64,000 bases of DNA from Actinocatenispora rupis (GTDB lineage Bacteria > Actinomycetota > Actinomycetes > Mycobacteriales > Micromonosporaceae), in NCBI RefSeq assembly GCF_016861975.1, contig NZ_BOMB01000013.1, forward strand, positions 46,963 to 110,962, in the 5' to 3' direction. Made by a program: the position numbers and the translations under genes. The notes under the pieces were generated by a model. The model had not been told where the DNA came from, did no database searches, and worked only from the letters and a program-made list of their open reading frames with translations. Shown here piece by piece: positions 1-64,000 of the stretch; position 1 is the stretch's first letter; each line of letters opens with the position of its first letter.

Positions 1-2
1 TG

Positions 3-1109
3 GACGAGCCGGACAACTTCCTCGACGTACCGGCGAAGCGGCGGTTGGAGGAGCAGCTGAACGCCTCCGACAAGGCCGTCCTGTACGTGAGCCACGACCG
101 GGAGCTGCTGGCGAACACCGCGGACCGGGTGGTGGCCCTGGAGTCGGGCAGTTCGTGGACGCACGGCGGCGGGTTCGCGAGCTGGCACGAGGCCCGCGCC
201 GACCGGTACGAGCGGCTGGAGGAGCTGCGCCGCCGCTGGGACGAGGAGCACGCCAAGATCAAGCAGCTGGTGCTGATGTACCGGGAGAAGGCGAAGTACA
301 ACTCGGACATGGCGAGCCGGTTGCAGGCGGCGAAGACGCGGCTGGCGAAGTTCGAGGAGGCGGGGCCGCCGCCGGCGCCGCCGAAGGACCAGGACATCCG
401 GATGAACCTGCGCGGCGGCCGTACCGGCAAGCGGGCGGTGATCTGCACGGACCTGGCTCTGTCGAACCCGTCCGGCGAGACGCTGACCAGCGGTTTCGAC
501 ACCGAGATCTGGTACGGCGACCGGGTCGCGGTGCTCGGCGCGAACGGTACGGGCAAGTCGCACTTCCTGCGGCTGCTCGCGCTCGGCGGCACGGATCCGG
601 AGCCGGGCACCGTGCTCCCCGGTACGCATCTGGCGCCGGTGCCGCACACCGGCGTGGCGCGGCTCGGCGCCCGGGTGCGCCCGGGGCACTTCTCGCAGAC
701 GCACGACCGGCCGGAACTGGTCGGGCGGACGTTGCGGGACATCCTGTGGCGCGGGGACGAGAGGCGCGACGGCATGGACCGGTCGGCGGCGATGAAGGCG
801 CTCAGCCGGTACGAGCTGACGGGGCAGTCGGAGCAGGACTTCGGCACCCTGTCCGGCGGTCAGCAGGCGCGCTTCATGGTGCTGCTGCTGGAACTGTCCG
901 GGGCGACGTTGCTGCTGCTCGACGAGCCGACCGACAACCTCGACCTGGTCAGCGCGGAGGCGCTGGAGGAGGGCCTCCGGTCGTTCCAGGGCACGGTGCT
1001 CGCGGTGACGCACGACCGGTGGTTCACCCGCGGCTTCGACCGGTACCTGGTGTTCGGGAACGACGGTGCGGTGACGGAGACGGCCGAGCCCGTCTGGGAC
1101 GTACGGTGA
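3..1109 (+). CDS. ABC-F family ATPase, 3' part (5' end outside the window)
   Basis: The open frame enters from the left edge and ends at TGA 1107-1109. It begins in the Walker B of the first nucleotide-binding domain (LDEPDNFLD), runs through an H-loop (YVSHDRELL) and a charged helical linker, and then contains a complete second domain: Walker A GANGTGKS near visible residue 180, signature TLSGGQQARF, Walker B LLLLDEPTDNLD and H-loop VTHDRWF. Two ATPase domains joined by a linker with no membrane segments is the ABC-F (EttA/Uup/antibiotic-protection) layout. These proteins act at the ribosome rather than in transport. About 150-200 N-terminal residues are missing, so the subfamily and any antibiotic-resistance role cannot be decided. 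Confidence 0.93.
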   Translation, partial: DEPDNFLDVPAKRRLEEQLNASDKAVLYVSHDRELLANTADRVVALESGSSWTHGGGFASWHEARADRYERLEELRRRWDEEHAKIKQLVLMYREKAKYNSDMASRLQAAKTRLAKFEEAGPPPAPPKDQDIRMNLRGGRTGKRAVICTDLALSNPSGETLTSGFDTEIWYGDRVAVLGANGTGKSHFLRLLALGGTDPEPGTVLPGTHLAPVPHTGVARLGARVRPGHFSQTHDRPELVGRTLRDILWRGDERRDGMDRSAAMKALSRYELTGQSEQDFGTLSGGQQARFMVLLLELSGATLLLLDEPTDNLDLVSAEALEEGLRSFQGTVLAVTHDRWFTRGFDRYLVFGNDGAVTETAEPVWDVR

Positions 1110-1133
1110 CCGGCGTGTGCCGGTCCGGGACGA

Positions 1134-2441
1134 GTGAGTGACGATAGGGACATGTCCATCCCCCAACAGGCCGTCGAGCCGGACGAGTCGGGCACCCGTC
1201 TCACCCCGCCGGACCAGCAGCGCCCACGCCCCGACGACGTGTCCGAGGTGCTGCCGGTACGGATGACCGCCGACGACGCCGACGAGCCGTACGACGTGGT
1301 CGACGCGCTGAGCCTGATGCGCTTCATCAGCGGGGAGCAGCCGCACGCGCGCACGAAGCGGCTGGAGCGGATCAAGCCGGAGGCGTCGCTGCTGCCCGAG
1401 GGCGCCCGCCTGCTGCGTACGGTGCACGAGGACTCGCGGCAGTCCCGGCTCGCAGTCGGCGACGGCTGGACGCTGCGGGCGGTGCGCTGGCGTAGCGGCG
1501 GCGGCGAGGTGACCGTCACCGCGACCACCGAGGACCTGGCCGTCTCCGTACTGGAGCGGGCGGTGGACGGGGTGGCCGCGGAGCCGTCGCCCGAGCCGGA
1601 CACCGTCGAGATCGGTTTCTGGTACCACTCGTCGCGGCACGGGGCGTACCGGACGGCGCGCGGGATCGGTACGAGCGAGTGGGCGGACATCACGCGGAAC
1701 TACTCGCGCCCGGTGTCCGAGGCGCTGGCGAAGCTGATGACGGTCACCCCGGACTCGGTCAACGGCCGGCTGCTGCTCCTGCACGGCCCGCCCGGTACGG
1801 GCAAGACGACGGCGTTGCGGGCGCTGGCCCGGTCGTGGCGTTCGTGGTGCCAGGTCGACTGCGTACTCGACCCGGAGAAGCTGTTCGCGGAGCCGAGTTA
1901 CCTGATGGACCTGGTCATCGGGGACGACAACGACGAGGACGGCAAGTTCCGGCTGCTGTTGCTGGAGGACTGCGACGAGCTGATCCGCGGCGAGGCGAAG
2001 TACGCGACGGGTCAGGCGCTGTCGCGGCTGCTCAACCTGACCGACGGGCTGCTCGGCCAGGGCCGCAACGTGCTCGTCGGCATCACCACCAACGAGGACC
2101 TGCAACAGCTCCACCCCGCCGTCGTACGCCCGGGTCGGTGCCTGGCGCAGATCGAGGTCGGCCCGCTGACCGCGGACGAGGCGCAGGCGTGGCTCGGCGA
2201 CGCGGCGAAGGCACCGGCGACCGGCGCCACGCTGGCCGAGCTGTTCGCGCTGCGCGCCGGGCGTCCGCCGGTGGAGCTGCGCCGTCCGCCCCGAGCCGGC
2301 CGGCGGCTTCTACCTCTGACGCGGCGTGATCGCCGGTTCTGGGGGTACCCGTCCAAGATCGACTGGTTGCGGTCTGTGGTCGGGACGGTCGGGAACGGCG
2401 TGGTTGAGCCGTTTCAGCGTGCGGGACGTCACTGTTCGTGA
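1134..2441 (+). CDS. DUF5925-type AAA ATPase, copy 1, frameshifted C-terminus
   Basis: Soluble AAA ATPase: Walker [16 protein letters not shown], Walker [12 protein letters not shown], sensor-1 region ITTNEDLQQLHPAVVRPGR with a candidate arginine finger. The N-terminal part ([15 protein letters not shown], then [19 protein letters not shown]) matches copy 2 and, from memory, the actinobacterial DUF5925 family, whose job is unknown. The start may be GTG 1134 or ATG 1152; neither has a strong ribosome binding site. The frame runs to 2441 with an unrelated tail. Removing one C from the CCCC run at 2289-2292 restores RRPPEPAGGFYL-stop at 2319, matching the PAGGFYL end of copy 2. Either the assembly has a base error or the last dozen residues really differ. 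The ATPase core is intact. Confidence 0.85.
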   Translation: MSDDRDMSIPQQAVEPDESGTRLTPPDQQRPRPDDVSEVLPVRMTADDADEPYDVVDALSLMRFISGEQPHARTKRLERIKPEASLLPEGARLLRTVHEDSRQSRLAVGDGWTLRAVRWRSGGGEVTVTATTEDLAVSVLERAVDGVAAEPSPEPDTVEIGFWYHSSRHGAYRTARGIGTSEWADITRNYSRPVSEALAKLMTVTPDSVNGRLLLLHGPPGTGKTTALRALARSWRSWCQVDCVLDPEKLFAEPSYLMDLVIGDDNDEDGKFRLLLLEDCDELIRGEAKYATGQALSRLLNLTDGLLGQGRNVLVGITTNEDLQQLHPAVVRPGRCLAQIEVGPLTADEAQAWLGDAAKAPATGATLAELFALRAGRPPVELRRPPRAGRRLLPLTRRDRRFWGYPSKIDWLRSVVGTVGNGVVEPFQRAGRHCS

Positions 2442-2469
2442 TGGCCGAGGTGCTGACACCATCGGAGAG

Positions 2470-3600
2470 GTGAGCACCCCCCGTGAGTTGACCGTGCCCT
2501 CCGCCAGCGTCGATCCCGTACGGACGCTGCCGATCGTGGTCCACATGGACGACGCCGACACCACGTACGACGTGGTCGACGCGCTGTCGCTGACGCCGTT
2601 CGCGGACGGGGCGCAGCCGTGGGCCAGGACCGCCCGGCTGGACCACATCCGGCCGGACGCGTCGCTGCTGCCGCCCGGCGCGGTCCCGGTACGCCAGGCG
2701 GCCGGTGACCGTCGGGAGGCGCTGCTCGCGACCGGCGAGGGCTGGACGCTGCGCGCCGTACGGTGGCGTGGGGGTGGCGGCGAGGTGACCGTCACCGCGA
2801 TCAGCGACGAGCTGGCCCGGTCCGTGCTCGCCTCCGCCACCAGCGACGCCGCGTCGACACCGGTGGACGCCGAGGACGGCGCGGTCGACCTGGGCTTCTG
2901 GTACCACTCGGCGCGGCGCGGCGGGTACCGCACCGTACGGTCCGTGGACGCGCCGAGCTGGCTGGACATCCGCGCCAACTACGCCGGTACGGTCGCGGCC
3001 GCGCTCGACCGGGTGATGGCGTTCCGGCCGGGGCCGACGACGGGCCGGCTGATGCTGATGCACGGCGAGCCCGGTACGGGCAAGACGACGGCGCTGCGGT
3101 CGCTGGCCCGGCAGTGGCACGACTGGTGCCAGGTCGACTGCGTACTCGACCCGGAGCACCTGTTCGCCGACCCCGGGTACCTGATGGACGTCGTACTCGG
3201 GGACGGCGAGGAGGAGGACGACGGCCGCTGGCGGCTGCTGCTGCTGGAGGACTGCGACGAGCTGATCCGCGGCGACGCCAAGCGCACCAGCGGTCAGGCG
3301 CTCGCCCGGCTGCTGAACCTGACGGACGGGCTGCTGGGCCAGTCCCGCCGGGTACTCGTCGCGATCACCACGAACGAGGACCTGTCCCGCCTGCACCCGG
3401 CGGTCACCCGGCCGGGCCGCTGCCTGGCCCGGGTGGAGATCGGTGCGCTGCCGCGCGAGGAGGCCACCCGCTGGCTCGGCGGCGCCGGCGAGGTCGGCCC
3501 GGACGGCGCGACCCTGGCCGAACTGTTCGCGCTGCGCGACGGTGCCGACCCGGTCGGCGTGACCCGCGCCGCCCGCCCGGCCGGCGGCTTCTACCTCTGA
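2470..3600 (+). CDS. DUF5925-type AAA ATPase, copy 2
   Basis: Intact paralogue of the preceding gene. It shows [18 protein letters not shown] at the N-terminus, Walker [16 protein letters not shown], Walker [12 protein letters not shown], and [19 protein letters not shown] for sensor 1 and the arginine finger; it ends PAGGFYL. GTG 2470 is preferred because GGAG lies just upstream and the longer frame starting near 2326 overlaps the end of copy 1; ATG 2545 is a shorter alternative. The two copies lie 28-150 nt apart in the same direction, so they probably arose by tandem duplication and may be co-transcribed. The substrate is unknown; AAA proteins of this compact form usually remodel or unfold a partner, which is inference here. 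Confidence 0.9.
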
Positions 3601-3605
3601 CCGCG

Positions 3606-3636
3606 CCGCTTTCCCTTGTACTACAAGGGAAAGCGG
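3606..3636. terminator. Perfect 15-bp palindrome after AAA ATPase, likely terminator or operator
   Basis: The arm ccgctttcccttgta is followed by one base and then its exact reverse complement. It starts 6 nt after the stop at 3600. No T-run follows, which is usual for actinobacterial terminators. A related motif with the core CTTG-GTAC-CAAGGGAAA follows guaB3 near 50012. A protein-binding site is the main alternative, since the dyad is almost continuous. Confidence 0.55.
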
Positions 3637-3886
3637 ACGCTGGCCGTCATCGCCGTGTCCTCGTGTGCGAGGTCGCGGCAGTACGGTCGCCGGCGTGGTC
3701 CGCCGCCCGAACCGGGTACGAAGGATCGGTCCGGGAAACGTCCCGACGACTGCCGCGTCGGCGCCGGAAACCCTGCCCCGCAAGCGATCCAGCGACGCCC
3801 AACAGTGCGGCGCGCCGGCCACCGGGAGCAGCGCGGTCGGCCGTCACCGGCCCGCGGGTGCCGGCCGCGCCGCGCCGGCGACCGGA

Positions 3887-3925
3887 CGGTACGGGGCGCG
3901 GCGATGCGCACCGCGCCCCGTACCG
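3887..3925 (-). terminator. Terminator hairpin of MFS gene
   Basis: Arms of 15 nt (3887-3901 and 3911-3925, left arm cggtacggggcgcgg) are exactly complementary around the 9-nt loop cgatgcgca. The hairpin ends one base before the reverse-strand stop codon of the MFS gene (3927-3929), so it lies directly downstream in the transcript. Confidence 0.7.
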
Positions 3926-3926
3926 G

Positions 3927-5213
3927 TCAGGTCACCGCCTTCTCGGCGACCGCGGACGCCGCCCTGGTACCGAAGGCGATGCCGCGGGCCTCCTTGCCGA
4001 TGGCGGTCAGCACGATCACCGCCACGAACACCGGGACGATCGTGGCCGCCAGGGCGAACGGATACCCGTGCGTGGCGGCGAGGTGCTGCTGGATCGGCAG
4101 GTTGAGCGCCGCGAGCAGGTTCCCGAGCTGGTACGTCACGCCCGGGTAGAAGCCGCGGATCTCGTCCGGCGACAGTTCGGTCAGGTGTGCGGGGATGACG
4201 CCCCACGCGCCCTGCACCATCACCTGCATCAGGAACGAGCCGAGGCACAGCAGCGCCGCGGTCCGGGAGTACGCGAAGAGGGGGACGATGGGCAGGCCGA
4301 GTACGGCACAGAAGATGATCGAGACGCGCCGGCCGAACTTCTGCGACAGCGTGCCGACGAGGGTGCCGCCGAGGATCGCGCCGACGTTGTAGATGACGGC
4401 GATCCAGGTGGCGGTGGTCGCGCTGAGTCCGATCCCGCCGTTCCCGCTCTCCTTCAGGAACGTCGGGTAGACGTCCTGCGTGCCGTGGCTCATCCAGTTG
4501 AACGCGGTCATCAGCAGGACCAGGTAGATGAACCGGCGCAGCGTCTTCCAGTTGAAGAAGACCTGCGCGATGGTGGTCCTCGTGGCGCGGCGCCGCTCGA
4601 CGGCGGTCTCCCACACCTCCGACTCGCGTACGGACATGCGGACGATGAGGCTGATCAGCGCCGGCAGGATGGACAGCGCGAACATCCACCGCCAGGACAG
4701 CCCCAGCGTCGAGTGGATCAGCAGGAACGCCAGCGACGCGAGCAGGTAGCCGAAGGCGTACCCCTCCTGGAGGACGCCGGAGAAGAAGCCGCGGCGACCG
4801 GCCGGGATCTTCTCCATGGCGAGCGCGGCGCCGAGCCCCCACTCGCCACCCATGCCGATCCCGTACAGGAGGCGGAGGACGAGCAGGACGGTGAAGTTCG
4901 GCGCGAAGGCGCAGACGAAGCCGACCACCGCGTAGAAGCAGACGCAGGTGATGAGCGGCACCCGGCGGCCGACCCGGTCGGCCCACAGCCCGAACAGCGC
5001 GGCGCCGACGGGCCGCATGACGAGCGTCACCGTGGTGAGCACGGCGACCGCCTCCAGGGACATCGTGAAGTCCTTGGCGATCTCCGCGTACACCAGCACG
5101 ATGATGAAGTAGTCGAACGCGTCCATCGTCCAGCCGAGCAGTGCGGCGATGAACGAGCTGCGTTGGTCCCGGGTCAGTCGTTGCCGCCCGGCCGGCGTCG
5201 CCGCCGTGCTCAC
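3927..5213 (-). CDS. MFS transporter, sialate/lactate:H+ symporter-like
   Basis: A 428-residue, 12-helix major facilitator. It has [20 protein letters not shown] in helix 1, the MFS loop motif [13 protein letters not shown] between helices 2 and 3, and [17 protein letters not shown] in helix 4, which resembles the sialate/lactate:H+ and aromatic-acid:H+ symporter families. It probably takes up a small organic acid; the substrate cannot be read from sequence. Start GTG 5213 is chosen because GGGGAGGC precedes it; a longer frame to 5276 adds a charged non-membrane stretch. It is transcribed alone, away from rplM, with a palindrome at 5307-5320 in its upstream region and a hairpin directly after the stop. 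Confidence 0.88.
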
Positions 5214-5306
5214 GGTGCCTCCCCGGAACGACGTGCCACGGCTCTGCCCATCGAGCTCACCTCCGCTTCGTTCCACGACCGCGGGTGCGTCGGATTTCGC
5301 ACGGTC

Positions 5307-5320
5307 CAGGATGCATCCTG
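5307..5320. promoter_or_regulatory. 14-bp palindrome, candidate operator for the MFS gene
   Basis: The sequence caggatgcatcctg is a perfect palindrome about 95 nt upstream of the MFS start, next to the AT-richer promoter-like stretch. No regulator gene is adjacent, so the cognate protein is unknown. Confidence 0.4.
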
Positions 5321-5516
5321 CTCCCCGAAACGATCTTTCGCATTATGTCGATCTTGGTTAACTTTTCTCCTGCTACGTGCCCGCTCCCGGCCGCCCGCGA
5401 CCCCGCCCGTTCCGCTGATCCGGCGCCACGGTGACCCACGTCGCGGCGGTACGGTGACTGCCGGGGGCGGCGCCGTCGGGCGCTCAGGTACCCTGGGACG
5501 CCGGAGCGGGGTCACT

Positions 5517-5546
5517 TTGACCGTGCCGGAAGCCGCCAGGTATCGT
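5517..5546 (+). promoter_or_regulatory. rplM-rpsI promoter
   Basis: A -35 box TTGACC (5517-5522) and a -10 box TATCGT (5541-5546) are separated by 18 bp, about 100 nt before the rplM start. Both are close to the actinobacterial housekeeping consensus. Confidence 0.6.
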
Positions 5547-5645
5547 TGTGGGCTGTTGCGTGTACCGTCCGCACGCCCGACTCAGGGCGTCGATACCTTC
5601 AGGCGGCCGCACCCCGAGACACCGACGACGAGACAAGGTAAACCT

Positions 5646-6089
5646 GTGCGTACGTACAGCCCCAAGCCGGGCGAGATTGCGCGCCAGTGGCACGTCATCG
5701 ACGCCACGGACGTCGTGCTCGGCCGCCTCGCCAGCCAGACCGCTCAGCTCCTGCGCGGCAAGCACAAGCCGACCTTCGCGCCGCACATGGACACCGGCGA
5801 CTTCGTGATCATCGTGAACGCGAGCAAGGTGGCCCTGACCGGCAACAAGCGCGAGCAGAAGGTGGCCTACCGCCACTCCGGCTACCCGGGCGGCCTCAAG
5901 CAGGTCGGCTACACCGAGCTGCTGGAGAAGCGCCCGGAGCGGGCCGTCGAGCTCGCCGTCAAGGGCATGCTCCCGCACAACCGGCTCAGCCGTCAGATCC
6001 TCAAGAAGCTGAAGATCTACGCCGGCCCGGAGCACCCGCACTCGGCGCAGCAGCCGACCCCGTTCGAGATCACCCAGATCGCGCAGTAG
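5646..6089 (+). CDS. rplM: 50S ribosomal protein L13
   Basis: A 147-residue protein of normal L13 length: begins [20 protein letters not shown], has [20 protein letters not shown], and the conserved [19 protein letters not shown] near the C-terminus. L13 is an early-assembly component of the large ribosomal subunit. GTG 5646 is chosen because it gives the family's usual N-terminus; the open frame itself extends far upstream only because stops are rare in GC-rich DNA. rpsI follows after 13 nt, the normal L13-S9 operon. Confidence 0.98.
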
Positions 6090-6102
6090 GGCAGGAGTAA
6101 GC

Positions 6103-6555
6103 GTGACCAGCGCCATCGAAGAGACAGTCGCCGAGGTCGTCGAGCCCGTCCCGACGCCGCGCGCCGCCGACCGCCCGGTGCAGACCGTGGGCCGCCGCAA
6201 GGAGGCCATCGTCCGGGTCCGCCTGGTTCCCGGCACCGGCCAGTTCAAGCTCAACGGCCGCACCCTGGAGGAGTACTTCCCGAGCAAGGTCAGCCAGCAG
6301 CTCGTCAAGGAGCCGCTGGTGACCTCCGAGCGGGTCGAGGCGTACGACGTGCACGCCAACCTCAAGGGCGGCGGCATCACCGGGCAGGCCGGCGCGCTGC
6401 GCCTGGCGATCGCCCGCGCCCTGTGCGAGGTCGACCCCGACCACCGCCCGGCGCTGAAGAAGGCCGGCTTCCTGACGCGTGACGACCGCGCCGTCGAGTC
6501 GAAGAAGTACGGCCTGAAGAAGGCGCGCAAGGCGCCTCAGTACTCCAAGCGGTAG
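6103..6555 (+). CDS. rpsI: 30S ribosomal protein S9
   Basis: A 150-residue S9. The core [20 protein letters not shown], the [19 protein letters not shown] region and the basic tail ending [12 protein letters not shown] are all present; the SKR tail reaches P-site tRNA in known ribosomes. The acidic N-terminal extension of about 25 residues is common in actinobacterial S9. Second gene of the rplM operon, followed by a strong hairpin. Confidence 0.98.
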
Positions 6556-6587
6556 TTTGTGGTCCGGCCTTTCCGCCGGATCCTGTC

Positions 6588-6620
6588 TCGGCCGGACACG
6601 TCTGCATCGTGTCCGGCCGA
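6588..6620 (+). terminator. Terminator after rpsI
   Basis: The arms tcggccggacac (6588-6599) and gtgtccggccga (6609-6620) are perfectly complementary over 12 bp around a 9-nt loop, 33 nt after the rpsI stop and before glmM. Confidence 0.8.
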
Positions 6621-6687
6621 ACTGCTGTTCGGGGAAAGTAGCCTGCGGTTGAACGGGCGCTGACGACTTCGATAGCGAGGGGTGTGC

Positions 6688-8034
6688 ATGGCTCGGTTGT
6701 TCGGTACCGACGGGGTGCGTGGGCTCGCCAACACCGAGCTGACGCCCGAGCTGGCGGTCGGCGTCGCGGTGTCCGCCGCGCACGTACTGGGCGTCGGGTC
6801 GGAGGACGGGGCGCGACCGCTGGCCGTGGTCGGCCGGGATCCGCGGGCCAGCGGCGACATGCTGGAGGCCGCCGTGGTGGCGGGTCTCACCAGCGCCGGC
6901 ACCGACGTGCTGCGCGTCGGTGTACTGCCCACCCCCGCGGTCGCCGACCTGGTCGCGTCGACCGGCGCACACTTCGGTGTGGTGCTGTCCGCGAGCCACA
7001 ACCCGATGCCGGACAACGGGATCAAGCTGTTCGGGGCCGGTGGGCACAAGCTGCCCGACGAGGTCGAGGAGCAGATCGAGAAGCTGGTCGAGGCACCCGA
7101 CTCGTGGACCCGCCCGACCGGCGCGGGCATCGGCCGGATCCGGGAGTACGAGGCGGGCGCGGAGACGTACGTCGGGCATCTGCTGGCGACGCTGCCGCAC
7201 CGGCTGGACGGCCTCACGGTCGTGGTGGACTGCGCCAACGGGGCGGCGTCCGCGGTCAGCCCGCTGGTGTACGAGCGGGCCGGGGCGACGGTCATCGCGA
7301 TCCACGCCGAGCCCGACGGGCTCAACATCAACGACAAGTGTGGTTCCACCCACCTCGACGACCTCCGCGCCGCGGTACGCGAGCACCGGGCGGACGTGGG
7401 CATCGCGCACGACGGTGACGCGGACCGCTGCCTGGCCGTGACCGCCGACGGCGAGACCGTCGACGGCGACCAGATCATGGGCATCCTCGCGCTGGGCATG
7501 AAGGACGCCGGCACGCTCACCGCCGACACGCTCGTCGTCACCGTGATGAGCAACCTGGGCCTGCACCTGGCCATGCACGAGCACGGCATCGAGGTGGCCA
7601 CCACCGCCGTCGGCGACCGGTACGTGCTGGAGGAGCTGCGGTCGCGTGGCCTCGCGCTCGGTGGCGAGCAGTCCGGCCACGTCGTCATGCCCGGGTACGC
7701 GACGACCGGTGACGGCACGCTGACCGCGCTGCACCTGCTCGCGCGGATGGCCGGGACCGGTCGCAGCCTGGCCGACCTGGCCGCCGTCGTACGGCCGCTG
7801 CCGCAGGTGCTGACGAACGTCCGGGTCGCGGACAAGACCGCCGCCACGGCGACGAAGGTCGTCGAGGCCGTGAGCGCCGCCGAGCAGGCCCTCGGTACGA
7901 CGGGCCGCGTGTTGCTGCGCCCCTCCGGTACGGAGCCGCTGATCCGGGTGATGGTGGAGGCGGAGACGCAGCGGCAGGCGGTCGAGACCGCCGAGTCCAT
8001 CGCGGCGACGGTCCGCGCCGTCAGCCCCGCCTGA
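6688..8034 (+). CDS. glmM: Phosphoglucosamine mutase
   Basis: A 448-residue enzyme converting glucosamine-6-phosphate to glucosamine-1-phosphate for UDP-GlcNAc and peptidoglycan. Motifs: [11 protein letters not shown] at the N-terminus, the phosphoserine loop [19 protein letters not shown], metal-binding DGDADRC, the sugar-binding loop GGEQSGHVV, and the phosphate-binding [15 protein letters not shown] 6688 gives the usual N-terminus; GTG 6682 lies two codons upstream. It acts just after GlmS, encoded about 2 kb downstream; the LysR/EamA pair separates them. Confidence 0.97.
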
Positions 8035-8037
8035 CCC

Positions 8038-8154
8038 GGCCCCGGTACCCGAGCGGCAAGCGGTTTCCGGTGCTGTGCAACCGGTGCCGGTGTCAGTCGG
8101 CCCCGGTACCCGAGCGGCGAGAGGTTCCGGTGCTGTGCAACCGGTGTCAGTCGG
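8038..8154. repeat. Imperfect tandem duplication after glmM
   Basis: A 63-nt unit (8038-8100) is followed by a 56-nt copy (8099-8154). Both begin ggccccggtacccgagcggc and end caaccggtg...tcagtcgg; they differ by two short deletions and a few substitutions. The second copy runs over the stop codon of the reverse-strand LysR gene, so that gene's last codons lie in the duplicated DNA. Confidence 0.85.
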
Positions 8155-9064
8155 CGACGGTGGCGCGGAGGCGGGTGAGGAGTTCCTCGGTGAGGGGCGA
8201 GCGCCAGCGGTCGGTGGGGTGCACGGCGCCGACGTACCGGATGGGGGTGGGGTCGACGGGGCGGGCGACGAGTCCGCTCAGCGGCCCGGTGGTGCTGTCG
8301 GTGGCGAGGGCCACGGTGGGGACGAGGGCGACGCCCATGCCGGCGGCGACGACGGACTGCATGAACAGGTAGTCACTGGCGTAGCAGGCGACGCGGGGGC
8401 GGAAGCCGGCGACGGCGGCGTAGTGGTCGAGCATCTCGCCGACGTCCGCCCAGCCTTGTACCCAGGGCTCGGTGGCGAGGTCGGCGAGCCGTACGGTGCC
8501 GTGGTGCGCGAGCCGGTGGTCGGCGGGGAGTACGACGCGGACGGGGTCGCGGCGGAGCGGCACGTACCGGAGGGTGTCGCCGATGCCCCAGTCGTCGGGC
8601 GGCCGGGGCGTGGAGAAGTGGTAGACGACGGCGAGGTCGGCTTCGCCGCGCCGGACCATCGGTACGGCGGCGTGCGGTTCGGCTTCCATCACCTTGACCT
8701 CGGCGTTCGGGCGGTCGGTGGCGAGTCCGCTGACGGCTTCGGGGAGGAGCCGTTGGCCGGCGGAGGCGAACGTGGCGACGGCGAGGCTGCCGCGGTCGCC
8801 GGCGGCGATGTCGGCGACGTGACGCTCCGCTTTGGCGAGTTCGGCGGCGATGGTGTCGGCAGCGGCGACGAGCCGGCGGCCGGGCGCGGTGAGTGTGATC
8901 CCCGTCGTACGGCGCTCGACGAGGGGCGCTCCGACCTGCCGTTCGAGCGCCGCGACCTGCTGTGACACCGCGGACGGGGTGATTCGGAGCTGGCGGGCGG
9001 CGGCGGCCATGCTGCCGCGTGCGGCGGCGGCGCGCAGCACCATGAGCCGGGGTACGTCGATCAT
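8147..9064 (-). CDS. LysR-family transcriptional regulator
   Basis: 305 residues. The N-terminal winged helix (LRAAAARGSMAAAARQLRIT, then PSAVSQQVAALERQVGAPL) is typical LysR, followed by a periplasmic-binding-like effector domain. It is divergent from an EamA transporter gene 71 nt away, the classic arrangement in which a LysR protein controls its neighbour; that link is inference. The C-terminal codons lie in the duplicated segment at 8099-8154. Confidence 0.92.
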   Translation of the reverse strand: MIDVPRLMVLRAAAARGSMAAAARQLRITPSAVSQQVAALERQVGAPLVERRTTGITLTAPGRRLVAAADTIAAELAKAERHVADIAAGDRGSLAVATFASAGQRLLPEAVSGLATDRPNAEVKVMEAEPHAAVPMVRRGEADLAVVYHFSTPRPPDDWGIGDTLRYVPLRRDPVRVVLPADHRLAHHGTVRLADLATEPWVQGWADVGEMLDHYAAVAGFRPRVACYASDYLFMQSVVAAGMGVALVPTVALATDSTTGPLSGLVARPVDPTPIRYVGAVHPTDRWRSPLTEELLTRLRATVAD

Positions 9065-9135
9065 CAGTCCTGCTTAACACCCCTCACCGGATTCGGCTCT
9101 ACTCCTGGCGACGGATTCGACGGAGAGTTGCTGCC

Positions 9136-10296
9136 GTGACTCGACGTTCCTGGTTTCTGCTGCTGGTGTTGTCCGCCACGTGGGGCGCCTCGTTCCTGTT
9201 CATCGACTGGTCGTTGGACGGGTTGGGCGCGCCGGTGGTGGTGTTCGGGCGGCTGCTGGTCGGTGCGGCGACGCTGGCGGTGGTGGCCCGCCCCGGTACG
9301 TTCCGGGCGCTGCGCGGGCGGTGGCTGCGGCTGGCGGTGTTCGCGCTGTTCGAGATGGTCCTGCCGTACCTGCTGATCGCGTACGGGGAGGGCCGGGTGC
9401 CGTCGGGGCTGGCGTCGATGCTGGTGTCGACGCAGATGACGTGGGTGGTGCTGCTGACGCCGCTGCTCGCCCCGGGCTCCCGGGTACGCCCGGTGGCGCT
9501 GGCGGGCGTGGCGGTGGGGCTGCTGGGTGTGGTGGCGCTGGCGGATCCGTTCGGGGCGGGCCGGCCGGATCCGGTGGGCGTGGTTCTGGTCACGGCGGCG
9601 GCGGTGAGTTACGCGGCGGGCGCGCTGCTGCTGGGTCGGCTGTTGCCGGGCGTACCGGCGGTGCCGTTGACGGCGGCGGGGCAGGCGGTGGCGGCGCTGC
9701 TGGTACTGCCGTTCGCGCTGGCGTACGTGCCGCGCGCGGTGCCGCCGACCCGCACGCTGGTGGCCCTGGCCGTACTCGGGATCGTGTGCACGGCGGGTGG
9801 GTTCGCGCTGTTCAACCACCTGGTGACGCGGTCGGGGCCGGGCGCGGCGAGCCTGGTGTCGTACCTGGCGCCGGTGTTCTCGGTGGCGTACGGCGTGGGT
9901 CTGGCGGGGGAGCGGTTGACGCCGGCGGCGGTGCTGGGTCTGGTGCTGATCCTGGCCGGTTCGGCGCTGACGACGGTACGGCGACGCCCGCGCGGACGGG
10001 CGGTGAACGATGGCTTTCGGCCGCGAAACGCGCAAATGGCCAGTTCGACACCCCGCGAACTGCGCACCGGTCCTGCGCGTTTCTCGGCTAGGCTCCCGGA
10101 TTATGTGCGGCATCGTGGGGTACGTCGGGCACCAGCCGGCCTCCGGCATCGTCGTGGACGGCTTGCGCCGGCTGGAGTACCGGGGGTACGACTCGGCCGG
10201 GATCGCGGTCGTGGCGGACGGGGCGGTCCGGTCGGCGAAGCGGGCGGGCAAGCTCGCCAACCTGTGCAAGGCGCTGGACGAGCGTCCGGGCGGTGA
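9136..10296 (+). CDS. EamA/DMT-family transporter; open frame runs into glmS
   Basis: About ten hydrophobic segments make two EamA repeats (LVLSATWGASFLFIDWSL at the start; LAPVFSVAYGVGLAGERL in the second). Such DMT proteins usually export amino acids or small metabolites. The recognisable transporter ends near residue 290 (about 10005). The frame has no stop there and continues to 10296, overlapping glmS by 194 nt with an arginine-rich tail unlike a transporter. A TGA at 10004-10006 in the +1 frame sits exactly where the protein should end, so a single-base indel is likely. GTG 9136 is the probable start; the divergent LysR gene may control it. Confidence 0.8.
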   Translation: MTRRSWFLLLVLSATWGASFLFIDWSLDGLGAPVVVFGRLLVGAATLAVVARPGTFRALRGRWLRLAVFALFEMVLPYLLIAYGEGRVPSGLASMLVSTQMTWVVLLTPLLAPGSRVRPVALAGVAVGLLGVVALADPFGAGRPDPVGVVLVTAAAVSYAAGALLLGRLLPGVPAVPLTAAGQAVAALLVLPFALAYVPRAVPPTRTLVALAVLGIVCTAGGFALFNHLVTRSGPGAASLVSYLAPVFSVAYGVGLAGERLTPAAVLGLVLILAGSALTTVRRRPRGRAVNDGFRPRNAQMASSTPRELRTGPARFSARLPDYVRHRGVRRAPAGLRHRRGRLAPAGVPGVRLGRDRGRGGRGGPVGEAGGQARQPVQGAGRASGR

Positions 10297-11962
10297 CGGT
10301 CTGGAGACCGCGACGACCGGCATCGGGCACACGCGGTGGGCGACGCACGGCGCGCCGACCGACCGCAACGCGCACCCGCACACGTCGGCGGACGGCCGGG
10401 TCGCGGTCATCCACAACGGCATCATCGAGAACTTCGCGCGGCTGCGCGACGAGCTGGAGTCGGCCGGGGTGGAGTTCGCGAGCGACACCGACTCGGAGGT
10501 CGTGGCGCACCTGCTGGCGGCGGAGACGGCCGCGGACGTCGGGCTGGCCGCCGCGATGCGTACGGTGGCGGGCCGGTTGGACGGCGCGTTCACGCTGCTC
10601 GCGGTGGCGGCGGACGAGCCGGACCTGGTGGTCGGCGCCCGGCGCAACTCGCCGCTGGTGGTCGGCGTCGGCGCCGGGGAGTACTTCCTGGCGTCGGACG
10701 TGTCGGCGTTCATCGCGCACACCCGGGACGCGATCGAGCTGGGCCAGGACCAGGTGGTGACGATCACGCCGAAGGGTGTGGAGGTGACCGACCTGGCGGG
10801 CGCGCCGGCCGCGACCACCGCGTACCACGTGGACTGGGACGCGAGCGCCGCCGAGAAGGGCGGCTACGACTACTTCATGTTGAAGGAGATCGCCGAGCAG
10901 CCGAAGGCGGTCGCGGACACGCTGCGCGGCCGGCTCACCGACGCCGGCGAGATCACCCTCGACGAGGTACGCCTGTCGGACCAGGACCTGCGCGACGTGG
11001 ACAAGATCTTCATCGTGGCGTGCGGTACGGCGTACCACGCGGGGTTGGTCGCCAAGTACGCGATCGAGCACTGGACGCGGATCCCGTGCGAGGTGGAGCT
11101 GGCGAGCGAGTTCCGGTACCGGGATCCGGTGCTGGACCGGTCGACGCTGGTGGTGGCGATCTCGCAGTCCGGCGAGACGATGGACACGATCATGGCGCTG
11201 CGGCACGCGAAGGTGCAGAAGGCCCGCGTGCTCGCCATCTCCAACACGAACGGGTCGACCATCCCGCGCGAGTCCGACGCGGTGCTGTACACGCACGCCG
11301 GGCCGGAGGTCGCGGTGGCGTCGACGAAGGCGTTCCTCACCCAGCTCGTGGCGTGCTACCTGGTGGGGCTGCACCTGGCGCAGGTGCGCGGCATCAAGTA
11401 CGCGGACGAGGTGGCGGCGGTGGTCGCGCAGTTGCAGGCGATGCCGTCGAAGGTGGAGGCCGTGCTCGCCACGATGGAGCCGGTACGCGAGCTGGGCCGG
11501 TCGCTCGGCACCGCCCGCTCGGTGCTGTTCATCGGCCGGCACGTCGGCTACCCGGTGGCGCTGGAGGGTGCGCTCAAGCTCAAGGAGCTGGCGTACATGC
11601 ACGCGGAGGGGTTCGCGGCGGGCGAGCTGAAGCACGGCCCGATCGCGCTCATCGACGCCGGCACCCCGGTCGTCTGCGTCGTGCCGTCGCCCCGCGGCCG
11701 CGCCGTGCTGCACGACAAGATCGTGTCCAACATCCAGGAGGTACGCGCGCGCGGTGCCCGCGTCATCGCCATCGCCGAGGAAGGCGACACCGCCGTACTC
11801 CCGCACGCCGACCACGTCATCCACGTACCGCGGACGCCGACGCTGCTCGCGCCGCTCGTCAGTACGGTGCCGTTGCAGGTACTCGCCTGCGAGATCGCCG
11901 CGACCCGCGGCCACGACGTCGACCAGCCCCGCAACCTCGCCAAGTCCGTCACCGTCGAATGA
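10103..11962 (+). CDS. glmS: Glutamine-fructose-6-phosphate aminotransferase
   Basis: A 619-residue enzyme making glucosamine-6-phosphate from fructose-6-phosphate and glutamine, the first committed step of amino-sugar synthesis. ATG 10103 places the catalytic cysteine at position 2 (MCGIVGYVGH) after Met removal. The glutaminase domain shows GIGHTRWATHGAPTDRNAHP and HNGIIENF; two SIS sugar-isomerase domains follow (CGTAYHAGLVAKY, SQSGETMDT, HAEGFAAGELKHGPIALI); the C-terminus is PRNLAKSVTVE. Full length. Confidence 0.98.
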   Translation: MCGIVGYVGHQPASGIVVDGLRRLEYRGYDSAGIAVVADGAVRSAKRAGKLANLCKALDERPGGDGLETATTGIGHTRWATHGAPTDRNAHPHTSADGRVAVIHNGIIENFARLRDELESAGVEFASDTDSEVVAHLLAAETAADVGLAAAMRTVAGRLDGAFTLLAVAADEPDLVVGARRNSPLVVGVGAGEYFLASDVSAFIAHTRDAIELGQDQVVTITPKGVEVTDLAGAPAATTAYHVDWDASAAEKGGYDYFMLKEIAEQPKAVADTLRGRLTDAGEITLDEVRLSDQDLRDVDKIFIVACGTAYHAGLVAKYAIEHWTRIPCEVELASEFRYRDPVLDRSTLVVAISQSGETMDTIMALRHAKVQKARVLAISNTNGSTIPRESDAVLYTHAGPEVAVASTKAFLTQLVACYLVGLHLAQVRGIKYADEVAAVVAQLQAMPSKVEAVLATMEPVRELGRSLGTARSVLFIGRHVGYPVALEGALKLKELAYMHAEGFAAGELKHGPIALIDAGTPVVCVVPSPRGRAVLHDKIVSNIQEVRARGARVIAIAEEGDTAVLPHADHVIHVPRTPTLLAPLVSTVPLQVLACEIAATRGHDVDQPRNLAKSVTVE

Positions 11963-11986
11963 CGCGACGGCTCAGTCCTCGTAGTG

Positions 11987-12232
11987 TTAGCGGCACTGGG
12001 CGATGCGGATCTCCTCGCCGTCGATCTTGTAGACCAGCCGGTGCTCGTCGGTGATCCGGCGTGACCAGAATCCGTGGAAGCCATGTTTGAGGGGCTCGGG
12101 TTTCCCGAGCCCCTCGTTGCCGTTCCGGTCGATGTCCTTGATCAGCGTGTTGATCCGCTTGAGGATCTTGCGATCCTGCTGCTGCCACCAGACGTAGTCT
12201 TCCCAGGCGTTCTCGTCCCACACCAGGATCAT
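11987..12232 (-). pseudogene. yoeB: YoeB toxin with premature stop (81 aa, catalytic tail lost)
   Basis: Very close to YoeB mRNA interferase: MILVWDENAWEDYVWWQ, then GKPEPLKHGFHGFWSRRIT and DEHRLVYKIDG, keeping the counterparts of catalytic Glu46 and Arg65. The family ends CRYHY, where the last His and Tyr are needed for ribosome-dependent cleavage. Here the codons after TGC CGC are TAA CAC TAC GAG GAC TGA. A stop replaces the first Tyr, and H-Y-E-D-stop continues in frame. One base change (TAC or TAT to TAA) thus removes the active-site tail. The toxin is probably inactive unless the stop is read through. The gene overlaps the antitoxin gene by 4 nt (ATGA). Confidence 0.9.
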
Positions 12233-12480
12233 TCGACGATGTCCCGCCGGGTTCCCTTGCCGGCTTCGAGCCGTTCGATCGATGCCAGCAGGCGGCGGGC
12301 GTTCGCCGGGCTGCGCAGCAGGTATGCCGCTTCCTTCAACGACTCGTAGTCGTCCAGGGAGACGATCACGACGGGCTCGTGTCCGGCCCGGGTGACCACC
12401 ACCTCCTCGCGGTCTTCCACAACGCGGTCAAGCGTCTCCGCGTAGCGCGCCCGGGACTCCGAGTAGCTCATCGTCCGCAT
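12229..12480 (-). CDS. yefM: YefM/Phd-family antitoxin
   Basis: An 83-residue antitoxin beginning MRTMSYSESRARYAETLDRV, with the conserved VVVTRAGHEPVVIVSLDDYE segment that binds operator DNA as a dimer. The C-terminal part (LLRSPANARRLLASIERL) is the toxin-wrapping helix. It precedes the toxin gene with a 4-nt overlap, the normal order. A dyad of the YefM type lies 18-37 nt upstream of the ATG. It appears intact although its toxin is truncated, so it may persist as a free repressor. Confidence 0.93.
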   Translation of the reverse strand: MRTMSYSESRARYAETLDRVVEDREEVVVTRAGHEPVVIVSLDDYESLKEAAYLLRSPANARRLLASIERLEAGKGTRRDIVE

Positions 12481-12497
12481 GCATCCTCCTCTCGCCT

Positions 12498-12517
12498 ACG
12501 TACAGAATATTGTACGT
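12498..12517 (-). promoter_or_regulatory. yefM operator and -10 region
   Basis: The arms acgtaca (12498-12504) and tgtacgt (12511-12517) form a perfect 7-bp inverted repeat around gaatat. It carries the GTACA/TGTAC core known for YefM operators. On the reverse strand TACAAT within it is a good -10 hexamer about 30 nt from the start codon, so bound antitoxin would block the promoter. Confidence 0.65.
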
Positions 12518-12534
12518 CGATGGAGGGCGGCGCG

Positions 12535-12852
12535 CTATGCGTCGGCTGTCACGGTGGTGAGGAAGGTGCGCCAGGCGGTGCCGGAGACGCGCAGGACGCC
12601 GCCGTCCGGGTCCTTGCTGTCCCGCACGAACCACACGTCGTTCACGTCCGCGACCTCAACGCACTCGCCGCCCTGACTGTCGCTGCGGCTCGACTTCCGC
12701 CATCCGGTCGCGACCTCGACGCACTGGCCGCCTTCGCCGCCGCTGTGGGTGGACTTTCGCCAGGTGGTCGCCACTTCGACGCAGTTGCCGCCTTCCCCTC
12801 CGCTGCGGCTCGACTTCCACCAGCGCAAGCCGTTCACGTCAACGGTGCCCAT
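12535..12852 (-). CDS. Three-repeat DUF397 protein
   Basis: 105 residues containing three successive DUF397-like units: RWWKSSRSGGEGGNCVEVA, TWRKSTHSGGEGGQCVEVA and GWRKSSRSDSQGGECVEVA. The last is followed by the usual VWFVRDSKDPDGGVL ending. Typical DUF397 proteins have one unit, so the first two are extra N-terminal half-units, about 18-20 residues apart. ATG 12852 is preferred because AGGAG lies 8 nt upstream, although GTG 12861 is possible. It overlaps the XRE gene, the usual actinobacterial pairing, in which the small protein is thought to antagonise or partner the regulator. Confidence 0.87.
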   Translation of the reverse strand: MGTVDVNGLRWWKSSRSGGEGGNCVEVATTWRKSTHSGGEGGQCVEVATGWRKSSRSDSQGGECVEVADVNDVWFVRDSKDPDGGVLRVSGTAWRTFLTTVTADA

Positions 12853-13669
12853 ACAGTTCACTCCTCAGGCCGGCGATGAACGCGATCGAGTCTTCCACCG
12901 GGAGGGCTTGCGCGCGAGCGGCATCCAGGGCCTCGGTGTAGCTCTCCACGATCGCCTGATCCGGCGTCACGCGACCGTCACCGGGGCCTTCCATGTAGAG
13001 GAATCGGCTGCGGTCAGGGCTTGTCAGCACGACGAACGATCCGGAGGTCGGTGCCTTCTTCGCCTGGGCATAAGGGAGGACTTGCAGCGACAGGTTGGGT
13101 AGTTCGGCGTGCTCGATCAGGCGCCGAAGTTGCTCTGACATGACGTCGTCGTCTCCCATCGGGCGACGCAGGACGCTCTCGTCCAACACGAACCAGAGCC
13201 GAGGCATGTCATGCCTGACGAGGAGCTCTTGGCGTTGGAGGCGCGCACGGACTTGTTTCTCGATTTCCTCGGGCTTCTTCGGTGGCCAGGTGTTCAGGAC
13301 CGCGCGGGCGTAGTCCTCGGTTTGGAGGAGGCCGGGGACTACCTGGACCTCGAAGCTGTGCAGCGCAAGGGCTTCCGCTTCGAGTTTGACGAAGGGCTGG
13401 AACCATTTGGGGTAGCCGCGGGGCATGGCCTGGACCATGCGGGTGAAGAAGCCGTCGGTGGCGAAGACCTCGTCGCAGCGTACGGCGAAGGGTTCAGTGG
13501 GGACGCGCCGCAGCTTCTCGACCTCGGCGACGAGCGACGCGGAGAACGTCATGAGCCGCGCGGCCTGCTCCTGGGTGAGGCCGCGTTCGGTACGCAGCCG
13601 GCGCAGCTCGGCCGCGAAGTATCGCCGCATCGCGTCGGGGGCCGCGTCCACACGCGTCTCCACAGGCAT
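12839..13669 (-). CDS. XRE-family regulator with DUF5753 C-terminal domain
   Basis: 276 residues: an N-terminal helix-turn-helix (ELRRLRTERGLTQEQAARLM, then SASLVAEVEKLRRVP) followed by a DUF5753 domain (SFEVQVVPGLLQTEDYARAV ... LPNLSLQVLPYA ... SRFLYMEG). This is the common actinobacterial regulator co-encoded with a DUF397 protein, as in whiJ-like loci that influence development in Streptomyces. Its stop lies inside the start of the DUF397 gene, so the two are translationally coupled. Targets are unknown. Confidence 0.92.
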   Translation of the reverse strand: MPVETRVDAAPDAMRRYFAAELRRLRTERGLTQEQAARLMTFSASLVAEVEKLRRVPTEPFAVRCDEVFATDGFFTRMVQAMPRGYPKWFQPFVKLEAEALALHSFEVQVVPGLLQTEDYARAVLNTWPPKKPEEIEKQVRARLQRQELLVRHDMPRLWFVLDESVLRRPMGDDDVMSEQLRRLIEHAELPNLSLQVLPYAQAKKAPTSGSFVVLTSPDRSRFLYMEGPGDGRVTPDQAIVESYTEALDAARAQALPVEDSIAFIAGLRSELYGHR

Positions 13670-13780
13670 CGCACACCACCGGTACGGCGTCGGTACGGGC
13701 GCCCCGCGCGCGCGGGACAGCGCTGACCCGTGGAGCCTAAGCCCCTACCCTGCGTGAAGTACAGACGGCACTCTGGGGAC

Positions 13781-14059
13781 ATGAGTACACAATCCGGCGC
13801 CGTGGACGGCGCGCTCGCGGCCCGCATCGAGGACGAGCTTCCGGGCGCGACGCTGCCCGAGACGCCGCGCCGCTTCGCCATCTTCCGGTTCGACGCCGAC
13901 GACGAACCCGTCCTGCACCTGTGGGGACTCCAGACCGAGAAACGGGCCGTGGCCTTCCACCCGGGCGGCAGCAGTACGCACCGGGCGGACAGCGCCGAGC
14001 ACATCGCCGGCCTGATCGACCTGGCGATGGACAACGCGCTCGTCTGGCTGGATGCCTGA
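13781..14059 (+). CDS. Small hypothetical protein
   Basis: 92 residues, acidic, without membrane segments or a motif I recognise. It contains ETPRRFAIFRFDADDEPVLH and ends MDNALVWLDA. ATG 13781 is preferred over an earlier in-frame start at 13730 because GGGGAC precedes it. It is divergent from the XRE/DUF397 pair 111 nt away, so it may belong to that module. Codon usage looks like its neighbours, and the length without stops supports a real gene only moderately. Confidence 0.6.
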   Translation: MSTQSGAVDGALAARIEDELPGATLPETPRRFAIFRFDADDEPVLHLWGLQTEKRAVAFHPGGSSTHRADSAEHIAGLIDLAMDNALVWLDA

Positions 14060-14127
14060 CGCGGAGCCAGCTCCGGCCCGCGACGCGCCGCGACGCCCGA
14101 CCCGCGACCGGGCCGGGCGGCCCGCCC

Positions 14128-16146
14128 TCAGGTCAGGTGCCGGGCGAAGAACTCGTACACGAGGGCGGACACGAACGCGGCCTGCGCGTTGTCCGCGGCG
14201 CCGCCGTGGCCGCCCTCGATGTTCTCGTAGTAGGTCACGTCGTGGCCCTGCGCGAGCAGCCGGGCGACCATCTTGCGGGCGTGCGCCGGGTGCACCCGGT
14301 CGTCCCGGGTCGACGTCGTGTACAGCACCGGCGGGTAGGCGGCGTCCGGCCGGACCTGGTGGTACGGCGAGAACTCCCGCATGAACGCCCAGTCGTCGGG
14401 CTCGTCCGGGTCGCCGTACTCGGCCACCCACAGCGCGCCAGCCAGCAGCCGGTGGTACCGGCGCATGTCGGTGAGCGGCACCTGCGAGACCGCCGCACCG
14501 AACAGTTCGGGGTGGCGGGTGAGCATGACGGACACGAGCAGGCCGCCGTTGCTGCCGCCGTGGATGCCGAGCCGCGGCGCGGTCGTCAGCCCGCGCGACA
14601 CCAGATCCGTTGCCACCGCGGCGAAGTCCTCGTACACGAGGCGGCGGTTCTCGCGGACCGCGCCGGAGTGCCACGTCGGCCCGTACTCGCCGCCGCCGCG
14701 GATGTTCGCCAGCACGTACCGGTGGCCGCGGGACAGCCAGGCGCGGCCGATCGTGCCCGAGTACGTGGGCTGCCAGGGGACCTCGAAGCCGCCGTAGCCG
14801 TACAGGACGGTGGGCAGCGGGCCGTCGGTGTCCGGGCCGACCACGAAGTACGGCACGCGGGTGCCGTCCGCGGACACCGCGAAGTGCTGCCGCACCACCA
14901 GACCCGTCGCGTCGAAGTACGCCGGGGCGTGCTTGACGGGCTCCGCGCCCGCGCCGATCGTGCCCACCGACAGCGTCGTCGGCGTGAGGAACCCCGTCAC
15001 CTCCAGCAGGTACTCGTCGTCGACGTCCGCGTCCGTGCCGTGCGCCGACGCCGTGCCCAGCTCCGGTACGCCCGCCAGCGGCTCCGCGTGCCACGGCCCC
15101 GACTCCCGCGGCGTCAGTACGGTCAGCCGGCTCGACACGTCGTGCATCTCGGTGAGGATCAGGTGGTGCCGGGTCCACGAGTATCCGGCGAGCGCGGTGT
15201 GCGGGTCCGGCTCGAACAGCGGGACGAACGCCGGGTCCTCGCCCGCCACGTACGCGTCGAAGCCGGTGGCGAGCAGCGCGCCCGCGGGGAAGCCGCGCCA
15301 CGGCGTACGCAGCTCGACCAGCAGCCACTCCCGTTGCACCGTCACGATCGCGTCGTCCGGCAGGTCGATCCGGGTCAGCGTGTCGCCGTCGCGCAGGTAC
15401 AGCTCGTCCCGGTAGAAGTCGATGCCGCGGCGCACGAAGTCCCGCTCGTACCCCTCGGTGTCGTCGTGGTGGCCCGTCACGTACGTGTCGTCGGGCTTGC
15501 CCTCGAACACCAGCGGCGCCTCCGCCACCGGCGTGCCCCGGCGCCACTCCCGCACCGTACGGGGCAGGCCGGCGTTGGTGAGGCTGCCCGGGCCGGTGTC
15601 CGTGCCCACGTAGACGCGGTCCGCGTCGATCCAGTCGACGAACGTCTTCGCCTCCGGCAGCGTGAACCCGTCCGCCACGAACTCCCGCCGCACCAGGTCG
15701 AACTCGCGCACCACCGTCGCGTCCGCGCCGCCCCGCGACAGCTGCACCAGCGCCCGCTCGTACGCCGGGCGGAGGACCTGCGCGGAGTCCCACACCCAGT
15801 TCTCGCCCTCGGCGTCGGCCAGCGCGTCCAGGTCCAGCAGCACGTCCCACTCCGGCTCCGCCGTCCGGTACGACGCGAGCGTGGTGCGCCGCCACAGCCC
15901 GCGCGGGTGCGCCGCGTCCCGCCAGAAGTTGTACCGGAAGTCCCCGCGCCGGGTGATGTACGGGATCCGGTCGTCGGCGTCCAGTACCTCCCGGATCCCC
16001 GCGCGCAGCCCGTCGTACCGGGAGCCGGCGGCCAGGTCGGCGACGGTGCCGGCGTTGCGCTCGCGTACCCAGGCCAGGGCTTCGTCGCCGGTGACCTCCT
16101 CCAGCCAGCCGAACTCATCCTCGCCGTCCGTCGCGCGCTCGCTCAT
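14128..16146 (-). CDS. Prolyl oligopeptidase family serine peptidase (S9A)
   Basis: 672 residues, normal S9A length. The N-terminal seven-bladed propeller begins [15 protein letters not shown]; the C-terminal alpha/beta-hydrolase domain has [29 protein letters not shown], nucleophile GGSNGG, acid loop [15 protein letters not shown] and catalytic His in [12 protein letters not shown]. No signal peptide is visible, so it should cut short proline-containing peptides in the cytoplasm. ATG 16146 is chosen from the start of homology; the open frame upstream is antisense to acpS-nnrD. Divergent from acpS. Confidence 0.94.
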
Positions 16147-16195
16147 GCCGGCCAGTGTGCACCAGCCCCTCGGGCGGTGTGTCAGGGTGGACGGC

Positions 16196-16570
16196 GTGAT
16201 CATCGGTGTCGGGGTCGACGTCGTCCTGGTGGACCGGTTCGTCCGGGCGTTGCAGCGCACGCCGCTGCTCGCCGAACGCCTGTTCACCGCGGACGAACGG
16301 GTCACCGCGGCCGGCCACCCGCGGTCCGCGGAGTCGCTGGCCGCACGGTTCGCGGCGAAGGAGGCGGTGGCGAAGGCGCTCGGCGCGCCCACCGGCCTGA
16401 ACTGGCGCGACTGCGAGATCGTCGTCGACGGCACCGGACGACCGTGGCTGACCGTCACCGGTACGGTCGCCGACGCCGCGGGCGGGCAGGGCATCGACCG
16501 GTGGCACCTGTCGCTGTCGCACGACGGAGGGATCGCGTCGGCCATGGTCGTCGCGGAGGGGGGACGATGA
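16196..16570 (+). CDS. acpS: Holo-[acyl-carrier-protein] synthase
   Basis: A 124-residue phosphopantetheinyl transferase that activates acyl carrier protein. The magnesium-binding Asp lies in [14 protein letters not shown] and the second acidic site in [15 protein letters not shown], followed by [15 protein letters not shown]. Start GTG 16196 matches the family N-terminus. Its stop overlaps the nnrD start by 4 nt (ATGA), so the two are translationally coupled. Confidence 0.96.
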
Positions 16571-17997
16571 GGCGCGCGTACCGGGTGGCCGAGGTGCGGG
16601 CCGCCGAACAGGAACTGATGGCGACACTGCCGCCCGGCACGCTCATGCAGCGCGCCGCCGCCGGCCTCGCCGCCCGCGCCGCGGCCCTGCTCGCCGAGGG
16701 TGCGGGCGGCGTCTACGCGTCGCACGTACTGCTGCTCGTCGGCTCCGGCGACAACGGCGGCGACACCCTGTACGCGGGGGCCCGGCTCGCCCGCCGCGGC
16801 GCCGCCGTACGGGCACTGCTGCTGTCGCCGGACTCGACGCACGCCGACGGGCTCGCCACGTACCGGGCCGCGGGCGGGCGGATCGTCGACACCGCCGACG
16901 GGCGTACCGACCTGGTGCTGGACGGGATCGTCGGCATCGGCGGACGACCCGGCCTGCGACCGGCCGCACTCGCCGCGGTACGCGCCACGGCCGGGGCTCC
17001 GGTCCTCGCCGTCGACGTACCGTCCGGGGTCGACGTGGACACCGGCGCCGCACCCGACGAGTCCGTACGGGCGGACGTGACGGTCACGTTCGGCACGCTC
17101 AAGCCGTGCCTGGTGGTCGGGCCGGCGGCGCCGCGGGCCGGCCTGGTCGAACTCGTCGACATCGGCCTCGGGCCACACCTGCCCGACGAGCCGTGGCTGC
17201 GGGTACCGGACGCCGAGGACGTCGCCGCGTGGTGGCCGACGCCGGGACCGCTGGACGACAAGTACACCCGCGGGGTGGCGGGGGTGGCCACCGGCTCCGA
17301 GACGTACCCGGGGGCCGCGGTGCTGTCGGTGGGCGGCGCGCTCGCCGGACCCGCCGGCTTCGTCCGGTACGCCGGGCACGCCGCCGACCACGTACGGCTG
17401 CGGTGGCCGGAGGCGGTGGTCGCCGACCGGGTGAGCGACGCGGGCCGGGTACAGGCGTGGGTGGTCGGCTCGGGGCTCGGCACGGACGTGCGGGCGAAGG
17501 GCGAGCTGCGCGCCGCGCTGGCCGCGGACGTACCGGTGTGCGTGGACGCGGACGGGTTGACGCTGCTGGCGGAGGACCCCGCCGGCTGGCTCGCCGACCG
17601 TACGGCGCCGACGGTGGTCACCCCGCACGACCGGGAGTACGCGAGGCTGGCGGGTGGGGAGCCGGGGCCGGACCGGGTGGCCGCGGCGCGCGGGCTGGCG
17701 GACCGGCTGGGCGTGACGGTGCTGCTGAAGGGCGACCGCACGGTGGTGGCCGCGCCGGGCGGCGGCTGCCTGGTGAACTCGACGGGCAGCCCGGCGCTCG
17801 CCACGGCCGGCAGCGGCGACGTGCTGTCCGGGCTGCTGGGCGCGCTGCTGGCGGCGGGGTTGCCGGCGGAGCGGGCGGCGCTCGCGGCGTCGTTCGTGCA
17901 CGGCCTCGCCGGCCGGTACGCGGCGGCAAGCGGGCCGGTGAGCGCGCAGAACATTCTTGCGTCCCTTCGGCCTGTCGTGCACTCCTTGACCGGGTGA
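16567..17997 (+). CDS. nnrD: Bifunctional NAD(P)H-hydrate epimerase / ADP-dependent dehydratase
   Basis: A 476-residue fusion that repairs hydrated NAD(P)H. The N-terminal epimerase part has [14 protein letters not shown] and [20 protein letters not shown], with the Asp in [13 protein letters not shown]. The C-terminal ribokinase-like dehydratase has [27 protein letters not shown] and the anion hole [18 protein letters not shown]. Co-transcribed with acpS. This acpS-nnrD-alr order is common in actinobacteria. Confidence 0.96.
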
Positions 17998-18347
17998 CCT
18001 CGGCTTTCAGATGGGGAAGTCACACCGGCACAACCGGTGACCGTCGTACGCGGGCGGCCGGGGGCGGATCCCCGCGCCATGAACACTCTCCGCAGTCGGG
18101 TGACCGCCGTCCGGGTGACATGACGCCACCAATCGGGGTGTACGGGTTGGACGGGGTTCGGGTTACCCGGCATCATGGGGTCCGCCTGACACATTGTGTT
18201 GAGGTCGGCACTCTGAGGTGCCATCCTCGTGTCGGTGACCGCCCGGTACTGGGGGGTGCGGGCGGTCACCGGCGCGATCACCACCGGACGCGGCAGTACG
18301 ACGGGCCGTGCGTGCAGGATCCGGCCACTGCCTGCGAGACTGGGGTC
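17998..18347. other. Non-coding gap between nnrD and alr
   Basis: About 350 nt without a credible gene. It contains a small hairpin (18207-18222) and a strong inverted repeat (18233-18271) upstream of alr. No clear promoter was seen. Confidence 0.6.
18233..18271 (+). promoter_or_regulatory. 12-bp inverted repeat in alr leader
   Basis: The arm cggtgaccgccc (18233-18244) pairs perfectly with gggcggtcaccg (18260-18271) over a 15-nt loop. A smaller hairpin, ggcac...gtgcc, is at 18207-18222. Its position about 75 nt before alr fits a terminator for nnrD, an attenuator or an operator; I cannot separate these. Confidence 0.5.
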
Positions 18348-19484
18348 ATGTGGCAGGCGGAAGCGGTGGTCGACCTGGGTGCGGTCGCCGGCAACGTCGC
18401 GCACCTGCGCGGGCTCACCCGCGCCGAGGTCATGGCCGTCGTCAAGGCCGACGGGTACGGGCACGGCGCGGTTCCGGTGGCGCGGGCCGCGCTGCGGGGC
18501 GGGGCGACGTGGCTGGGCGTGGCCACCCTCGACGAGGCGTACGAGCTGCGCGGTGCCGGTATCGACGCGCCGATGCTCGCCTGGCTGGTCACTCCCGGTA
18601 CGCCGCTGGCCGGTGCCGTACGCCGGGACATCGACCTGTCGGCCGCCACGGTCGGTCAGCTCGACGAGGTGGCCGACGCCGGGCGGCGGGAGGGCCGCGC
18701 CGCGCGGGTACACCTCAAGATCGACACGGGGCTGGGGCGGGGCGGCGCGACCCCGCAGTACTGGCCCGACCTGGTGACCGCGGCGGCCAAGGCGCAGGCC
18801 GACGGCGCCGTCGAGGTGGTCGGCACGTGGAGCCACCTGGCCTGCGCCGACGAGCCGGGACACCCGAGCGTCGACCGGCAGCTCGCCGCGTTCACCGACG
18901 CGCTCGCCGTCGCCGAACGCGCCGGGCTGCGGCCCGCGTACCGGCACCTGGCCAACTCGGCGGGGCTGCTCAGCCGGCCCGACACGCACTTCGACCTGGT
19001 ACGTGCCGGCATCTCGACGTACGGGCTGTCGCCGATCGCGGGGTGGCCGGCCGCGGCGGCGCTCGTACCGGCGATGACGCTGCGGGCCCGGATCCTCGTC
19101 ACCAAGCGGGTACCGGCCGGGCAGGGCGTGTCGTACGGGTTGACGTACACGACGCCGCGGGAGACGACGCTGGCCGTGGTGCCCCTCGGGTACGCGGACG
19201 GGATCCCGCGCGCCGCGAGCAACGCCGGCCCGGTACTCGTCGGCGGCGCCCGGCACACCATCGCCGGGCGCGTCTGCATGGACCAGTTCGTCGTCGACGC
19301 CGGGGACGACCCGGTCGCCGACGGGGACGTCGCGGTGCTGTTCGGGCCGGGCACCGACGGCGAACCGACCGCCGACGACTGGGCCGCCGTGCTGTCCACC
19401 ATCAGCTACGAGGTCGTCAGCCGGATCGGGCCGCGCGCCCGCCGGGTGTACGTGGGCGCCCCCGACACCGACCCGGCGGCCTGA
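18348..19484 (+). CDS. alr: Alanine racemase
   Basis: A 378-residue PLP enzyme making D-alanine for peptidoglycan. The PLP lysine lies in EVMAVVKADGYGHGAVPVAR, a phosphate-binding stretch in RAGISTYGLSP, and the catalytic Tyr region in GLTYTTPRETTLAVVPLGYA, with the CMDQFVVD motif near the C-terminus. ATG 18348 matches the family start. The next gene begins at the last base of the stop codon (TGATG). Confidence 0.97.
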   Translation: MWQAEAVVDLGAVAGNVAHLRGLTRAEVMAVVKADGYGHGAVPVARAALRGGATWLGVATLDEAYELRGAGIDAPMLAWLVTPGTPLAGAVRRDIDLSAATVGQLDEVADAGRREGRAARVHLKIDTGLGRGGATPQYWPDLVTAAAKAQADGAVEVVGTWSHLACADEPGHPSVDRQLAAFTDALAVAERAGLRPAYRHLANSAGLLSRPDTHFDLVRAGISTYGLSPIAGWPAAAALVPAMTLRARILVTKRVPAGQGVSYGLTYTTPRETTLAVVPLGYADGIPRAASNAGPVLVGGARHTIAGRVCMDQFVVDAGDDPVADGDVAVLFGPGTDGEPTADDWAAVLSTISYEVVSRIGPRARRVYVGAPDTDPAA

Positions 19485-20575
19485 TGGCGACCCCGGACCG
19501 GCGCCGGCGCGCGCGTACCGCGGGGCTGCTCGGCGCCGTCGTGGGTGTCGCCGCGGCCGGCGTTGCGGGTGGCATCGCCGTACAGAAACTGTTGGTACGC
19601 AAGGAGAAGGCCGGGCCGGACCCGTACCGGGACGAGCCGTTCGACGCGCTGCCGTACGACACGGAGACGACGGTGACCACGGACGGCGGGGTCGACCTGC
19701 ACGTCGAGGTCGTCGAGGCACCGGGGCGGCGCAAGCGGTCCGCGCCGACCGTCGTCCTCGTCCACGGGTACGCGCTCGACATGGGCACCTTCCACTTCCA
19801 GCGGCGCGCGCTGACCGAGGCCGGCTACCGCGTCGTCGCGTACGACCAGCCGGGGCACGGGCGTTCGGCGCGTGCCGCGGACGGAGGGTACAGCATCCAG
19901 GCGCTCGGATCGGCGCTGTGGCGGGTGATCGAGCAGGTCGCGCCGGACGGGCCGCTCGTGCTCGTCGGGCACTCGATGGGCGCGATGACCATCATGGCGC
20001 TCGCCGAGCAGCACCCGCAGCTGTTCGGCCGGCGCGGCCGGGTCCGCGCCGTCGCGCTCATCTCCACGTCCGCCGGGAAGCTGTCCGAGGTACCGCTCGG
20101 GTTGCCGAACGTCCTGCCCCGGGCCCGCGCCCGCCTGCTTCCGGTACTCGCCGGCGCGGCGAAGCTGACGCCCGGCGTGATCGACCGGGCGCGTGGCGCC
20201 GCCACCGACGTCGCGTACCTGCTGACCCGGCGGTACGGGTTCGGCGGCGCGTCGCCCAGCCCCGCCGTCGTCGCGTACGTGGAACGCATGAACGAGCGGA
20301 CCTCCATCGAGGTCATCGCCGGCTACCTGGAGACGCTGTTCACCCACAGCCGGTACGCGGTGCTCTCGGTGCTGGCCGACACCGACGTGCTGGTCGTCGC
20401 CGGCGACAAGGACCTGTTCACGCCGCTCGCGCACGCCGAGGAGATCGCCCGGCTGCTGCCCACGGCGGAACTGCTGGTGGTACCGGACTCCGGGCACATG
20501 GCGCTGCTGGAGTACCCGGACGTGGTGAACCAGGCGCTGCTCGCACTCGTGGAACGGGCGGGAAGGAAACGATGA
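19484..20575 (+). CDS. Alpha/beta hydrolase, membrane-anchored
   Basis: 363 residues. One hydrophobic segment near the N-terminus (LLGAVVGVAAAGVAGGIAV) suggests a membrane anchor or uncleaved signal. The hydrolase fold shows VLVHGYALDMGTFHFQ, nucleophile LVGHSMGAMT, the acid in VVAGDKDLFTPL and His in PDSGHMALLEYP. The substrate is unknown. It overlaps alr by one base and tsaE by four, so it is part of the operon; a hydrolase in this slot between alr and tsaE is conserved in many actinobacteria. Confidence 0.92.
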   Translation: MATPDRRRRARTAGLLGAVVGVAAAGVAGGIAVQKLLVRKEKAGPDPYRDEPFDALPYDTETTVTTDGGVDLHVEVVEAPGRRKRSAPTVVLVHGYALDMGTFHFQRRALTEAGYRVVAYDQPGHGRSARAADGGYSIQALGSALWRVIEQVAPDGPLVLVGHSMGAMTIMALAEQHPQLFGRRGRVRAVALISTSAGKLSEVPLGLPNVLPRARARLLPVLAGAAKLTPGVIDRARGAATDVAYLLTRRYGFGGASPSPAVVAYVERMNERTSIEVIAGYLETLFTHSRYAVLSVLADTDVLVVAGDKDLFTPLAHAEEIARLLPTAELLVVPDSGHMALLEYPDVVNQALLALVERAGRKR

Positions 20576-21045
20576 CCGAGGCGGACATGACCGTCCACTG
20601 TGAACTGTCCACCGTGGACGACACCCGGGAGTTCGGGAAACGGCTCGCCGCGCTGCTGCGCGCCGGCGACCTCGTCGTCCTCGTCGGACCGCTCGGTGCC
20701 GGGAAAACCGCGCTGGCGCAAGGGATCGGCGCCGGGCTCGGCGTCACCGGCGCCGTCACCAGCCCCACGTTCGTCATCTCCCGCGTACACCGGGCCGGCA
20801 GCGGCGGCGTACCGATGGTGCACGTCGACGCGTACCGGCTCGGCGGGGTCGTCGAGGTCGACGACCTGGACCTCGACGCCAGCATCGACGAGTCCGTGAC
20901 CGTCGTCGAATGGGGCGAGGGGCTGGTCGAGCAGCTGAGCCCCGCCCGGCTCGACGTACGGATCTCGCGGCGCGACGACGACGTACGGGAGGTTGAGTTG
21001 GTGCCGCACGGCGGGGACTGGGGGGCTCGGCTCGCCTCGTTCTGA
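20572..21045 (+). CDS. tsaE: tRNA threonylcarbamoyladenosine biosynthesis ATPase TsaE
   Basis: 157 residues with the P-loop VVLVGPLGAGKTALAQGIG, the family motif TSPTFVISRVH, MVHVDAYRLGG, and the TVVEWGEG Walker-B-like segment. It works with TsaB and TsaD in adding threonylcarbamoyl to A37 of ANN-decoding tRNAs. ATG 20572 overlaps the previous stop. Its usual partner tsaB is not next; a 1.5-kb segment with an opposite-strand hydrolase intervenes. Confidence 0.96.
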   Translation: MTEADMTVHCELSTVDDTREFGKRLAALLRAGDLVVLVGPLGAGKTALAQGIGAGLGVTGAVTSPTFVISRVHRAGSGGVPMVHVDAYRLGGVVEVDDLDLDASIDESVTVVEWGEGLVEQLSPARLDVRISRRDDDVREVELVPHGGDWGARLASF

Positions 21046-21138
21046 ACGTGGCCGCCCGGCCTTGGGTTTCCTTGGTACTGCTCGCTCTTGTGGTGGTTCT
21101 TCCCCGGTGTCGGTTGCCCGTGCCGGGGCTTGGGGGTG

Positions 21139-21163
21139 CGAGAGAGGACGCTGTCCTCTCTCG
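21139..21163 (+). terminator. First hairpin after tsaE
   Basis: cgagagagga and tcctctctcg are perfectly complementary around cgctg, 94 nt after the tsaE stop. Confidence 0.6.
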
Positions 21164-21175
21164 CGCTCTCTCCTG

Positions 21176-21200
21176 CCAAAGGGGGCTTCGCCCCCTTTGG
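21176..21200 (+). terminator. Second hairpin after tsaE
   Basis: ccaaaggggg and ccccctttgg form a perfect 10-bp stem closed by a CUUCG-type loop, 12 nt after the first hairpin. A tandem hairpin terminator is the simplest reading. Confidence 0.75.
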
Positions 21201-21465
21201 AAACCCCCACAAGTAGGCAGATGCGTTCGCGTTCGCCTCTCGTCACCGGTCCAAGTCCTTGTGCGTCAACCGGAGTTGGCTTCTTTCACCGGGCTTGCTG
21301 TTCGCCCTGAAAAGTAGGCGGCCTCTTCGTTGCGCTGGTCGCCACCGTTTCTTGTGCTGCTCGTTGCTCCGCCCTCTCGCTACCCGGGTGTTGTTGGCGC
21401 CTTCGGCGCCCGCCGTACCGGGGAAGGTCTTGTATGGCTTGGTTTTTGAAGTAAAGGGTGGTGTG

Positions 21466-21589
21466 GGGGGAGGGGAGCGAGGCGAGTCCGATTCGTTCGC
21501 TCGCAAGTCGAGACCGGCCGCCGTGTGCGTCAGCACACAAGGTCGGGATCGGCGCCGCGAGGGGGCGAATCGGTTCGCCGCAGCGTCCC
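21466..21589 (-). repeat. Structured 3' repeat, copy A
   Basis: Read on the reverse strand, this aligns without gaps over 124 nt to copy B after groEL (42647-42770). It starts 3 nt after the stop codon of the reverse-strand hydrolase. It folds as an outer stem (ccgattcg/cgaatcgg), an inner stem (ctcgc/gcgag) and a conserved central hairpin gtgtgc-tgac-gcacac (21523-21538). Several stem positions differ from copy B by compensatory changes. Confidence 0.8.
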
Positions 21590-21592
21590 TGA

Positions 21593-22417
21593 CTATCGCG
21601 TCCAGTCCAGCAGGTGGGTGGTGAGGAGTGCGGGGTTGTCTTCTTGGGGGAGGTGGGCTGCTTGGGGGAGGAAGGTGAGGGTGGCGGTGGGGATGAGGCT
21701 GTGGAGGGTGTGGGCGCGGGCGACGGGGATCCAGGTGTCGTCGGTGCCCCAGCAGAGGAGTACGGGGATGTCGATGTCGGGGTAGTGGGGTTGGATCTCG
21801 TCGGTGTAGCGCTGGTCGGCCTGGGCGATCTGGTGGTAGAAGGCGGCCTGGCCGGTGGGGGTGAGCCAGGGGGCGGCGAGGGTGTCGAGGGTGGTGGGGT
21901 GCAGGCCGGGCGAGCTGGCCGTGGAGATGTACTCGCGGACGAGCGCGGCGTGCAGGTGCGGCGGGAGCTGCTCGAAGACGGCCGCGTTGGCGGCGACGAG
22001 CCGGAAGAACGGGGAGCCCCAGGGGGCGACGGCGACGGGGTCGACGAGGGCGAGCCGCCGGTACCGGGCGCCGTGCAGGAGGTGGGCGCGGAGGGCGACG
22101 GCGCCGCCGAAGTCGTGGGCGACGACGGCGGGGGTGTCGAGGCGCCAGTGGCGGAGCAGGTCGGTGAAGATGCGGCCCTGCGCGGCGAGGGACACGTCCT
22201 GGCCGTCGTACATGGCGGAGGTGCCGTAGCCGGGCATGTCCCAGACGTACACGCGGTGGCGGGTGGCGAGGGCGGCGGCGACGTTGCGCCAGACGTACGA
22301 GGAGAAGGGTGTGCCGTGGAGGAGGACGACGGGGTCGCCGTCGTCGGGGCCGAGGCTGTCCCAGCGGACCTCCCCGGACGTGCTGTCGAAGGTCTGCGTG
22401 AGGTTCCAGTCGTGCAC
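21593..22417 (-). CDS. Alpha/beta hydrolase, haloalkane dehalogenase-like
   Basis: 274 residues. PVVLLHGTPFSSYVWRNV carries the oxyanion HG; the nucleophile elbow is VVAHDFGGAVALR, with Asp in place of Ser as in haloalkane dehalogenases and epoxide hydrolases; the acid lies near CWGTDDTWIPV and the His in LPQAAHLPQEDNP. It should open an ester-like intermediate from a halide or epoxide, but the substrate is unknown. GTG 22417 is chosen at the start of homology; the frame upstream overlaps tsaB antisense. It sits on the opposite strand between tsaE and tsaB with a repeat directly behind it, so it is probably an insertion. Confidence 0.9.
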   Translation of the reverse strand: MHDWNLTQTFDSTSGEVRWDSLGPDDGDPVVLLHGTPFSSYVWRNVAAALATRHRVYVWDMPGYGTSAMYDGQDVSLAAQGRIFTDLLRHWRLDTPAVVAHDFGGAVALRAHLLHGARYRRLALVDPVAVAPWGSPFFRLVAANAAVFEQLPPHLHAALVREYISTASSPGLHPTTLDTLAAPWLTPTGQAAFYHQIAQADQRYTDEIQPHYPDIDIPVLLCWGTDDTWIPVARAHTLHSLIPTATLTFLPQAAHLPQEDNPALLTTHLLDWTR

Positions 22418-22580
22418 GGCGTCGCCCTTCGTCCGGTCGGTCGTTGGTCCAGGGTCGCAGCATCGCCGACCGCGGAACGGTGGGGGAGAATGTCCGGACA
22501 TCCGACGTGGTGCGCGTTGCGGGGTGGTACCCGGTGGTGCCGGTGCGCGCGGCGGGGTGGCGCGAGGCAGGATTGACGAC

Positions 22581-23255
22581 GTGTTGGTGCTGGGAGTGGA
22601 CACGGCGACGGCGGCGGTGACGGCGGTCCTCGCCGAGGTGGACGCGGACGGCGTACGCGAGCTGGCGTCGGCGGTGACCGTCGACGGGCGGGCGCACGGG
22701 GAGCGGCTGGCGCCGTCGGTGGCCGAGGTGCTGACCCGAGCCGGGCGTACGGTCGGCGAGCTGTCGGCGGTGGTGGCGGGCACCGGGCCGGGGCCGTTCA
22801 CGGGGCTGCGGGTGGGTCTGGTGACGGCGACGGCGATGGCGCAGGCACTCGGCGTCCCGACGTACGGGGTGTGTTCGCTGGACGCGCTGGGCGCCGCCGC
22901 CGGGCCGGGCCGGGTACTCGTGGCGACGGACGCGCGCCGCCGCGAGGTCTACTGGGCGCGGTACGTCGACGGGGTCCGTACCGACGGGCCCGCCGTGGCG
23001 AAACCCGCCGACGTCCACGTGGACGCGGAGCGGGCGGTCGGCGACGGGGCCGGGAAGTACGCGGAGGTGCTGGGTGTCCGGATCGTGCCGGAGCCGCGGT
23101 ACCCGGTGGGTGCGGTGCTGGTGGGCCTGGCGGCGGAGCGGATCCTGGCCGGGGCGCCGGGCGAGGTGCTGGAGCCGCGGTACCTGCGGCGGCCGGACGT
23201 GACACCGGCCGCGCCGGCGGCGACCCGGCCCGCCGCGGCCGGGACGCCCCGGTGA
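22581..23255 (+). CDS. tsaB: tRNA threonylcarbamoyladenosine biosynthesis protein TsaB
   Basis: 224 residues beginning VLVLGVDTATAAVTAVLAEV with GAGTGPGPFTGL-like motif (VAGTGPGPFTGLRVGLVTA) and TDARRREVYWARYV. TsaB is the non-catalytic ASKHA partner of TsaD in t6A synthesis. GTG 22581 gives the family N-terminus. Its end overlaps rimI by 4 nt. Confidence 0.95.
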   Translation: MLVLGVDTATAAVTAVLAEVDADGVRELASAVTVDGRAHGERLAPSVAEVLTRAGRTVGELSAVVAGTGPGPFTGLRVGLVTATAMAQALGVPTYGVCSLDALGAAAGPGRVLVATDARRREVYWARYVDGVRTDGPAVAKPADVHVDAERAVGDGAGKYAEVLGVRIVPEPRYPVGAVLVGLAAERILAGAPGEVLEPRYLRRPDVTPAAPAATRPAAAGTPR

Positions 23256-23695
23256 CGATCGACCGGCTGCGGTGGTGGCACATCCGTGAGCTGCTGCCGA
23301 TCGAGGAGGACCTGTTCGGCGCGGAACGGTGGAGCGCCGCCATGTTCTGGAACGAGCTGGCCTCCGGCCACTACTACCGGATCGCCCGCGAGGACGGCGA
23401 GATCGTCGGGTACGCGGGGCTCGCGGTGACCGGGCCGGACGAGGCGTGGGTGCAGAACATCGCGGTACGCCGGGACCGGCAGCACGCGGGCATCGGCCGG
23501 GCGCTGCTGTCGGACCTGCTCGCGGAGGCGGCCCGGCGCGGCGCGACCCGGGTACTGCTGGAGGTCGCGGTGGACAACGAGCCGGCCAAGCGCCTGTACG
23601 AGCGGTACGGGTTCGTCCCGGTCGGCGTACGCAAGGGCTACTACCAGCCGAGCAACACCGACGCGCTGGTGATGGAGAGGCGGGAGGAACGGTGA
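23252..23695 (+). CDS. rimI: Ribosomal protein S18-alanine N-acetyltransferase
   Basis: A 147-residue GNAT enzyme. [40 protein letters not shown] (acetyl-CoA loop) and ELYERYGF-like [18 protein letters not shown] match RimI. It is coupled to both tsaB and tsaD by GTGA overlaps, the standard actinobacterial cluster. Confidence 0.94.
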
Positions 23696-24750
23696 CGGAC
23701 GAGCCGCTGGTGCTCGGGATCGAGACGTCCTGCGACGAGACGGGCATCGGCGTGGTACGCGGGACGACGCTGCTGGCCGACGCGGTCGCGTCGAGCATGG
23801 CCGAGCACGCGAAGTTCGGCGGGGTGGTGCCGGAGGTGGCGAGCCGGGCGCACCTGGAGGCGATGGCCGGCACGATGCGGCAGGCGCTCGACACCGCCGG
23901 CGTACGACTGTCCGATGTGGACGCCGTCGCGGTGACCGCCGGGCCGGGGCTGGCGGGCGCGCTGCTGGTCGGGGTGGCCGCGGCGAAGGCGTACGCGCTG
24001 GCCGCCGGAAAGCCCCTGTACGGCGTGAACCACCTGTCCGCGCACGTCGCGGTGGACACGCTGGAGCACGGGCCGCTGCCCGAGCCGGCGATCGCGATGC
24101 TGGTGTCCGGTGGGCACTCGTCGCTGCTGATGGTGGAGGACCTGGCGGGCCGGGTGGAGCCGCTCGGCGCGACGATCGACGACGCCGCGGGCGAGGCGTT
24201 CGACAAGGTGGCCCGGCTGCTGGGGCTGCCGTTCCCGGGCGGGCCGCCGATCGACCGGGCGGCGCGCGACGGCGACCCGGTCTCGATCGACTTCCCGCGC
24301 GGCCTGACCGGACCGCGCGATCTGGTACGGCACCGGTTCGACTTCTCGTTCTCGGGGTTGAAGACGGCGGTGGCGCGCTGGGTGGAGGCGCGCGAGCGTA
24401 CCGGGGAGCCGGTGCCGGTGGCCGACGTGGCCGCGTCGTTCCAGGAGGCGGTGTGCGACGTGTTGTCCCGCAAGGCGATCGACGCCTGCCGTACCCGCGG
24501 GGTGGACACGCTGCTCGTCGGCGGCGGCGTCGCGGCGAACTCGCGGCTGCGCGCGATGGTGACCGAGCGGGCCGCGGCGTACGGCATCACGGTGCGGATC
24601 CCGCGACCGAAGCTGTGCACCGACAACGGCGCGATGGTCGCGGCGCTCGGCTCGCACCTGGTCGCCGCCGCCGTACCGCCGTCCACATTGGACATTCCGG
24701 CCGACTCGGCGCTGCCGGTGACGACCGTCAGCCTGGCCGACCGGCTCTGA
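23692..24750 (+). CDS. tsaD: tRNA threonylcarbamoyltransferase TsaD
   Basis: 352 residues. [16 protein letters not shown] at the N-terminus, metal-binding HxxxH in [37 protein letters not shown] and the C-terminal [15 protein letters not shown] identify the catalytic subunit that transfers the threonylcarbamoyl group to tRNA. Last gene of the rimI-tsaD run. Confidence 0.97.
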
Positions 24751-24795
24751 CCGGTACGGGTATCGATCGATGTCGACGAATCGGGGCGGGGCACA

Positions 24796-25059
24796 ATGAG
24801 CGGCGTGATCGTGCGCATGTGGGAGGCCCGGGCGTACCGCGACGGTTTCGCCGAGCTGCTGGACTGGGTCTGCGAGGACGCGGTGCCGGGGCTGGAGTCC
24901 GCCCCGGGTCACCTGGACACCGAGGTGTTCAGCGCGGCCGACCGGCGCGTCGTCGTGATCTCCCGGTGGCGCGGCGAGCCGGCCGTGATGCCCGAACCGC
25001 CCGGCCACCTCGTCCCGCGCGACCCGCACGCCTGGGACTTCACCCCGGTCGACCGCTGA
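24796..25059 (+). CDS. Small antibiotic-biosynthesis-monooxygenase-fold-like protein
   Basis: 87 residues: VIVRMWEARAYRDGFAELLD, then a beta-rich stretch with TEVFSAADRRVVVISRWRGE, reminiscent of the ferredoxin-like ABM/DUF fold. I am not sure of the family. ATG 24796 or GTG 24808 could be the start. It follows tsaD by 45 nt and converges with the HAD gene. Confidence 0.65.
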   Translation: MSGVIVRMWEARAYRDGFAELLDWVCEDAVPGLESAPGHLDTEVFSAADRRVVVISRWRGEPAVMPEPPGHLVPRDPHAWDFTPVDR

Positions 25060-25063
25060 GCCG

Positions 25064-25762
25064 TCAGTCCGCCTGATCCGGTACCAGGTCGGCCAGCAGG
25101 GCGGGCAGCTCGGACAGCGACGTGATCCGCGGGCCGGCCCAGTCGGCGGTGTCCACGTCCGGGTCGGCCAGCGGCGTGGCGGCCAGTACGGTCGGCAGGC
25201 CCAGCGCCACCGCGCCGGGCAGCTCGCCGCTCGCGCCGTCCCCGACGAACGCGCACGACGCGGGCGGCAGGTTCAGCGCCACCACCGCCGCCAGGTACGC
25301 CCGCGGGTCGGGCTTGGCGTGGCCCAGCGTGCTGGAGAACACCGCCAGCTCGAACCGGGTCACGAACTCGGTCTCCCGCCACAGCTGCGCGGTCTCCGCG
25401 CTGCAGTTCGTCACCAGCGCCAGCCGCCAGCCGTCGCCGCGCAGCCGGTCCAGCGCGTCCAACACCCCTGGCCCCGGTACGAGCTGGCGCCGCGTCAACG
25501 CGAGGCGCTGCCGTACGGCGCTGTCGACGGCGGCCGGCGTGGGGTTGCCGCCCACCCGTTCCGCGAGCGTACGCACGGTTTCGGGGATGTCGCCGAGGTG
25601 CCCGGTGAACCGGTCCCGGCGGCTGGCGCGAACCTCGGCGGCGAAACGGGTCGGGTCGACGCCGAGGACGGCGGCGATCCGGCGGGAGGTCTCGTCCCGC
25701 TCGGCGTTGGTGTCGCCCGGCACCAGCGTGCCGAACAGGTCGAACAGGATCGCTCGGGTCAC
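25064..25762 (-). CDS. HAD-family hydrolase
   Basis: 232 residues with HAD motifs in order: nucleophile loop ILFDLFGTLVPGD, motif II LALVTNCSAET, motif III Lys in STLGHAKPDPRAYL, and motif IV CAFVGDGASGELPGA. The second residue after the nucleophile Asp is Phe where phosphatases have Asp, as in a known HAD branch; this argues against a standard phosphatase. The substrate is unknown. Confidence 0.88.
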   Translation of the reverse strand: MTRAILFDLFGTLVPGDTNAERDETSRRIAAVLGVDPTRFAAEVRASRRDRFTGHLGDIPETVRTLAERVGGNPTPAAVDSAVRQRLALTRRQLVPGPGVLDALDRLRGDGWRLALVTNCSAETAQLWRETEFVTRFELAVFSSTLGHAKPDPRAYLAAVVALNLPPASCAFVGDGASGELPGAVALGLPTVLAATPLADPDVDTADWAGPRITSLSELPALLADLVPDQAD

Positions 25763-25771
25763 GCCCGAACG

Positions 25772-26602
25772 CTACCGGGTGGCCAGGTCGGCGGTGCCGA
25801 TCACCCGGACCATCCCGAGCGCCTCGTACCCGGGGGTGCCGGGGGCGGCGGTGTAGAAGATGAGCCGCTGGTCGCGTTCGGGGATGTCGAGGGTCTGGCA
25901 GTCCACCTCGAACGTACCGAGGGTCGGGTGCCGGATCAGCTTGCTGGTCGACCGCCGCGTGTCGACCTCGTGCGCCGCCCACAGCTCGTCGAAGAGCGGA
26001 TGCCCGGCCAGGTCCGCCACCAGCTCCCGGATGCTCGCGTCGTCCGGGTAGCGGGCCGCGGCGGCGCGCAGGTCCGCCACCATCTCCCGGGCGAACGTCA
26101 CCCGGTCCGCCGTCTCCGTACCGCCCGGCTGGAACAGCCAGCGCAGCCCGTTCCGCTCCCGCTCCGGGTACGCGGCCAGGTCACGGCCGAGGGTGGCGCA
26201 CAGCATCGGGTTCCACGCCAGGATGTCCGACTTCGCGTCGACCACCATCGCCGGCGTGTCGTCCAGCCGGTCCAGCAACCGCAGGATTCCCGCCGGTACG
26301 TCCCGGCGCGGCCCCGCACCCGGCCCCGGCGTACGCGCGGCCAGGTGGAACAGGTGGCGCCGTTCGTCCTCGGACAGCCGCAGTGCCCGGGACAGCGCGT
26401 CGAGTACCTGTTCGGACGGGTGCGGCCCGCGCGCCTGCTCCAGCCGTACGTAGTAGTCCACGGACATGCCGGCCAGGTGCGCGACCTCCTCGCGGCGCAG
26501 CCCCGGCGTACGGCGGTGGTTGCCGGGTGGCAGGCCCACGTCCGCCGGCTGGATCCGGGCGCGGCGCAGGCGGAGGAAGTCGGCTAACTCGGCACGGTCC
26601 AT
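25772..26602 (-). CDS. Helix-turn-helix regulator with MmyB-like ligand domain
   Basis: 276 residues. The N-terminal XRE domain (LADFLRLRRARIQPADVGLP, then TPGLRREEVAHLAGMSVDYY, EQARGPHPSEQVL) is followed by the MmyB-like domain with DILAWNPMLCATLGRD and a LIFYTAAPGTP C-terminus. ATG 26602 is chosen from the family start (MDRAELADFL). Likely a one-component regulator binding a fatty-acid-like ligand; targets are unknown. It lies 9 nt from the start of the HAD gene, same strand. Confidence 0.9.
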   Translation of the reverse strand: MDRAELADFLRLRRARIQPADVGLPPGNHRRTPGLRREEVAHLAGMSVDYYVRLEQARGPHPSEQVLDALSRALRLSEDERRHLFHLAARTPGPGAGPRRDVPAGILRLLDRLDDTPAMVVDAKSDILAWNPMLCATLGRDLAAYPERERNGLRWLFQPGGTETADRVTFAREMVADLRAAAARYPDDASIRELVADLAGHPLFDELWAAHEVDTRRSTSKLIRHPTLGTFEVDCQTLDIPERDQRLIFYTAAPGTPGYEALGMVRVIGTADLATR

Positions 26603-26717
26603 GCCGCAAGTATCACGCCGCCGCCCGCCCGCATCCTGGTACCGCCGGTCCCTGGCTCGCCCCGCCGCACCCTGGCGCTCGTTGCGCGCCAACGATGTCC
26701 GTCGCGGACCGGCGGCG

Positions 26718-28325
26718 TCAGGCATGGTGGGCGCCGGGCCGACCCGCCTCCACCACGAAGCGGGCGGCGGTCGAGACGGGCGCACCGGGCCGCGTCACGT
26801 ACCCGAGGACGTGGTAGCCGGCGCGCAGTTCGCGGTGGTCCAGGCGGACGCTGGTGTAGCCGCGCTGGGCGTTGTGCCACTTCAGGTGCGGGTTGATGCC
26901 GGGCGTCATCCAGTCCCGGCCGATCTGGTCGGTGGCCGCCCCGTTCCCGCCCGACGAGATCGACGTACCGGCGAACTCGGTGGCCACCACCGGCGAGCCG
27001 GGGTCGTCGAAGTCGAGCTTCAGGTCGGCGACGGTGGCGCGGTGGATGTCGCCGGTGAGGACGACCGCGCTGCGTACGCCGCGGTCGTGCAGGCCGCCGA
27101 GCAGCCGGTCCCGGGACGCCACGTACCCGTCCCACATGTCGGTACCCCAGGACGGGTGCTTCGCGTCGGGACGCTGGTTGACCTGCGCGATCAGGGTCTG
27201 GTTGGCGACCACCTGCCACGTGGCGGCGGACCGGGCGGCGCCGTCGAGCAGCCACGCCTCCTGCGCCGCGCCGAGCATCGTCCGCCGCGGGTCGCGGCGC
27301 TGCGCGTCCCGGGCCTTCCCGGTGCCGTCCCCGGCGACCTGATCCGACCGGTACGAGCGGGAGTCGAGCACGTGCAGGTCCAGCAGCGTGCCGAAGCCGA
27401 GCCGCCGGTACATCCGGGCCCGCGCCCCGGCGGGTTTCTGCGGCAGCCGCAGCGGCAGGTGCTCGTAGTACGCCTGGAACGCGGCGGCCTTGCGGCGGCG
27501 GAACGCGGCGACGTCACCGTCCGGGTAGCCGTCGTCGTCCGGCTCGGCGACGTCGCCCGCCCAGTTGTTCTCGATCTCGTGGTCGTCCCAGGTCAGCACC
27601 CACGCGGCGGCGGCGTGCGCGGCCTGCAGGTCGGCGTCCAGCTTCGTCAGCGCGTACCGGTTGCGGTACTCGACGAGCGTGTGCGCCTCCCGCTGGTACT
27701 GCGCGGGCAGCGTCCGGTGCCGGCACCCGGCGTCCGGCCCGACGCCGTACTCGTACAGGTAGTCGCCGAGGAAGACGACCAGGTCGTGCCCGGCCGAGGC
27801 CATGTGCCGGTACGCGGAGTACCAGCCCTCGTACCACGCCTGGCAGGACGCGAACGCGAACGACAACGACCCGGTACCCAGGTCGGCGGGGAACGGCGCG
27901 GTGCGCGCCCGCCCCACCGGACTGAGCACCCCGCCCGCACGGAACCGGTAGAAGTACTCCCGGCCGGGCGCGAGCCCGTGCACCTCCGGATGCACCGAAT
28001 GCCCCAGCTCCGGTACGGCGTGCGCGGTGCCCGACCGCACCACCCGCCGGAACCGGTCGTCGCTGGCGACCTGCCAGTCGACCGCGACCGTACGCTCCGG
28101 CAGGCCGCCGCGGCCGTCCACCGCCAGCGGGTCCGGCGCGAGCCGCGTCCACAGCACGAACCCGTCGGCGGTCGGGTCGCCGGCCGCCACACCCAGCCGG
28201 AACGGGTCGTCCGCGAACCGCGGTGCCGCCCACGCCTTGCCGTGGCTGATTCCGTTGGTGTACAAGCTGATCGCGGCGACACCGGCGCCGGCGAGACCGA
28301 GGAGTCGACGTCTGCTGAGGTCCAT
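26718..28325 (-). CDS. phoD: Alkaline phosphatase D, Tat-exported
   Basis: About 535 residues. The N-terminus MDLSRRRLLGLAGAGVAAIS is a twin-arginine signal. The PhoD core shows FVLWTRLAPD, FAFASCQAWYEGWYSAYRH, LVVFLGDYLYEYG, LTWDDHEIENNW and VLTGDIHRATVAD, which bind Fe/Ca and phosphate. It should release phosphate from diesters or monoesters outside the cell. ATG 28325 is used; GTG 28334 is three codons upstream. An inverted repeat, acggt-tatg-accgt (28358-28371), lies just upstream; I do not see clear PHO boxes. Confidence 0.94.
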   Translation of the reverse strand: MDLSRRRLLGLAGAGVAAISLYTNGISHGKAWAAPRFADDPFRLGVAAGDPTADGFVLWTRLAPDPLAVDGRGGLPERTVAVDWQVASDDRFRRVVRSGTAHAVPELGHSVHPEVHGLAPGREYFYRFRAGGVLSPVGRARTAPFPADLGTGSLSFAFASCQAWYEGWYSAYRHMASAGHDLVVFLGDYLYEYGVGPDAGCRHRTLPAQYQREAHTLVEYRNRYALTKLDADLQAAHAAAAWVLTWDDHEIENNWAGDVAEPDDDGYPDGDVAAFRRRKAAAFQAYYEHLPLRLPQKPAGARARMYRRLGFGTLLDLHVLDSRSYRSDQVAGDGTGKARDAQRRDPRRTMLGAAQEAWLLDGAARSAATWQVVANQTLIAQVNQRPDAKHPSWGTDMWDGYVASRDRLLGGLHDRGVRSAVVLTGDIHRATVADLKLDFDDPGSPVVATEFAGTSISSGGNGAATDQIGRDWMTPGINPHLKWHNAQRGYTSVRLDHRELRAGYHVLGYVTRPGAPVSTAARFVVEAGRPGAHHA

Positions 28326-28619
28326 GGTCGGCACCCGTCGTTCGAGGGGATCGAGTGACGGTTATGACCGTTTCGCACCTATGTGGCCGCCAGGTGGAGC
28401 GCCGCCCACCGACGCCGCACATTTCCGCTAATGCGGGGCAGGCGGACGGTGACGATCCGGTGACCTCCGCCGACCGCCCGAGTGACCCCCGGCCGACGCG
28501 CGGTCGCGGTACGCCTGCCGTTCGGGGATGTGGGTGCCGCGCGCGGTACGCGAACCGCCCGGCGCGCGACAGTGCGCGTCACGCGGGATCCGTTGGTACG
28601 GAAGGGGTCTGGCCGGTGG

Positions 28620-29498
28620 TCAGGTGTCGGTGGGGGCCGGGTGGTACGCGCGGCGCTCGCCGACGGCGCTGAACCCGAGGGAGCGGTAGAGCGCGACCGC
28701 GGGCCGGTTCGCGACCGGGGTGAGGACGGCGACGCCGGTCGCGCCGAGCCCGGCGAGCCGGCGGAAGGCGGCGCCGAGCACGGCCGTGGCGTACCCGCGG
28801 CGGCGGTGGTCGGGGTGGGTGCCGGCGGGTTCGAGCAGCGCCGTGCCGCCCGCCGGGCCCAGCCACGCCAGGCAGAACGCGGTGATGCGGCCGTTCACGT
28901 CCGCCACCAGGTCGAGGTCCGGCCGGTAGCCCGGTACCGCGCGCAGCCGTCGGTACCGTTCGGCGGTCAGGGAGGACCCCGGGAACGCCGCGTGCTGCAC
29001 CGCCACCCGCGCCGCCTCGTCCGCCTCCCGGTACGCCCGGACCGGAACGCCGTCCGCCGCCGGTACTGGGGGGAGCGGGCGCCACAGGTGCAGCCAGATG
29101 TCCGGATCCGGCTCGTACCCGGCGGACAGCAGCGCCCGGGTCAGCGCGCCGGGGCCGGGCGGCGGGTCGATCCACGGTCCGCCGTCGGTACGTTCCAGCC
29201 GCCGCGCCAGGTCGGCCAGTACGGCGTCGGCGAGCGCGGAGTCGTGCAGGTACGCGGGGTTGACGGCGCAGCGGGCGGCGCCCGGCTGGTCGCGGAGGAC
29301 CACGGCGGCGGGCCGGCCGGTCGCGTCCCACCAGACCCGGATCTGCTCGTCCCGGATCGCCGGTTCGAACCGCAGCGCCCAGCCGAGGTCGCCGGCCTGG
29401 AGCTGCCAGCCGCACCCGGCGGGCGGTTCCCACGCGCGCAGCGACGCGAGCACGGTGGCGGTCTCGCCGTCCGCCAACAGGCGCCGGGTGAAGGTCAC
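28620..29498 (-). CDS. GNAT-family acetyltransferase (two-domain)
   Basis: 292 residues. The C-terminal half has a normal acetyl-CoA loop (AGTHPDHRRRGYATAVLGAA) and ANRPAVALYRSLGFSAVGER; the N-terminal half looks like a degenerate GNAT domain. GTG 29498 is chosen where similarity starts. The substrate is unknown. It is divergent from the ABC exporter operon 138 nt away. Confidence 0.85.
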   Translation of the reverse strand: MTFTRRLLADGETATVLASLRAWEPPAGCGWQLQAGDLGWALRFEPAIRDEQIRVWWDATGRPAAVVLRDQPGAARCAVNPAYLHDSALADAVLADLARRLERTDGGPWIDPPPGPGALTRALLSAGYEPDPDIWLHLWRPLPPVPAADGVPVRAYREADEAARVAVQHAAFPGSSLTAERYRRLRAVPGYRPDLDLVADVNGRITAFCLAWLGPAGGTALLEPAGTHPDHRRRGYATAVLGAAFRRLAGLGATGVAVLTPVANRPAVALYRSLGFSAVGERRAYHPAPTDT

Positions 29499-29635
29499 GC
29501 CGGGCACCCTATGTGCCGGTACGCCGGCGTCCGCGCGGCCGACGACCGAACTGTGGTGCACGGCGCACAACGCCGCCCTCGTACGCGGGAAACTCGGTCG
29601 CGGAGCGCCGGGCGCCGCTCGTAGCGTCAGGGGTC

Positions 29636-31429
29636 GTGCGTACGCTTCCGCTCGCCGACCCCGGCATTCCCGTACACCGCACACCCGCCGCGTACCTGCG
29701 CTGGGTGGCGCGGAAGCAGGGTGGCGCCATCGCCGCGGCGATGGGTTTCGGCGTGCTGTGGATGCTCGCGCAGGCGTTGATGCCGGCCGCGATCGGCAAG
29801 GCGATCGACGAGGGCCTCGGCCACCGGGACGCGACCGCGCTGCTCGACTGGTCGGCGGTACTGCTCGGTCTCGGCGCGGTACAGGCCGCCGCGGGCGTGA
29901 TGCGGCACCGGCTCGCCGTGTCGAACTGGCTGACCGCGGCGTACCGGACGGTCCAGGTCGTGACGCGGCACTCGGCGCGGCTGGGCGCGACGCTGCCGAA
30001 GCGGGTCGCGACGGGCGAGGTCGTCACCGTCGGCGGCACCGACATCGCGCAGATCGGCAACACGGTCGAGATCGCGGGGCGGCTGGCGGGTTCGGTGGTG
30101 TCGTTCGTGACGGTGGCGGTCATCCTGCTCGCCACCTCCGTGCCGCTGGGCCTGCTCGTGCTCATCGGCGTACCGGTGCTGGTGCTGGCGATCGGCCCGG
30201 TGCTGCGGCCGCTGCACCACCGGCAACGCGCGCAGCGGGAGCTGGCCGGCGACCTCACCACGTACGCCAACGACATCGTGCACGGGCTGCGGGTGCTGCG
30301 CGGCGTCGGCGGCGAGGACGTCTTCGCCACCCGGTACGCGGAACGGTCGCAGCGGGTGCGCGCGGCCGGCTACCGCGTCGCGGGCGTCGAGTCGACGCTG
30401 GACGCCGCGCAGATTCTGCTCCCCGGCATCTTCGTCGTACTCGTGACCTGGCTCGGGGCCCGGTTCGCGCTGGACGGCACCATCTCGGCCGGCCAGCTCG
30501 TCGCGTTCTACGGGTACGCGGCGTTCCTGGTGACGCCGTTGAGTACCGGGACGGAGGCGGCGGACAAGATCACCCGCGGCCTGGTCGCCGCCCGCCGGGT
30601 CGTGCACATCCTCGGCATCACCCCGGAACTGGCCGACCCGGCCGACCCGGTGCCCGTACCGGGCGGGCCGTGCGAGGTGGAGCTTGCCGACCCGGACTCC
30701 GGCGTACGCGTGGCCGGCGGGTCGCTGACCGTCCTCGTGGTGTCCGGCCGGCTGTCCGGCGCGGACCTCGCCGACCGCCTCGGCCGGTACGTCGACGGCC
30801 CGGTGCTGTTCCGTGGCGTACCGCTGGCGCGGCTGCCGCTGGCCGAGGTACGCCGCCGGATCCTGGTGTCGGACACCGGATCCCGCCTGTTCGCCGGTAC
30901 GTTGCGGACCGAGCTGGACCCGTCGGGCGAGCTGCCCGACGAGCGCATCCACGCCGCGCTGGCCGCCGCGTCCGGTACGGACATCCTGGTCGGGATGCCG
31001 GACGGGCTGGACACCGCCGTCGAGGAGCGCGGCCGGTCGGTGTCCGGCGGCCAGCAGCAGCGCCTCGTCCTGGCCCGCGCCCTGCTCGCCGACCCGGACG
31101 TGCTGGTACTGGTCGAGCCGACGTCCGCGGTCGACGCGCACACCGAGGCGCGGATCGCGGCGAACCTGGGCACGGCCCGCGCCGGGCGTACCACGGTGGT
31201 CGTGACGGCGAGCCCGCTGCTCGCGGCACACGCCGACACCGTCCTGTTCGTACGGGACGGGCACGTCGCGGGCGCGGGCGCGCACACCGACCTGCTCGCC
31301 GACCCGGCGTACCGGGGCGTGGTGCTGCGCGGGGACGACGACGGCGACCAGCCCGCGCCACCCGACCGGCCGGTACCGGCCGCGGCGGGTGCCGGCGACG
31401 GCCCGAACCGTGCGGAGGCGGCGGAATGA
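29636..31429 (+). CDS. ABC exporter half-transporter 1, degenerate Walker A and B
   Basis: 597 residues: six membrane helices (about residues 20-310), then an ATPase domain. Walker A is missing: the position reads LVVSGRLSGADLADRLGR, with no GxxGxGKS lysine. Walker B is VLVLVEPTSAVDAH, with Val replacing the Asp, and the H-loop His is replaced (VVVTASPLLAA). The signature SVSGGQQQRLVLARALL is intact. This complements the next gene, so the pair should form a heterodimer with one working and one dead ATP site. GTG 29636; ends in a 4-nt overlap with the partner gene. Confidence 0.92.
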   Translation: MRTLPLADPGIPVHRTPAAYLRWVARKQGGAIAAAMGFGVLWMLAQALMPAAIGKAIDEGLGHRDATALLDWSAVLLGLGAVQAAAGVMRHRLAVSNWLTAAYRTVQVVTRHSARLGATLPKRVATGEVVTVGGTDIAQIGNTVEIAGRLAGSVVSFVTVAVILLATSVPLGLLVLIGVPVLVLAIGPVLRPLHHRQRAQRELAGDLTTYANDIVHGLRVLRGVGGEDVFATRYAERSQRVRAAGYRVAGVESTLDAAQILLPGIFVVLVTWLGARFALDGTISAGQLVAFYGYAAFLVTPLSTGTEAADKITRGLVAARRVVHILGITPELADPADPVPVPGGPCEVELADPDSGVRVAGGSLTVLVVSGRLSGADLADRLGRYVDGPVLFRGVPLARLPLAEVRRRILVSDTGSRLFAGTLRTELDPSGELPDERIHAALAAASGTDILVGMPDGLDTAVEERGRSVSGGQQQRLVLARALLADPDVLVLVEPTSAVDAHTEARIAANLGTARAGRTTVVVTASPLLAAHADTVLFVRDGHVAGAGAHTDLLADPAYRGVVLRGDDDGDQPAPPDRPVPAAAGAGDGPNRAEAAE

Positions 31430-33174
31430 CGGTGCAGCTCCCGGTCGCGAACGCGGCGCAGGTCCGGCGGTACGCGCGCACCCTGTTCCGGCGGCACCCG
31501 CGCGCGCTCGCCGCCGCGCTGGCCCTGCACGCGTTCGCGGCGATCGCCGGGCTCGCGGCGCCGCGGCTGCTCGGCGAGCTGGTCCAGGCCGTCCAGGACG
31601 GTACGACCCGGCTCACCGTCGACAAGGTCGCCGTGGCGATCGCGGTCTTCGTGCTCGCCCAGTCCGTCCTCACCCGGTACGCGCGCCTCGTGTCGTTCCG
31701 GCTCGGCGAACGGGTTCTCGCCGAGCTGCGCGAGGAGTTCGTCCGCCGGGTGCTCGCCCTGCCTCTGTCCACAGTGGAACGTGCCGGCACCGGCGACCTG
31801 CTCACCCGCACGTCCCGCGACGTCGACGCGCTCGCCCGTACGGTGCGGTTCGCGGTGCCGGAGACGCTCATCGCCCTCGTCACGACCGTACTGACGCTCG
31901 GTGCGCTGGCCCTGGTCGGCCCGCTCGTCGCGCTGCCCTGCCTCGTCGCCGTCCCGATCCTCTGGGCGTCCACCCGGTGGTACCTGCGCCGCGCCCCCGC
32001 CGGCTACCTGCGCGAGAACGCCGCGTACTCGGACGTCAACGAGGGACTCGCGGAAACCGTCGAGGGCGCCCGTACGGTCGAGGCGCTTCGCCTGCTGCGG
32101 CAACGGGTCCGGCGCACCGACGGCGACATCGGGCGGTCGTTCGCCGCCGAGCGGTACACGCTGTGGCTGCGGTCGGTGTGGTTCCCCACCGCCGAGATCA
32201 GCTACGTCATCCCCACGGTGGCGACCCTGCTCGTCGGCGGCCTGCTCTACACCCACCACCTGGCGAGCCTCGGCCAGGTCACCGCCGCCACCCTGTACGT
32301 GCAGCAGCTCATCGACCCGGTCGACCGCCTGCTGTCCTGGCTGGACGAGCTCCAGGTCGGCGGCGCCTCGCTGGCCCGGCTGCTCGGGGTGTCCTCCGAC
32401 GAACCGGAGCGGCCGGCGAAACCCTTGCCCGGCAACGGAAACGGCCGCGAACTGGTCGCCACCGGGGTTCGCTACTCCTATGTGGACGGTCGGGACGTGG
32501 TGCGCGGCATCGACCTCGCCGTACGGCCCGGGGAACGGCTGGCCATGGTCGGCCCGAGCGGTGCCGGCAAGTCCACCCTCGGCCGGCTGCTCGCCGGCAT
32601 CCACCCACCCCGCGCCGGATCCGTGACCGTCGGCGGCGTACCGCTGGCGTCCCTGCCGCTCGCCGAACGCCGCCGCCGCGTCGCCCTCGTCACCCAGGAA
32701 CACCACGTCTTCGTCGGTACCGTCGCCGACAACGTCGCGCTGCCCCGGCCGGACGCCACCGAGGCCGAGATCCGCGCCGCGTTGCGCGCCGTCGACGCCC
32801 TCGGCTGGGTCGACGCGCTCCCCGCCGGACTGTCCACAGTGGTCGGTTCCGGCGGCGAGACGCTCACCCCGGCGCAGGCCCAGCAGCTCGCCCTGGCCCG
32901 CCTCGTCCTCGCCGACCCGCACACCCTCGTACTCGACGAGGCCACCTCCCTCATCGACCCCCGCGCCGCCCGGCACCTCGAACGGTCCCTCGGCGCCGTA
33001 CTGGCCGGGCGTACCGTCATCGCCATCGCACACCGGCTGCACACCGCGCACGACGCCGACCGGGTCGCCGTCGTCGCCGACGGCCGCATCACCGAACTCG
33101 GCCCGCACACCGACCTCGTCGCCGCCGACGGCGACTACGCCGCCCTCTGGTCCTCCTGGCACGGCAAACCCTGA
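31426..33174 (+). CDS. ABC exporter half-transporter 2, catalytic, non-canonical signature
   Basis: 582 residues: six membrane helices then an ATPase domain with canonical Walker A MVGPSGAGKSTLGRLLAG, Walker B HTLVLDEATSLIDP and H-loop VIAIAHRLHTAHDADRV. The signature is degenerate: GGETLTPAQAQQLALARL instead of LSGGQ. Paired with the preceding gene (ATGA overlap), its Walker motifs and the partner's SGGQ make one consensus ATP site. The likely role is drug, lipid or peptide export; the substrate is unknown. Confidence 0.93.
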   Translation: MTVQLPVANAAQVRRYARTLFRRHPRALAAALALHAFAAIAGLAAPRLLGELVQAVQDGTTRLTVDKVAVAIAVFVLAQSVLTRYARLVSFRLGERVLAELREEFVRRVLALPLSTVERAGTGDLLTRTSRDVDALARTVRFAVPETLIALVTTVLTLGALALVGPLVALPCLVAVPILWASTRWYLRRAPAGYLRENAAYSDVNEGLAETVEGARTVEALRLLRQRVRRTDGDIGRSFAAERYTLWLRSVWFPTAEISYVIPTVATLLVGGLLYTHHLASLGQVTAATLYVQQLIDPVDRLLSWLDELQVGGASLARLLGVSSDEPERPAKPLPGNGNGRELVATGVRYSYVDGRDVVRGIDLAVRPGERLAMVGPSGAGKSTLGRLLAGIHPPRAGSVTVGGVPLASLPLAERRRRVALVTQEHHVFVGTVADNVALPRPDATEAEIRAALRAVDALGWVDALPAGLSTVVGSGGETLTPAQAQQLALARLVLADPHTLVLDEATSLIDPRAARHLERSLGAVLAGRTVIAIAHRLHTAHDADRVAVVADGRITELGPHTDLVAADGDYAALWSSWHGKP

Positions 33175-33272
33175 CCCTCCGGTACGCCCCGCCGGGGTGC
33201 GGGTGACGGTGGCGGGGAACGGGCGGGTTGCCCCGTTCGGCCATGATGTCGGCCGATCCCCTGGAGGCGTGC

Positions 33273-34739
33273 GTGACCGAGCCCGACCGCGACCCGAGCC
33301 CCGGCGCCGACCCGGTGCCGCCCGGCGCCGACCCGCCCGGCCGCTCCGGTACGGGCCGCGACCCCGACGGACGTACCGCCGAGCCGCCGCGCCTGGATCG
33401 GCCGACGCCGGACGGCGACAGCTGGTTCGCGCCGCCGTCCCGCGGCTGGGCCGTACCCGACGCCGCGGACGGTCGCGCCGCGCCGGACGCCGCGCCCGAT
33501 GCCGGGTCGGACGCCACGCCGGGTACGGACCGGGCCAGTTCCGCCGGCGCACCATCCGGCAGCCCCGCCGCCTCGGGCTCTCCTGATGGTGCCGGCAACG
33601 CCGGCGGCCCCGGCCGCGCGGCCTCGTCCGTGGGCGGCGACGCGGGCTCCGGCGACCATGCCGGCGGTGTGGCCTCGCCCGGCGGTGAGGACGCCGACGA
33701 CGGATCCGGCGGTGCCGCCGCTCACGCGGGTGGCGACGCGGGTTCCGACGGCGTGCGGGGCGACGCGGGTTCCGACGGCGTGCGGGGCGACGGGGAGGAC
33801 GCGGCCCGGACGGTCGGCGTTTCCCGGAACGGCGCGGATCCGGCCGCGGACGCGGGTGGGCCGGCGGCGGAGGAGCACGGCGGGTGCCGCGGGCCGGGCG
33901 GGCGGAACGAGCCGGTCGCGGAGCACGGCGGGGAGGTCGTCACCGCGCGGGCGGCGGTACCGGCCGGGTCGGCCGCGGACGCCGGCGCCGACCACGATCC
34001 GCGTACGCCGGGGTCGGACCGCCGGGGCTGGCGCCGGCTCGTACCGCGGCGGCCGTGGCGGTGGTTGGGCGGGTTGGCGGCGCTCGCGGCGCTCGGCTCC
34101 CTCGCCGTCGGCGTCGTGTACGTGTGGCTGCGTGGCGCCGGCCGCGGCGCCCCACCGGGCGGCGGCCCCGCACCCAGCCCGTCCGGTACGCCCGGGCACG
34201 GTCACCCGACCCCCGGCGAGACTCCCGGCGGCGGCCCGGGAGCGCACGGCACGCCGGGCGCCGGCGGCCACACCACCGACCCGTCCAGCGGCAACTGCTC
34301 GGTACAGGGCGTGAGCTGCCACCCGTTCCAGTCGGCGTGCGACTCGGCGTGCGGCGACCTGGGCAGCGGGTGCACCGCGTTCGACCCGAGCTGCGGCGGA
34401 TCCAGCTGCGACGACTCCGGCTGCGGCAGCTCCGACCCGAACTGCGGCAACGTCCTGCACACCGTCTCGTCGGCCGCCCCCACCCTGCCGTACCTGCACC
34501 GCACCGCCACCGACCGGCCCGGCGTGCCGGCGCGGGTCGGCGTCGCCGCGATCCGTGCGTACCAACGGATCTCGCCCGGCCTGCCGACCCGGTGCCGCTA
34601 CACCCCGACCTGCTCGCGCTACGGCGTCGCCGCGATCCAGGCGTACGGGCTGCTCGCCGGCGCCCGGATCACCGTCGCCCGGATCCACCGCTGCACAGTT
34701 GACGTCGTACCCGGCACCGCCGACCCCCTCCCCGCCTGA
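33273..34739 (+). CDS. yidD: YidD domain fused to long disordered, single-pass, Cys-rich protein
   Basis: 488 residues. The C-terminal 60 or so match YidD: IRAYQRISPGLPTRCRYTPT, CSRYGVAAIQAYGLLAGARI and IHRC. YidD helps YidC insert membrane proteins. Before it come a disordered Gly/Ala/Asp/Pro region of about 250 residues with a perfect 27-bp tandem repeat, one membrane helix (WLGGLAALAALGSLAVGVVY) and a Cys-rich stretch (12 or so Cys in about 60 residues). Normal YidD is about 70-100 residues. GTG 33273 has GGAGG 5 nt upstream. The outside-facing Cys cluster is inferred from topology and could form disulfides. Confidence 0.85.
   Translation: MTEPDRDPSPGADPVPPGADPPGRSGTGRDPDGRTAEPPRLDRPTPDGDSWFAPPSRGWAVPDAADGRAAPDAAPDAGSDATPGTDRASSAGAPSGSPAASGSPDGAGNAGGPGRAASSVGGDAGSGDHAGGVASPGGEDADDGSGGAAAHAGGDAGSDGVRGDAGSDGVRGDGEDAARTVGVSRNGADPAADAGGPAAEEHGGCRGPGGRNEPVAEHGGEVVTARAAVPAGSAADAGADHDPRTPGSDRRGWRRLVPRRPWRWLGGLAALAALGSLAVGVVYVWLRGAGRGAPPGGGPAPSPSGTPGHGHPTPGETPGGGPGAHGTPGAGGHTTDPSSGNCSVQGVSCHPFQSACDSACGDLGSGCTAFDPSCGGSSCDDSGCGSSDPNCGNVLHTVSSAAPTLPYLHRTATDRPGVPARVGVAAIRAYQRISPGLPTRCRYTPTCSRYGVAAIQAYGLLAGARITVARIHRCTVDVVPGTADPLPA
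33732..33785 (+). repeat. Perfect 27-bp tandem repeat within the yidD fusion gene
   Basis: Two identical 27-bp units (33732-33758, 33759-33785) encode GDAGSDGVR twice in frame. Such a repeat could vary in copy number without breaking the frame. Confidence 0.95.
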
Positions 34740-34747
34740 CTGGTACT

Positions 34748-34765
34748 CCGCGCGCCGTCGCGCGG
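34748..34765 (+). terminator. Hairpin after yidD fusion gene
   Basis: ccgcgcg and cgcgcgg are perfectly complementary around ccgt, 9 nt after the stop codon. Confidence 0.6.
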
Positions 34766-34850
34766 CTCACCTGCGCGTGCCGCCTCGACGTGTCCGTCCC
34801 GGCCCTGCCGGTCCGGTGCGCGGCATCCACGCGGGCACCTGCCAGCGCCG

Positions 34851-35254
34851 GGAACCGTTGCGGTTGAGCCGATCGGGCCGACCTGCCTGCCGCGCTGTGG
34901 TGGCACGTGGACGTTCGTGTGGTGGTGGCGCACCGGCCCGTGTCGCGATGCGTACGCCAACGGGATCGTTGGGGTTGAGCGGATCGGGTCGACCTGCCTG
35001 CCGCGCTGTGGTGGTGGGTGGGCGTTCGTGTGTGGTCGGGTCGGCCGGGTGATGGCACGCCGGCCCGTGTCGCGATGCGTACGCCAACGGGATCGTTGGG
35101 GTTGAGCCGGTTGGACCGCGCCCACTCCCGGGCCACCCGGTGTCAAGCACGACTCGTCGCGTCTGCCATCCCGGAAGGTCCCATCGGAAGGTCTGGCGAT
35201 GTCGCCGCCCGGCGCCGGCGAAGCGGACGAGCCCCGGGATCGTTGGGGTTGAGC
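34851..35254. repeat. Tandem diverged repeats, 110-150 bp period
   Basis: The 20-mer cgggatcgttggggttgagc occurs perfectly at 34961-34980, 35088-35107 and 35235-35254, with a diverged form at 34851-34869. A 48-bp block (34933-34980) recurs exactly at 35060-35107, and gatcggg-c/t-cgacctgcctgcc blocks recur near 34871 and 34982. In the two 48-bp blocks the motif includes a small hairpin, ccaacg-ggat-cgttgg. The spacers are long and diverged, which excludes a CRISPR array. Confidence 0.85.
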
Positions 35255-35369
35255 CATCTCGGCAACCCGAGCGGCGGGTCACCGACCGACCCGCGGCGGC
35301 ACCGCCGGCCCCGGGGTCGCCCCGGCCCCGGTCACACCTGGGCGCACCGCGCGCGGGAGTACCCGGGGG

Positions 35370-35939
35370 TCATGGGCGGGGATCGGTGGCGAGGACGGCC
35401 ATGACGAGCTCGTCGACGTACGTGCCGTCCCAGTGGAGGGCGTCGCGCAGGGTGCCTTCGAGCCGGAAGCCGACCTTCTCGTACACGCGCTGGGCGCGCG
35501 GGTTGAACGCGTACACGCCGAGGGAGATGCGGTGGAGGCCGACGGTGTCGAAGGCGTGGGCGAGGAGCAGCGAGATGGCCTCGGTGCCGAGCCCGCGGCC
35601 GGTCCATTCGGGGCCGATCATGATGCGCAGGTTGCAGGACCGGTCGGGGACGGAGAGTTCGTTGAGGACGACCTCGCCGGCGCAGCGGCCGCTGTCTCGG
35701 TCGACGATGGCGAGGTCGAGCCGGTCGGCGTGTTCGTGCCGGGTGCGGTACCACTCCTCGACGGCGCGGCGTTGCGTCTCGGGGTCGACGTCGTACGGCC
35801 GGGGATGGCTGCCGGTGAGCCGTTGCGTCTCGGGGTCGGACATGGCCGCGAGCAGCGGTTCGACGTCGTCGATGCCGACGGGACGGAGCAGCGCGCGCGT
35901 GCCGACGAGGGTCGGCTTCTCGCTGAGAGTGACGGTCAC
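35370..35939 (-). CDS. GNAT acetyltransferase, RimJ/RimL type
   Basis: 189 residues: TLVGTRALLRPVGIDDVEPL at the N-terminus, MIGPEWTGRGLGTEAISLLL as the acetyl-CoA loop and AFNPRAQRVYEKVGFRLEGT at the C-terminus match the RimL group that acetylates N-termini or antibiotics. Substrate not predictable. Divergent from the NHL gene across a region containing an inverted-repeat element. Confidence 0.92.
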   Translation of the reverse strand: MTVTLSEKPTLVGTRALLRPVGIDDVEPLLAAMSDPETQRLTGSHPRPYDVDPETQRRAVEEWYRTRHEHADRLDLAIVDRDSGRCAGEVVLNELSVPDRSCNLRIMIGPEWTGRGLGTEAISLLLAHAFDTVGLHRISLGVYAFNPRAQRVYEKVGFRLEGTLRDALHWDGTYVDELVMAVLATDPRP

Positions 35940-36000
35940 CGGGCGACGGTATCCGGGAACCGGCGGGGGTGCCGCGGGTTTTCGGCTGTTGCGGGTCGCG

Positions 36001-36172
36001 CCTCAGAGGTCCTGGCAGAAAGGCGTCGGATGGCTGGCGAGGCTCAGGGCGGGGCTGCCAAGGCGGAGGTGCAGTCGCATACCGGTGTTGTATGCGACTG
36101 TGCCGACAACGTCGGCAGCGTCGTCCTGAGTCCGCCAGGCGCCGACAGTCCTTTCTGTCAGGACCTCTAAGG
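36001..36172. mobile_element. MITE-like inverted-repeat element
   Basis: The outer arms 36001-36023 (cctcagaggtcctggcagaa...) and 36150-36172 match in 21 of 23 positions when inverted; weaker pairing extends about 15 nt further in. Inside are a perfect 11-bp hairpin (cagtcgcatac/gtatgcgactg, 36072-36100) and a 7-bp hairpin (tgccgac/gtcggca, 36101-36117). It carries no gene and fills the divergent promoter region between the GNAT and NHL genes. I see no clear target-site duplication, so a large regulatory hairpin remains possible. Confidence 0.55.
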
Positions 36173-36206
36173 TCTATGCCGGTCCCGATCGTCAGGAGTC
36201 GCCGGC

Positions 36207-38387
36207 ATGATCCGACAGGCGCGCATCGCCCCGTTCGCCGCGATCCTGGTCGCGGCGGCGGCGTTGGCGTCGCCGGGTGTGGCGTGGTCGGCACCGAGCG
36301 CACCCGTGCTCACCACGGTCGCCGGCACCGGTGACGGGGAGTACTCGGGGGACGGTGGTCGGGCGACGCGCGCGGGTGTCCCGGTCTCGGGGCCGGTGGC
36401 GCTCGCCCCGGACGGCACGCTCTACCTGGTGTCGGGGTCGCGGATCCGCGCCGTTGAGCCGAACGGCACGATCCGTACGGTGGCCGGGACCGGGCGTACC
36501 GGATGGTCGGGGGACGGTGGCGCGGCGACGCGGGCCAGCCTGGGCCGGTCGATCGGTGGCCTCGCCGTCGCCCGCGACGGCACGCTGTACGTGGCGGACA
36601 CCGGCAACGACCGGGTGCGCGCGGTCGACCCGCACACCCACCGGATCGGTACGGTGGCGGGCGGGGGTCGGCTCGGTGACGGCGCCCCGGCGGACGAGGC
36701 CCGGCTGTCCGATCCCACCGACGTCGCGGTCGCGCCGGACGGCACGCTCTACATCGCGGACCGCCGCGACGGCCGGATCCGCGCGGTCGACCCGGACCGG
36801 CACACGATCCGCACGTTCGCCGGCGGCGGCACCGACGACCCGCTGTACCACCGGGGCGGGTTCGGCGGTGACACCGGCGCCACCGCGCTGCGCACGTACC
36901 TGGAGCCGGTCGCGGTCGCCGTCGCCCCCGACGCCACCGTGTACGTGGCGGACCGCAACCGGATCCTCGCCGTACGACCGGGATCCGGTGCGGTGACGGT
37001 GTTCGACGGCTCCGGCGCCGACGCGCTGCGGCACCCCAGCCACCTCACCGTCGCCGCCCACACGCTGTACGTGGTGGACGACGCCGGCGTGCACACCCTG
37101 CGCCTCGGCGACCCGGGAGCCGCCCTGCACCGGTACGCCGGCGGCGGCGACCCGGACCGGCTCGGCGACGGGGGAACGCCGACCGCGGTGGCGTTCGGCG
37201 CGGACACCGACGTGGCGGCCGCGCCGGGCGGCCCGGTGTACCTGTCCGATCCGCGGCACCACCGGATCCGCGCCGTCACCGCGCATCCGCCGGCGCGCGC
37301 CGACCCCGGCCCGGCCCGGCCCGTCACCAGCTATCCGTTCCGGGACAGCACGTTCGCCGACCCCACTGCCGTCGCGGTCGGCACCGACGCCACCGCGTAC
37401 GTGGCGGACGGGCGGCGCGGCGTCGTCGACGCGGTCGACCCGCGGCACGGCACCCGCACCCGCGTCGCCACCGGCCTCGACCACCCCCGCGACCTCGCCC
37501 TCCACCACCACACGCTGTACGTGGCGGACCGGCGCGGCGTCCGTGCCGTCGACCTGTCCACCCACACCACCACCGCGGTACGTGGCGCGCCCGGCGCCGC
37601 CCACCTCGCCACCGACCCCCGCGGCACCCTGTACGTGTCGTCCCGCGCGGGCGTCTGCGTGCTCCGTTCCGGCAGCTGCCGGGTCCTCGCCACGCACGCG
37701 CGGGTGCCGGCCGCGGGCGCGATCACCGTCGACACCACCGGCACCGCGTACGTGGTGGACGGCGGCCGGGTCCGCGCCGTCGCCCCGACCGGGACGGTCG
37801 CCACGGTCGCCGGCGCCGCGTCCGGCACCGGCCCGTACTCGGACGGCGGTCCGGCCACGTCGACCGGCGCGCTGTCCGTCGCGGGCCTCGCCGTCACCGG
37901 CCGCACGCTCTACCTCGCCGATCCTGCCGGACACCGGATCCGCGCGGTCGACCTGGCCCGCGGCACCATCACCACCGTCCCCGGCGGGACGCGCGGTCTC
38001 GACGGGCCGGCGGACGTGGCGGTCGGCCCGCACGGCGCGCTGTTCGTCGCGGACCCCGGCGCGCACCGGCTCCGCGTCGTCGGCACGGCGCCGCGGCCCA
38101 CCCCGGCCGCGTCCCCCGGCACCCGCTGGTACCTGGTGGTCGGGCCGGGCGTGGTGCTCGTCGCGGCAGCCGCCGGCGTCCTGTCGTTCCGGCGGCGGCG
38201 TCGCCGTCCGGCCCCCGACACCCGCGTCACCGTACGGCCGGCCGCGGTGCCGGGGCCCGCGCCGCGGCCGACCACCGTGTCCATGACCGTCGACGACGCC
38301 GCCGTACCGGCGTCGGGTGCGCGGTCGGCGGGCGTGTCGATGCCGGACGGTCCCGGTCGCGCGGGCCGCAGCATCCTCGCCGACTGA
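36207..38387 (+). CDS. Secreted or surface-anchored NHL-repeat beta-propeller protein
   Basis: 726 residues. A signal peptide (FAAILVAAAALASPGVAWSA) is followed by many NHL-type repeats such as APDGTLYIADRRDGRIRAVD and RDGTLYVADTGNDRVRAVD, including two TVAGTG...GDGG starts, enough for one or two propellers. Near the C-terminus is a membrane helix (WYLVVGPGVVLVAAAAGVLS) followed by RRRRR and a short cytoplasmic tail, so the propellers should face outside. There are no catalytic motifs; a binding or scaffold role is inference. ATG 36207; ends in a hairpin shared with the convergent ybaK gene. Confidence 0.85.
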   Translation: MIRQARIAPFAAILVAAAALASPGVAWSAPSAPVLTTVAGTGDGEYSGDGGRATRAGVPVSGPVALAPDGTLYLVSGSRIRAVEPNGTIRTVAGTGRTGWSGDGGAATRASLGRSIGGLAVARDGTLYVADTGNDRVRAVDPHTHRIGTVAGGGRLGDGAPADEARLSDPTDVAVAPDGTLYIADRRDGRIRAVDPDRHTIRTFAGGGTDDPLYHRGGFGGDTGATALRTYLEPVAVAVAPDATVYVADRNRILAVRPGSGAVTVFDGSGADALRHPSHLTVAAHTLYVVDDAGVHTLRLGDPGAALHRYAGGGDPDRLGDGGTPTAVAFGADTDVAAAPGGPVYLSDPRHHRIRAVTAHPPARADPGPARPVTSYPFRDSTFADPTAVAVGTDATAYVADGRRGVVDAVDPRHGTRTRVATGLDHPRDLALHHHTLYVADRRGVRAVDLSTHTTTAVRGAPGAAHLATDPRGTLYVSSRAGVCVLRSGSCRVLATHARVPAAGAITVDTTGTAYVVDGGRVRAVAPTGTVATVAGAASGTGPYSDGGPATSTGALSVAGLAVTGRTLYLADPAGHRIRAVDLARGTITTVPGGTRGLDGPADVAVGPHGALFVADPGAHRLRVVGTAPRPTPAASPGTRWYLVVGPGVVLVAAAAGVLSFRRRRRRPAPDTRVTVRPAAVPGPAPRPTTVSMTVDDAAVPASGARSAGVSMPDGPGRAGRSILAD

Positions 38388-38398
38388 CGGTCAGTCGG
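38380..38398. terminator. Stop-to-stop hairpin between NHL and ybaK genes
   Basis: ccgactga (38380-38387) and tcagtcgg (38391-38398) are perfectly complementary around cgg and contain the stop codons of both convergent genes. Confidence 0.55.
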
Positions 38399-38873
38399 TC
38401 GCGGCGATCGGCGCGGTCACCGCGTTCGTGAGGCGGGCGAGGTCGGCGGCGGCGAGTTCGAGTTCGAGCCCGCGGCGCCCCGCCGAGCAGTACACCGTCT
38501 CGTACTCCCCGGCCGACGTGTCGAGCACGGTGGGCAGGCGCTTGCGCTGGCCGAGCGGGCTGATGCCGCCCCGCACGTACCCGGTGGCGCGCTCGGCGGC
38601 GGTCGGGTCGGCCATCGCGGCCTTCTTCCCGCCGACCGCGGCGGCCAGCGCCTTCAGGTCCAGCGACGCCGTCACCGGTACGACGGCGACCGTGAGCGCC
38701 CCGTCCACCTCGGCGACCAGCGTCTTGAACACCCGCCCCGCCGGTACGCCGAGCGCTTCGGCGGCCTCCGCCCCGTACGACTCGGCCCGCGGGTCGTGCG
38801 TGTACTCGTGGACCCGGTGTGTCACCTTCTGCCGCGCGACGAGAGCGGTCGCCGGCGTTCCCTTGCCCGCCAC
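38391..38873 (-). CDS. ybaK: YbaK/EbsC family Cys-tRNA(Pro) deacylase
   Basis: 160 residues: ATALVARQKVTHRVHEYTHD, GVPAGRVFKTLVAEVDG, the catalytic Lys region in KTL, and GGISPLGQRKRLPTVLD are diagnostic. The enzyme clears mischarged Cys-tRNA(Pro). GTG 38873 is chosen at the start of homology. It follows the methyltransferase gene by 11 nt on the same strand. Confidence 0.94.
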   Translation of the reverse strand: MAGKGTPATALVARQKVTHRVHEYTHDPRAESYGAEAAEALGVPAGRVFKTLVAEVDGALTVAVVPVTASLDLKALAAAVGGKKAAMADPTAAERATGYVRGGISPLGQRKRLPTVLDTSAGEYETVYCSAGRRGLELELAAADLARLTNAVTAPIAATD

Positions 38874-38884
38874 GGCAGCGGAGC

Positions 38885-40105
38885 CTACCCGCCGCCGGTA
38901 CCGGCCGGCCGGGCATTTCCCACCGCGCCGCCGGCCGGCAGCGGGGTGCAGAGCAGGGCGGTCGGGGTGCCGGCGATCCGGGTGACGACCACGGTGGCGG
39001 TCGCGTCGCCGGCCGGCTTGAGCTGCCTGCGCAGCGCGTCCGGGTCGAGCGCGATGCCGCGCTTCTTGATGGTGACGACACCGACGCCGCGCGAGCGCAG
39101 CACCGCGCGCAACCGCTTCACCGAGTACGCCAGCACCTCGTCCACCGCGTACCCGCGGGCGAAGGGGGTGGCGGCGGGGCGGTCGGTGTAGAGGTAGCCG
39201 ACGCCGGGTTCGCCGATGGTGCCGCCGATCCGGTCGGCGAGTTCGGCGACGAGGTGCGCGCGCAGCACCGCCCCGTCCGGCTCGTACAGGTACGCCCGGA
39301 CCGGGCCGACCGTCGCCTCCCGCGTACCGTCGCCGGTCAGGTCGGCGGCGCCGGTGGCGTCGAGCACGGTGGCGCGCCGCGGTACCCGGGCGAGCGGGCC
39401 GCACCAGAGCGCCGCCTCGACGACCTCGCCGCGGACCGAGACCCATTCGGCCTCGGCGCCGGGCGGCAGCAGCGCGTGGTCGATGCCGGGGCCGAGCTTG
39501 AGGCACGTCGTACCGGCGGTGAGGTCGAGCAGGAAGTCCCAGGGCGGCGAGTACGCGGAGGGGTCGAAGACGCGGCGTCCACCGCTGCGCCGGGCCGGGT
39601 CGCAGAACACCGCGTCGGCGCCGGCGCGGTCGACGGTCGTCGCGTCCGCGCACCGTACGTCGACGAGATGGCTCAACCCGGCCGACTCCGCGTTGGCCGC
39701 GGCGACCGCGGCCGTACCGGGGTCGGCGTCGACGGCGGTCACCCGCAACCCGGCCCGCGCGTACGCGAGGGCGTCGGTGCCGATGCCGCAGCACAGGTCC
39801 AGCACCGTCCGTACGCCGGCGGCGGCGAGTCGCCGGGCCCGCCGGTCGGCGACCACGGGGCGGGTGGCCTGCTGGAGCCCGTCGGCCGTGAACCACATCC
39901 GGGCGGCGTCCGGTCCGAACTTCGCCGCCGCCCGCGCGCGCAGCGTCGCCTGCCCGTACGCCGCGGCCGCCAGGTCGGCCGGGTATCCGGACCGGCGCAG
40001 TGCCTCCACCCCGGCCAGCGGGTCACCCGCCGCCAGCGGTGCCGCCGCGGCGAGCGCCGCCGAGCCGTCCGCGCCGAGCAGCGCCTGCAGCATCTCCGGT
40101 GTCAC
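38885..40105 (-). CDS. Class I SAM-dependent methyltransferase with THUMP-like C-terminal domain
   Basis: 406 residues. The SAM site is RTVLDLCCGIGTDALAYARA, followed by VTAVDADPGTAAVAAANAES and an AVFCDPARRSGGRRVF motif IV. The C-terminal third (VGVVTIKKRGIALDPDALRR) looks like the THUMP-like domain found in this actinobacterial family. DPAR suggests nucleic-acid or nucleotide methylation, but the target is unknown. Confidence 0.88.
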   Translation of the reverse strand: MTPEMLQALLGADGSAALAAAAPLAAGDPLAGVEALRRSGYPADLAAAAYGQATLRARAAAKFGPDAARMWFTADGLQQATRPVVADRRARRLAAAGVRTVLDLCCGIGTDALAYARAGLRVTAVDADPGTAAVAAANAESAGLSHLVDVRCADATTVDRAGADAVFCDPARRSGGRRVFDPSAYSPPWDFLLDLTAGTTCLKLGPGIDHALLPPGAEAEWVSVRGEVVEAALWCGPLARVPRRATVLDATGAADLTGDGTREATVGPVRAYLYEPDGAVLRAHLVAELADRIGGTIGEPGVGYLYTDRPAATPFARGYAVDEVLAYSVKRLRAVLRSRGVGVVTIKKRGIALDPDALRRQLKPAGDATATVVVTRIAGTPTALLCTPLPAGGAVGNARPAGTGGG

Positions 40106-40129
40106 CCCGCCGATGCTGCCCTACCGCGG

Positions 40130-40324
40130 TCAGGCGTGCGGCAGGTGCTCGTCGACGACGCAGTCCGGGCCGGGGAAGACCAGGTTCTCGTGTCCGTCCG
40201 GGAAGCGCACCAGGTACGGCGGCTCGCCGTGGTCGCCGCGCACCTCGATGATCTCGCCCACCCGGTCGTGTTCGCCGACCGTACGACCATGGACGTGCAG
40301 GTGGTCACCAACTGTGGCCTGCAT
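40130..40324 (-). CDS. DUF1918 small protein
   Basis: 64 residues: MQATVGDHLHVHGRTVGEHD, then GEIIEVRGDHGEPPYLVRF and DGHENLVFPGPDCVV, the whole DUF1918 family (SH3-like barrel, function unknown). ATG 40324 has GGAGG 9 nt upstream; GTG 40333 is an unlikely alternative. Confidence 0.92.
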   Translation of the reverse strand: MQATVGDHLHVHGRTVGEHDRVGEIIEVRGDHGEPPYLVRFPDGHENLVFPGPDCVVDEHLPHA

Positions 40325-40432
40325 GTTCCTCACCTCCGTACGTCACCCTCCAGTCTGCGGTCGGGCGGGGACGCACGGAAGCGGTTCGGCTCACGGCGTA
40401 CGCTCGGCTGCGGCACCGTACCGGCGTGGCGA

Positions 40433-40459
40433 TTGGCACTCTCCTTGACGGAGTGCCAG
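40433..40459 (+). promoter_or_regulatory. CIRCE element 1 (HrcA operator)
   Basis: ttggcactc-N9-gagtgccag closely matches CIRCE (TTAGCACTC-N9-GAGTGCTAA). Its spacer holds the -35 box, so HrcA binding would cover the promoter. Confidence 0.92.
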
Positions 40460-40474
40460 CCGCCGACCTAACCT
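40445..40474 (+). promoter_or_regulatory. groESL promoter
   Basis: -35 TTGACG (40445-40450) and -10 TAACCT (40469-40474) with an 18-bp spacer, lying between and within the two CIRCE elements. Confidence 0.75.
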
Positions 40475-40478
40475 TCGG

Positions 40479-40505
40479 TTAGCACTCTCGCTCTTAGGGT
40501 GCCAG
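40479..40505 (+). promoter_or_regulatory. CIRCE element 2 (HrcA operator)
   Basis: ttagcactc-N9-gggtgccag has a perfect left half and a slightly diverged right half, just downstream of the -10 box. Confidence 0.88.
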
Positions 40506-40600
40506 CAAGTACGAGAAGGCCGAGCGGTCCGGCCACCCGCGACGACGGACCCGCCGGTCACATCAGGCATGAAGATCAAGTACCCATGGAGGGTCTTGCC

Positions 40601-40909
40601 GTGACCACCGCGACCAAGGTTGCGATCAAGCCGTTGGAGGACCGGATCGTCGTCTCCGCCAACGAGGCTGAGACCACGACCGCGTCGGGCATCGTCATTC
40701 CCGACACCGCCAAGGAGAAGCCGCAGGAGGGCACCGTCCTCGCCGTCGGCCCCGGCCGTATCGACGACAAGGGCAACCGAGTGCCGGTCGACGTCAAGGA
40801 AGGCGACGTCGTCATCTACTCGAAGTACGGCGGCACCGAGGTCAAGTACGCGGGCGAGGAGTACCTCATCCTCTCCGCGCGCGACGTCCTCGCGATCGTC
40901 CAGAAGTGA
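40601..40909 (+). CDS. groES: Co-chaperonin GroES
   Basis: 102 residues, standard Gro[22 protein letters not shown], the mobile loop [20 protein letters not shown], and [20 protein letters not shown] are present. GTG 40601 has GGAGG 8 nt upstream; the ATG at 40586 lies inside that Shine-Dalgarno region. Transcribed from the CIRCE-controlled promoter with groEL 93 nt downstream. Confidence 0.97.
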
Positions 40910-40928
40910 CGACAGCGCAGTAACCACT

Positions 40929-40963
40929 CGCCCCGGGGTTGGCCGCGTGCCGACCCCGGGGCG
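40929..40963 (+). promoter_or_regulatory. Strong hairpin between groES and groEL
   Basis: cgccccggggttgg (40929-40942) pairs with ccgaccccggggcg (40950-40963) in a 14-bp stem with one G-U pair and a 7-nt loop. It lies 20 nt after groES and 40 nt before groEL. It could attenuate groEL, end part of the transcripts, or mark an RNA-processing site as reported for other actinobacterial groESL mRNAs. Confidence 0.7.
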
Positions 40964-40984
40964 GTTCCATCTTCAATCCCGTAA

Positions 40985-42640
<1,656 letters not shown>

Positions 42641-42646
42641 GGGTAG

Positions 42647-42770
42647 GGGTCGCTGCGCCGGCCTGATTCGTCCGCCGGACTGCGCCGATCTCCGGCTTGT
42701 GTGCTGACGCACACGGCGCCGAATCTCGGCTTGCCGGCGAACGAATCAGGCTCGGCTCGCTCGCGTCCCC
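42647..42770 (+). repeat. Structured 3' repeat, copy B
   Basis: Aligns without gaps over 124 nt to copy A (reverse strand, 21466-21589). The outer stem gcctgattcg (42661-42670) pairs with cgaatcaggc (42742-42751); an inner ccgg/ccgg pairing and the conserved central hairpin gtgtgc-tgac-gcacac (42699-42714) complete the fold. It lies just after the groEL stop, in the same relative orientation as copy A behind its gene. Confidence 0.85.
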
Positions 42771-42793
42771 AGTAGGTGATGTTCGAGCGATAC

Positions 42794-42826
42794 ACGGTGG
42801 GGCTGACCTTTGGTCAGCCCCACCGT
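42794..42826. terminator. Bidirectional terminator between groEL and whiB-family gene
   Basis: acggtggggctgacc (42794-42808) and ggtcagccccaccgt (42812-42826) form a perfect 15-bp stem with a ttt loop, between convergent genes and 15 nt after the reverse-strand stop. Confidence 0.85.
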
Positions 42827-42840
42827 CGTGTCCGGGGGGT

Positions 42841-43212
42841 CTACGCGGGGACGGATTCGGGGGTGTCGGCGCCGCGGAGGCGGGCGTCCAGGCGGTGGAG
42901 GTCGACGCGGCGGTGGCGGCGGTCCGCCAGGTCCTCCCAGCCGGTGTCGATCAGGCGCTGGCGTTCGGATTCGCTCAGCCCGCCCCACACGCCGTACGGC
43001 TCGTGCACCTTCAGGGCGTGCGCGGCGCACTGGGCCCGTACGGGGCAGCTGCCGCACACGGCCTTCGCGTCCCGCTCGCGCCGGGTACGGGACGGTCCGC
43101 GCTCGCCTTCCGGATGGAAGAAGACCGCGCTCGGCAACCCCCGGCAGTTGCCGGCGAGCTGCCAGTCCCACAGGTCGGCGTTGGTACCCGGTAGGCGACG
43201 GATGTCCGCCAT
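42841..43212 (-). CDS. whiD: WhiB-family iron-sulfur regulator, WhiD/WhiB3-like
   Basis: 123 residues with the four iron-sulfur Cys at positions 23, 53, 56 and 62 (AGNCRGL; VCGSCPVRAQC) and the turn motif YGVWGGLSESERQ, then a basic tail. Wbl proteins bind the primary sigma factor and act in sporulation (WhiD) or redox response (WhiB3). The WhiD/WhiB3 label rests on the short VFFHPEGERG segment and on synteny with groEL, bldM and sigD. ATG 43212 has AGGAGGG 4 nt upstream. Confidence 0.93.
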   Translation of the reverse strand: MADIRRLPGTNADLWDWQLAGNCRGLPSAVFFHPEGERGPSRTRRERDAKAVCGSCPVRAQCAAHALKVHEPYGVWGGLSESERQRLIDTGWEDLADRRHRRVDLHRLDARLRGADTPESVPA

Positions 43213-43366
43213 CAGCCCTCCTTGCTCATCGTTCGCCCTCCGTCCGGTTCGCCGCCGCGGGTGCGGCGGTCCGCCGGACCTTGGCCGACCACACGTGGCC
43301 GGCCGGCCGACCACGCTCACGTGTCATCCGGTGCCGGCCCCCCGCTGCCCGCCGCCATCGGCGACG

Positions 43367-44224
43367 ATGGCGTACGTGCACGAGTCGGCCCCGGATGTCT
43401 GGTGTCTGCCCTGGGCGTACCCGGGGCCGCCCGCCCGCAAACGGGTCGTACCGGGAAGCCTCGACGCGGTGGAGCGCGCGCTGTGGTTCGGCACCCCGAA
43501 ACGGGCGTTGTCCCTGCTCGGCGAGCATCCGGACACCCCGCGTACCGGCTGGCTGCGGACCGTCGCGTTGCTCGCCACCGGCCGGTACGAGGAGGCCGGG
43601 GCCGTCGCGTTCCCGGGGTCGGCCGGGCGGTGGCCGGCGCTGCTCGCGGCGGCGTCGGCGAGCGTGGCCCGGCAGTGCGGCAGGTACGCGGAGGCCGCCG
43701 AACGCGACGCGTACGCGCTGGCCGCGGCGGGCGCGGACGCCGAGGCACGCGCCGACGCCCTGGTCGGGTTGACCGCCGACGCGGTGGGCGCCGCCGACCC
43801 TCACACCGCGGCCGTACGCCTGGCCGAGTTGGACGCGATGGTGGACGGCGCCGGCTGGCGCGCGGGCGTACGGCGGGGATGGGTGGCGTGTGAACTGGCG
43901 CTGCTCACCGACCGGCCGGCACGGGCCGCCGAGGCGTCCCGCGATGCCGTACGGCGGGCCGAGGCGGCCCAGGCGCCCCGGCACCTTGCGAAGAGTTTGC
44001 TCTTTTATGGCGTTTCAATGCGGGAACTTGCTCGCAGACAAGCGGTCGCACCCCTATTCCGGTCCGCGGCGGTGATACTGGGGAGAGCGGAACGGCTCGC
44101 GGCGGCGGTCGAGGCGTTTCCACTGCTGGAGGTGGCGTGCCGGCAGCGGCAGGAGACCTTGGAGGAGGTCACTGTGACGGGGGAAGCTGTGGCGCAGAAC
44201 ACGTACACCAAAGTCGCGTCATGA
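43367..44224 (+). CDS. TPR-like helical protein, conserved between whiB and sigD
   Basis: 285 residues, Ala-rich helices: LDAVERALWFGTPKRALSLL, TVALLATGRYEEAGAVAFPG, and repeated AEAAERDAYALAAAGADAEA segments resemble degenerate tetratricopeptide repeats. A protein of this kind lies between whiB3 and sigD in mycobacteria (from memory), so it may act with these regulators, but nothing in it is catalytic. ATG 43367 is the most plausible start. Divergent from the WhiB gene, 45 nt before bldM. Confidence 0.78.
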   Translation: MAYVHESAPDVWCLPWAYPGPPARKRVVPGSLDAVERALWFGTPKRALSLLGEHPDTPRTGWLRTVALLATGRYEEAGAVAFPGSAGRWPALLAAASASVARQCGRYAEAAERDAYALAAAGADAEARADALVGLTADAVGAADPHTAAVRLAELDAMVDGAGWRAGVRRGWVACELALLTDRPARAAEASRDAVRRAEAAQAPRHLAKSLLFYGVSMRELARRQAVAPLFRSAAVILGRAERLAAAVEAFPLLEVACRQRQETLEEVTVTGEAVAQNTYTKVAS

Positions 44225-44269
44225 GCCCGAGTCACCGGGGTCTCTCTGTCAGCGAGAGAGGAGAAACAC

Positions 44270-44905
44270 GTGCGCTCGGTGCTCGTCTGTGTACGAACGC
44301 CCGTGGCGGCGCAGCGGATCGCCGCATGGGCGGCGCATCTCGGCGTGGCCGCCGCGGTCCGGACGGCGCTGTCCGGTGAGGAGGCGCTGGCCCGTATGGG
44401 CGAGCGCCCGGCGGACGTCGTCCTGATCGATGTCGGCATGACCCGACCCGACCCGGTGCAGTTCACGCGCCGGGTCCTCAGCCGCGGACCACACACCGCG
44501 CTGGTACTCGTCGGTGCGGACGACCCGCGGGCCGCCGCCGCCGCCGTCGCCGCGGGTGCCCGCGGCGTGATCCGGGCCGGCGAACACGGGGAGGACCTGG
44601 TCAGCGCGCTGGCCCAGGGCATCCTCCTGGCCTGCCCGAACGGCAGCCGTACGACCCCGGTCGCCAGCCCGGCGCTGGGCCGCCCCACCACCGCGCCCAC
44701 CGTACGGCGCAGTGTCCTGACCGAACGCGAGCTCCAGGTCCTGCGCGGCATGAGCGAGGGCAAGAGCAACGCGGAGATCGGCCGGGAGCTGTTCGTGTCG
44801 GAGGACACGGTCAAGACGCACGCCCGTCGACTGTTCCGGAAGCTCGGTGCGCGGGACCGCGCACACGCCGTGGCCTCCGCGTTCCGCTCCGGTCTGGTGA
44901 CCTGA
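44270..44905 (+). CDS. bldM: BldM-like orphan response regulator
   Basis: 211 residues: a receiver-like N-terminal domain (VVLIDVGMTRPDP holds the Asp position) and a LuxR-type HTH, LTERELQVLRGMSEGKSNAE then IGRELFVSEDTVKTHARRLF. The HTH is nearly that of BldM, which controls sporulation genes alone or with WhiI in Streptomyces. The receiver's acidic pocket looks atypical. GTG 44270 has AGGAG 6 nt upstream. A 6-bp hairpin (44241-44259) touches the first base of this Shine-Dalgarno site. No kinase gene is adjacent. Confidence 0.9.
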   Translation: MRSVLVCVRTPVAAQRIAAWAAHLGVAAAVRTALSGEEALARMGERPADVVLIDVGMTRPDPVQFTRRVLSRGPHTALVLVGADDPRAAAAAVAAGARGVIRAGEHGEDLVSALAQGILLACPNGSRTTPVASPALGRPTTAPTVRRSVLTERELQVLRGMSEGKSNAEIGRELFVSEDTVKTHARRLFRKLGARDRAHAVASAFRSGLVT

Positions 44906-45066
44906 CGGGTCGGAGTACGGATCGACGGACGTCGACTGAGCGAAGATCGCCGCAAACACGCTACCGTTCGGCGGAAGGCCCCGGGGTCGCGCGTCGCAGT
45001 GATGGCGGAGCGCAGGACGGGCCGTGACTCGTGACCCCGGCCGTAACGGGAGAGTGCGAGCGCGCG

Positions 45067-45651
45067 ATGACATCACCGGAGGCGGGTCTCACCGAACTCG
45101 CCGTGCGCGCCGCCGCCGGAGACCGAGCGGCGGTGGACGAGCTGCTCGCGAGGGTCCGACCGATCGTCGTCCGGTACTGCCGGGCCAGGCTGGGCCGGAC
45201 AGGAGGCGGCGCGTACACGACGGCCGATGATGTGGCGCAGGAGGTGTGCATCGCCGTGCTGGGCGCACTACCGCGGTACCGGGAGTCCGGGTCGCCGTTC
45301 ACCGCGTTCGTGTTCGGGATCGCCGCGCACAAGGTCGCCGACGCGCACCGCGGTGCCTCCCGGGAGAAGTCCGAGCCGGTGGCGGCGCTGCCCGAGCGGG
45401 CCGACGTGCACGCCGGTCCGGAGGCGCGCGCGGTGCAGCTCGACGCGGTCGGGCGGATGCGCCGGCTGCTGGACCGGCTCAGCCCGCAGCACCGTGAGGT
45501 CATCGTGCTGCGGGTCGGCGTGGGGCTGACGGCCGAGGAGACCGGCCGGGCGCTCGGCATGACCGCCGGCGCCGTACGGGTGACGCAGCACCGGGCCCTC
45601 AACCGGCTCCGCGCGCTCGCCGCCGAGCTGTACGACGAGGTTCCGGTATGA
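45067..45651 (+). CDS. sigD: ECF sigma factor, SigD-like
   Basis: 194 residues. Region 2 ([39 protein letters not shown]) and region 4 ([40 protein letters not shown]) are complete. Similar in sequence and position to SigD of M. tuberculosis. ATG 45067 or GTG 45031 may be the start. It overlaps its putative anti-sigma gene by 4 nt. Confidence 0.93.
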
Positions 45652-46555
45652 GGGGCGACGACACGCGGGCCGACCGGGAGAGGGTCACGCTGGACGCGGT
45701 CGAGCGGGACGACCGGGCGCTGGACGCGCTGGCCGGACTCGGCGACCCGGCCGATGCGCGTACCGACGACCCGACCCTGCGCCTGCTCGCCGCCTGGCAC
45801 GCGGACCTGTCCGCCGACGGCCCCGTTCCGGCATACGACGTTGAAGAGCCTGCGACGGTACGGGCCGCGGCGCCGGACATCGCCCGTACCCGCCGGCGTA
45901 CGGCCGGGTCGGTGGAGCCGGACCGTACCCGGCCGGGGAAGCGGCGTGGTCGTCGGCGCGGCAGCCGGCTGGCCCTGGCGACCGGGGTCGCGGTGCTTGC
46001 CACGACCGGGTTCGCCGGGGTGGCGATGGCCGCGGGCGGCGCGACGCCGGGCAGCCCGCTGTTCTCCCTGACCAAGGTCATCTACCCGGACCGCGCCTCG
46101 GTACGGGAGCACCAGGCCGCCGCCGCGCACGACCTCGCGTCCGCGCGCAAGGCCGCCGCCGAGGGCCGCGACGACGACGCCCGGCGGTACCTGGACGACG
46201 CGGACCGGCACAGCCGCGAGATGCCGTCGTCCGACGCGGACGCCGTGCGCCGGGACGCCGACGACGTACGCCGGAGTCTCGGGCCGTCGCCGTCGACGGA
46301 CGCGGCCGGCGGCAACAACAACATCGCGCCGCCGAGCAGCGGGCAGCCGAGCCCGAGTACCGAGCCGGGGTCGCCGTCGCCGTCGGGTGGCGCGTCCGAG
46401 CAGCCGCCGCCGAGCCCGTCGCCGTCCGGCGAGTCCGCGACGACGAACGGCGACGACGGCAACGGCAGCCAGGACGGCAACGGTGGCCAAGGCAAAGGGC
46501 ACAAGAAACATGAGTCGCTGAGCCTCGGCGCTCTGACCGCGCTGCTCCCCGTTCG

Positions 46556-46559
<4 letters not shown>
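45648..46559 (+). CDS. rsdA: RsdA-like anti-sigma-D factor, membrane protein
   Basis: 303 residues. The short N-terminal segment [20 protein letters not shown] with [11 protein letters not shown] fits the RsdA sigma-binding motif; a basic stretch ([11 protein letters not shown]) precedes a membrane helix ([20 protein letters not shown]). Outside is a helical region and a Pro/Ser/Gly-rich tail. By analogy it holds SigD at the membrane until cleaved. Overlap with sigD by 4 nt supports the pairing. Confidence 0.88.
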
Positions 46560-48713
<2,154 letters not shown>

Positions 48714-48825
48714 AGCGTGCGCGGGGTCCGCGTGCGCGTCGTCGTACGCGGGCTCCGGCGGCTCGTCCGCTCGTGTTGCCCGGTACAGTGCCGTTTCGGG
48801 TGTCCAGCGGCGGGAGGGGTCCAGC

Positions 48826-49944
48826 GTGCGTGACATGGTCGAGATCGGGATGGGCAAGGCGGCGCGGCGCGGATTCCACCTCGACGAGGTGGCGCTGGTG
48901 CCGACCCGGCGCACCCGGGACGTCAACGAGGTGTCCACCGCCTGGCAGCTCGACGCGTACCGGTTCGACATCCCGTGCGTGGCGCACCCCTCCGACGCCA
49001 CCATGAGCCCCGACAGCGCCGTCGCGCTCGGCCGGGCCGGCGGCCTCGGCGTCCTCAACGCTGAAGGACTCTGGACGCGGTACGAGGACCCCATCCCCGT
49101 GCTGCACGAGCTCAGCCAGCTCGACGAGGAGGCCGCCGCCACCCGCCGCCTCCAGCAGATGTACGCGGAACCCATCCGCCCCGAACTCATCGGCGAGCGC
49201 GTCAAGCAGATCCGCGACGCCGGCGTCACCGTCGCCGTACGGGTGTCGCCGCAGCACACCCTCCAGCTCGCGCCCGTCATCCTCGACGCCGGCATCGACA
49301 TCCTCGTCGTCCAGGGCACCATCGTGTCCGCCGAGCACGTCTCGACCACCGACGAGCCGCTCAACCTCAAGGAGTTCATCGCCGACCTCGACCTGCCCGT
49401 CATCGCCGGTGGCTGCACCAACTACCAGACCGCACTGCACCTCATGCGTACCGGTGCGGCCGGCGTCATCGTCGGCGTCGGCGCCGACGACTTCTCCACC
49501 ACCGACACCGTCCTCGGCATTCGCGTACCGATGGCCACCGCCATCTCCGACGCCGCCGCCGCCCGCCGCGACTACCTCGACGAGACCGGCGGCCGGTACG
49601 TGCACCTCATCGCCGACGGCGGCCTCGGTACCTCCGGCGACATCGCCAAGGCCCTCGGCTGCGGCGCCGACGCCGTCATGCTCGGCGAACCGCTCACCCT
49701 CGCCACCGACGCCCCCGCCGGCGGCGCCTGGTGGCACTCCGCCGCCAGCCACCCCAAACTGCCCCGCGGCATGTTCAGCCCCGCCGGCGAACAGCTCGGC
49801 ACCCTCGAAGAGGTCCTCTACGGCCCCTCCGACGACCCCGAAGGCGCCATGAACCTCTTCGGCGGCCTCCGCCGCGCCATGGCCAAGTGCGGCTACTCCG
49901 ACCTCAAGGAGTTCCAGCGGGTGAACCTCATCCTCGACCGCTAG
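48826..49944 (+). CDS. guaB3: GuaB3-family IMP dehydrogenase-related protein
   Basis: 372 residues without CBS domains. EIGMGKAARRGFHLDEVALV and HPSDATMSPDSAVALGRAGG are family hallmarks. Where GuaB has the catalytic CTT loop, this protein reads VGVGADDFSTTDTVLGIRV, so the catalytic Cys is absent; that is normal for GuaB3, whose exact reaction I leave open. GTG 48826 has GGGAGGGG upstream. 112 nt after guaB. Confidence 0.94.
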   Translation: MRDMVEIGMGKAARRGFHLDEVALVPTRRTRDVNEVSTAWQLDAYRFDIPCVAHPSDATMSPDSAVALGRAGGLGVLNAEGLWTRYEDPIPVLHELSQLDEEAAATRRLQQMYAEPIRPELIGERVKQIRDAGVTVAVRVSPQHTLQLAPVILDAGIDILVVQGTIVSAEHVSTTDEPLNLKEFIADLDLPVIAGGCTNYQTALHLMRTGAAGVIVGVGADDFSTTDTVLGIRVPMATAISDAAAARRDYLDETGGRYVHLIADGGLGTSGDIAKALGCGADAVMLGEPLTLATDAPAGGAWWHSAASHPKLPRGMFSPAGEQLGTLEEVLYGPSDDPEGAMNLFGGLRRAMAKCGYSDLKEFQRVNLILDR

Positions 49945-50011
49945 TTTTTGGATGACGCTGCGGCAAGTCCCGTTTCCCCACATCACCGTTACGGCACAAC
50001 CGATTCACCAC

Positions 50012-50034
50012 TTTTCCTTGGTACGCAAGGGAAA
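50012..50034 (+). terminator. Hairpin after guaB3
   Basis: ttttccttg (50012-50020) pairs with caagggaaa (50026-50034) with one G-U pair and a gtacg loop, 67 nt after the guaB3 stop. It resembles the dyad at 3606-3636. Confidence 0.5.
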
Positions 50035-50075
50035 CCGGCGGCTCGCGTCGGTGCAACCGTTGTGCGCCAACGCGT

Positions 50076-50465
50076 TCAGAGGGGGAGGGCGGGGGTTTCG
50101 CCGGTGAGTACGAGGCGGCGCTCGTCGTCGCGCTTGGCGACGGTGATGGTGAAGCCGCCGCGTACGGCGACGAGCTCGGTGTGGCTGCTGCGTACGACGG
50201 CCCAGCCCTCGTCGGCGAGGTAGCGGCGGGCGGCGGCGAGTCGCGTGGGGGCGGGGGTGCCGGCGGGATCGCCGATCTCGACGCGGATCCGGCTGGTCAC
50301 GGCGGTGGCCGCGCCGTCGGAGATGGCACCGGCGCCGCCGGGCCCGGCGTCGTGGACGACGACGGGCTGCTGGTCGGGTACCGCGGCGACGGCGGCGACG
50401 AGGAGCAGGCCCCGCAGCTCGTCGCGCGCCTGGTACGGGCTGTTCGGCCGACGGTCCGCGGTCAC
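50076..50465 (-). CDS. Hypothetical protein of the WXG100/DUF1023 operon
   Basis: 129 residues: PYQARDELRGLLLVAAVAAV near the start, RLAAARRYLADEGWAVVRSS and GGFTITVAKRDDERRLVLTG near the end. It looks like a small alpha/beta chaperone-like protein; I do not recognise a family. GTG 50465 overlaps the stop of the upstream gene by 4 nt, so it is the third gene of that operon. Confidence 0.75.
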   Translation of the reverse strand: MTADRRPNSPYQARDELRGLLLVAAVAAVPDQQPVVVHDAGPGGAGAISDGAATAVTSRIRVEIGDPAGTPAPTRLAAARRYLADEGWAVVRSSHTELVAVRGGFTITVAKRDDERRLVLTGETPALPL

Positions 50466-52342
50466 GCCCCGGTACCTCCCGGCTCGGGCCCGGACCACCG
50501 CACGAGCGCGCCGCCGACCGTACCGACGGTGTCGAGGACGCCGTCGAGTGCGGCGGCCGGTGCCGGTCCGGGCGGGGCCGGTGTGCCGGGTTCGTCGAGG
50601 CCGGCGAGCACGAGTTCCTCGTCGAGGGTGGTGTCGGTGAGGGTGACGTCGCCGAGCCGGCCGGTGACGACGCGGGCCAGGTTGTCGAGCGACTCGGAAC
50701 CGACCGCGTAGTAGCGGCCGTGTCCGGTGACCTCGGCGCCGCCCTGCGTCTCCAGCCGGGTCACGTCACCGAAGTCGGCGGGGTCCGCGCCGTGCGCCCG
50801 GGAGTACGCCAGGGCGTCGCCGGGTGCGCGCATCGCCCAGAACCGGGTGCCGGTGCGCGCGGTGCGGACGGGGTCGGGCAGGTCGTCGGCGGGGCCGGGC
50901 CGGGCCGGGCGCAGGTCGACGGCGGACCGGATCCGTTCGCCCAGCCCGGCGCTGCCGACGAACACCACGTCGTCCGGCTGGTACCCGGCGCGCAGCGCGG
51001 CGGCGACCAGTACGGTGCCGAGGCCGTGCGCGACGACCACGGTGTGCGCGTCCGGCGCCATCGTCGGCCGGAGCCCGGCGACGAACCGGCGCAGCGCGCT
51101 CGCGCCCGCCCGCGCCCGGGCCGGGACCGCGCCGGCGCCGGCCGCGTCGTACCCGAGCCAGGCGACGACGGCGGTGCCGGGGCCGGTGGCGTCGGCGAGC
51201 GTGCGCGCGTCGTTCGCCAGGGAGTTGAAGGTGTCGAGGCCGTTGCGCCCGCCGGGCACCAGCACCGCGACCCGCCGCGCCGTGCCCAGGTCGCCGAAGA
51301 CCTCCGCGATCCGGCCAGCGCCGCTCGGGTCGAACGCCAGGAACCTCCGCTCGTACTGCCCGCTCGTGCGCTCGCCGGTCTCCGGGTCCACCGCGGCCAC
51401 CGTACGGCTGGCGAGGAACGAGTTGAGCGTGCCGATCCGCTGGTTGATCGCGTCGATCGTACGGGCCCGGGTCACCGTGCGCGCCTCGTCCGACGCCGCC
51501 GCCAGTTCCGTACGGCTGCGGCGCAGGTCGGCCCGGTTCTCGTCGATGAGCTGCCGGTTCGCCGCGTACCGCTCGGACAGCGGCGCGCCCGGCAGGTGCG
51601 CGACCAGCCCCGGCCGCCGCCGGCGCGCGCGGGCCCGCCGGTTCGCCGGGAGCGACCCGTAGAACAGCAGGACGGCGCCGGCCAGGTCGGCGACCGACCC
51701 GTGCCGCGCGGCGAGCGCGTCGAGCGAGTCGACGTCGGACCGGTCGTCGTCCGCCTGCTCGTCGCCCGCCAGCGCGCCGCCCGTACCGTCGGCGTCCGCG
51801 GCCACGGAACCGGCGCCCGTACCAGCGTCGGTGTCCGGGCCCGCGTCGGCGCCGGCGGGCCGGCTGCCGAGGGCGCGGGAGGCGTGCGCGTCGGCCGCCT
51901 CCGCCACCACCAGCGCCTGCGCCGCCAACGACGCCGCCGTACGCCGGACCGAGTCGTACACCCCGGCGAGGGGGCCGAGCATCGTCGGCGGGAGGACGGT
52001 GACGTCGGCCCGCCCGTACACCTGGCAGCCGACGAGGTGGGCGAAGTTGTCGGCCAGGTCGAGCAGCTGGCGTGCCTCGTCGAGCCGGTCGGCCAGGCCC
52101 GAGATCACCGTGGACGCCTGCGAGTGCGCGTCGCCGAGCCGGTGCGCGTCGTCGGCCAGCGCGTGCCGGTGCGCCGTCGACGCGGTCGCCGCCGGGCCCT
52201 GCCAGCCGGCCAGGTCCCGGCCCGCCGACTCGACCGCCTGCTCCACCACCGTCGAGATCCGCTGCGCGTGCGTACGCAGGGCTTCCGCCATCGCCGCGAC
52301 CCGCTCCGGCCGTACCTTCCGGAGCTGCTCGACGGTCAACAT
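50462..52342 (-). CDS. WXG100-like N-terminus plus DUF1023 alpha/beta-hydrolase, nucleophile missing
   Basis: 626 residues. The N-terminal 130 are helical (LDAWQ-like GRDLAGWQGPAATASTAH), resembling a WXG100 hairpin; a long acidic disordered linker follows, then a DUF1023 domain (RVAVLVPGGRNGLDTFNSLA, GTAVVAWLGYDAAGAGAV). At the nucleophile elbow, where DUF1023 enzymes read GHSYG, this one has VVVAHGLGTVLVAAAL: the Ser is replaced by Gly. A GHG His is retained near the C-terminus. It is thus probably a non-catalytic member. Overlaps both neighbours. Confidence 0.85.
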   Translation of the reverse strand: MLTVEQLRKVRPERVAAMAEALRTHAQRISTVVEQAVESAGRDLAGWQGPAATASTAHRHALADDAHRLGDAHSQASTVISGLADRLDEARQLLDLADNFAHLVGCQVYGRADVTVLPPTMLGPLAGVYDSVRRTAASLAAQALVVAEAADAHASRALGSRPAGADAGPDTDAGTGAGSVAADADGTGGALAGDEQADDDRSDVDSLDALAARHGSVADLAGAVLLFYGSLPANRRARARRRRPGLVAHLPGAPLSERYAANRQLIDENRADLRRSRTELAAASDEARTVTRARTIDAINQRIGTLNSFLASRTVAAVDPETGERTSGQYERRFLAFDPSGAGRIAEVFGDLGTARRVAVLVPGGRNGLDTFNSLANDARTLADATGPGTAVVAWLGYDAAGAGAVPARARAGASALRRFVAGLRPTMAPDAHTVVVAHGLGTVLVAAALRAGYQPDDVVFVGSAGLGERIRSAVDLRPARPGPADDLPDPVRTARTGTRFWAMRAPGDALAYSRAHGADPADFGDVTRLETQGGAEVTGHGRYYAVGSESLDNLARVVTGRLGDVTLTDTTLDEELVLAGLDEPGTPAPPGPAPAAALDGVLDTVGTVGGALVRWSGPEPGGTGA

Positions 52343-52671
52343 GGATCCCCGGTCTCACGCAGGGCGCGCTGGATCAGCCGCTCCGCGTCGTCGTACCGGT
52401 CGGCGGCGGCGCGGAGCTGGTCGGCATGGTCCGAGTACTCCGCGGCAAGGCCCCGGACGGAGGCGTCCCAGTGCTCGCCGAGGCTGGCCAGCGCCGCACC
52501 GGCGGACCAGCCACTCAGGCCGGCGTCGCCGAGCAGCTCGGCCGGCGCCGGCAGGGCGGGGTCCTCGGCGCGGTGGTCGTCCGCGCCGCCGAGCCGGGTA
52601 CCGATCTCGGCGAGGCGGGCCGCGGCGCTGCGCAACCGGTCTGTGTCGACCTCGAACCGGTCCGCGGTCAT
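52336..52671 (-). CDS. WXG100-like small helical protein
   Basis: 111 residues, two predicted helices around LSGWSAGAALASLGEHWDAS; the C-terminal helix carries DRYDDAERLIQRAL, a match to the YxxxD/E type VII secretion signal. The N-terminal DTDRLRSAAARLAEIGTRLG is typical. It overlaps the DUF1023 gene by 7 nt. An Esx-like partner or substrate role is inference; no secretion ATPase lies in the window. Confidence 0.75.
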   Translation of the reverse strand: MTADRFEVDTDRLRSAAARLAEIGTRLGGADDHRAEDPALPAPAELLGDAGLSGWSAGAALASLGEHWDASVRGLAAEYSDHADQLRAAADRYDDAERLIQRALRETGDPC

Positions 52672-52867
52672 GACCGTCTCCCTCCTGCCCGCGTACCGCA
52701 GATGGACCGGCGTGTCGGGCGAACCCCCGCCCGGACCCGACGTGCCGGTGCGGTCAATTGTTGATCTCTCGACCGCGTGCCGTCGTTACTGCTGACGCGC
52801 TACCCATCACGTGCCATACGGGGGATCATTGTCCATCGGCGCAAGTCCGCAGTGGGTGAGGAGCGCA

Positions 52868-54565
52868 ATGGGTGTCGCAGATCCCGTCGCCGCCTTCGAC
52901 GTGGTGGTGATCGGCTCCGGCTTCGGCGGCAGCGCCGCGGCGCTGCGCCTCACCGAGAAGGGGTACCGGGTGGCCGTCGTCGAGGCGGGCCGCCGGTTCG
53001 CCGACGACGAACTGCCGGAGACGTCGTGGCGGCTGCGCCGGTTCCTGTGGGCGCCGCGGCTCGGCTGCTTCGGCATCCAGCGGATCACCCTGCTGCGCAA
53101 CGTACTCGTGCTGTCCGGTGCCGGCGTCGGCGGCGGCTCGCTGGTGTACGCGAACACGCTCTACCGGCCGCCCGCCGAGTTCTTCGCCGACCGGCAGTGG
53201 GCCGACATCACCGACTGGGCCGCTGAGCTCGCGCCGTACTACGACCAGGCGGAGCGGATGCTCGGCGTCGTGGAGTACGGCACGGACACGCCGTCCGACG
53301 TGGCGATGCGTACGGTGGCGGAGCGGATGGGCGTGGGCGACACGTTCCACCGGGCGCCGGTCGGGGTGTTCCTCGGCATGCCCGGCCGCACCGCCCCCGA
53401 CCCGTACTTCGGGGGTGCGGGCCCGGCGCGCACGGGCTGCCTGGAGTGCGGCGAGTGCATGACCGGCTGCCGGCACAACGCGAAGAACACGCTGGTCAAG
53501 AACTACCTGTACCTGGCGGAGCGGGCCGGCGCGCGGGTGTTCCCGCTGAGCACCGTCACCGCGGTACGGCCCGCGCCCGGCGGCGGATACCGGGTGGAGA
53601 TGGCGCGTACCGGGACGCGGGGCGGGCCGCGCGACCGGCGGGTGTTCGCGGCCGGCCAGGTGGTCTTCGCGGCCGGCGCCCTCGGTACCCAGCGGCTGCT
53701 GCTCCGGATGCGCGACGACGGCGTACTGTCCGGCCTGTCGCCGGCGCTGGGCACGCTGACCCGTACCAACTCGGAGTCGATCGTCGGGGCGCGGTCGCGC
53801 CGGTCCGACGTGGACTTCACCCGCGGGGTGGCGATCACCAGCTCGTTCCATCCCGACGCGCGCACCCACATCGAGCCCGTCCGGTACGGCCGCGGGTCGA
53901 ACGCGATGAGCCTGCTGCAGACCGTCCTCACCGACGGCGGCGGGCGCTGGCCGCGGGCGTTCACCTGGCTGGCCGAGGCGGCGCGGCACCCGGGCGCGCT
54001 GGCCCGCAGCCTGTCCACCCGGCACTGGTCCGAACGCACGATCATCGCGCTGGTCATGCAGTCGCTGGACAACTCGCTGACCGTCCGGCAGCGCCGCACC
54101 CTGTTCGGCGGCCACACCCTCACCACCACCCAGGGGTACGGCGAGCCGAACCCGGCGTGGATCCCCGCCGGCAACGAGGCGGTACGCCGGCTCGCCGAGG
54201 AGATCGACGGCGACGCCGGCGGTACCTGGGGCGAGATCGCGAACATCCCCATCACCGCGCACATCCTCGGCGGCTGCCCGATCGCCGACTCGCCCGACCG
54301 CGGCGTACTCGACGGCTACCAGCGCGTCCACGGCCACCCCGGCCTGCACGTACTCGACGGCGCGGCGGTGTCCGCCAACCTCGGCGTCAACCCGTCGCTC
54401 ACCATCACCGCGCAGGCCGAGCGCGCCCTCGCGTACTGGCCGAACCACGGGGACGCCGACCCGCGGCCGCCGCTGGGCGAGCCGTACCGGCAGGTCGTGG
54501 CGGTGGCGCCGCGCTCGCCCGTGGTGCCCGCCGGCGCCCCCGGCGCCCTCCGCCTGCCGTCCTGA
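52868..54565 (+). CDS. GMC-family oxidoreductase, cholesterol-oxidase (ChoD)-like
   Basis: 565 residues. FAD-binding DVVVIGSGFGGSAAALRLTE at the N-terminus; GAGVGGGSLVYANTLYRPP; a Cys-rich segment CLECGECMTGCRHNAKNTLV; and C-terminal HVLDGAAVSANLGVNPSLTI with the Asn-Pro pair. This family lies beside guaB3 in mycobacteria (choD). The substrate may be a sterol or other alcohol; cholesterol oxidase activity is uncertain in the family. ATG 52868 has GAGG upstream. Confidence 0.93.
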   Translation: MGVADPVAAFDVVVIGSGFGGSAAALRLTEKGYRVAVVEAGRRFADDELPETSWRLRRFLWAPRLGCFGIQRITLLRNVLVLSGAGVGGGSLVYANTLYRPPAEFFADRQWADITDWAAELAPYYDQAERMLGVVEYGTDTPSDVAMRTVAERMGVGDTFHRAPVGVFLGMPGRTAPDPYFGGAGPARTGCLECGECMTGCRHNAKNTLVKNYLYLAERAGARVFPLSTVTAVRPAPGGGYRVEMARTGTRGGPRDRRVFAAGQVVFAAGALGTQRLLLRMRDDGVLSGLSPALGTLTRTNSESIVGARSRRSDVDFTRGVAITSSFHPDARTHIEPVRYGRGSNAMSLLQTVLTDGGGRWPRAFTWLAEAARHPGALARSLSTRHWSERTIIALVMQSLDNSLTVRQRRTLFGGHTLTTTQGYGEPNPAWIPAGNEAVRRLAEEIDGDAGGTWGEIANIPITAHILGGCPIADSPDRGVLDGYQRVHGHPGLHVLDGAAVSANLGVNPSLTITAQAERALAYWPNHGDADPRPPLGEPYRQVVAVAPRSPVVPAGAPGALRLPS

Positions 54566-54586
54566 CGCGCTCCGGGCGCGGTCAGG
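54561..54586. terminator. Stop-to-stop hairpin between GMC and LysR genes
   Basis: cctgacgcgc pairs with gcgcggtcagg (one bulged G) around tccgg and contains both convergent stop codons. Confidence 0.5.
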
Positions 54587-55427
54587 CGCTGAGGGCGTAC
54601 AGGACGGCGCGGAGGTCGGCGTCGGTCCGGTCCCGACCGGTACGCCAGGCGAGGCGGAGCGACAGCGGCGCGGCGGCCGGCTGCGGCAGCCGTACGAGAC
54701 GGCCGGTGGCCAGGTCGTCGGCGACGGCGAACTCGGGCAGCAGCGCGTGCCCGCGGCCGCCCGCCGCCCACGCCCGGATCACGCCGACCGTCCCCAGCTC
54801 GACCCGGTCCGCCGCGGTGCCGAGCACCCGGTCGGCGGCCAGCCAGAACGAGCAGCCCGGCTCCGTACAGAGCAGCGGGCCCTCCGGGCGGTCCGGCGCA
54901 CCGACCAGTACCAGGGGGACGTCGGCGACGTCGAGGAAGTCGAGCGTGGTGCCCGGCGGTGGCGCGAACCCGAGACCGCCGAGCGTGTCGCCGGTGTCCA
55001 GGAACAGCCCGGCGTCGAGGTCGTCGGCGGCCAGCGCGGCGAGCAGCGCGCCGCGCTGCATCGGCCGGGCCAGTACGGTCAGGTCGGGGTGGCGGTCGGC
55101 GAGCCGGTCCAGCATCTCCGGCAGCAGCCCCGCGACCAGCGTCTCCAGCGCGCCCACCCGTACGCCGGCGTGCCGGCCGGTCACCTCGGCGCGGACCCGT
55201 TCCACGTACCCGAGGAGGTCCTCGGCGTGGCGGCCGAGGCGCTGGCCGGCGCGGGTGGGGCGCATGCCGGCGCCGGTGCGGTCGAACAGCCGCACCCCGA
55301 GATCGCGTTCCAGCGCCCGGACCTGGCCGGACACCGAGGACGGCGCGACGCCGAGGCGGGCCGCGGCGGCGGTCACCCCACCGGCCCGGAGTACGGCGAG
55401 GAAGCCGCGCAGATGGCTCGGGTTCAC
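54582..55427 (-). CDS. LysR-family transcriptional regulator
   Basis: 281 residues: MNPSHLRGFLAVLRAGGVTA, then ARLGVAPSSVSGQVRALERD as the winged helix, and a substrate-binding-like domain with several LDAGLFLDTG / VPLVLVGAPD strands. Divergent from the DHA2-type MFS gene (234 nt), so it may control that exporter. Confidence 0.92.
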   Translation of the reverse strand: MNPSHLRGFLAVLRAGGVTAAAARLGVAPSSVSGQVRALERDLGVRLFDRTGAGMRPTRAGQRLGRHAEDLLGYVERVRAEVTGRHAGVRVGALETLVAGLLPEMLDRLADRHPDLTVLARPMQRGALLAALAADDLDAGLFLDTGDTLGGLGFAPPPGTTLDFLDVADVPLVLVGAPDRPEGPLLCTEPGCSFWLAADRVLGTAADRVELGTVGVIRAWAAGGRGHALLPEFAVADDLATGRLVRLPQPAAAPLSLRLAWRTGRDRTDADLRAVLYALSA

Positions 55428-55660
55428 CCCGCAAAGCTAGCCCGGGTCTGCACAGGTTGCGGGGCCGGCTGCGCCGGGGCCTGTTCGCCGCGTTGTCGGC
55501 ACGAGCGCACCCACCTGCACCTCCGCCTCGCGCAACGAACGGAATGCGGCTCGCCCGACCGAACCCGTGCAGACACGGGCTGGCCCGTACGGGATGTCCG
55601 AACGGTGCGTGCGGGGTTCGCGGTGGGCGGCCGCACACGTTCCGCCGGAGGCTGCGGACC

Positions 55661-56983
55661 ATGACCGTACGCACCGCTGCTGGCCGCGACGCCGTTCTGC
55701 GCCGCGCCGTCCGACTCGTCGGCGTCTCCCTCGGGTACTTCCTCGTCCTGCTCGACACGACCGTGCTCACCGTGGCCCTGCCCGATCTGCGCCGCTCGCT
55801 CGGCGGCCCGGTCGCCGGCCAGCAGTGGGCGGTCGCCGGGTACACGGTGGTGTTCGCGGCGCTGCTGCTGGGCGCCGGCGCCGTCGCCGACCGGTACGGC
55901 GCCCGCCGGGTGTTCGCCGCCGGTGTCGCCGCGTTCGGGGTGTTGTCGCTGGCCAGCGCGGCAGCCCCGACCCTCTGGGTACTCGTCGTGCTGCGCGCGC
56001 TGCTCGGTGCGGCCGGCGCGGCGTGCCTGCCGGCGTCGCTGGCGCTGGTCGCGCGGCTCTACCCGGTCGCGGCCGAACGGGCGCGGGCGCTCGGCGCGTG
56101 GGCGGCGATCACCGGCGTGGCGCTCGCCGCCGGGCCGGTCGCGGGCGGCGCGCTGGTGTCGCTGGCCGGCTGGCGGGCCGTGTTCCTCGTGAACGTCCCG
56201 GTCGCCGCGCTCGCCCTGCTCCTCACCGCCGGCCGTACGCTCGCCGCGCCCCGCGGTACCGGCCGGGTCGACTGGGGTTCGCAGCTGCTCGCCGCCGCGT
56301 TCCTCGGGCTGGTCACGGCGGCCGTCATCGGGGCCGGCGCCTTCTCGCTGCCCACCGGCGCCGCCGCCCTGCTCGCCCTCGCCCTCCTCGTACGCCGGCA
56401 GCGCCGGGCGCCGCATCCGCTCGTACCGACGGCGCTGCTCCGGGTACCCGCGGCGCGGTCGGCGCTGCTGTCCGGCGCCGCGGTCAACTTCGCCCTGTCC
56501 GGCACCCTGTTCGTGGTGACGCTCGTCCTCCAGGACCGGTACGGCTGGGGTCCGCTCGCCGCGGGCCTCGCGTTCCTGCCGTTGACGCTGCCGACCGCGT
56601 TCAACCCGCTGGTCACCGGCCGCCTCGTCGCCCGGTACGGCCCGCGCCGCCCCGTACTCGCCGGCCTCGGCCTGCTCACCGCGGGCGCGCTGCTGCTCGC
56701 CGCCGCCCCCGGGTACGCGGTGCTCGCGGTGGGGTTGGCGGTGACCGGGCTGGGCGTCTCGTTCGCGCTGCCGGCACTGGTCACGGCCACGGTCGCCGCC
56801 GCGCCGGACGGTCTCGCCGGCACCGCGTCCGGCCTCCTCAACGCGGTACGCCAGGTCGGCGCGACGGTCGGGGTCGCCGCGATGGGCGCGGTCGTCGCGC
56901 CGGGCCTCGCTGCCGTACCGGTGGCGCTGCTGCTGTCCGCCGCCGTCGTCGCGGCCGCGCTCGCCGGCACCGCCCGGGCGTGA
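55661..56983 (+). CDS. MFS drug-exporter-like transporter
   Basis: 440 residues, about 12-14 hydrophobic helices. LGYFLVLLDTTVLTVALPDL in helix 1 is the DHA2 (14-helix drug:H+ antiporter) motif, with LLLGAGAVADRYGARRVFAA as the MFS loop and GAWAAITGVALAAGPVAGGA as the antiporter motif. ATG 55661 has GGAGG 10 nt upstream. Substrate unknown. Confidence 0.92.
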   Translation: MTVRTAAGRDAVLRRAVRLVGVSLGYFLVLLDTTVLTVALPDLRRSLGGPVAGQQWAVAGYTVVFAALLLGAGAVADRYGARRVFAAGVAAFGVLSLASAAAPTLWVLVVLRALLGAAGAACLPASLALVARLYPVAAERARALGAWAAITGVALAAGPVAGGALVSLAGWRAVFLVNVPVAALALLLTAGRTLAAPRGTGRVDWGSQLLAAAFLGLVTAAVIGAGAFSLPTGAAALLALALLVRRQRRAPHPLVPTALLRVPAARSALLSGAAVNFALSGTLFVVTLVLQDRYGWGPLAAGLAFLPLTLPTAFNPLVTGRLVARYGPRRPVLAGLGLLTAGALLLAAAPGYAVLAVGLAVTGLGVSFALPALVTATVAAAPDGLAGTASGLLNAVRQVGATVGVAAMGAVVAPGLAAVPVALLLSAAVVAAALAGTARA

Positions 56984-56997
56984 CCGCCGCGCGGTCA
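56981..56997. terminator. Stop-to-stop hairpin between MFS and DoxX genes
   Basis: tgaccgc and gcggtca are perfectly complementary around cgc; the outer triplets are the two stop codons. Confidence 0.5.
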
Positions 56998-57345
56998 GGA
57001 GAGGGCGCGCGCGACGAGGAGGAGTACCGCGAGCAGGGCGAACGCGAGGGAGGGGACGGTCTGGCCGGCGGCGTCGCGGTGCCGGAGGTGGAGTACGGCC
57101 GCGCCGAGCATGAGCAGGACCAGGCCGACCGCGGCGGCGACGCCGAGCGGCGCCCAGGCCAGCCCGACCAGCAACCCGGCCGCGGCCGCGACCTCCAGTA
57201 CGCCGATGCCACGCCACGCGGGGTACGGGAAGCCCAGGTGGGCGGCGTTGTCCCGCATCGGCCGGAGGCCGGCGAGCTTGGCCGCGCCGGTGGCGAGGAA
57301 CGCGACGGCGAGCAGGACGGACAGTACGACCGTGGCGACGAACAC
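56995..57345 (-). CDS. DoxX-family membrane protein
   Basis: 116 residues with four helices: VVLSVLLAVAFLATGAAKLA, then IGVLEVAAAAGLLVGLAWAP, GVAAAVGLVLLMLGAAVLHL and a final LAFALLAVLLLVARAL. DoxX-like proteins are small membrane proteins linked to quinone or redox balance. GTG 57345 has GGGAGG 6 nt upstream; a longer frame to 57387 is less likely. Confidence 0.86.
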   Translation of the reverse strand: MFVATVVLSVLLAVAFLATGAAKLAGLRPMRDNAAHLGFPYPAWRGIGVLEVAAAAGLLVGLAWAPLGVAAAVGLVLLMLGAAVLHLRHRDAAGQTVPSLAFALLAVLLLVARALS

Positions 57346-57460
57346 CGGAACCCTCCCGGGCGGCGAGCGCGGAGCGTGCGCGAGCACCGTACTCCGTCCG
57401 GCCGGCGCGGACCCCGGGGCACCTGGACGTGCCGGCGGGTTCGGTTGCGGCGCAAGGGGA

Positions 57461-58231
57461 TCACTCGCCCCAGGTACGGATCAGGTCGGTCGGGGTGCGG
57501 GTGACCGGCAGCCCGGCCGTACGGGCGAGGTCGGCGAGGGTGACCGCGTCGGCGACGGCCACCCCGTCCGGGTCGTTGTTGAAGTACACGTACGTGTCGG
57601 CGTCGGCGTACGTGTCGGCGATCAGGTCGAGCCAGCGGCGCAGCCGGGCCCTCGGGTACCGGGGCCAGAGGTCTTCGCTGCCCTCGTGCAGGCGCAGGTA
57701 CCCGAACCCCGCGGTACGCCAGGTCGGGGTGACGGGGCCGAGCCGGTCGGCCCAGCAGAGCGCGGCGCCGTGGCGTTCGAGGACGGCGCGGACCTCCGGG
57801 GTCCACCAGGACTCGTGCCGCGGTTCGACGGCGACGCGCTGCCCGGCGGGGAACGCGTCGAGCGTGGCGGACAGCAGGCCGGGATCGGCGGTGAGCGTGG
57901 GCGGCAGCTGGAGGAGTACCGGGCCGAGACGGTCGCCGAGCCCGGCGGCCCGGGACAGCAGCGTCGCCACCGGGTCCGCCGGTTCGCGCAGCCGCCGGAC
58001 GTGGGTCAGGTAGCGGCTGGCCTTCACCGCCACCACGAACCCCGCCGGCGTACGGTCGTGCCAGCCGGCGAACGTCTCCCGGGCCGGCAGCCGGTAGAAC
58101 GCGTTGTTCAGTTCCACCGTCGCGAACCGCTCCGCGTAGTACTCCAGCCAGCGGCGCTGCGGGACGCCCGGCGGGTACAGCACCCCGCGCCAGTCCCGGT
58201 ACTGCCAGCCCGACGTACCGATCAGGATCAC
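57461..58231 (-). CDS. DUF72 protein, copy 1
   Basis: 256 residues, TIM-barrel DUF72: [82 protein letters not shown] and VYFNNDPDGVAVADA. Function unknown; nuclease- or isomerase-like activity has been suggested for the fold. GTG 58231 overlaps the stop of the second copy by 4 nt. Confidence 0.93.
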   Translation of the reverse strand: MILIGTSGWQYRDWRGVLYPPGVPQRRWLEYYAERFATVELNNAFYRLPARETFAGWHDRTPAGFVVAVKASRYLTHVRRLREPADPVATLLSRAAGLGDRLGPVLLQLPPTLTADPGLLSATLDAFPAGQRVAVEPRHESWWTPEVRAVLERHGAALCWADRLGPVTPTWRTAGFGYLRLHEGSEDLWPRYPRARLRRWLDLIADTYADADTYVYFNNDPDGVAVADAVTLADLARTAGLPVTRTPTDLIRTWGE

Positions 58232-59136
58232 GGCCAGTGTCCTTGCGCCGCAACGGTGTCCGCACCTTCGGCGGCGAGCAGGTCGGCCAGCGCGGCGGCG
58301 TTGCGCGTCGCGTAGTCGCGGTAGCAGTTGTTCATCAGGACGTGGGTGCGTTCGGCGTGGCCGGCGAGTTCGGCGATCTTCGGCGCCCAGCCGGCCAGTT
58401 CCTCGGCGGAGTAGTCGTAGCCGAACTTCCGGTGGATGTCCTTGCTGGTCCACTGCTCGCTGTGGCCGTGGAAGCGGACCGCGGACAGCGGCGCGGTGGC
58501 CCGGAGTACCGGGGGGACGGAGGAGCGGTGGCCCTGCGGCATGTCGACCGCGACGTACGGGATCCGGTGGCGTGTCAGGAAGTCCAGCGTCTCGTCGGCG
58601 TTGTCGCCGTCGAACCAGCTCGCGTGCCGCAGCTCCACCAGGCACGGGATCGGCGCGCACCGGTGTGCGCACTCCAGCAGGTACTGCTTGTTGTCCCGCC
58701 GGATCGTGAACCACGGCGGGTACTGGAACAGCAGCGCGCCGAGCTTTCCGTTGCGTACCAAGGGGTCGAGGGCGGAGAAGAAGCGGTCCCAGCAGTCCTC
58801 CACGGTCTGCGGGTCGAGGTCCTTCGGGTAGACGTACGTCTTGTCGGTCTCCGGCCGCAGGTCCTTGTAGAGCGCGTTGACCCGGGTCGGGTGCCCGGTG
58901 AGCAGGCTGAACGCCTTCACGTTGAACGTGAAGCCCGCCGGGCTGCGGTCCGCCCACAACTCGGCCGTACGTTCCGCCGGCGGCGTGTAGTAGGTGGCGT
59001 CGACCTCGACGATCGGGAACCGGCTCGCGTAGTACTCCAGGCGGCGCTCGGCGTTGTCCGCGTCCGCCGGGTACCAGCCGGAGGCGAGCAGGGTCTTGTC
59101 GGTCCACGACGCGGTACCCACCAGGATGTCGCCCAT
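58228..59136 (-). CDS. DUF72 protein, copy 2
   Basis: 302 residues: [90 protein letters not shown] and [21 protein letters not shown] longer, diverged DUF72 than copy 1, and upstream in the same operon. Both are cytoplasmic by sequence. Confidence 0.93.
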
Positions 59137-59262
59137 GCGCCGAGTCCACCCCGCCGGCCGGTCCCGGGCAACCGGAACGGCCGATCACGGGCCGGTATCG
59201 GCCCGGTTGCGTCTCGTGTCCCGCCCCTCGTCCGCGCCGTCCGCCGCCGCTAGCCTGCGGGC

Positions 59263-59862
59263 ATGCGTCCTGCGGACAGGCACCGACTCCGCCGTACCGG
59301 CCCGGCCGTGCTGGCCCTCGCCGCCGGGCTGCTGCTCGCCGGGTGCGGCCACGACGCGGCGGCGGTGACCGCGCCGGCGTTCCGGGTGCCGACGCCGCCG
59401 CCGATGGCGGGCGCGACGGCCGGCACCCTCGCCCAGGCGAACCAGTTCCTCACCAGTTTCGTGCACGGGCTCGACGCCGTACGCGATCCGAAGGTGGCGG
59501 TGGCGACGCTGCGGTCCTGCGGCGACGCCACCTGCCGGCACCTGGTCGCGGTCGCCCGCTCGATGCCGCGGACGAGCGAGGGGGACTACGGCGCGGGCTG
59601 GTCCATGGAGTACGGGGACACCATGATGGCCGCGGATCCGGCGCACCCGGGCAGCTGGTCGGTGGCGATCCGCCCGTTCTGGCGCGCCTCCGAGACGCCG
59701 TACGGCGGGCACGACGGCTGGACCACCGCGACGATGATCGACGTACGGCTGAAGTTGGTCGGCAAGGACCCGATGTCCGACTTCCGGGTCTGGATGACCC
59801 CGATCCCCGCGAGCCGGCAGGCGCCCGCGGCGATCAGCCTCGACCACCCGCGGATCGGCTGA
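59263..59862 (+). CDS. Lipoprotein, unknown function
   Basis: 199 residues. The signal peptide ends in a lipobox ([15 protein letters not shown]), so the Cys near residue 28 should be lipidated. The mature part has [20 protein letters not shown], two Cys in [12 protein letters not shown] that may form a disulfide, and [21 protein letters not shown] do not recognise a family. Precedes guaA by 56 nt. Confidence 0.8.
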
Positions 59863-59918
59863 CCACACCGCCCGGGACCGGCCGCGACCGCGGGTCGGCC
59901 GCTGGCTACGCTCGGAGG

Positions 59919-61466
59919 ATGGATCTCAAGCCCGTCCTCGTGGTGGACTTCGGCGCCCAGTACGCCCAGCTCATCGCCCGCCGGGTGCGCGAGGCGAACG
60001 TGTATTCCGAGATCGTCCCGCACTCGATGCCGGTCGCGGAGATGCTGGCGCGCAACCCCGCCGCGGTCGTCCTCTCCGGCGGCCCCGCCAGCGTGTACTC
60101 CGACGACGCGCCGGGCGTCGACCCGGCGCTGTTCGAGGCGGGCGTACCGGTGTTCGGGATCTGCTACGGGTTCCAGGCGATGGCGACGGCCCTCGGCGGC
60201 ACGGTCGCGGAGACCGGGCGCCGCGAGTTCGGCGGGACGGCGCTGACGGTGACCGACCCAGGCGCCGTACTGGCCGACCTGCCGGCCGAGCAGCCGGTGT
60301 GGATGAGCCACAACGACGCGGTGACCGAGGCGCCGGACGGGTTCACGGTGACGGCCCGGTCGGCGGGCGCGCCGGTCGCGGCGTTCGAGGACACCGCGCG
60401 GGGCCTGGCGGGCGTGCAGTTCCACCCCGAGGTGGGGCACACCCCGCACGGGCAGGACGTGCTGCGCCGGTTCCTGTTCGACGTGGCGAAGCTGACGCCG
60501 AACTGGACGACCGGCAGCGTCATCGACGACCAGGTGGCCGCGATCCGGGCCACGGTGGGCGACTCCGCGGTGCTGTGCGCGCTGTCCGGCGGGGTCGACT
60601 CGGCGGTCGCCGCCGCGCTCGTCCAGCGGGCCGTCGGTGACCAGCTGACCTGCGTGTTCGTCGACCACGGCCTGCTGCGGGCGGGCGAGGCCGAGCAGGT
60701 CGAGCGGGACTACGTGGCCGCCACCGGCATCAAGCTGGTCGTGGTCGACGCGGCCGACCGGTTCCTCACCGCGCTCGCCGGGGTCACCGACCCCGAGCAG
60801 AAGCGCAAGATCATCGGCCGGGAGTTCATCCGGGTGTTCGAGTCGGCGGCCCGCGAGGTCGCCACCGCCGAGGGCGTCGAGTATCTGGTGCAGGGGACGC
60901 TCTACCCGGACGTGGTCGAGTCCGGCGGAGGCACCGGTACGGCGAACATCAAGTCGCACCACAACGTCGGCGGGCTCCCGGACGACCTGGCGTTCACGCT
61001 GGTCGAGCCGCTGCGCACGCTGTTCAAGGACGAGGTACGCGCGATCGGCCGCGAGCTGGGCCTGCCGGAGGAGATCGTCGGCCGGCACCCGTTCCCGGGG
61101 CCGGGGCTGGGCATCCGGATCATCGGCGCGGTCGACGCCGAGCGGCTGGCGATCCTGCGCGCCGCGGACAAGGTGGCCCGCGAGGAGCTGACCGCCGCCG
61201 GCCTCGACGCGACCATCTGGCAGTTCCCGGTCGTACTGCTGGCCGACGTGCGGTCGGTCGGGGTGCAGGGCGACGGCCGCACGTACGGGCATCCCGTGGT
61301 GCTGCGGCCGGTGGTCAGCGAGGACGCGATGACCGCCGACTGGGCCCGCCTGCCGTACGAGGTGCTGGAGCGCATCTCGACCCGCATCACCAACGAGGTG
61401 CCCGAGGTCAACCGCGTCGTCCTGGACGTGACGAGCAAGCCGCCGGGCACCATCGAGTGGGAGTGA
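59919..61466 (+). CDS. guaA: GMP synthase (glutamine-hydrolysing)
   Basis: 515 residues. The glutaminase domain has [19 protein letters not shown], catalytic Cys in [10 protein letters not shown] and His/Glu in [11 protein letters not shown]; the ATP-pyrophosphatase domain has [14 protein letters not shown]; the C-terminus is [13 protein letters not shown]. It aminates XMP made by GuaB. ATG 59919 has GGAGG directly upstream. Confidence 0.98.
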
Positions 61467-61688
61467 TCAGCTCTCCGGGATGAGCAGCGCCGCCGCCAGG
61501 TACGCCAGGATCAGCGTCCCGCCGGTGAAGAAGGCACCCAGTACGGCGGCGATCCGGACGATGTTCGGGTCGACGTCGAAGTACTCGCCGATGCCCGCGC
61601 ACACGCCGGTGAGCTTCCGGTCGGTCCGGCTGCGCCGCAGCCGCTTGATCGAGTGGTCGGTCACCGGGGGGATGTTCGTCTCGGTCAT
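61467..61688 (-). CDS. PspC-domain membrane protein
   Basis: 73 residues: DRKLTGVCAGIGEYFDVDPN then IVRIAAVLGAFFTGGTLILA, a complete PspC domain with one membrane helix. Small PspC proteins take part in envelope-stress signalling. It abuts guaA on the opposite strand with no gap. ATG 61688. Confidence 0.93.
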   Translation of the reverse strand: MTETNIPPVTDHSIKRLRRSRTDRKLTGVCAGIGEYFDVDPNIVRIAAVLGAFFTGGTLILAYLAAALLIPES

Positions 61689-61841
61689 CTCTGCCGCCTC
61701 CGCGGTAGGAGTGCGTCGGCGGGTCGGGCCCGCCGCCGCGGTGGTGAACTGCTGACTCCTCCACGGTGCGGCACTGGTGACCCGAGTGGCATCGGGTAGC
61801 GTCCCGGGTCCGACCCTGAGCCCCGACCCCGAGGAGGCGCG

Positions 61842-62768
61842 GTGCGCGACGCGCGACGGATCGCCGCGTACGGCGTGCTCACCGACGCCGCCGGCCGCGT
61901 CCTGCTCACCCGTTCCTCGGCGCTCTCCGACGTGCCGGGCACCTGGTACCTGCCGGGTGGTGGCGTCGAGCAGGGCGAGCCGCCCGCCGACGCGGTCATA
62001 CGCGAGTTCGCGGAGGAGACGGGGCTGGCCGTCGCGGTGGACGGGCTGCGCGCGGTGACGGCCGACGTACTGGCGATCCCGGCGCGCGACCAGCTCCTGC
62101 ACACCGACCGCATCCTGTACGACGTGCGGCTGCTCGGCGGCGACCTGCGCGACGAGCCGGTCGGTACGACGGACCTGGCCCGCTGGGTGCCGCGGACCGA
62201 GCTGGCGGGGCTGCCGCTGATGCCGTTCGTCGCGGACACCCTGGGCCTGCCGAGCACCCCGCCCCGGGTACGCGCGGACCTGCCGCCGGGCGCGCCCGCC
62301 CCCGCGCCGCCACCCGTACGGCCCACGTCCGGGCAGCGCTTCGCCGCCTACGGGTACGCCACGGATCCGGACGGTCGGGTGCTGTTGAGCCGGATCGCGC
62401 CCGGCTACCCCGGCGCCGGCCGCTGGCACCTGCCCGGCGGCGGCACCGACCACGGCGAGCAGCCGGCCGCGGCGCTGGCCCGCGAACTGACCGAGGAGAC
62501 CGGACAACGCGGTACGGTCGGCGCTCTGCTGGACGTGTCCAGCGAACACGACCCGAATGCGCTCGGACCGGAGGGCTACCCGATCGACTGGCACGCGGTC
62601 CGCGTACTGTACCGGGTGATCGTGCGGGAGCCGAGCGTACCGACGGTGACCGAGGTGGGTGGTTCGACCGACGCCGCGGCCTGGTTTCCGGCCGACCGGC
62701 TCGTCGACCTGCCGGTCACTGGCGCGGTGCAGGCGGCACTGCACGCGGCCGTACGGCGGGACCGGTGA
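61842..62768 (+). CDS. Protein with two Nudix hydrolase domains
   Basis: 308 residues with two complete Nudix boxes: GGGVEQGEPPADAVIREFAE (then ETGL) in the first half and GGGTDHGEQPAAALARELTE (then ETGQ) in the second, each with the REx2EE core. A Pro/Ala-rich linker (PPGAPAPAPPPVRPTSG) joins them. Probably cleans or recycles nucleoside diphosphate derivatives; the specific substrates are unknown. GTG 61842 has GAGG upstream. Confidence 0.92.
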   Translation: MRDARRIAAYGVLTDAAGRVLLTRSSALSDVPGTWYLPGGGVEQGEPPADAVIREFAEETGLAVAVDGLRAVTADVLAIPARDQLLHTDRILYDVRLLGGDLRDEPVGTTDLARWVPRTELAGLPLMPFVADTLGLPSTPPRVRADLPPGAPAPAPPPVRPTSGQRFAAYGYATDPDGRVLLSRIAPGYPGAGRWHLPGGGTDHGEQPAAALARELTEETGQRGTVGALLDVSSEHDPNALGPEGYPIDWHAVRVLYRVIVREPSVPTVTEVGGSTDAAAWFPADRLVDLPVTGAVQAALHAAVRRDR

Positions 62769-62942
62769 CCATCACCGAGCGTTGCCCCACGTCGGGTGCA
62801 TATGTGGTGGTTCGTCGGGGAATCGGCTAGAGTGGCCGATCACTGATATCGCCAAGGCGTGTTTCATATGCCATGGTGTAGGACGCGCACCGGACGGCCG
62901 CCGACCTGGCGGGACCAGCCGATCCGGTGAGGAGGAGACTGC

Positions 62943-63917
62943 GTGCCGAGAACTCCATGGCGCCGCCGCGTGACGGACAGTCCGCGCCCGGCCGGTCGCC
63001 GCATCACCCGGGGCCTACGCCGCGGCGGTTCCCTCGCCCGACGGGTGCTCGTCGGGCGGCGCCAGCACGACACCGCCGCGAGCCTGCGCCTGCCGGTCGA
63101 CCCCCCGCGTGACGGCCAGCACCGCACCGTCGGCATGATCGCCCCGGTCAGCCCCGCCGTCCCGTCGTACCCGGCGGCCGAGCGCGTGCCGGAGCCGGCG
63201 CCGTCGCCCGTCGTACCGCGGCTGCTGCCCGGTGAGCACACCTGGAAGCGCCGCATCGGCTTCGCCCTGGCGAACGGCTGCACCGTCGCGAGCCTGCTGC
63301 TCGGCGTCACCGCGATCTTCCTCGCGATGGCCGGCAACCTGCGCGCCGGCGCGCTCTGCCTGATCGCCTGCGTCGTCTTCGACGGCCTCGACGGCGGCCT
63401 GGCCCGCGCGTTCAAGGTGGCCAGCCCGTTCGGCGCGCAGATGGACTCGATGGCCGACATGTGCTCGTTCGGCATCGCCACGCCGGTCCTCGTGTACAAG
63501 TGGCTCGCCGAAGGCGCGCCGGTCGCGGTGCTCGCCCCGGTCTGCGCCCTGGTCGCCGCGTGCGCCGCGATCCGGCTCGCCCGGTTCAACGTGTCGCCCA
63601 AGGACGGCAGCTACTTCTCGGGCATCCCGACCACGCTGGTTGCCGGCATCCTCGCGCTGGCCTGCCTGCTGCACCCGCGGCCAGGCCTGGCCCTCGTCGC
63701 CAGCATCGGCGTGCTGGCCATCCTGATGGTCACCACCTTCCCGTACGCGAAGCTCGCCCAGCTCCGCCGCCTCCCGCTCTGGCTCGTCGTCGTACCGGTG
63801 GCCGGCGCGCTGCTGAACCTCACTGCGACGTTCCTCGTACTCGTCGCGATCTACCTGCTGAGCGGCCCGCTGCTGTGGCTCAAGCACCGCCGCACCGCCC
63901 GTTCCGCCTCAGCCTGA
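62943..63917 (+). CDS. pssA: CDP-alcohol phosphatidyltransferase, PssA-like
   Basis: 324 residues. The catalytic motif reads CVVFDGLDGGLARAF then SPFGAQMDSMADMCSFG, matching D-x2-DG-x2-AR-x8-G-x3-D-x3-D, with several membrane helices around it (IACVVFDGLD, ALVAACAAIRLARFNVSPK). RFNV and the helix pattern fit CDP-diacylglycerol-serine phosphatidyltransferase. The Arg-rich N-terminal extension of about 90 residues is unusual, and an internal start is possible. Ends 10 nt before a strong terminator. Confidence 0.88.
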   Translation: MPRTPWRRRVTDSPRPAGRRITRGLRRGGSLARRVLVGRRQHDTAASLRLPVDPPRDGQHRTVGMIAPVSPAVPSYPAAERVPEPAPSPVVPRLLPGEHTWKRRIGFALANGCTVASLLLGVTAIFLAMAGNLRAGALCLIACVVFDGLDGGLARAFKVASPFGAQMDSMADMCSFGIATPVLVYKWLAEGAPVAVLAPVCALVAACAAIRLARFNVSPKDGSYFSGIPTTLVAGILALACLLHPRPGLALVASIGVLAILMVTTFPYAKLAQLRRLPLWLVVVPVAGALLNLTATFLVLVAIYLLSGPLLWLKHRRTARSASA

Positions 63918-63926
63918 CGTACGCAC

Positions 63927-63963
63927 GACGAAGGCCCCGCCGAGATTCGGCGGGGCCTTCGTC
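63927..63963 (+). terminator. Strong terminator after pssA
   Basis: gacgaaggccccgccg and cggcggggccttcgtc form a perfect 16-bp stem with an agatt loop, 10 nt after the stop codon. Confidence 0.9.
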
Positions 63964-64000
63964 ATGACAAACCTGGGCCAAGTCCAAGCGTCACCCGGGG

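Follow-up and report, generated by a model that had tools for sequence, protein, structure and literature searches.

Introduction

REPs and small non-autonomous MITEs are the closest described counterparts of the element analyzed here. GTAG and CGTC REPs are characterized as palindromes of 20-40 bp, which are intergenic and lie near 3'-ends (Di Nocera 2013, PMC3733652). In the parts of that paper that deal with their location, GTAG REPs often provide flanking ORFs with their TAG stop codons, most convergent REPs of the two species shown are less than 20 bp away from both 3'-ends, and many GTAG/CGTC REPs are thought to be transcribed (PMC3733652). REPs of Actinomycetota have been predicted with RepRanger, e.g., in Arthrobacter livingstonensis, and the same source mentions that ribosomes were reported to stall at E. 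coli REPs that start no more than 15 nt past a stop codon (PMC12306157).

The window, i.e., the whole stretch of 64,000 nucleotides of Actinocatenispora rupis DNA that was analyzed, contains two copies of a structured repeat directly behind stop codons. The original prediction had suggested that they could be a new 3'-end RNA element or a REP/MITE-like family that targets terminators. This interpretation was partly supported by the present analysis. Support was obtained for the REP/MITE-like family, and the best explanation, with a probability of roughly 0.55, is that the copies are mobile, non-coding hairpins of about 125 nt, which reside mostly behind stop codons in the direction of the gene, and that the fold is predicted to be required for mobility and not for a service to the gene.

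Results

Copies of the element in the window

Two covariance models were used, R1, which was built from 22 copies, and R2, which covers the same core more widely. Copy B (42645..42770, plus strand) matched R1 with 131.4 bits and copy A (21467..21591, minus strand) with 126.9 bits, at the places where they had been predicted. Both are of type 1, i.e., without insertion-sequence-like ends. They align end to end, as had been claimed, but with one internal gap of 1 nt instead of without gaps, and the alignment shows that the two copies have the same apical hairpin and that the three paired changes described for them are present. The predicted fold of copy B has a free energy of -84.3 kcal/mol (z -6.7) and that of copy A of -61.9 kcal/mol (z -4.1), and in both cases 0 of 200 shuffled sequences were as stable.

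Each of the two copies indeed lies just past a stop codon and has the same direction as the gene. Copy B follows a few nt downstream of groEL (Cpn60_TCP1, 41003..42640, plus strand, stop codon 42638-42640), and copy A follows the TAG stop codon of an alpha/beta hydrolase gene, which ends at 21593 (21593..22417, minus strand). Downstream of copy B is a perfect 15-bp inverted repeat (42794..42826, plus strand), which is likely the native groEL terminator, and then a convergent whiB-like gene (42841..43212, minus strand); all three genes are based on an own gene call and a family match. The proposal that the element targets terminators did not hold at groEL, the sole site that was viewed closely: copy B is located between the stop codon and the terminator-like hairpin, which is intact. 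Insertion into terminators was therefore rejected.

A third copy, copy C (36001..36172, minus strand, 66.3 bits with R2), had been missed. It is of type 2, i.e., it has long terminal inverted repeats, and its core (36032-36140, minus strand) is more divergent than copies A and B. The arms (36001-36023 and 36150-36172) are terminal inverted repeats of 23 nt that are 91% complementary. Copy C is intergenic between divergent genes, away from any stop codon.

In addition, a weak R2 match of 20.8 bits was seen in the window at 55469-55554 (plus strand), and a copy with ends like those of copy C was found by eye downstream of locus L022. The window also harbors a second non-coding repeat family of about 400 nt (21050-21470), for which 18 matches were found in this genome and no match in the three sister species searched; four of its copies are situated after the hairpin element (L008, L010, L016, L021).

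Copy number and distribution

The hairpin family is far beyond chance, and it is larger than could be seen from the window. As anticipated, more copies were found in the genome and in its relatives. A DNA search of this genome (G000) yielded 42 matches at E values up to 10, 24 of which had E values of at most 7.7e-8, including one partial copy (L017). The R1 search yielded 49 matches at E values up to 1, part of which represent the opposite strand of the same copies, and 26 of the matches had at least 60 bits. R1 matches were present in 11 of 61 relatives, including all four Actinocatenispora genomes, i.e., this genome and those of three sister species (G001-G003). With R2 and this genome included, matches were found in 32 of 121 genomes of the family (17 of 44 genera, E up to 1e-4) and in 19 of 150 genomes of the order (13 of 56 genera, E up to 1e-5). 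The 2.4-Mb genome G046, which belongs to another genus, had 22 listed R2 matches.

For the analysis of the genus, the R1 matches taken were 10 of 10 from G001, 20 of 30 from G002 (roughly the strongest first, with some short ones skipped) and the strongest 16 of 22 from G003; L172 (G002) was added later as an ortholog. The R2 matches listed in these genomes (19 in G001, 30 in G002 and 23 in G003) include copies outside the analyzed set, and the loci from other genera were selected among the R2 matches listed. The partial copy L017 was left out throughout, L020 and L017 from alignment A2, L132 from alignment A4, and L092 from the tree.

Searches for known families had the following results. Rfam at the gathering score gave 0 matches in the 64-kb window, and at E values up to 1 it gave one weak match in seven loci, which was away from the hairpin element. 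Copy B did not match phage and plasmid sequences, and one exact core pattern had 0 matches in viral contigs; a phage or plasmid cargo was therefore dropped as an explanation. A strict pattern for a cousin of the core, which was badly chosen, had 0 matches in 396 genomes of the phylum. The titles and abstract openings of the literature searched, with few subscription journals covered, contained no description of the family. In G459, the loci L208, L254, L255 and L257 are near contig ends, and thus copies may break the assembly.

Structure and covariation

RNAalifold predicted a consensus of 40 pairs for the element of about 125 nt, 16 of them with compensatory changes. In alignment A2, 96.7% of the cells were paired and 84 cells had double changes, compared to 30.0 in shuffled alignments; when the structure was slid along the alignment, only 31-44% were paired. 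The covariation that had been foreseen for further copies was then found in copies from outside the structure derivation: with the structure derived from G000, an alignment of 23 G001-G003 copies, to which one G000 row was added as a guide, was 90.7% paired and had 82 double-change cells versus 30.3 (sd 3.7) after shuffling. When the alignment was widened to several genera (19 rows), 22 of 32 pairs had double changes, 93.6% of the cells were paired, and 97 double-change cells were seen versus 30.3 after shuffling, with a structure derived from the same 19 rows on which it was scored. Therefore, the stem covariation between copies is strong, also in copies outside the structure derivation.

Paired changes could also be made without any selection on the fold, if template switching during replication corrected imperfect palindromes. 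Slippage-type changes do occur: in L130, L128 and L097 the left arm is duplicated in tandem, which is what slippage during the replication of a long palindrome would produce, and paired changes were found between species at one and the same locus (L103 versus L127b). Yet such a correction would erase asymmetries, while the asymmetric core is conserved across families, with CGTT on the left, GCCTTG on the right and a GTGTGC-GCACAC tip in many rows. U-G pairs are part of this core as well; close to the tip, two of them are either retained or replaced by C-G in nearly all rows. Template switching was thus judged improbable as the source of the paired changes.

Placement of type-1 copies at stop codons

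The predicted bias to 3'-ends with a fixed orientation was supported. When the distance was measured from the element ends (range of -20 to 30 nt), a sense stop codon was present at 42 of the 50 type-1 copies of the genus, whereas an antisense stop codon was present at none of them. Because these 50 copies contain orthologous groups, p-values overstate their independence; the genes were called with an own codon-usage caller and not taken from the annotation. The placement was seen in each of the four genus genomes (23/27, 4/5, 5/5 and 10/13). When the conserved CGCTGCG was used as an anchor, the distance to a sense stop codon was between -5 and +30 nt for 38 of the 50 copies, a range that covers 6.7% of the oriented intergenic positions of the window. 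By eye, the 12 exceptions consisted of four copies that are preceded by another copy, which is truncated or repeated (L010, L014, L126, L130), four mis-set anchors (L054, L057, L127b, L134), one copy behind a short uncalled frame (L094), and three true exceptions (L004, L022, L128).

The 69 copies without insertion-sequence-like ends from other genera, which were chosen among the matches listed, fell into four groups: 34 had only a sense stop codon, 8 had stop codons of both orientations, 6 had only an antisense stop codon and 21 had neither; if the six G565-type copies among the 20 further loci described below are included as type-1-like, the numbers are 34, 8, 7 and 26 of 75. In G012, 3 of 14 inspected copies extend between the stop codons of two facing genes, from one to the other (L082, L232, L237; L083 is not in this list). 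The type-1 copies of the genus are thus locked in sense orientation at stop codons.

The stop codons themselves suggest another explanation, namely that the element is an ordinary MITE with TA, TAG or CTAG as target, which is rare in high-GC genes. The stop codon would be regenerated upon insertion, and survivors would pile up at stop codons. In agreement with this, the stop codon was TAG in 22 of the 38 anchored genes compared to 9 of 58 window genes (p 2e-5). Furthermore, by eye, many copies in G012 and G046 have GAGCG or AGAGCG behind an initial stop codon and the reverse complement thereof at their end. However, the near-palindromic ends predict insertion in both orientations, which is at odds with 42 sense and 0 antisense placements, and the other 16 of the 38 stop codons were TGA or TAA. 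In addition, the window has about 49 TAG sites at which an insertion would be tolerable, and 9 of these are stop codons. TAG targeting alone cannot yield the sense lock, and this explanation was considered rather unlikely also in view of the type-2 copies.

Copies with insertion-sequence-like ends

A second set of copies, type 2, has the same core and insertion-sequence-like ends (CTAGGGTCTGTTTCG-like), while a type-1 element is as a whole one long imperfect palindrome. Many type-2 copies are flanked by CTAG on both sides, and one of them (L182) resides exactly at a stop codon, both of which would fit a TAG or CTAG target. The two types were assigned by eye from the ends, and the genus set was fixed before orientation was counted.

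Of the 30 type-2 copies of the genus, 5 were at a sense stop codon only, and 10 at an antisense stop codon only. The respective numbers were 4 and 6 for 23 type-2 copies from other genera, which were chosen among the matches listed, and thus 9 and 16 for all 53 copies. The difference in orientation between the two types was large (p 2e-8), and the absence of an overall orientation bias in type 2 is a further point against insertion into TAG as the origin of the placement of type 1. This count left out L066 and L064, which are duplicates of L209 and L205, and 20 further loci, which were counted separately. Within -20 to 15 nt, the 20 loci had 0 sense, 1 antisense and 19 neither; within 15-40 nt, 7 were sense only, 1 was both, 0 were antisense only and 12 were neither. 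Together with all 20 loci, 16 of 73 copies were sense only and 16 antisense only. Copies of type 2 thus have no overall orientation bias, but the counts of the 20 further loci at 15-40 nt run against a complete lack.

One type-2 end pattern was searched in this genome and was found at 11 sites. Four of these are known type-2 copies. In the other seven loci, which were inspected, no transposase was present between paired ends (at most 2 mismatches), and the paired ends enclose at most one whole called gene, that of a HEPN_SAV_6107 protein in L273.

Orthologous gene ends

Of 18 gene ends that were prepared, 14 were compared with the genus, and 11 of these had usable orthologs. At five of the 11 (L007, L011, L018, L019, L020) no element was present in any of the three sister species, and the protein end was unchanged by eye. 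At another five (L001, L003, L005, L006, L013), one or more sister species carry a type-1 element, and at the L009 gene end a copy flanked by CTAG is located precisely at the stop codon of a sister species. The groEL gene exemplifies the variation: in G002 the stop codon is followed by a terminator-like hairpin without an element, and in G003 by an element and then a related hairpin. The absence of the element in the sister species probably reflects a gain in this genome, but a loss in these species is also possible. A target duplication could not be demonstrated for type 1, because the sister species are too diverged between genes for a clean empty site.

At shared sites, the G000 copy was often nearer to other copies of its own genome than to the ortholog (L003, 0.88 versus 0.54; L013, 0.87 versus 0.59; L001, 0.86 versus 0.65). 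In the tree, 20 of 26 G000 copies were in one branch of 24 rows, a branch without full support, in line with a lineage expansion. Some orthologous copies of like subtype from G001-G003 clustered, and some genes keep an element across species while its subtype differs. The presence of a type-1 element in a sister species at five of 11 sites, and the genes that keep an element of a different subtype, could mean that the host benefits.

RNA or DNA as the folded form

Such a benefit is the essence of an alternative in which the element is a 3'-end RNA that serves the host: the transcribed hairpin would end or protect the upstream mRNA and would be selected in sense orientation. The sense lock at stop codons, the stem covariation and the presence of a type-1 element also in another species at five of 11 sites are all in favor of it. 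In addition, another strong hairpin within 130 nt was found for 19 of 48 genes with the element compared to 34 of 53 genes without it (p 0.017), and fewer further hairpins behind genes with the element would fit a terminator role. On the other hand, the terminator-like hairpin is still present behind groEL, and truncated remnants of the element were seen by eye at orthologous gene ends. A T-rich 3'-end was rare, with 2 of 50 type-1 copies of the genus and, in a looser count for other genera, 11 of 49 copies, and the type-1 element does not have the GC hairpin with U-tract of an intrinsic terminator.

The original prediction had left open whether the fold is kept as RNA or as single-stranded DNA. 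A sense-RNA wobble signature was sought but not seen, because A-C mismatches were at least as common as G-U wobbles in the sense strand: at pairs with a Watson-Crick majority, the ratios of A-C to G-U cells were 12:8 in A2, 25:21 in A4 and 21:6 in A5 (A4 and A5 share rows). Two U-G pairs of the tip region, which are retained or become C-G almost throughout, stand out against this. The RNA part of the claim was thus not demonstrated, and single-stranded DNA fits at least equally well.

Also the changes between individual copies were compared. Six orthologous pairs of like subtype had 6 double changes that kept a pair and 23 single changes that broke it, i.e., resident copies mostly break pairs, whereas 33 and 39 changes, respectively, were counted in the 17 nearest paralog pairs (Fisher p 0.024). 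Three of the six pairs are from one locus, and one copy takes part in five of the six double changes. A further eight orthologous pairs were judged to be subtype replacements; they had 31 double-kept and 26 single-broken changes. With all 14 orthologous pairs (37:49) the contrast to the paralogs was gone (p 0.75), and resident copies then keep pairs as often as paralogs, as a host-serving RNA would. The comparison gives a hint that the structure may be more important for the generation of new copies than for their persistence at a site, a hint that is fragile because it depends on leaving out the eight pairs. Taken together, the host-maintained RNA is less favored and was ranked below the mobile element; it is a possible, though doubtful, explanation.

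Enzymes

The presence of enzymes that could move the element was analyzed by family searches. Y1 (RAYT-type) transposases (PF01797) had 0 matches in G000, and they were absent from 14 of the 18 element-bearing genomes tested and present in four. No R2 match was found near the Y1 loci L366-L370. A RAYT-driven REP was rejected because G000 does not encode a Y1_Tnp and only four of 18 carriers do. The RVT_1 reverse transcriptase was found in two of the four Actinocatenispora genomes and had 0 matches in G000, and retro-mobilization by such an enzyme was therefore also rejected. Integron attC sites are marked by GTTRRRY and RYYYAAC boxes. None of the 50 type-1 copies contained both boxes, and thus attC sites were rejected as well.

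Discussion

The results reveal an element with multiple copies, stem covariation, an asymmetric core that is conserved across several actinobacterial families, and a sense lock at stop codons. They also reveal a second set of copies with the same core, insertion-sequence-like ends, many CTAG flanks and no overall orientation bias. In the favored explanation of a mobile hairpin, an enzyme acting in trans would recognize the folded single strand and would place new copies in the short gap behind a stop codon. The sense lock would reflect access to the single strand during transcription. The mRNA is predicted to carry a strong hairpin that starts mostly 0-15 nt past the stop codon, and the expression of the upstream gene may be modestly changed, by analogy to the ribosome stalling described for REPs in part of PMC12306157.

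A more specific version is that this is a new, transcription-coupled targeting rule, by which a folded single-stranded element enters the exposed non-template strand past the stop codon and which operates without a RAYT or a reverse transcriptase. Insertion into the non-template strand where it is exposed as ribosomes leave the mRNA would lead to copies behind stop codons in sense orientation. This rule is speculative, and it was given a low probability.

The family offers a natural contrast, in which one core is either equipped with insertion-sequence-like ends and has no overall orientation preference, or is locked to stop codons in sense orientation. This makes it testable what sets REP-like repeats at gene ends, i.e., targeting, selection or coupling to transcription. 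The family can thus be used to examine how mobile DNA locates gene ends, in carriers of which most of those sampled (14 of 18) do not have the usual Y1 enzyme.

The element has features in common with several known systems. Like the small actinobacterial MIRU repeats of mycobacteria, as presented in part of PMC12548453, it is found precisely at a gene boundary and little disturbs the gene; unlike MIRU, which are associated with start codons and a coupled ORF in that source, it is non-coding and follows stop codons. Like the MITEs ERIC, RUP and NEMIS (Delihas 2007, PMC2229807, in its sections on these elements), it is small, non-autonomous, palindromic and intergenic, and the type-2 variant is MITE-like also in its long terminal inverted repeats with often CTAG flanks. 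Type 1 differs from these MITEs, as portrayed in the same sections, in that it does not have insertion-sequence-like ends or a demonstrated target duplication, and a stop-codon lock is not described for them in these sections of PMC2229807.

The similarity to GTAG REPs is that the element is palindromic, intergenic and located behind genes (42 of 50 type-1 copies), and that it supplies TAG stop codons, as these REPs do according to the cited parts of PMC3733652, the main text of which contains neither actinobacteri- nor Micromonospora as words. With regard to the unpaired GTAG or CGTC tag at one end of these REPs, the left end of type-1 copies often holds a TAG stop codon, and the base in front of TAG varies. 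In contrast to the REPs of 20-40 bp and BIMEs in such descriptions, it has a length of about 125 nt and an asymmetric conserved core, and it is sense-locked. Unlike REPs that are served by RAYTs, it resides in carriers without Y1/RAYT in 14 of 18 cases, G000 included. Thus, the hairpin family falls outside the definition of REPs on size and enzyme, its variant with insertion-sequence-like ends is MITE-like, and the family is filed as a REP/MITE variant.
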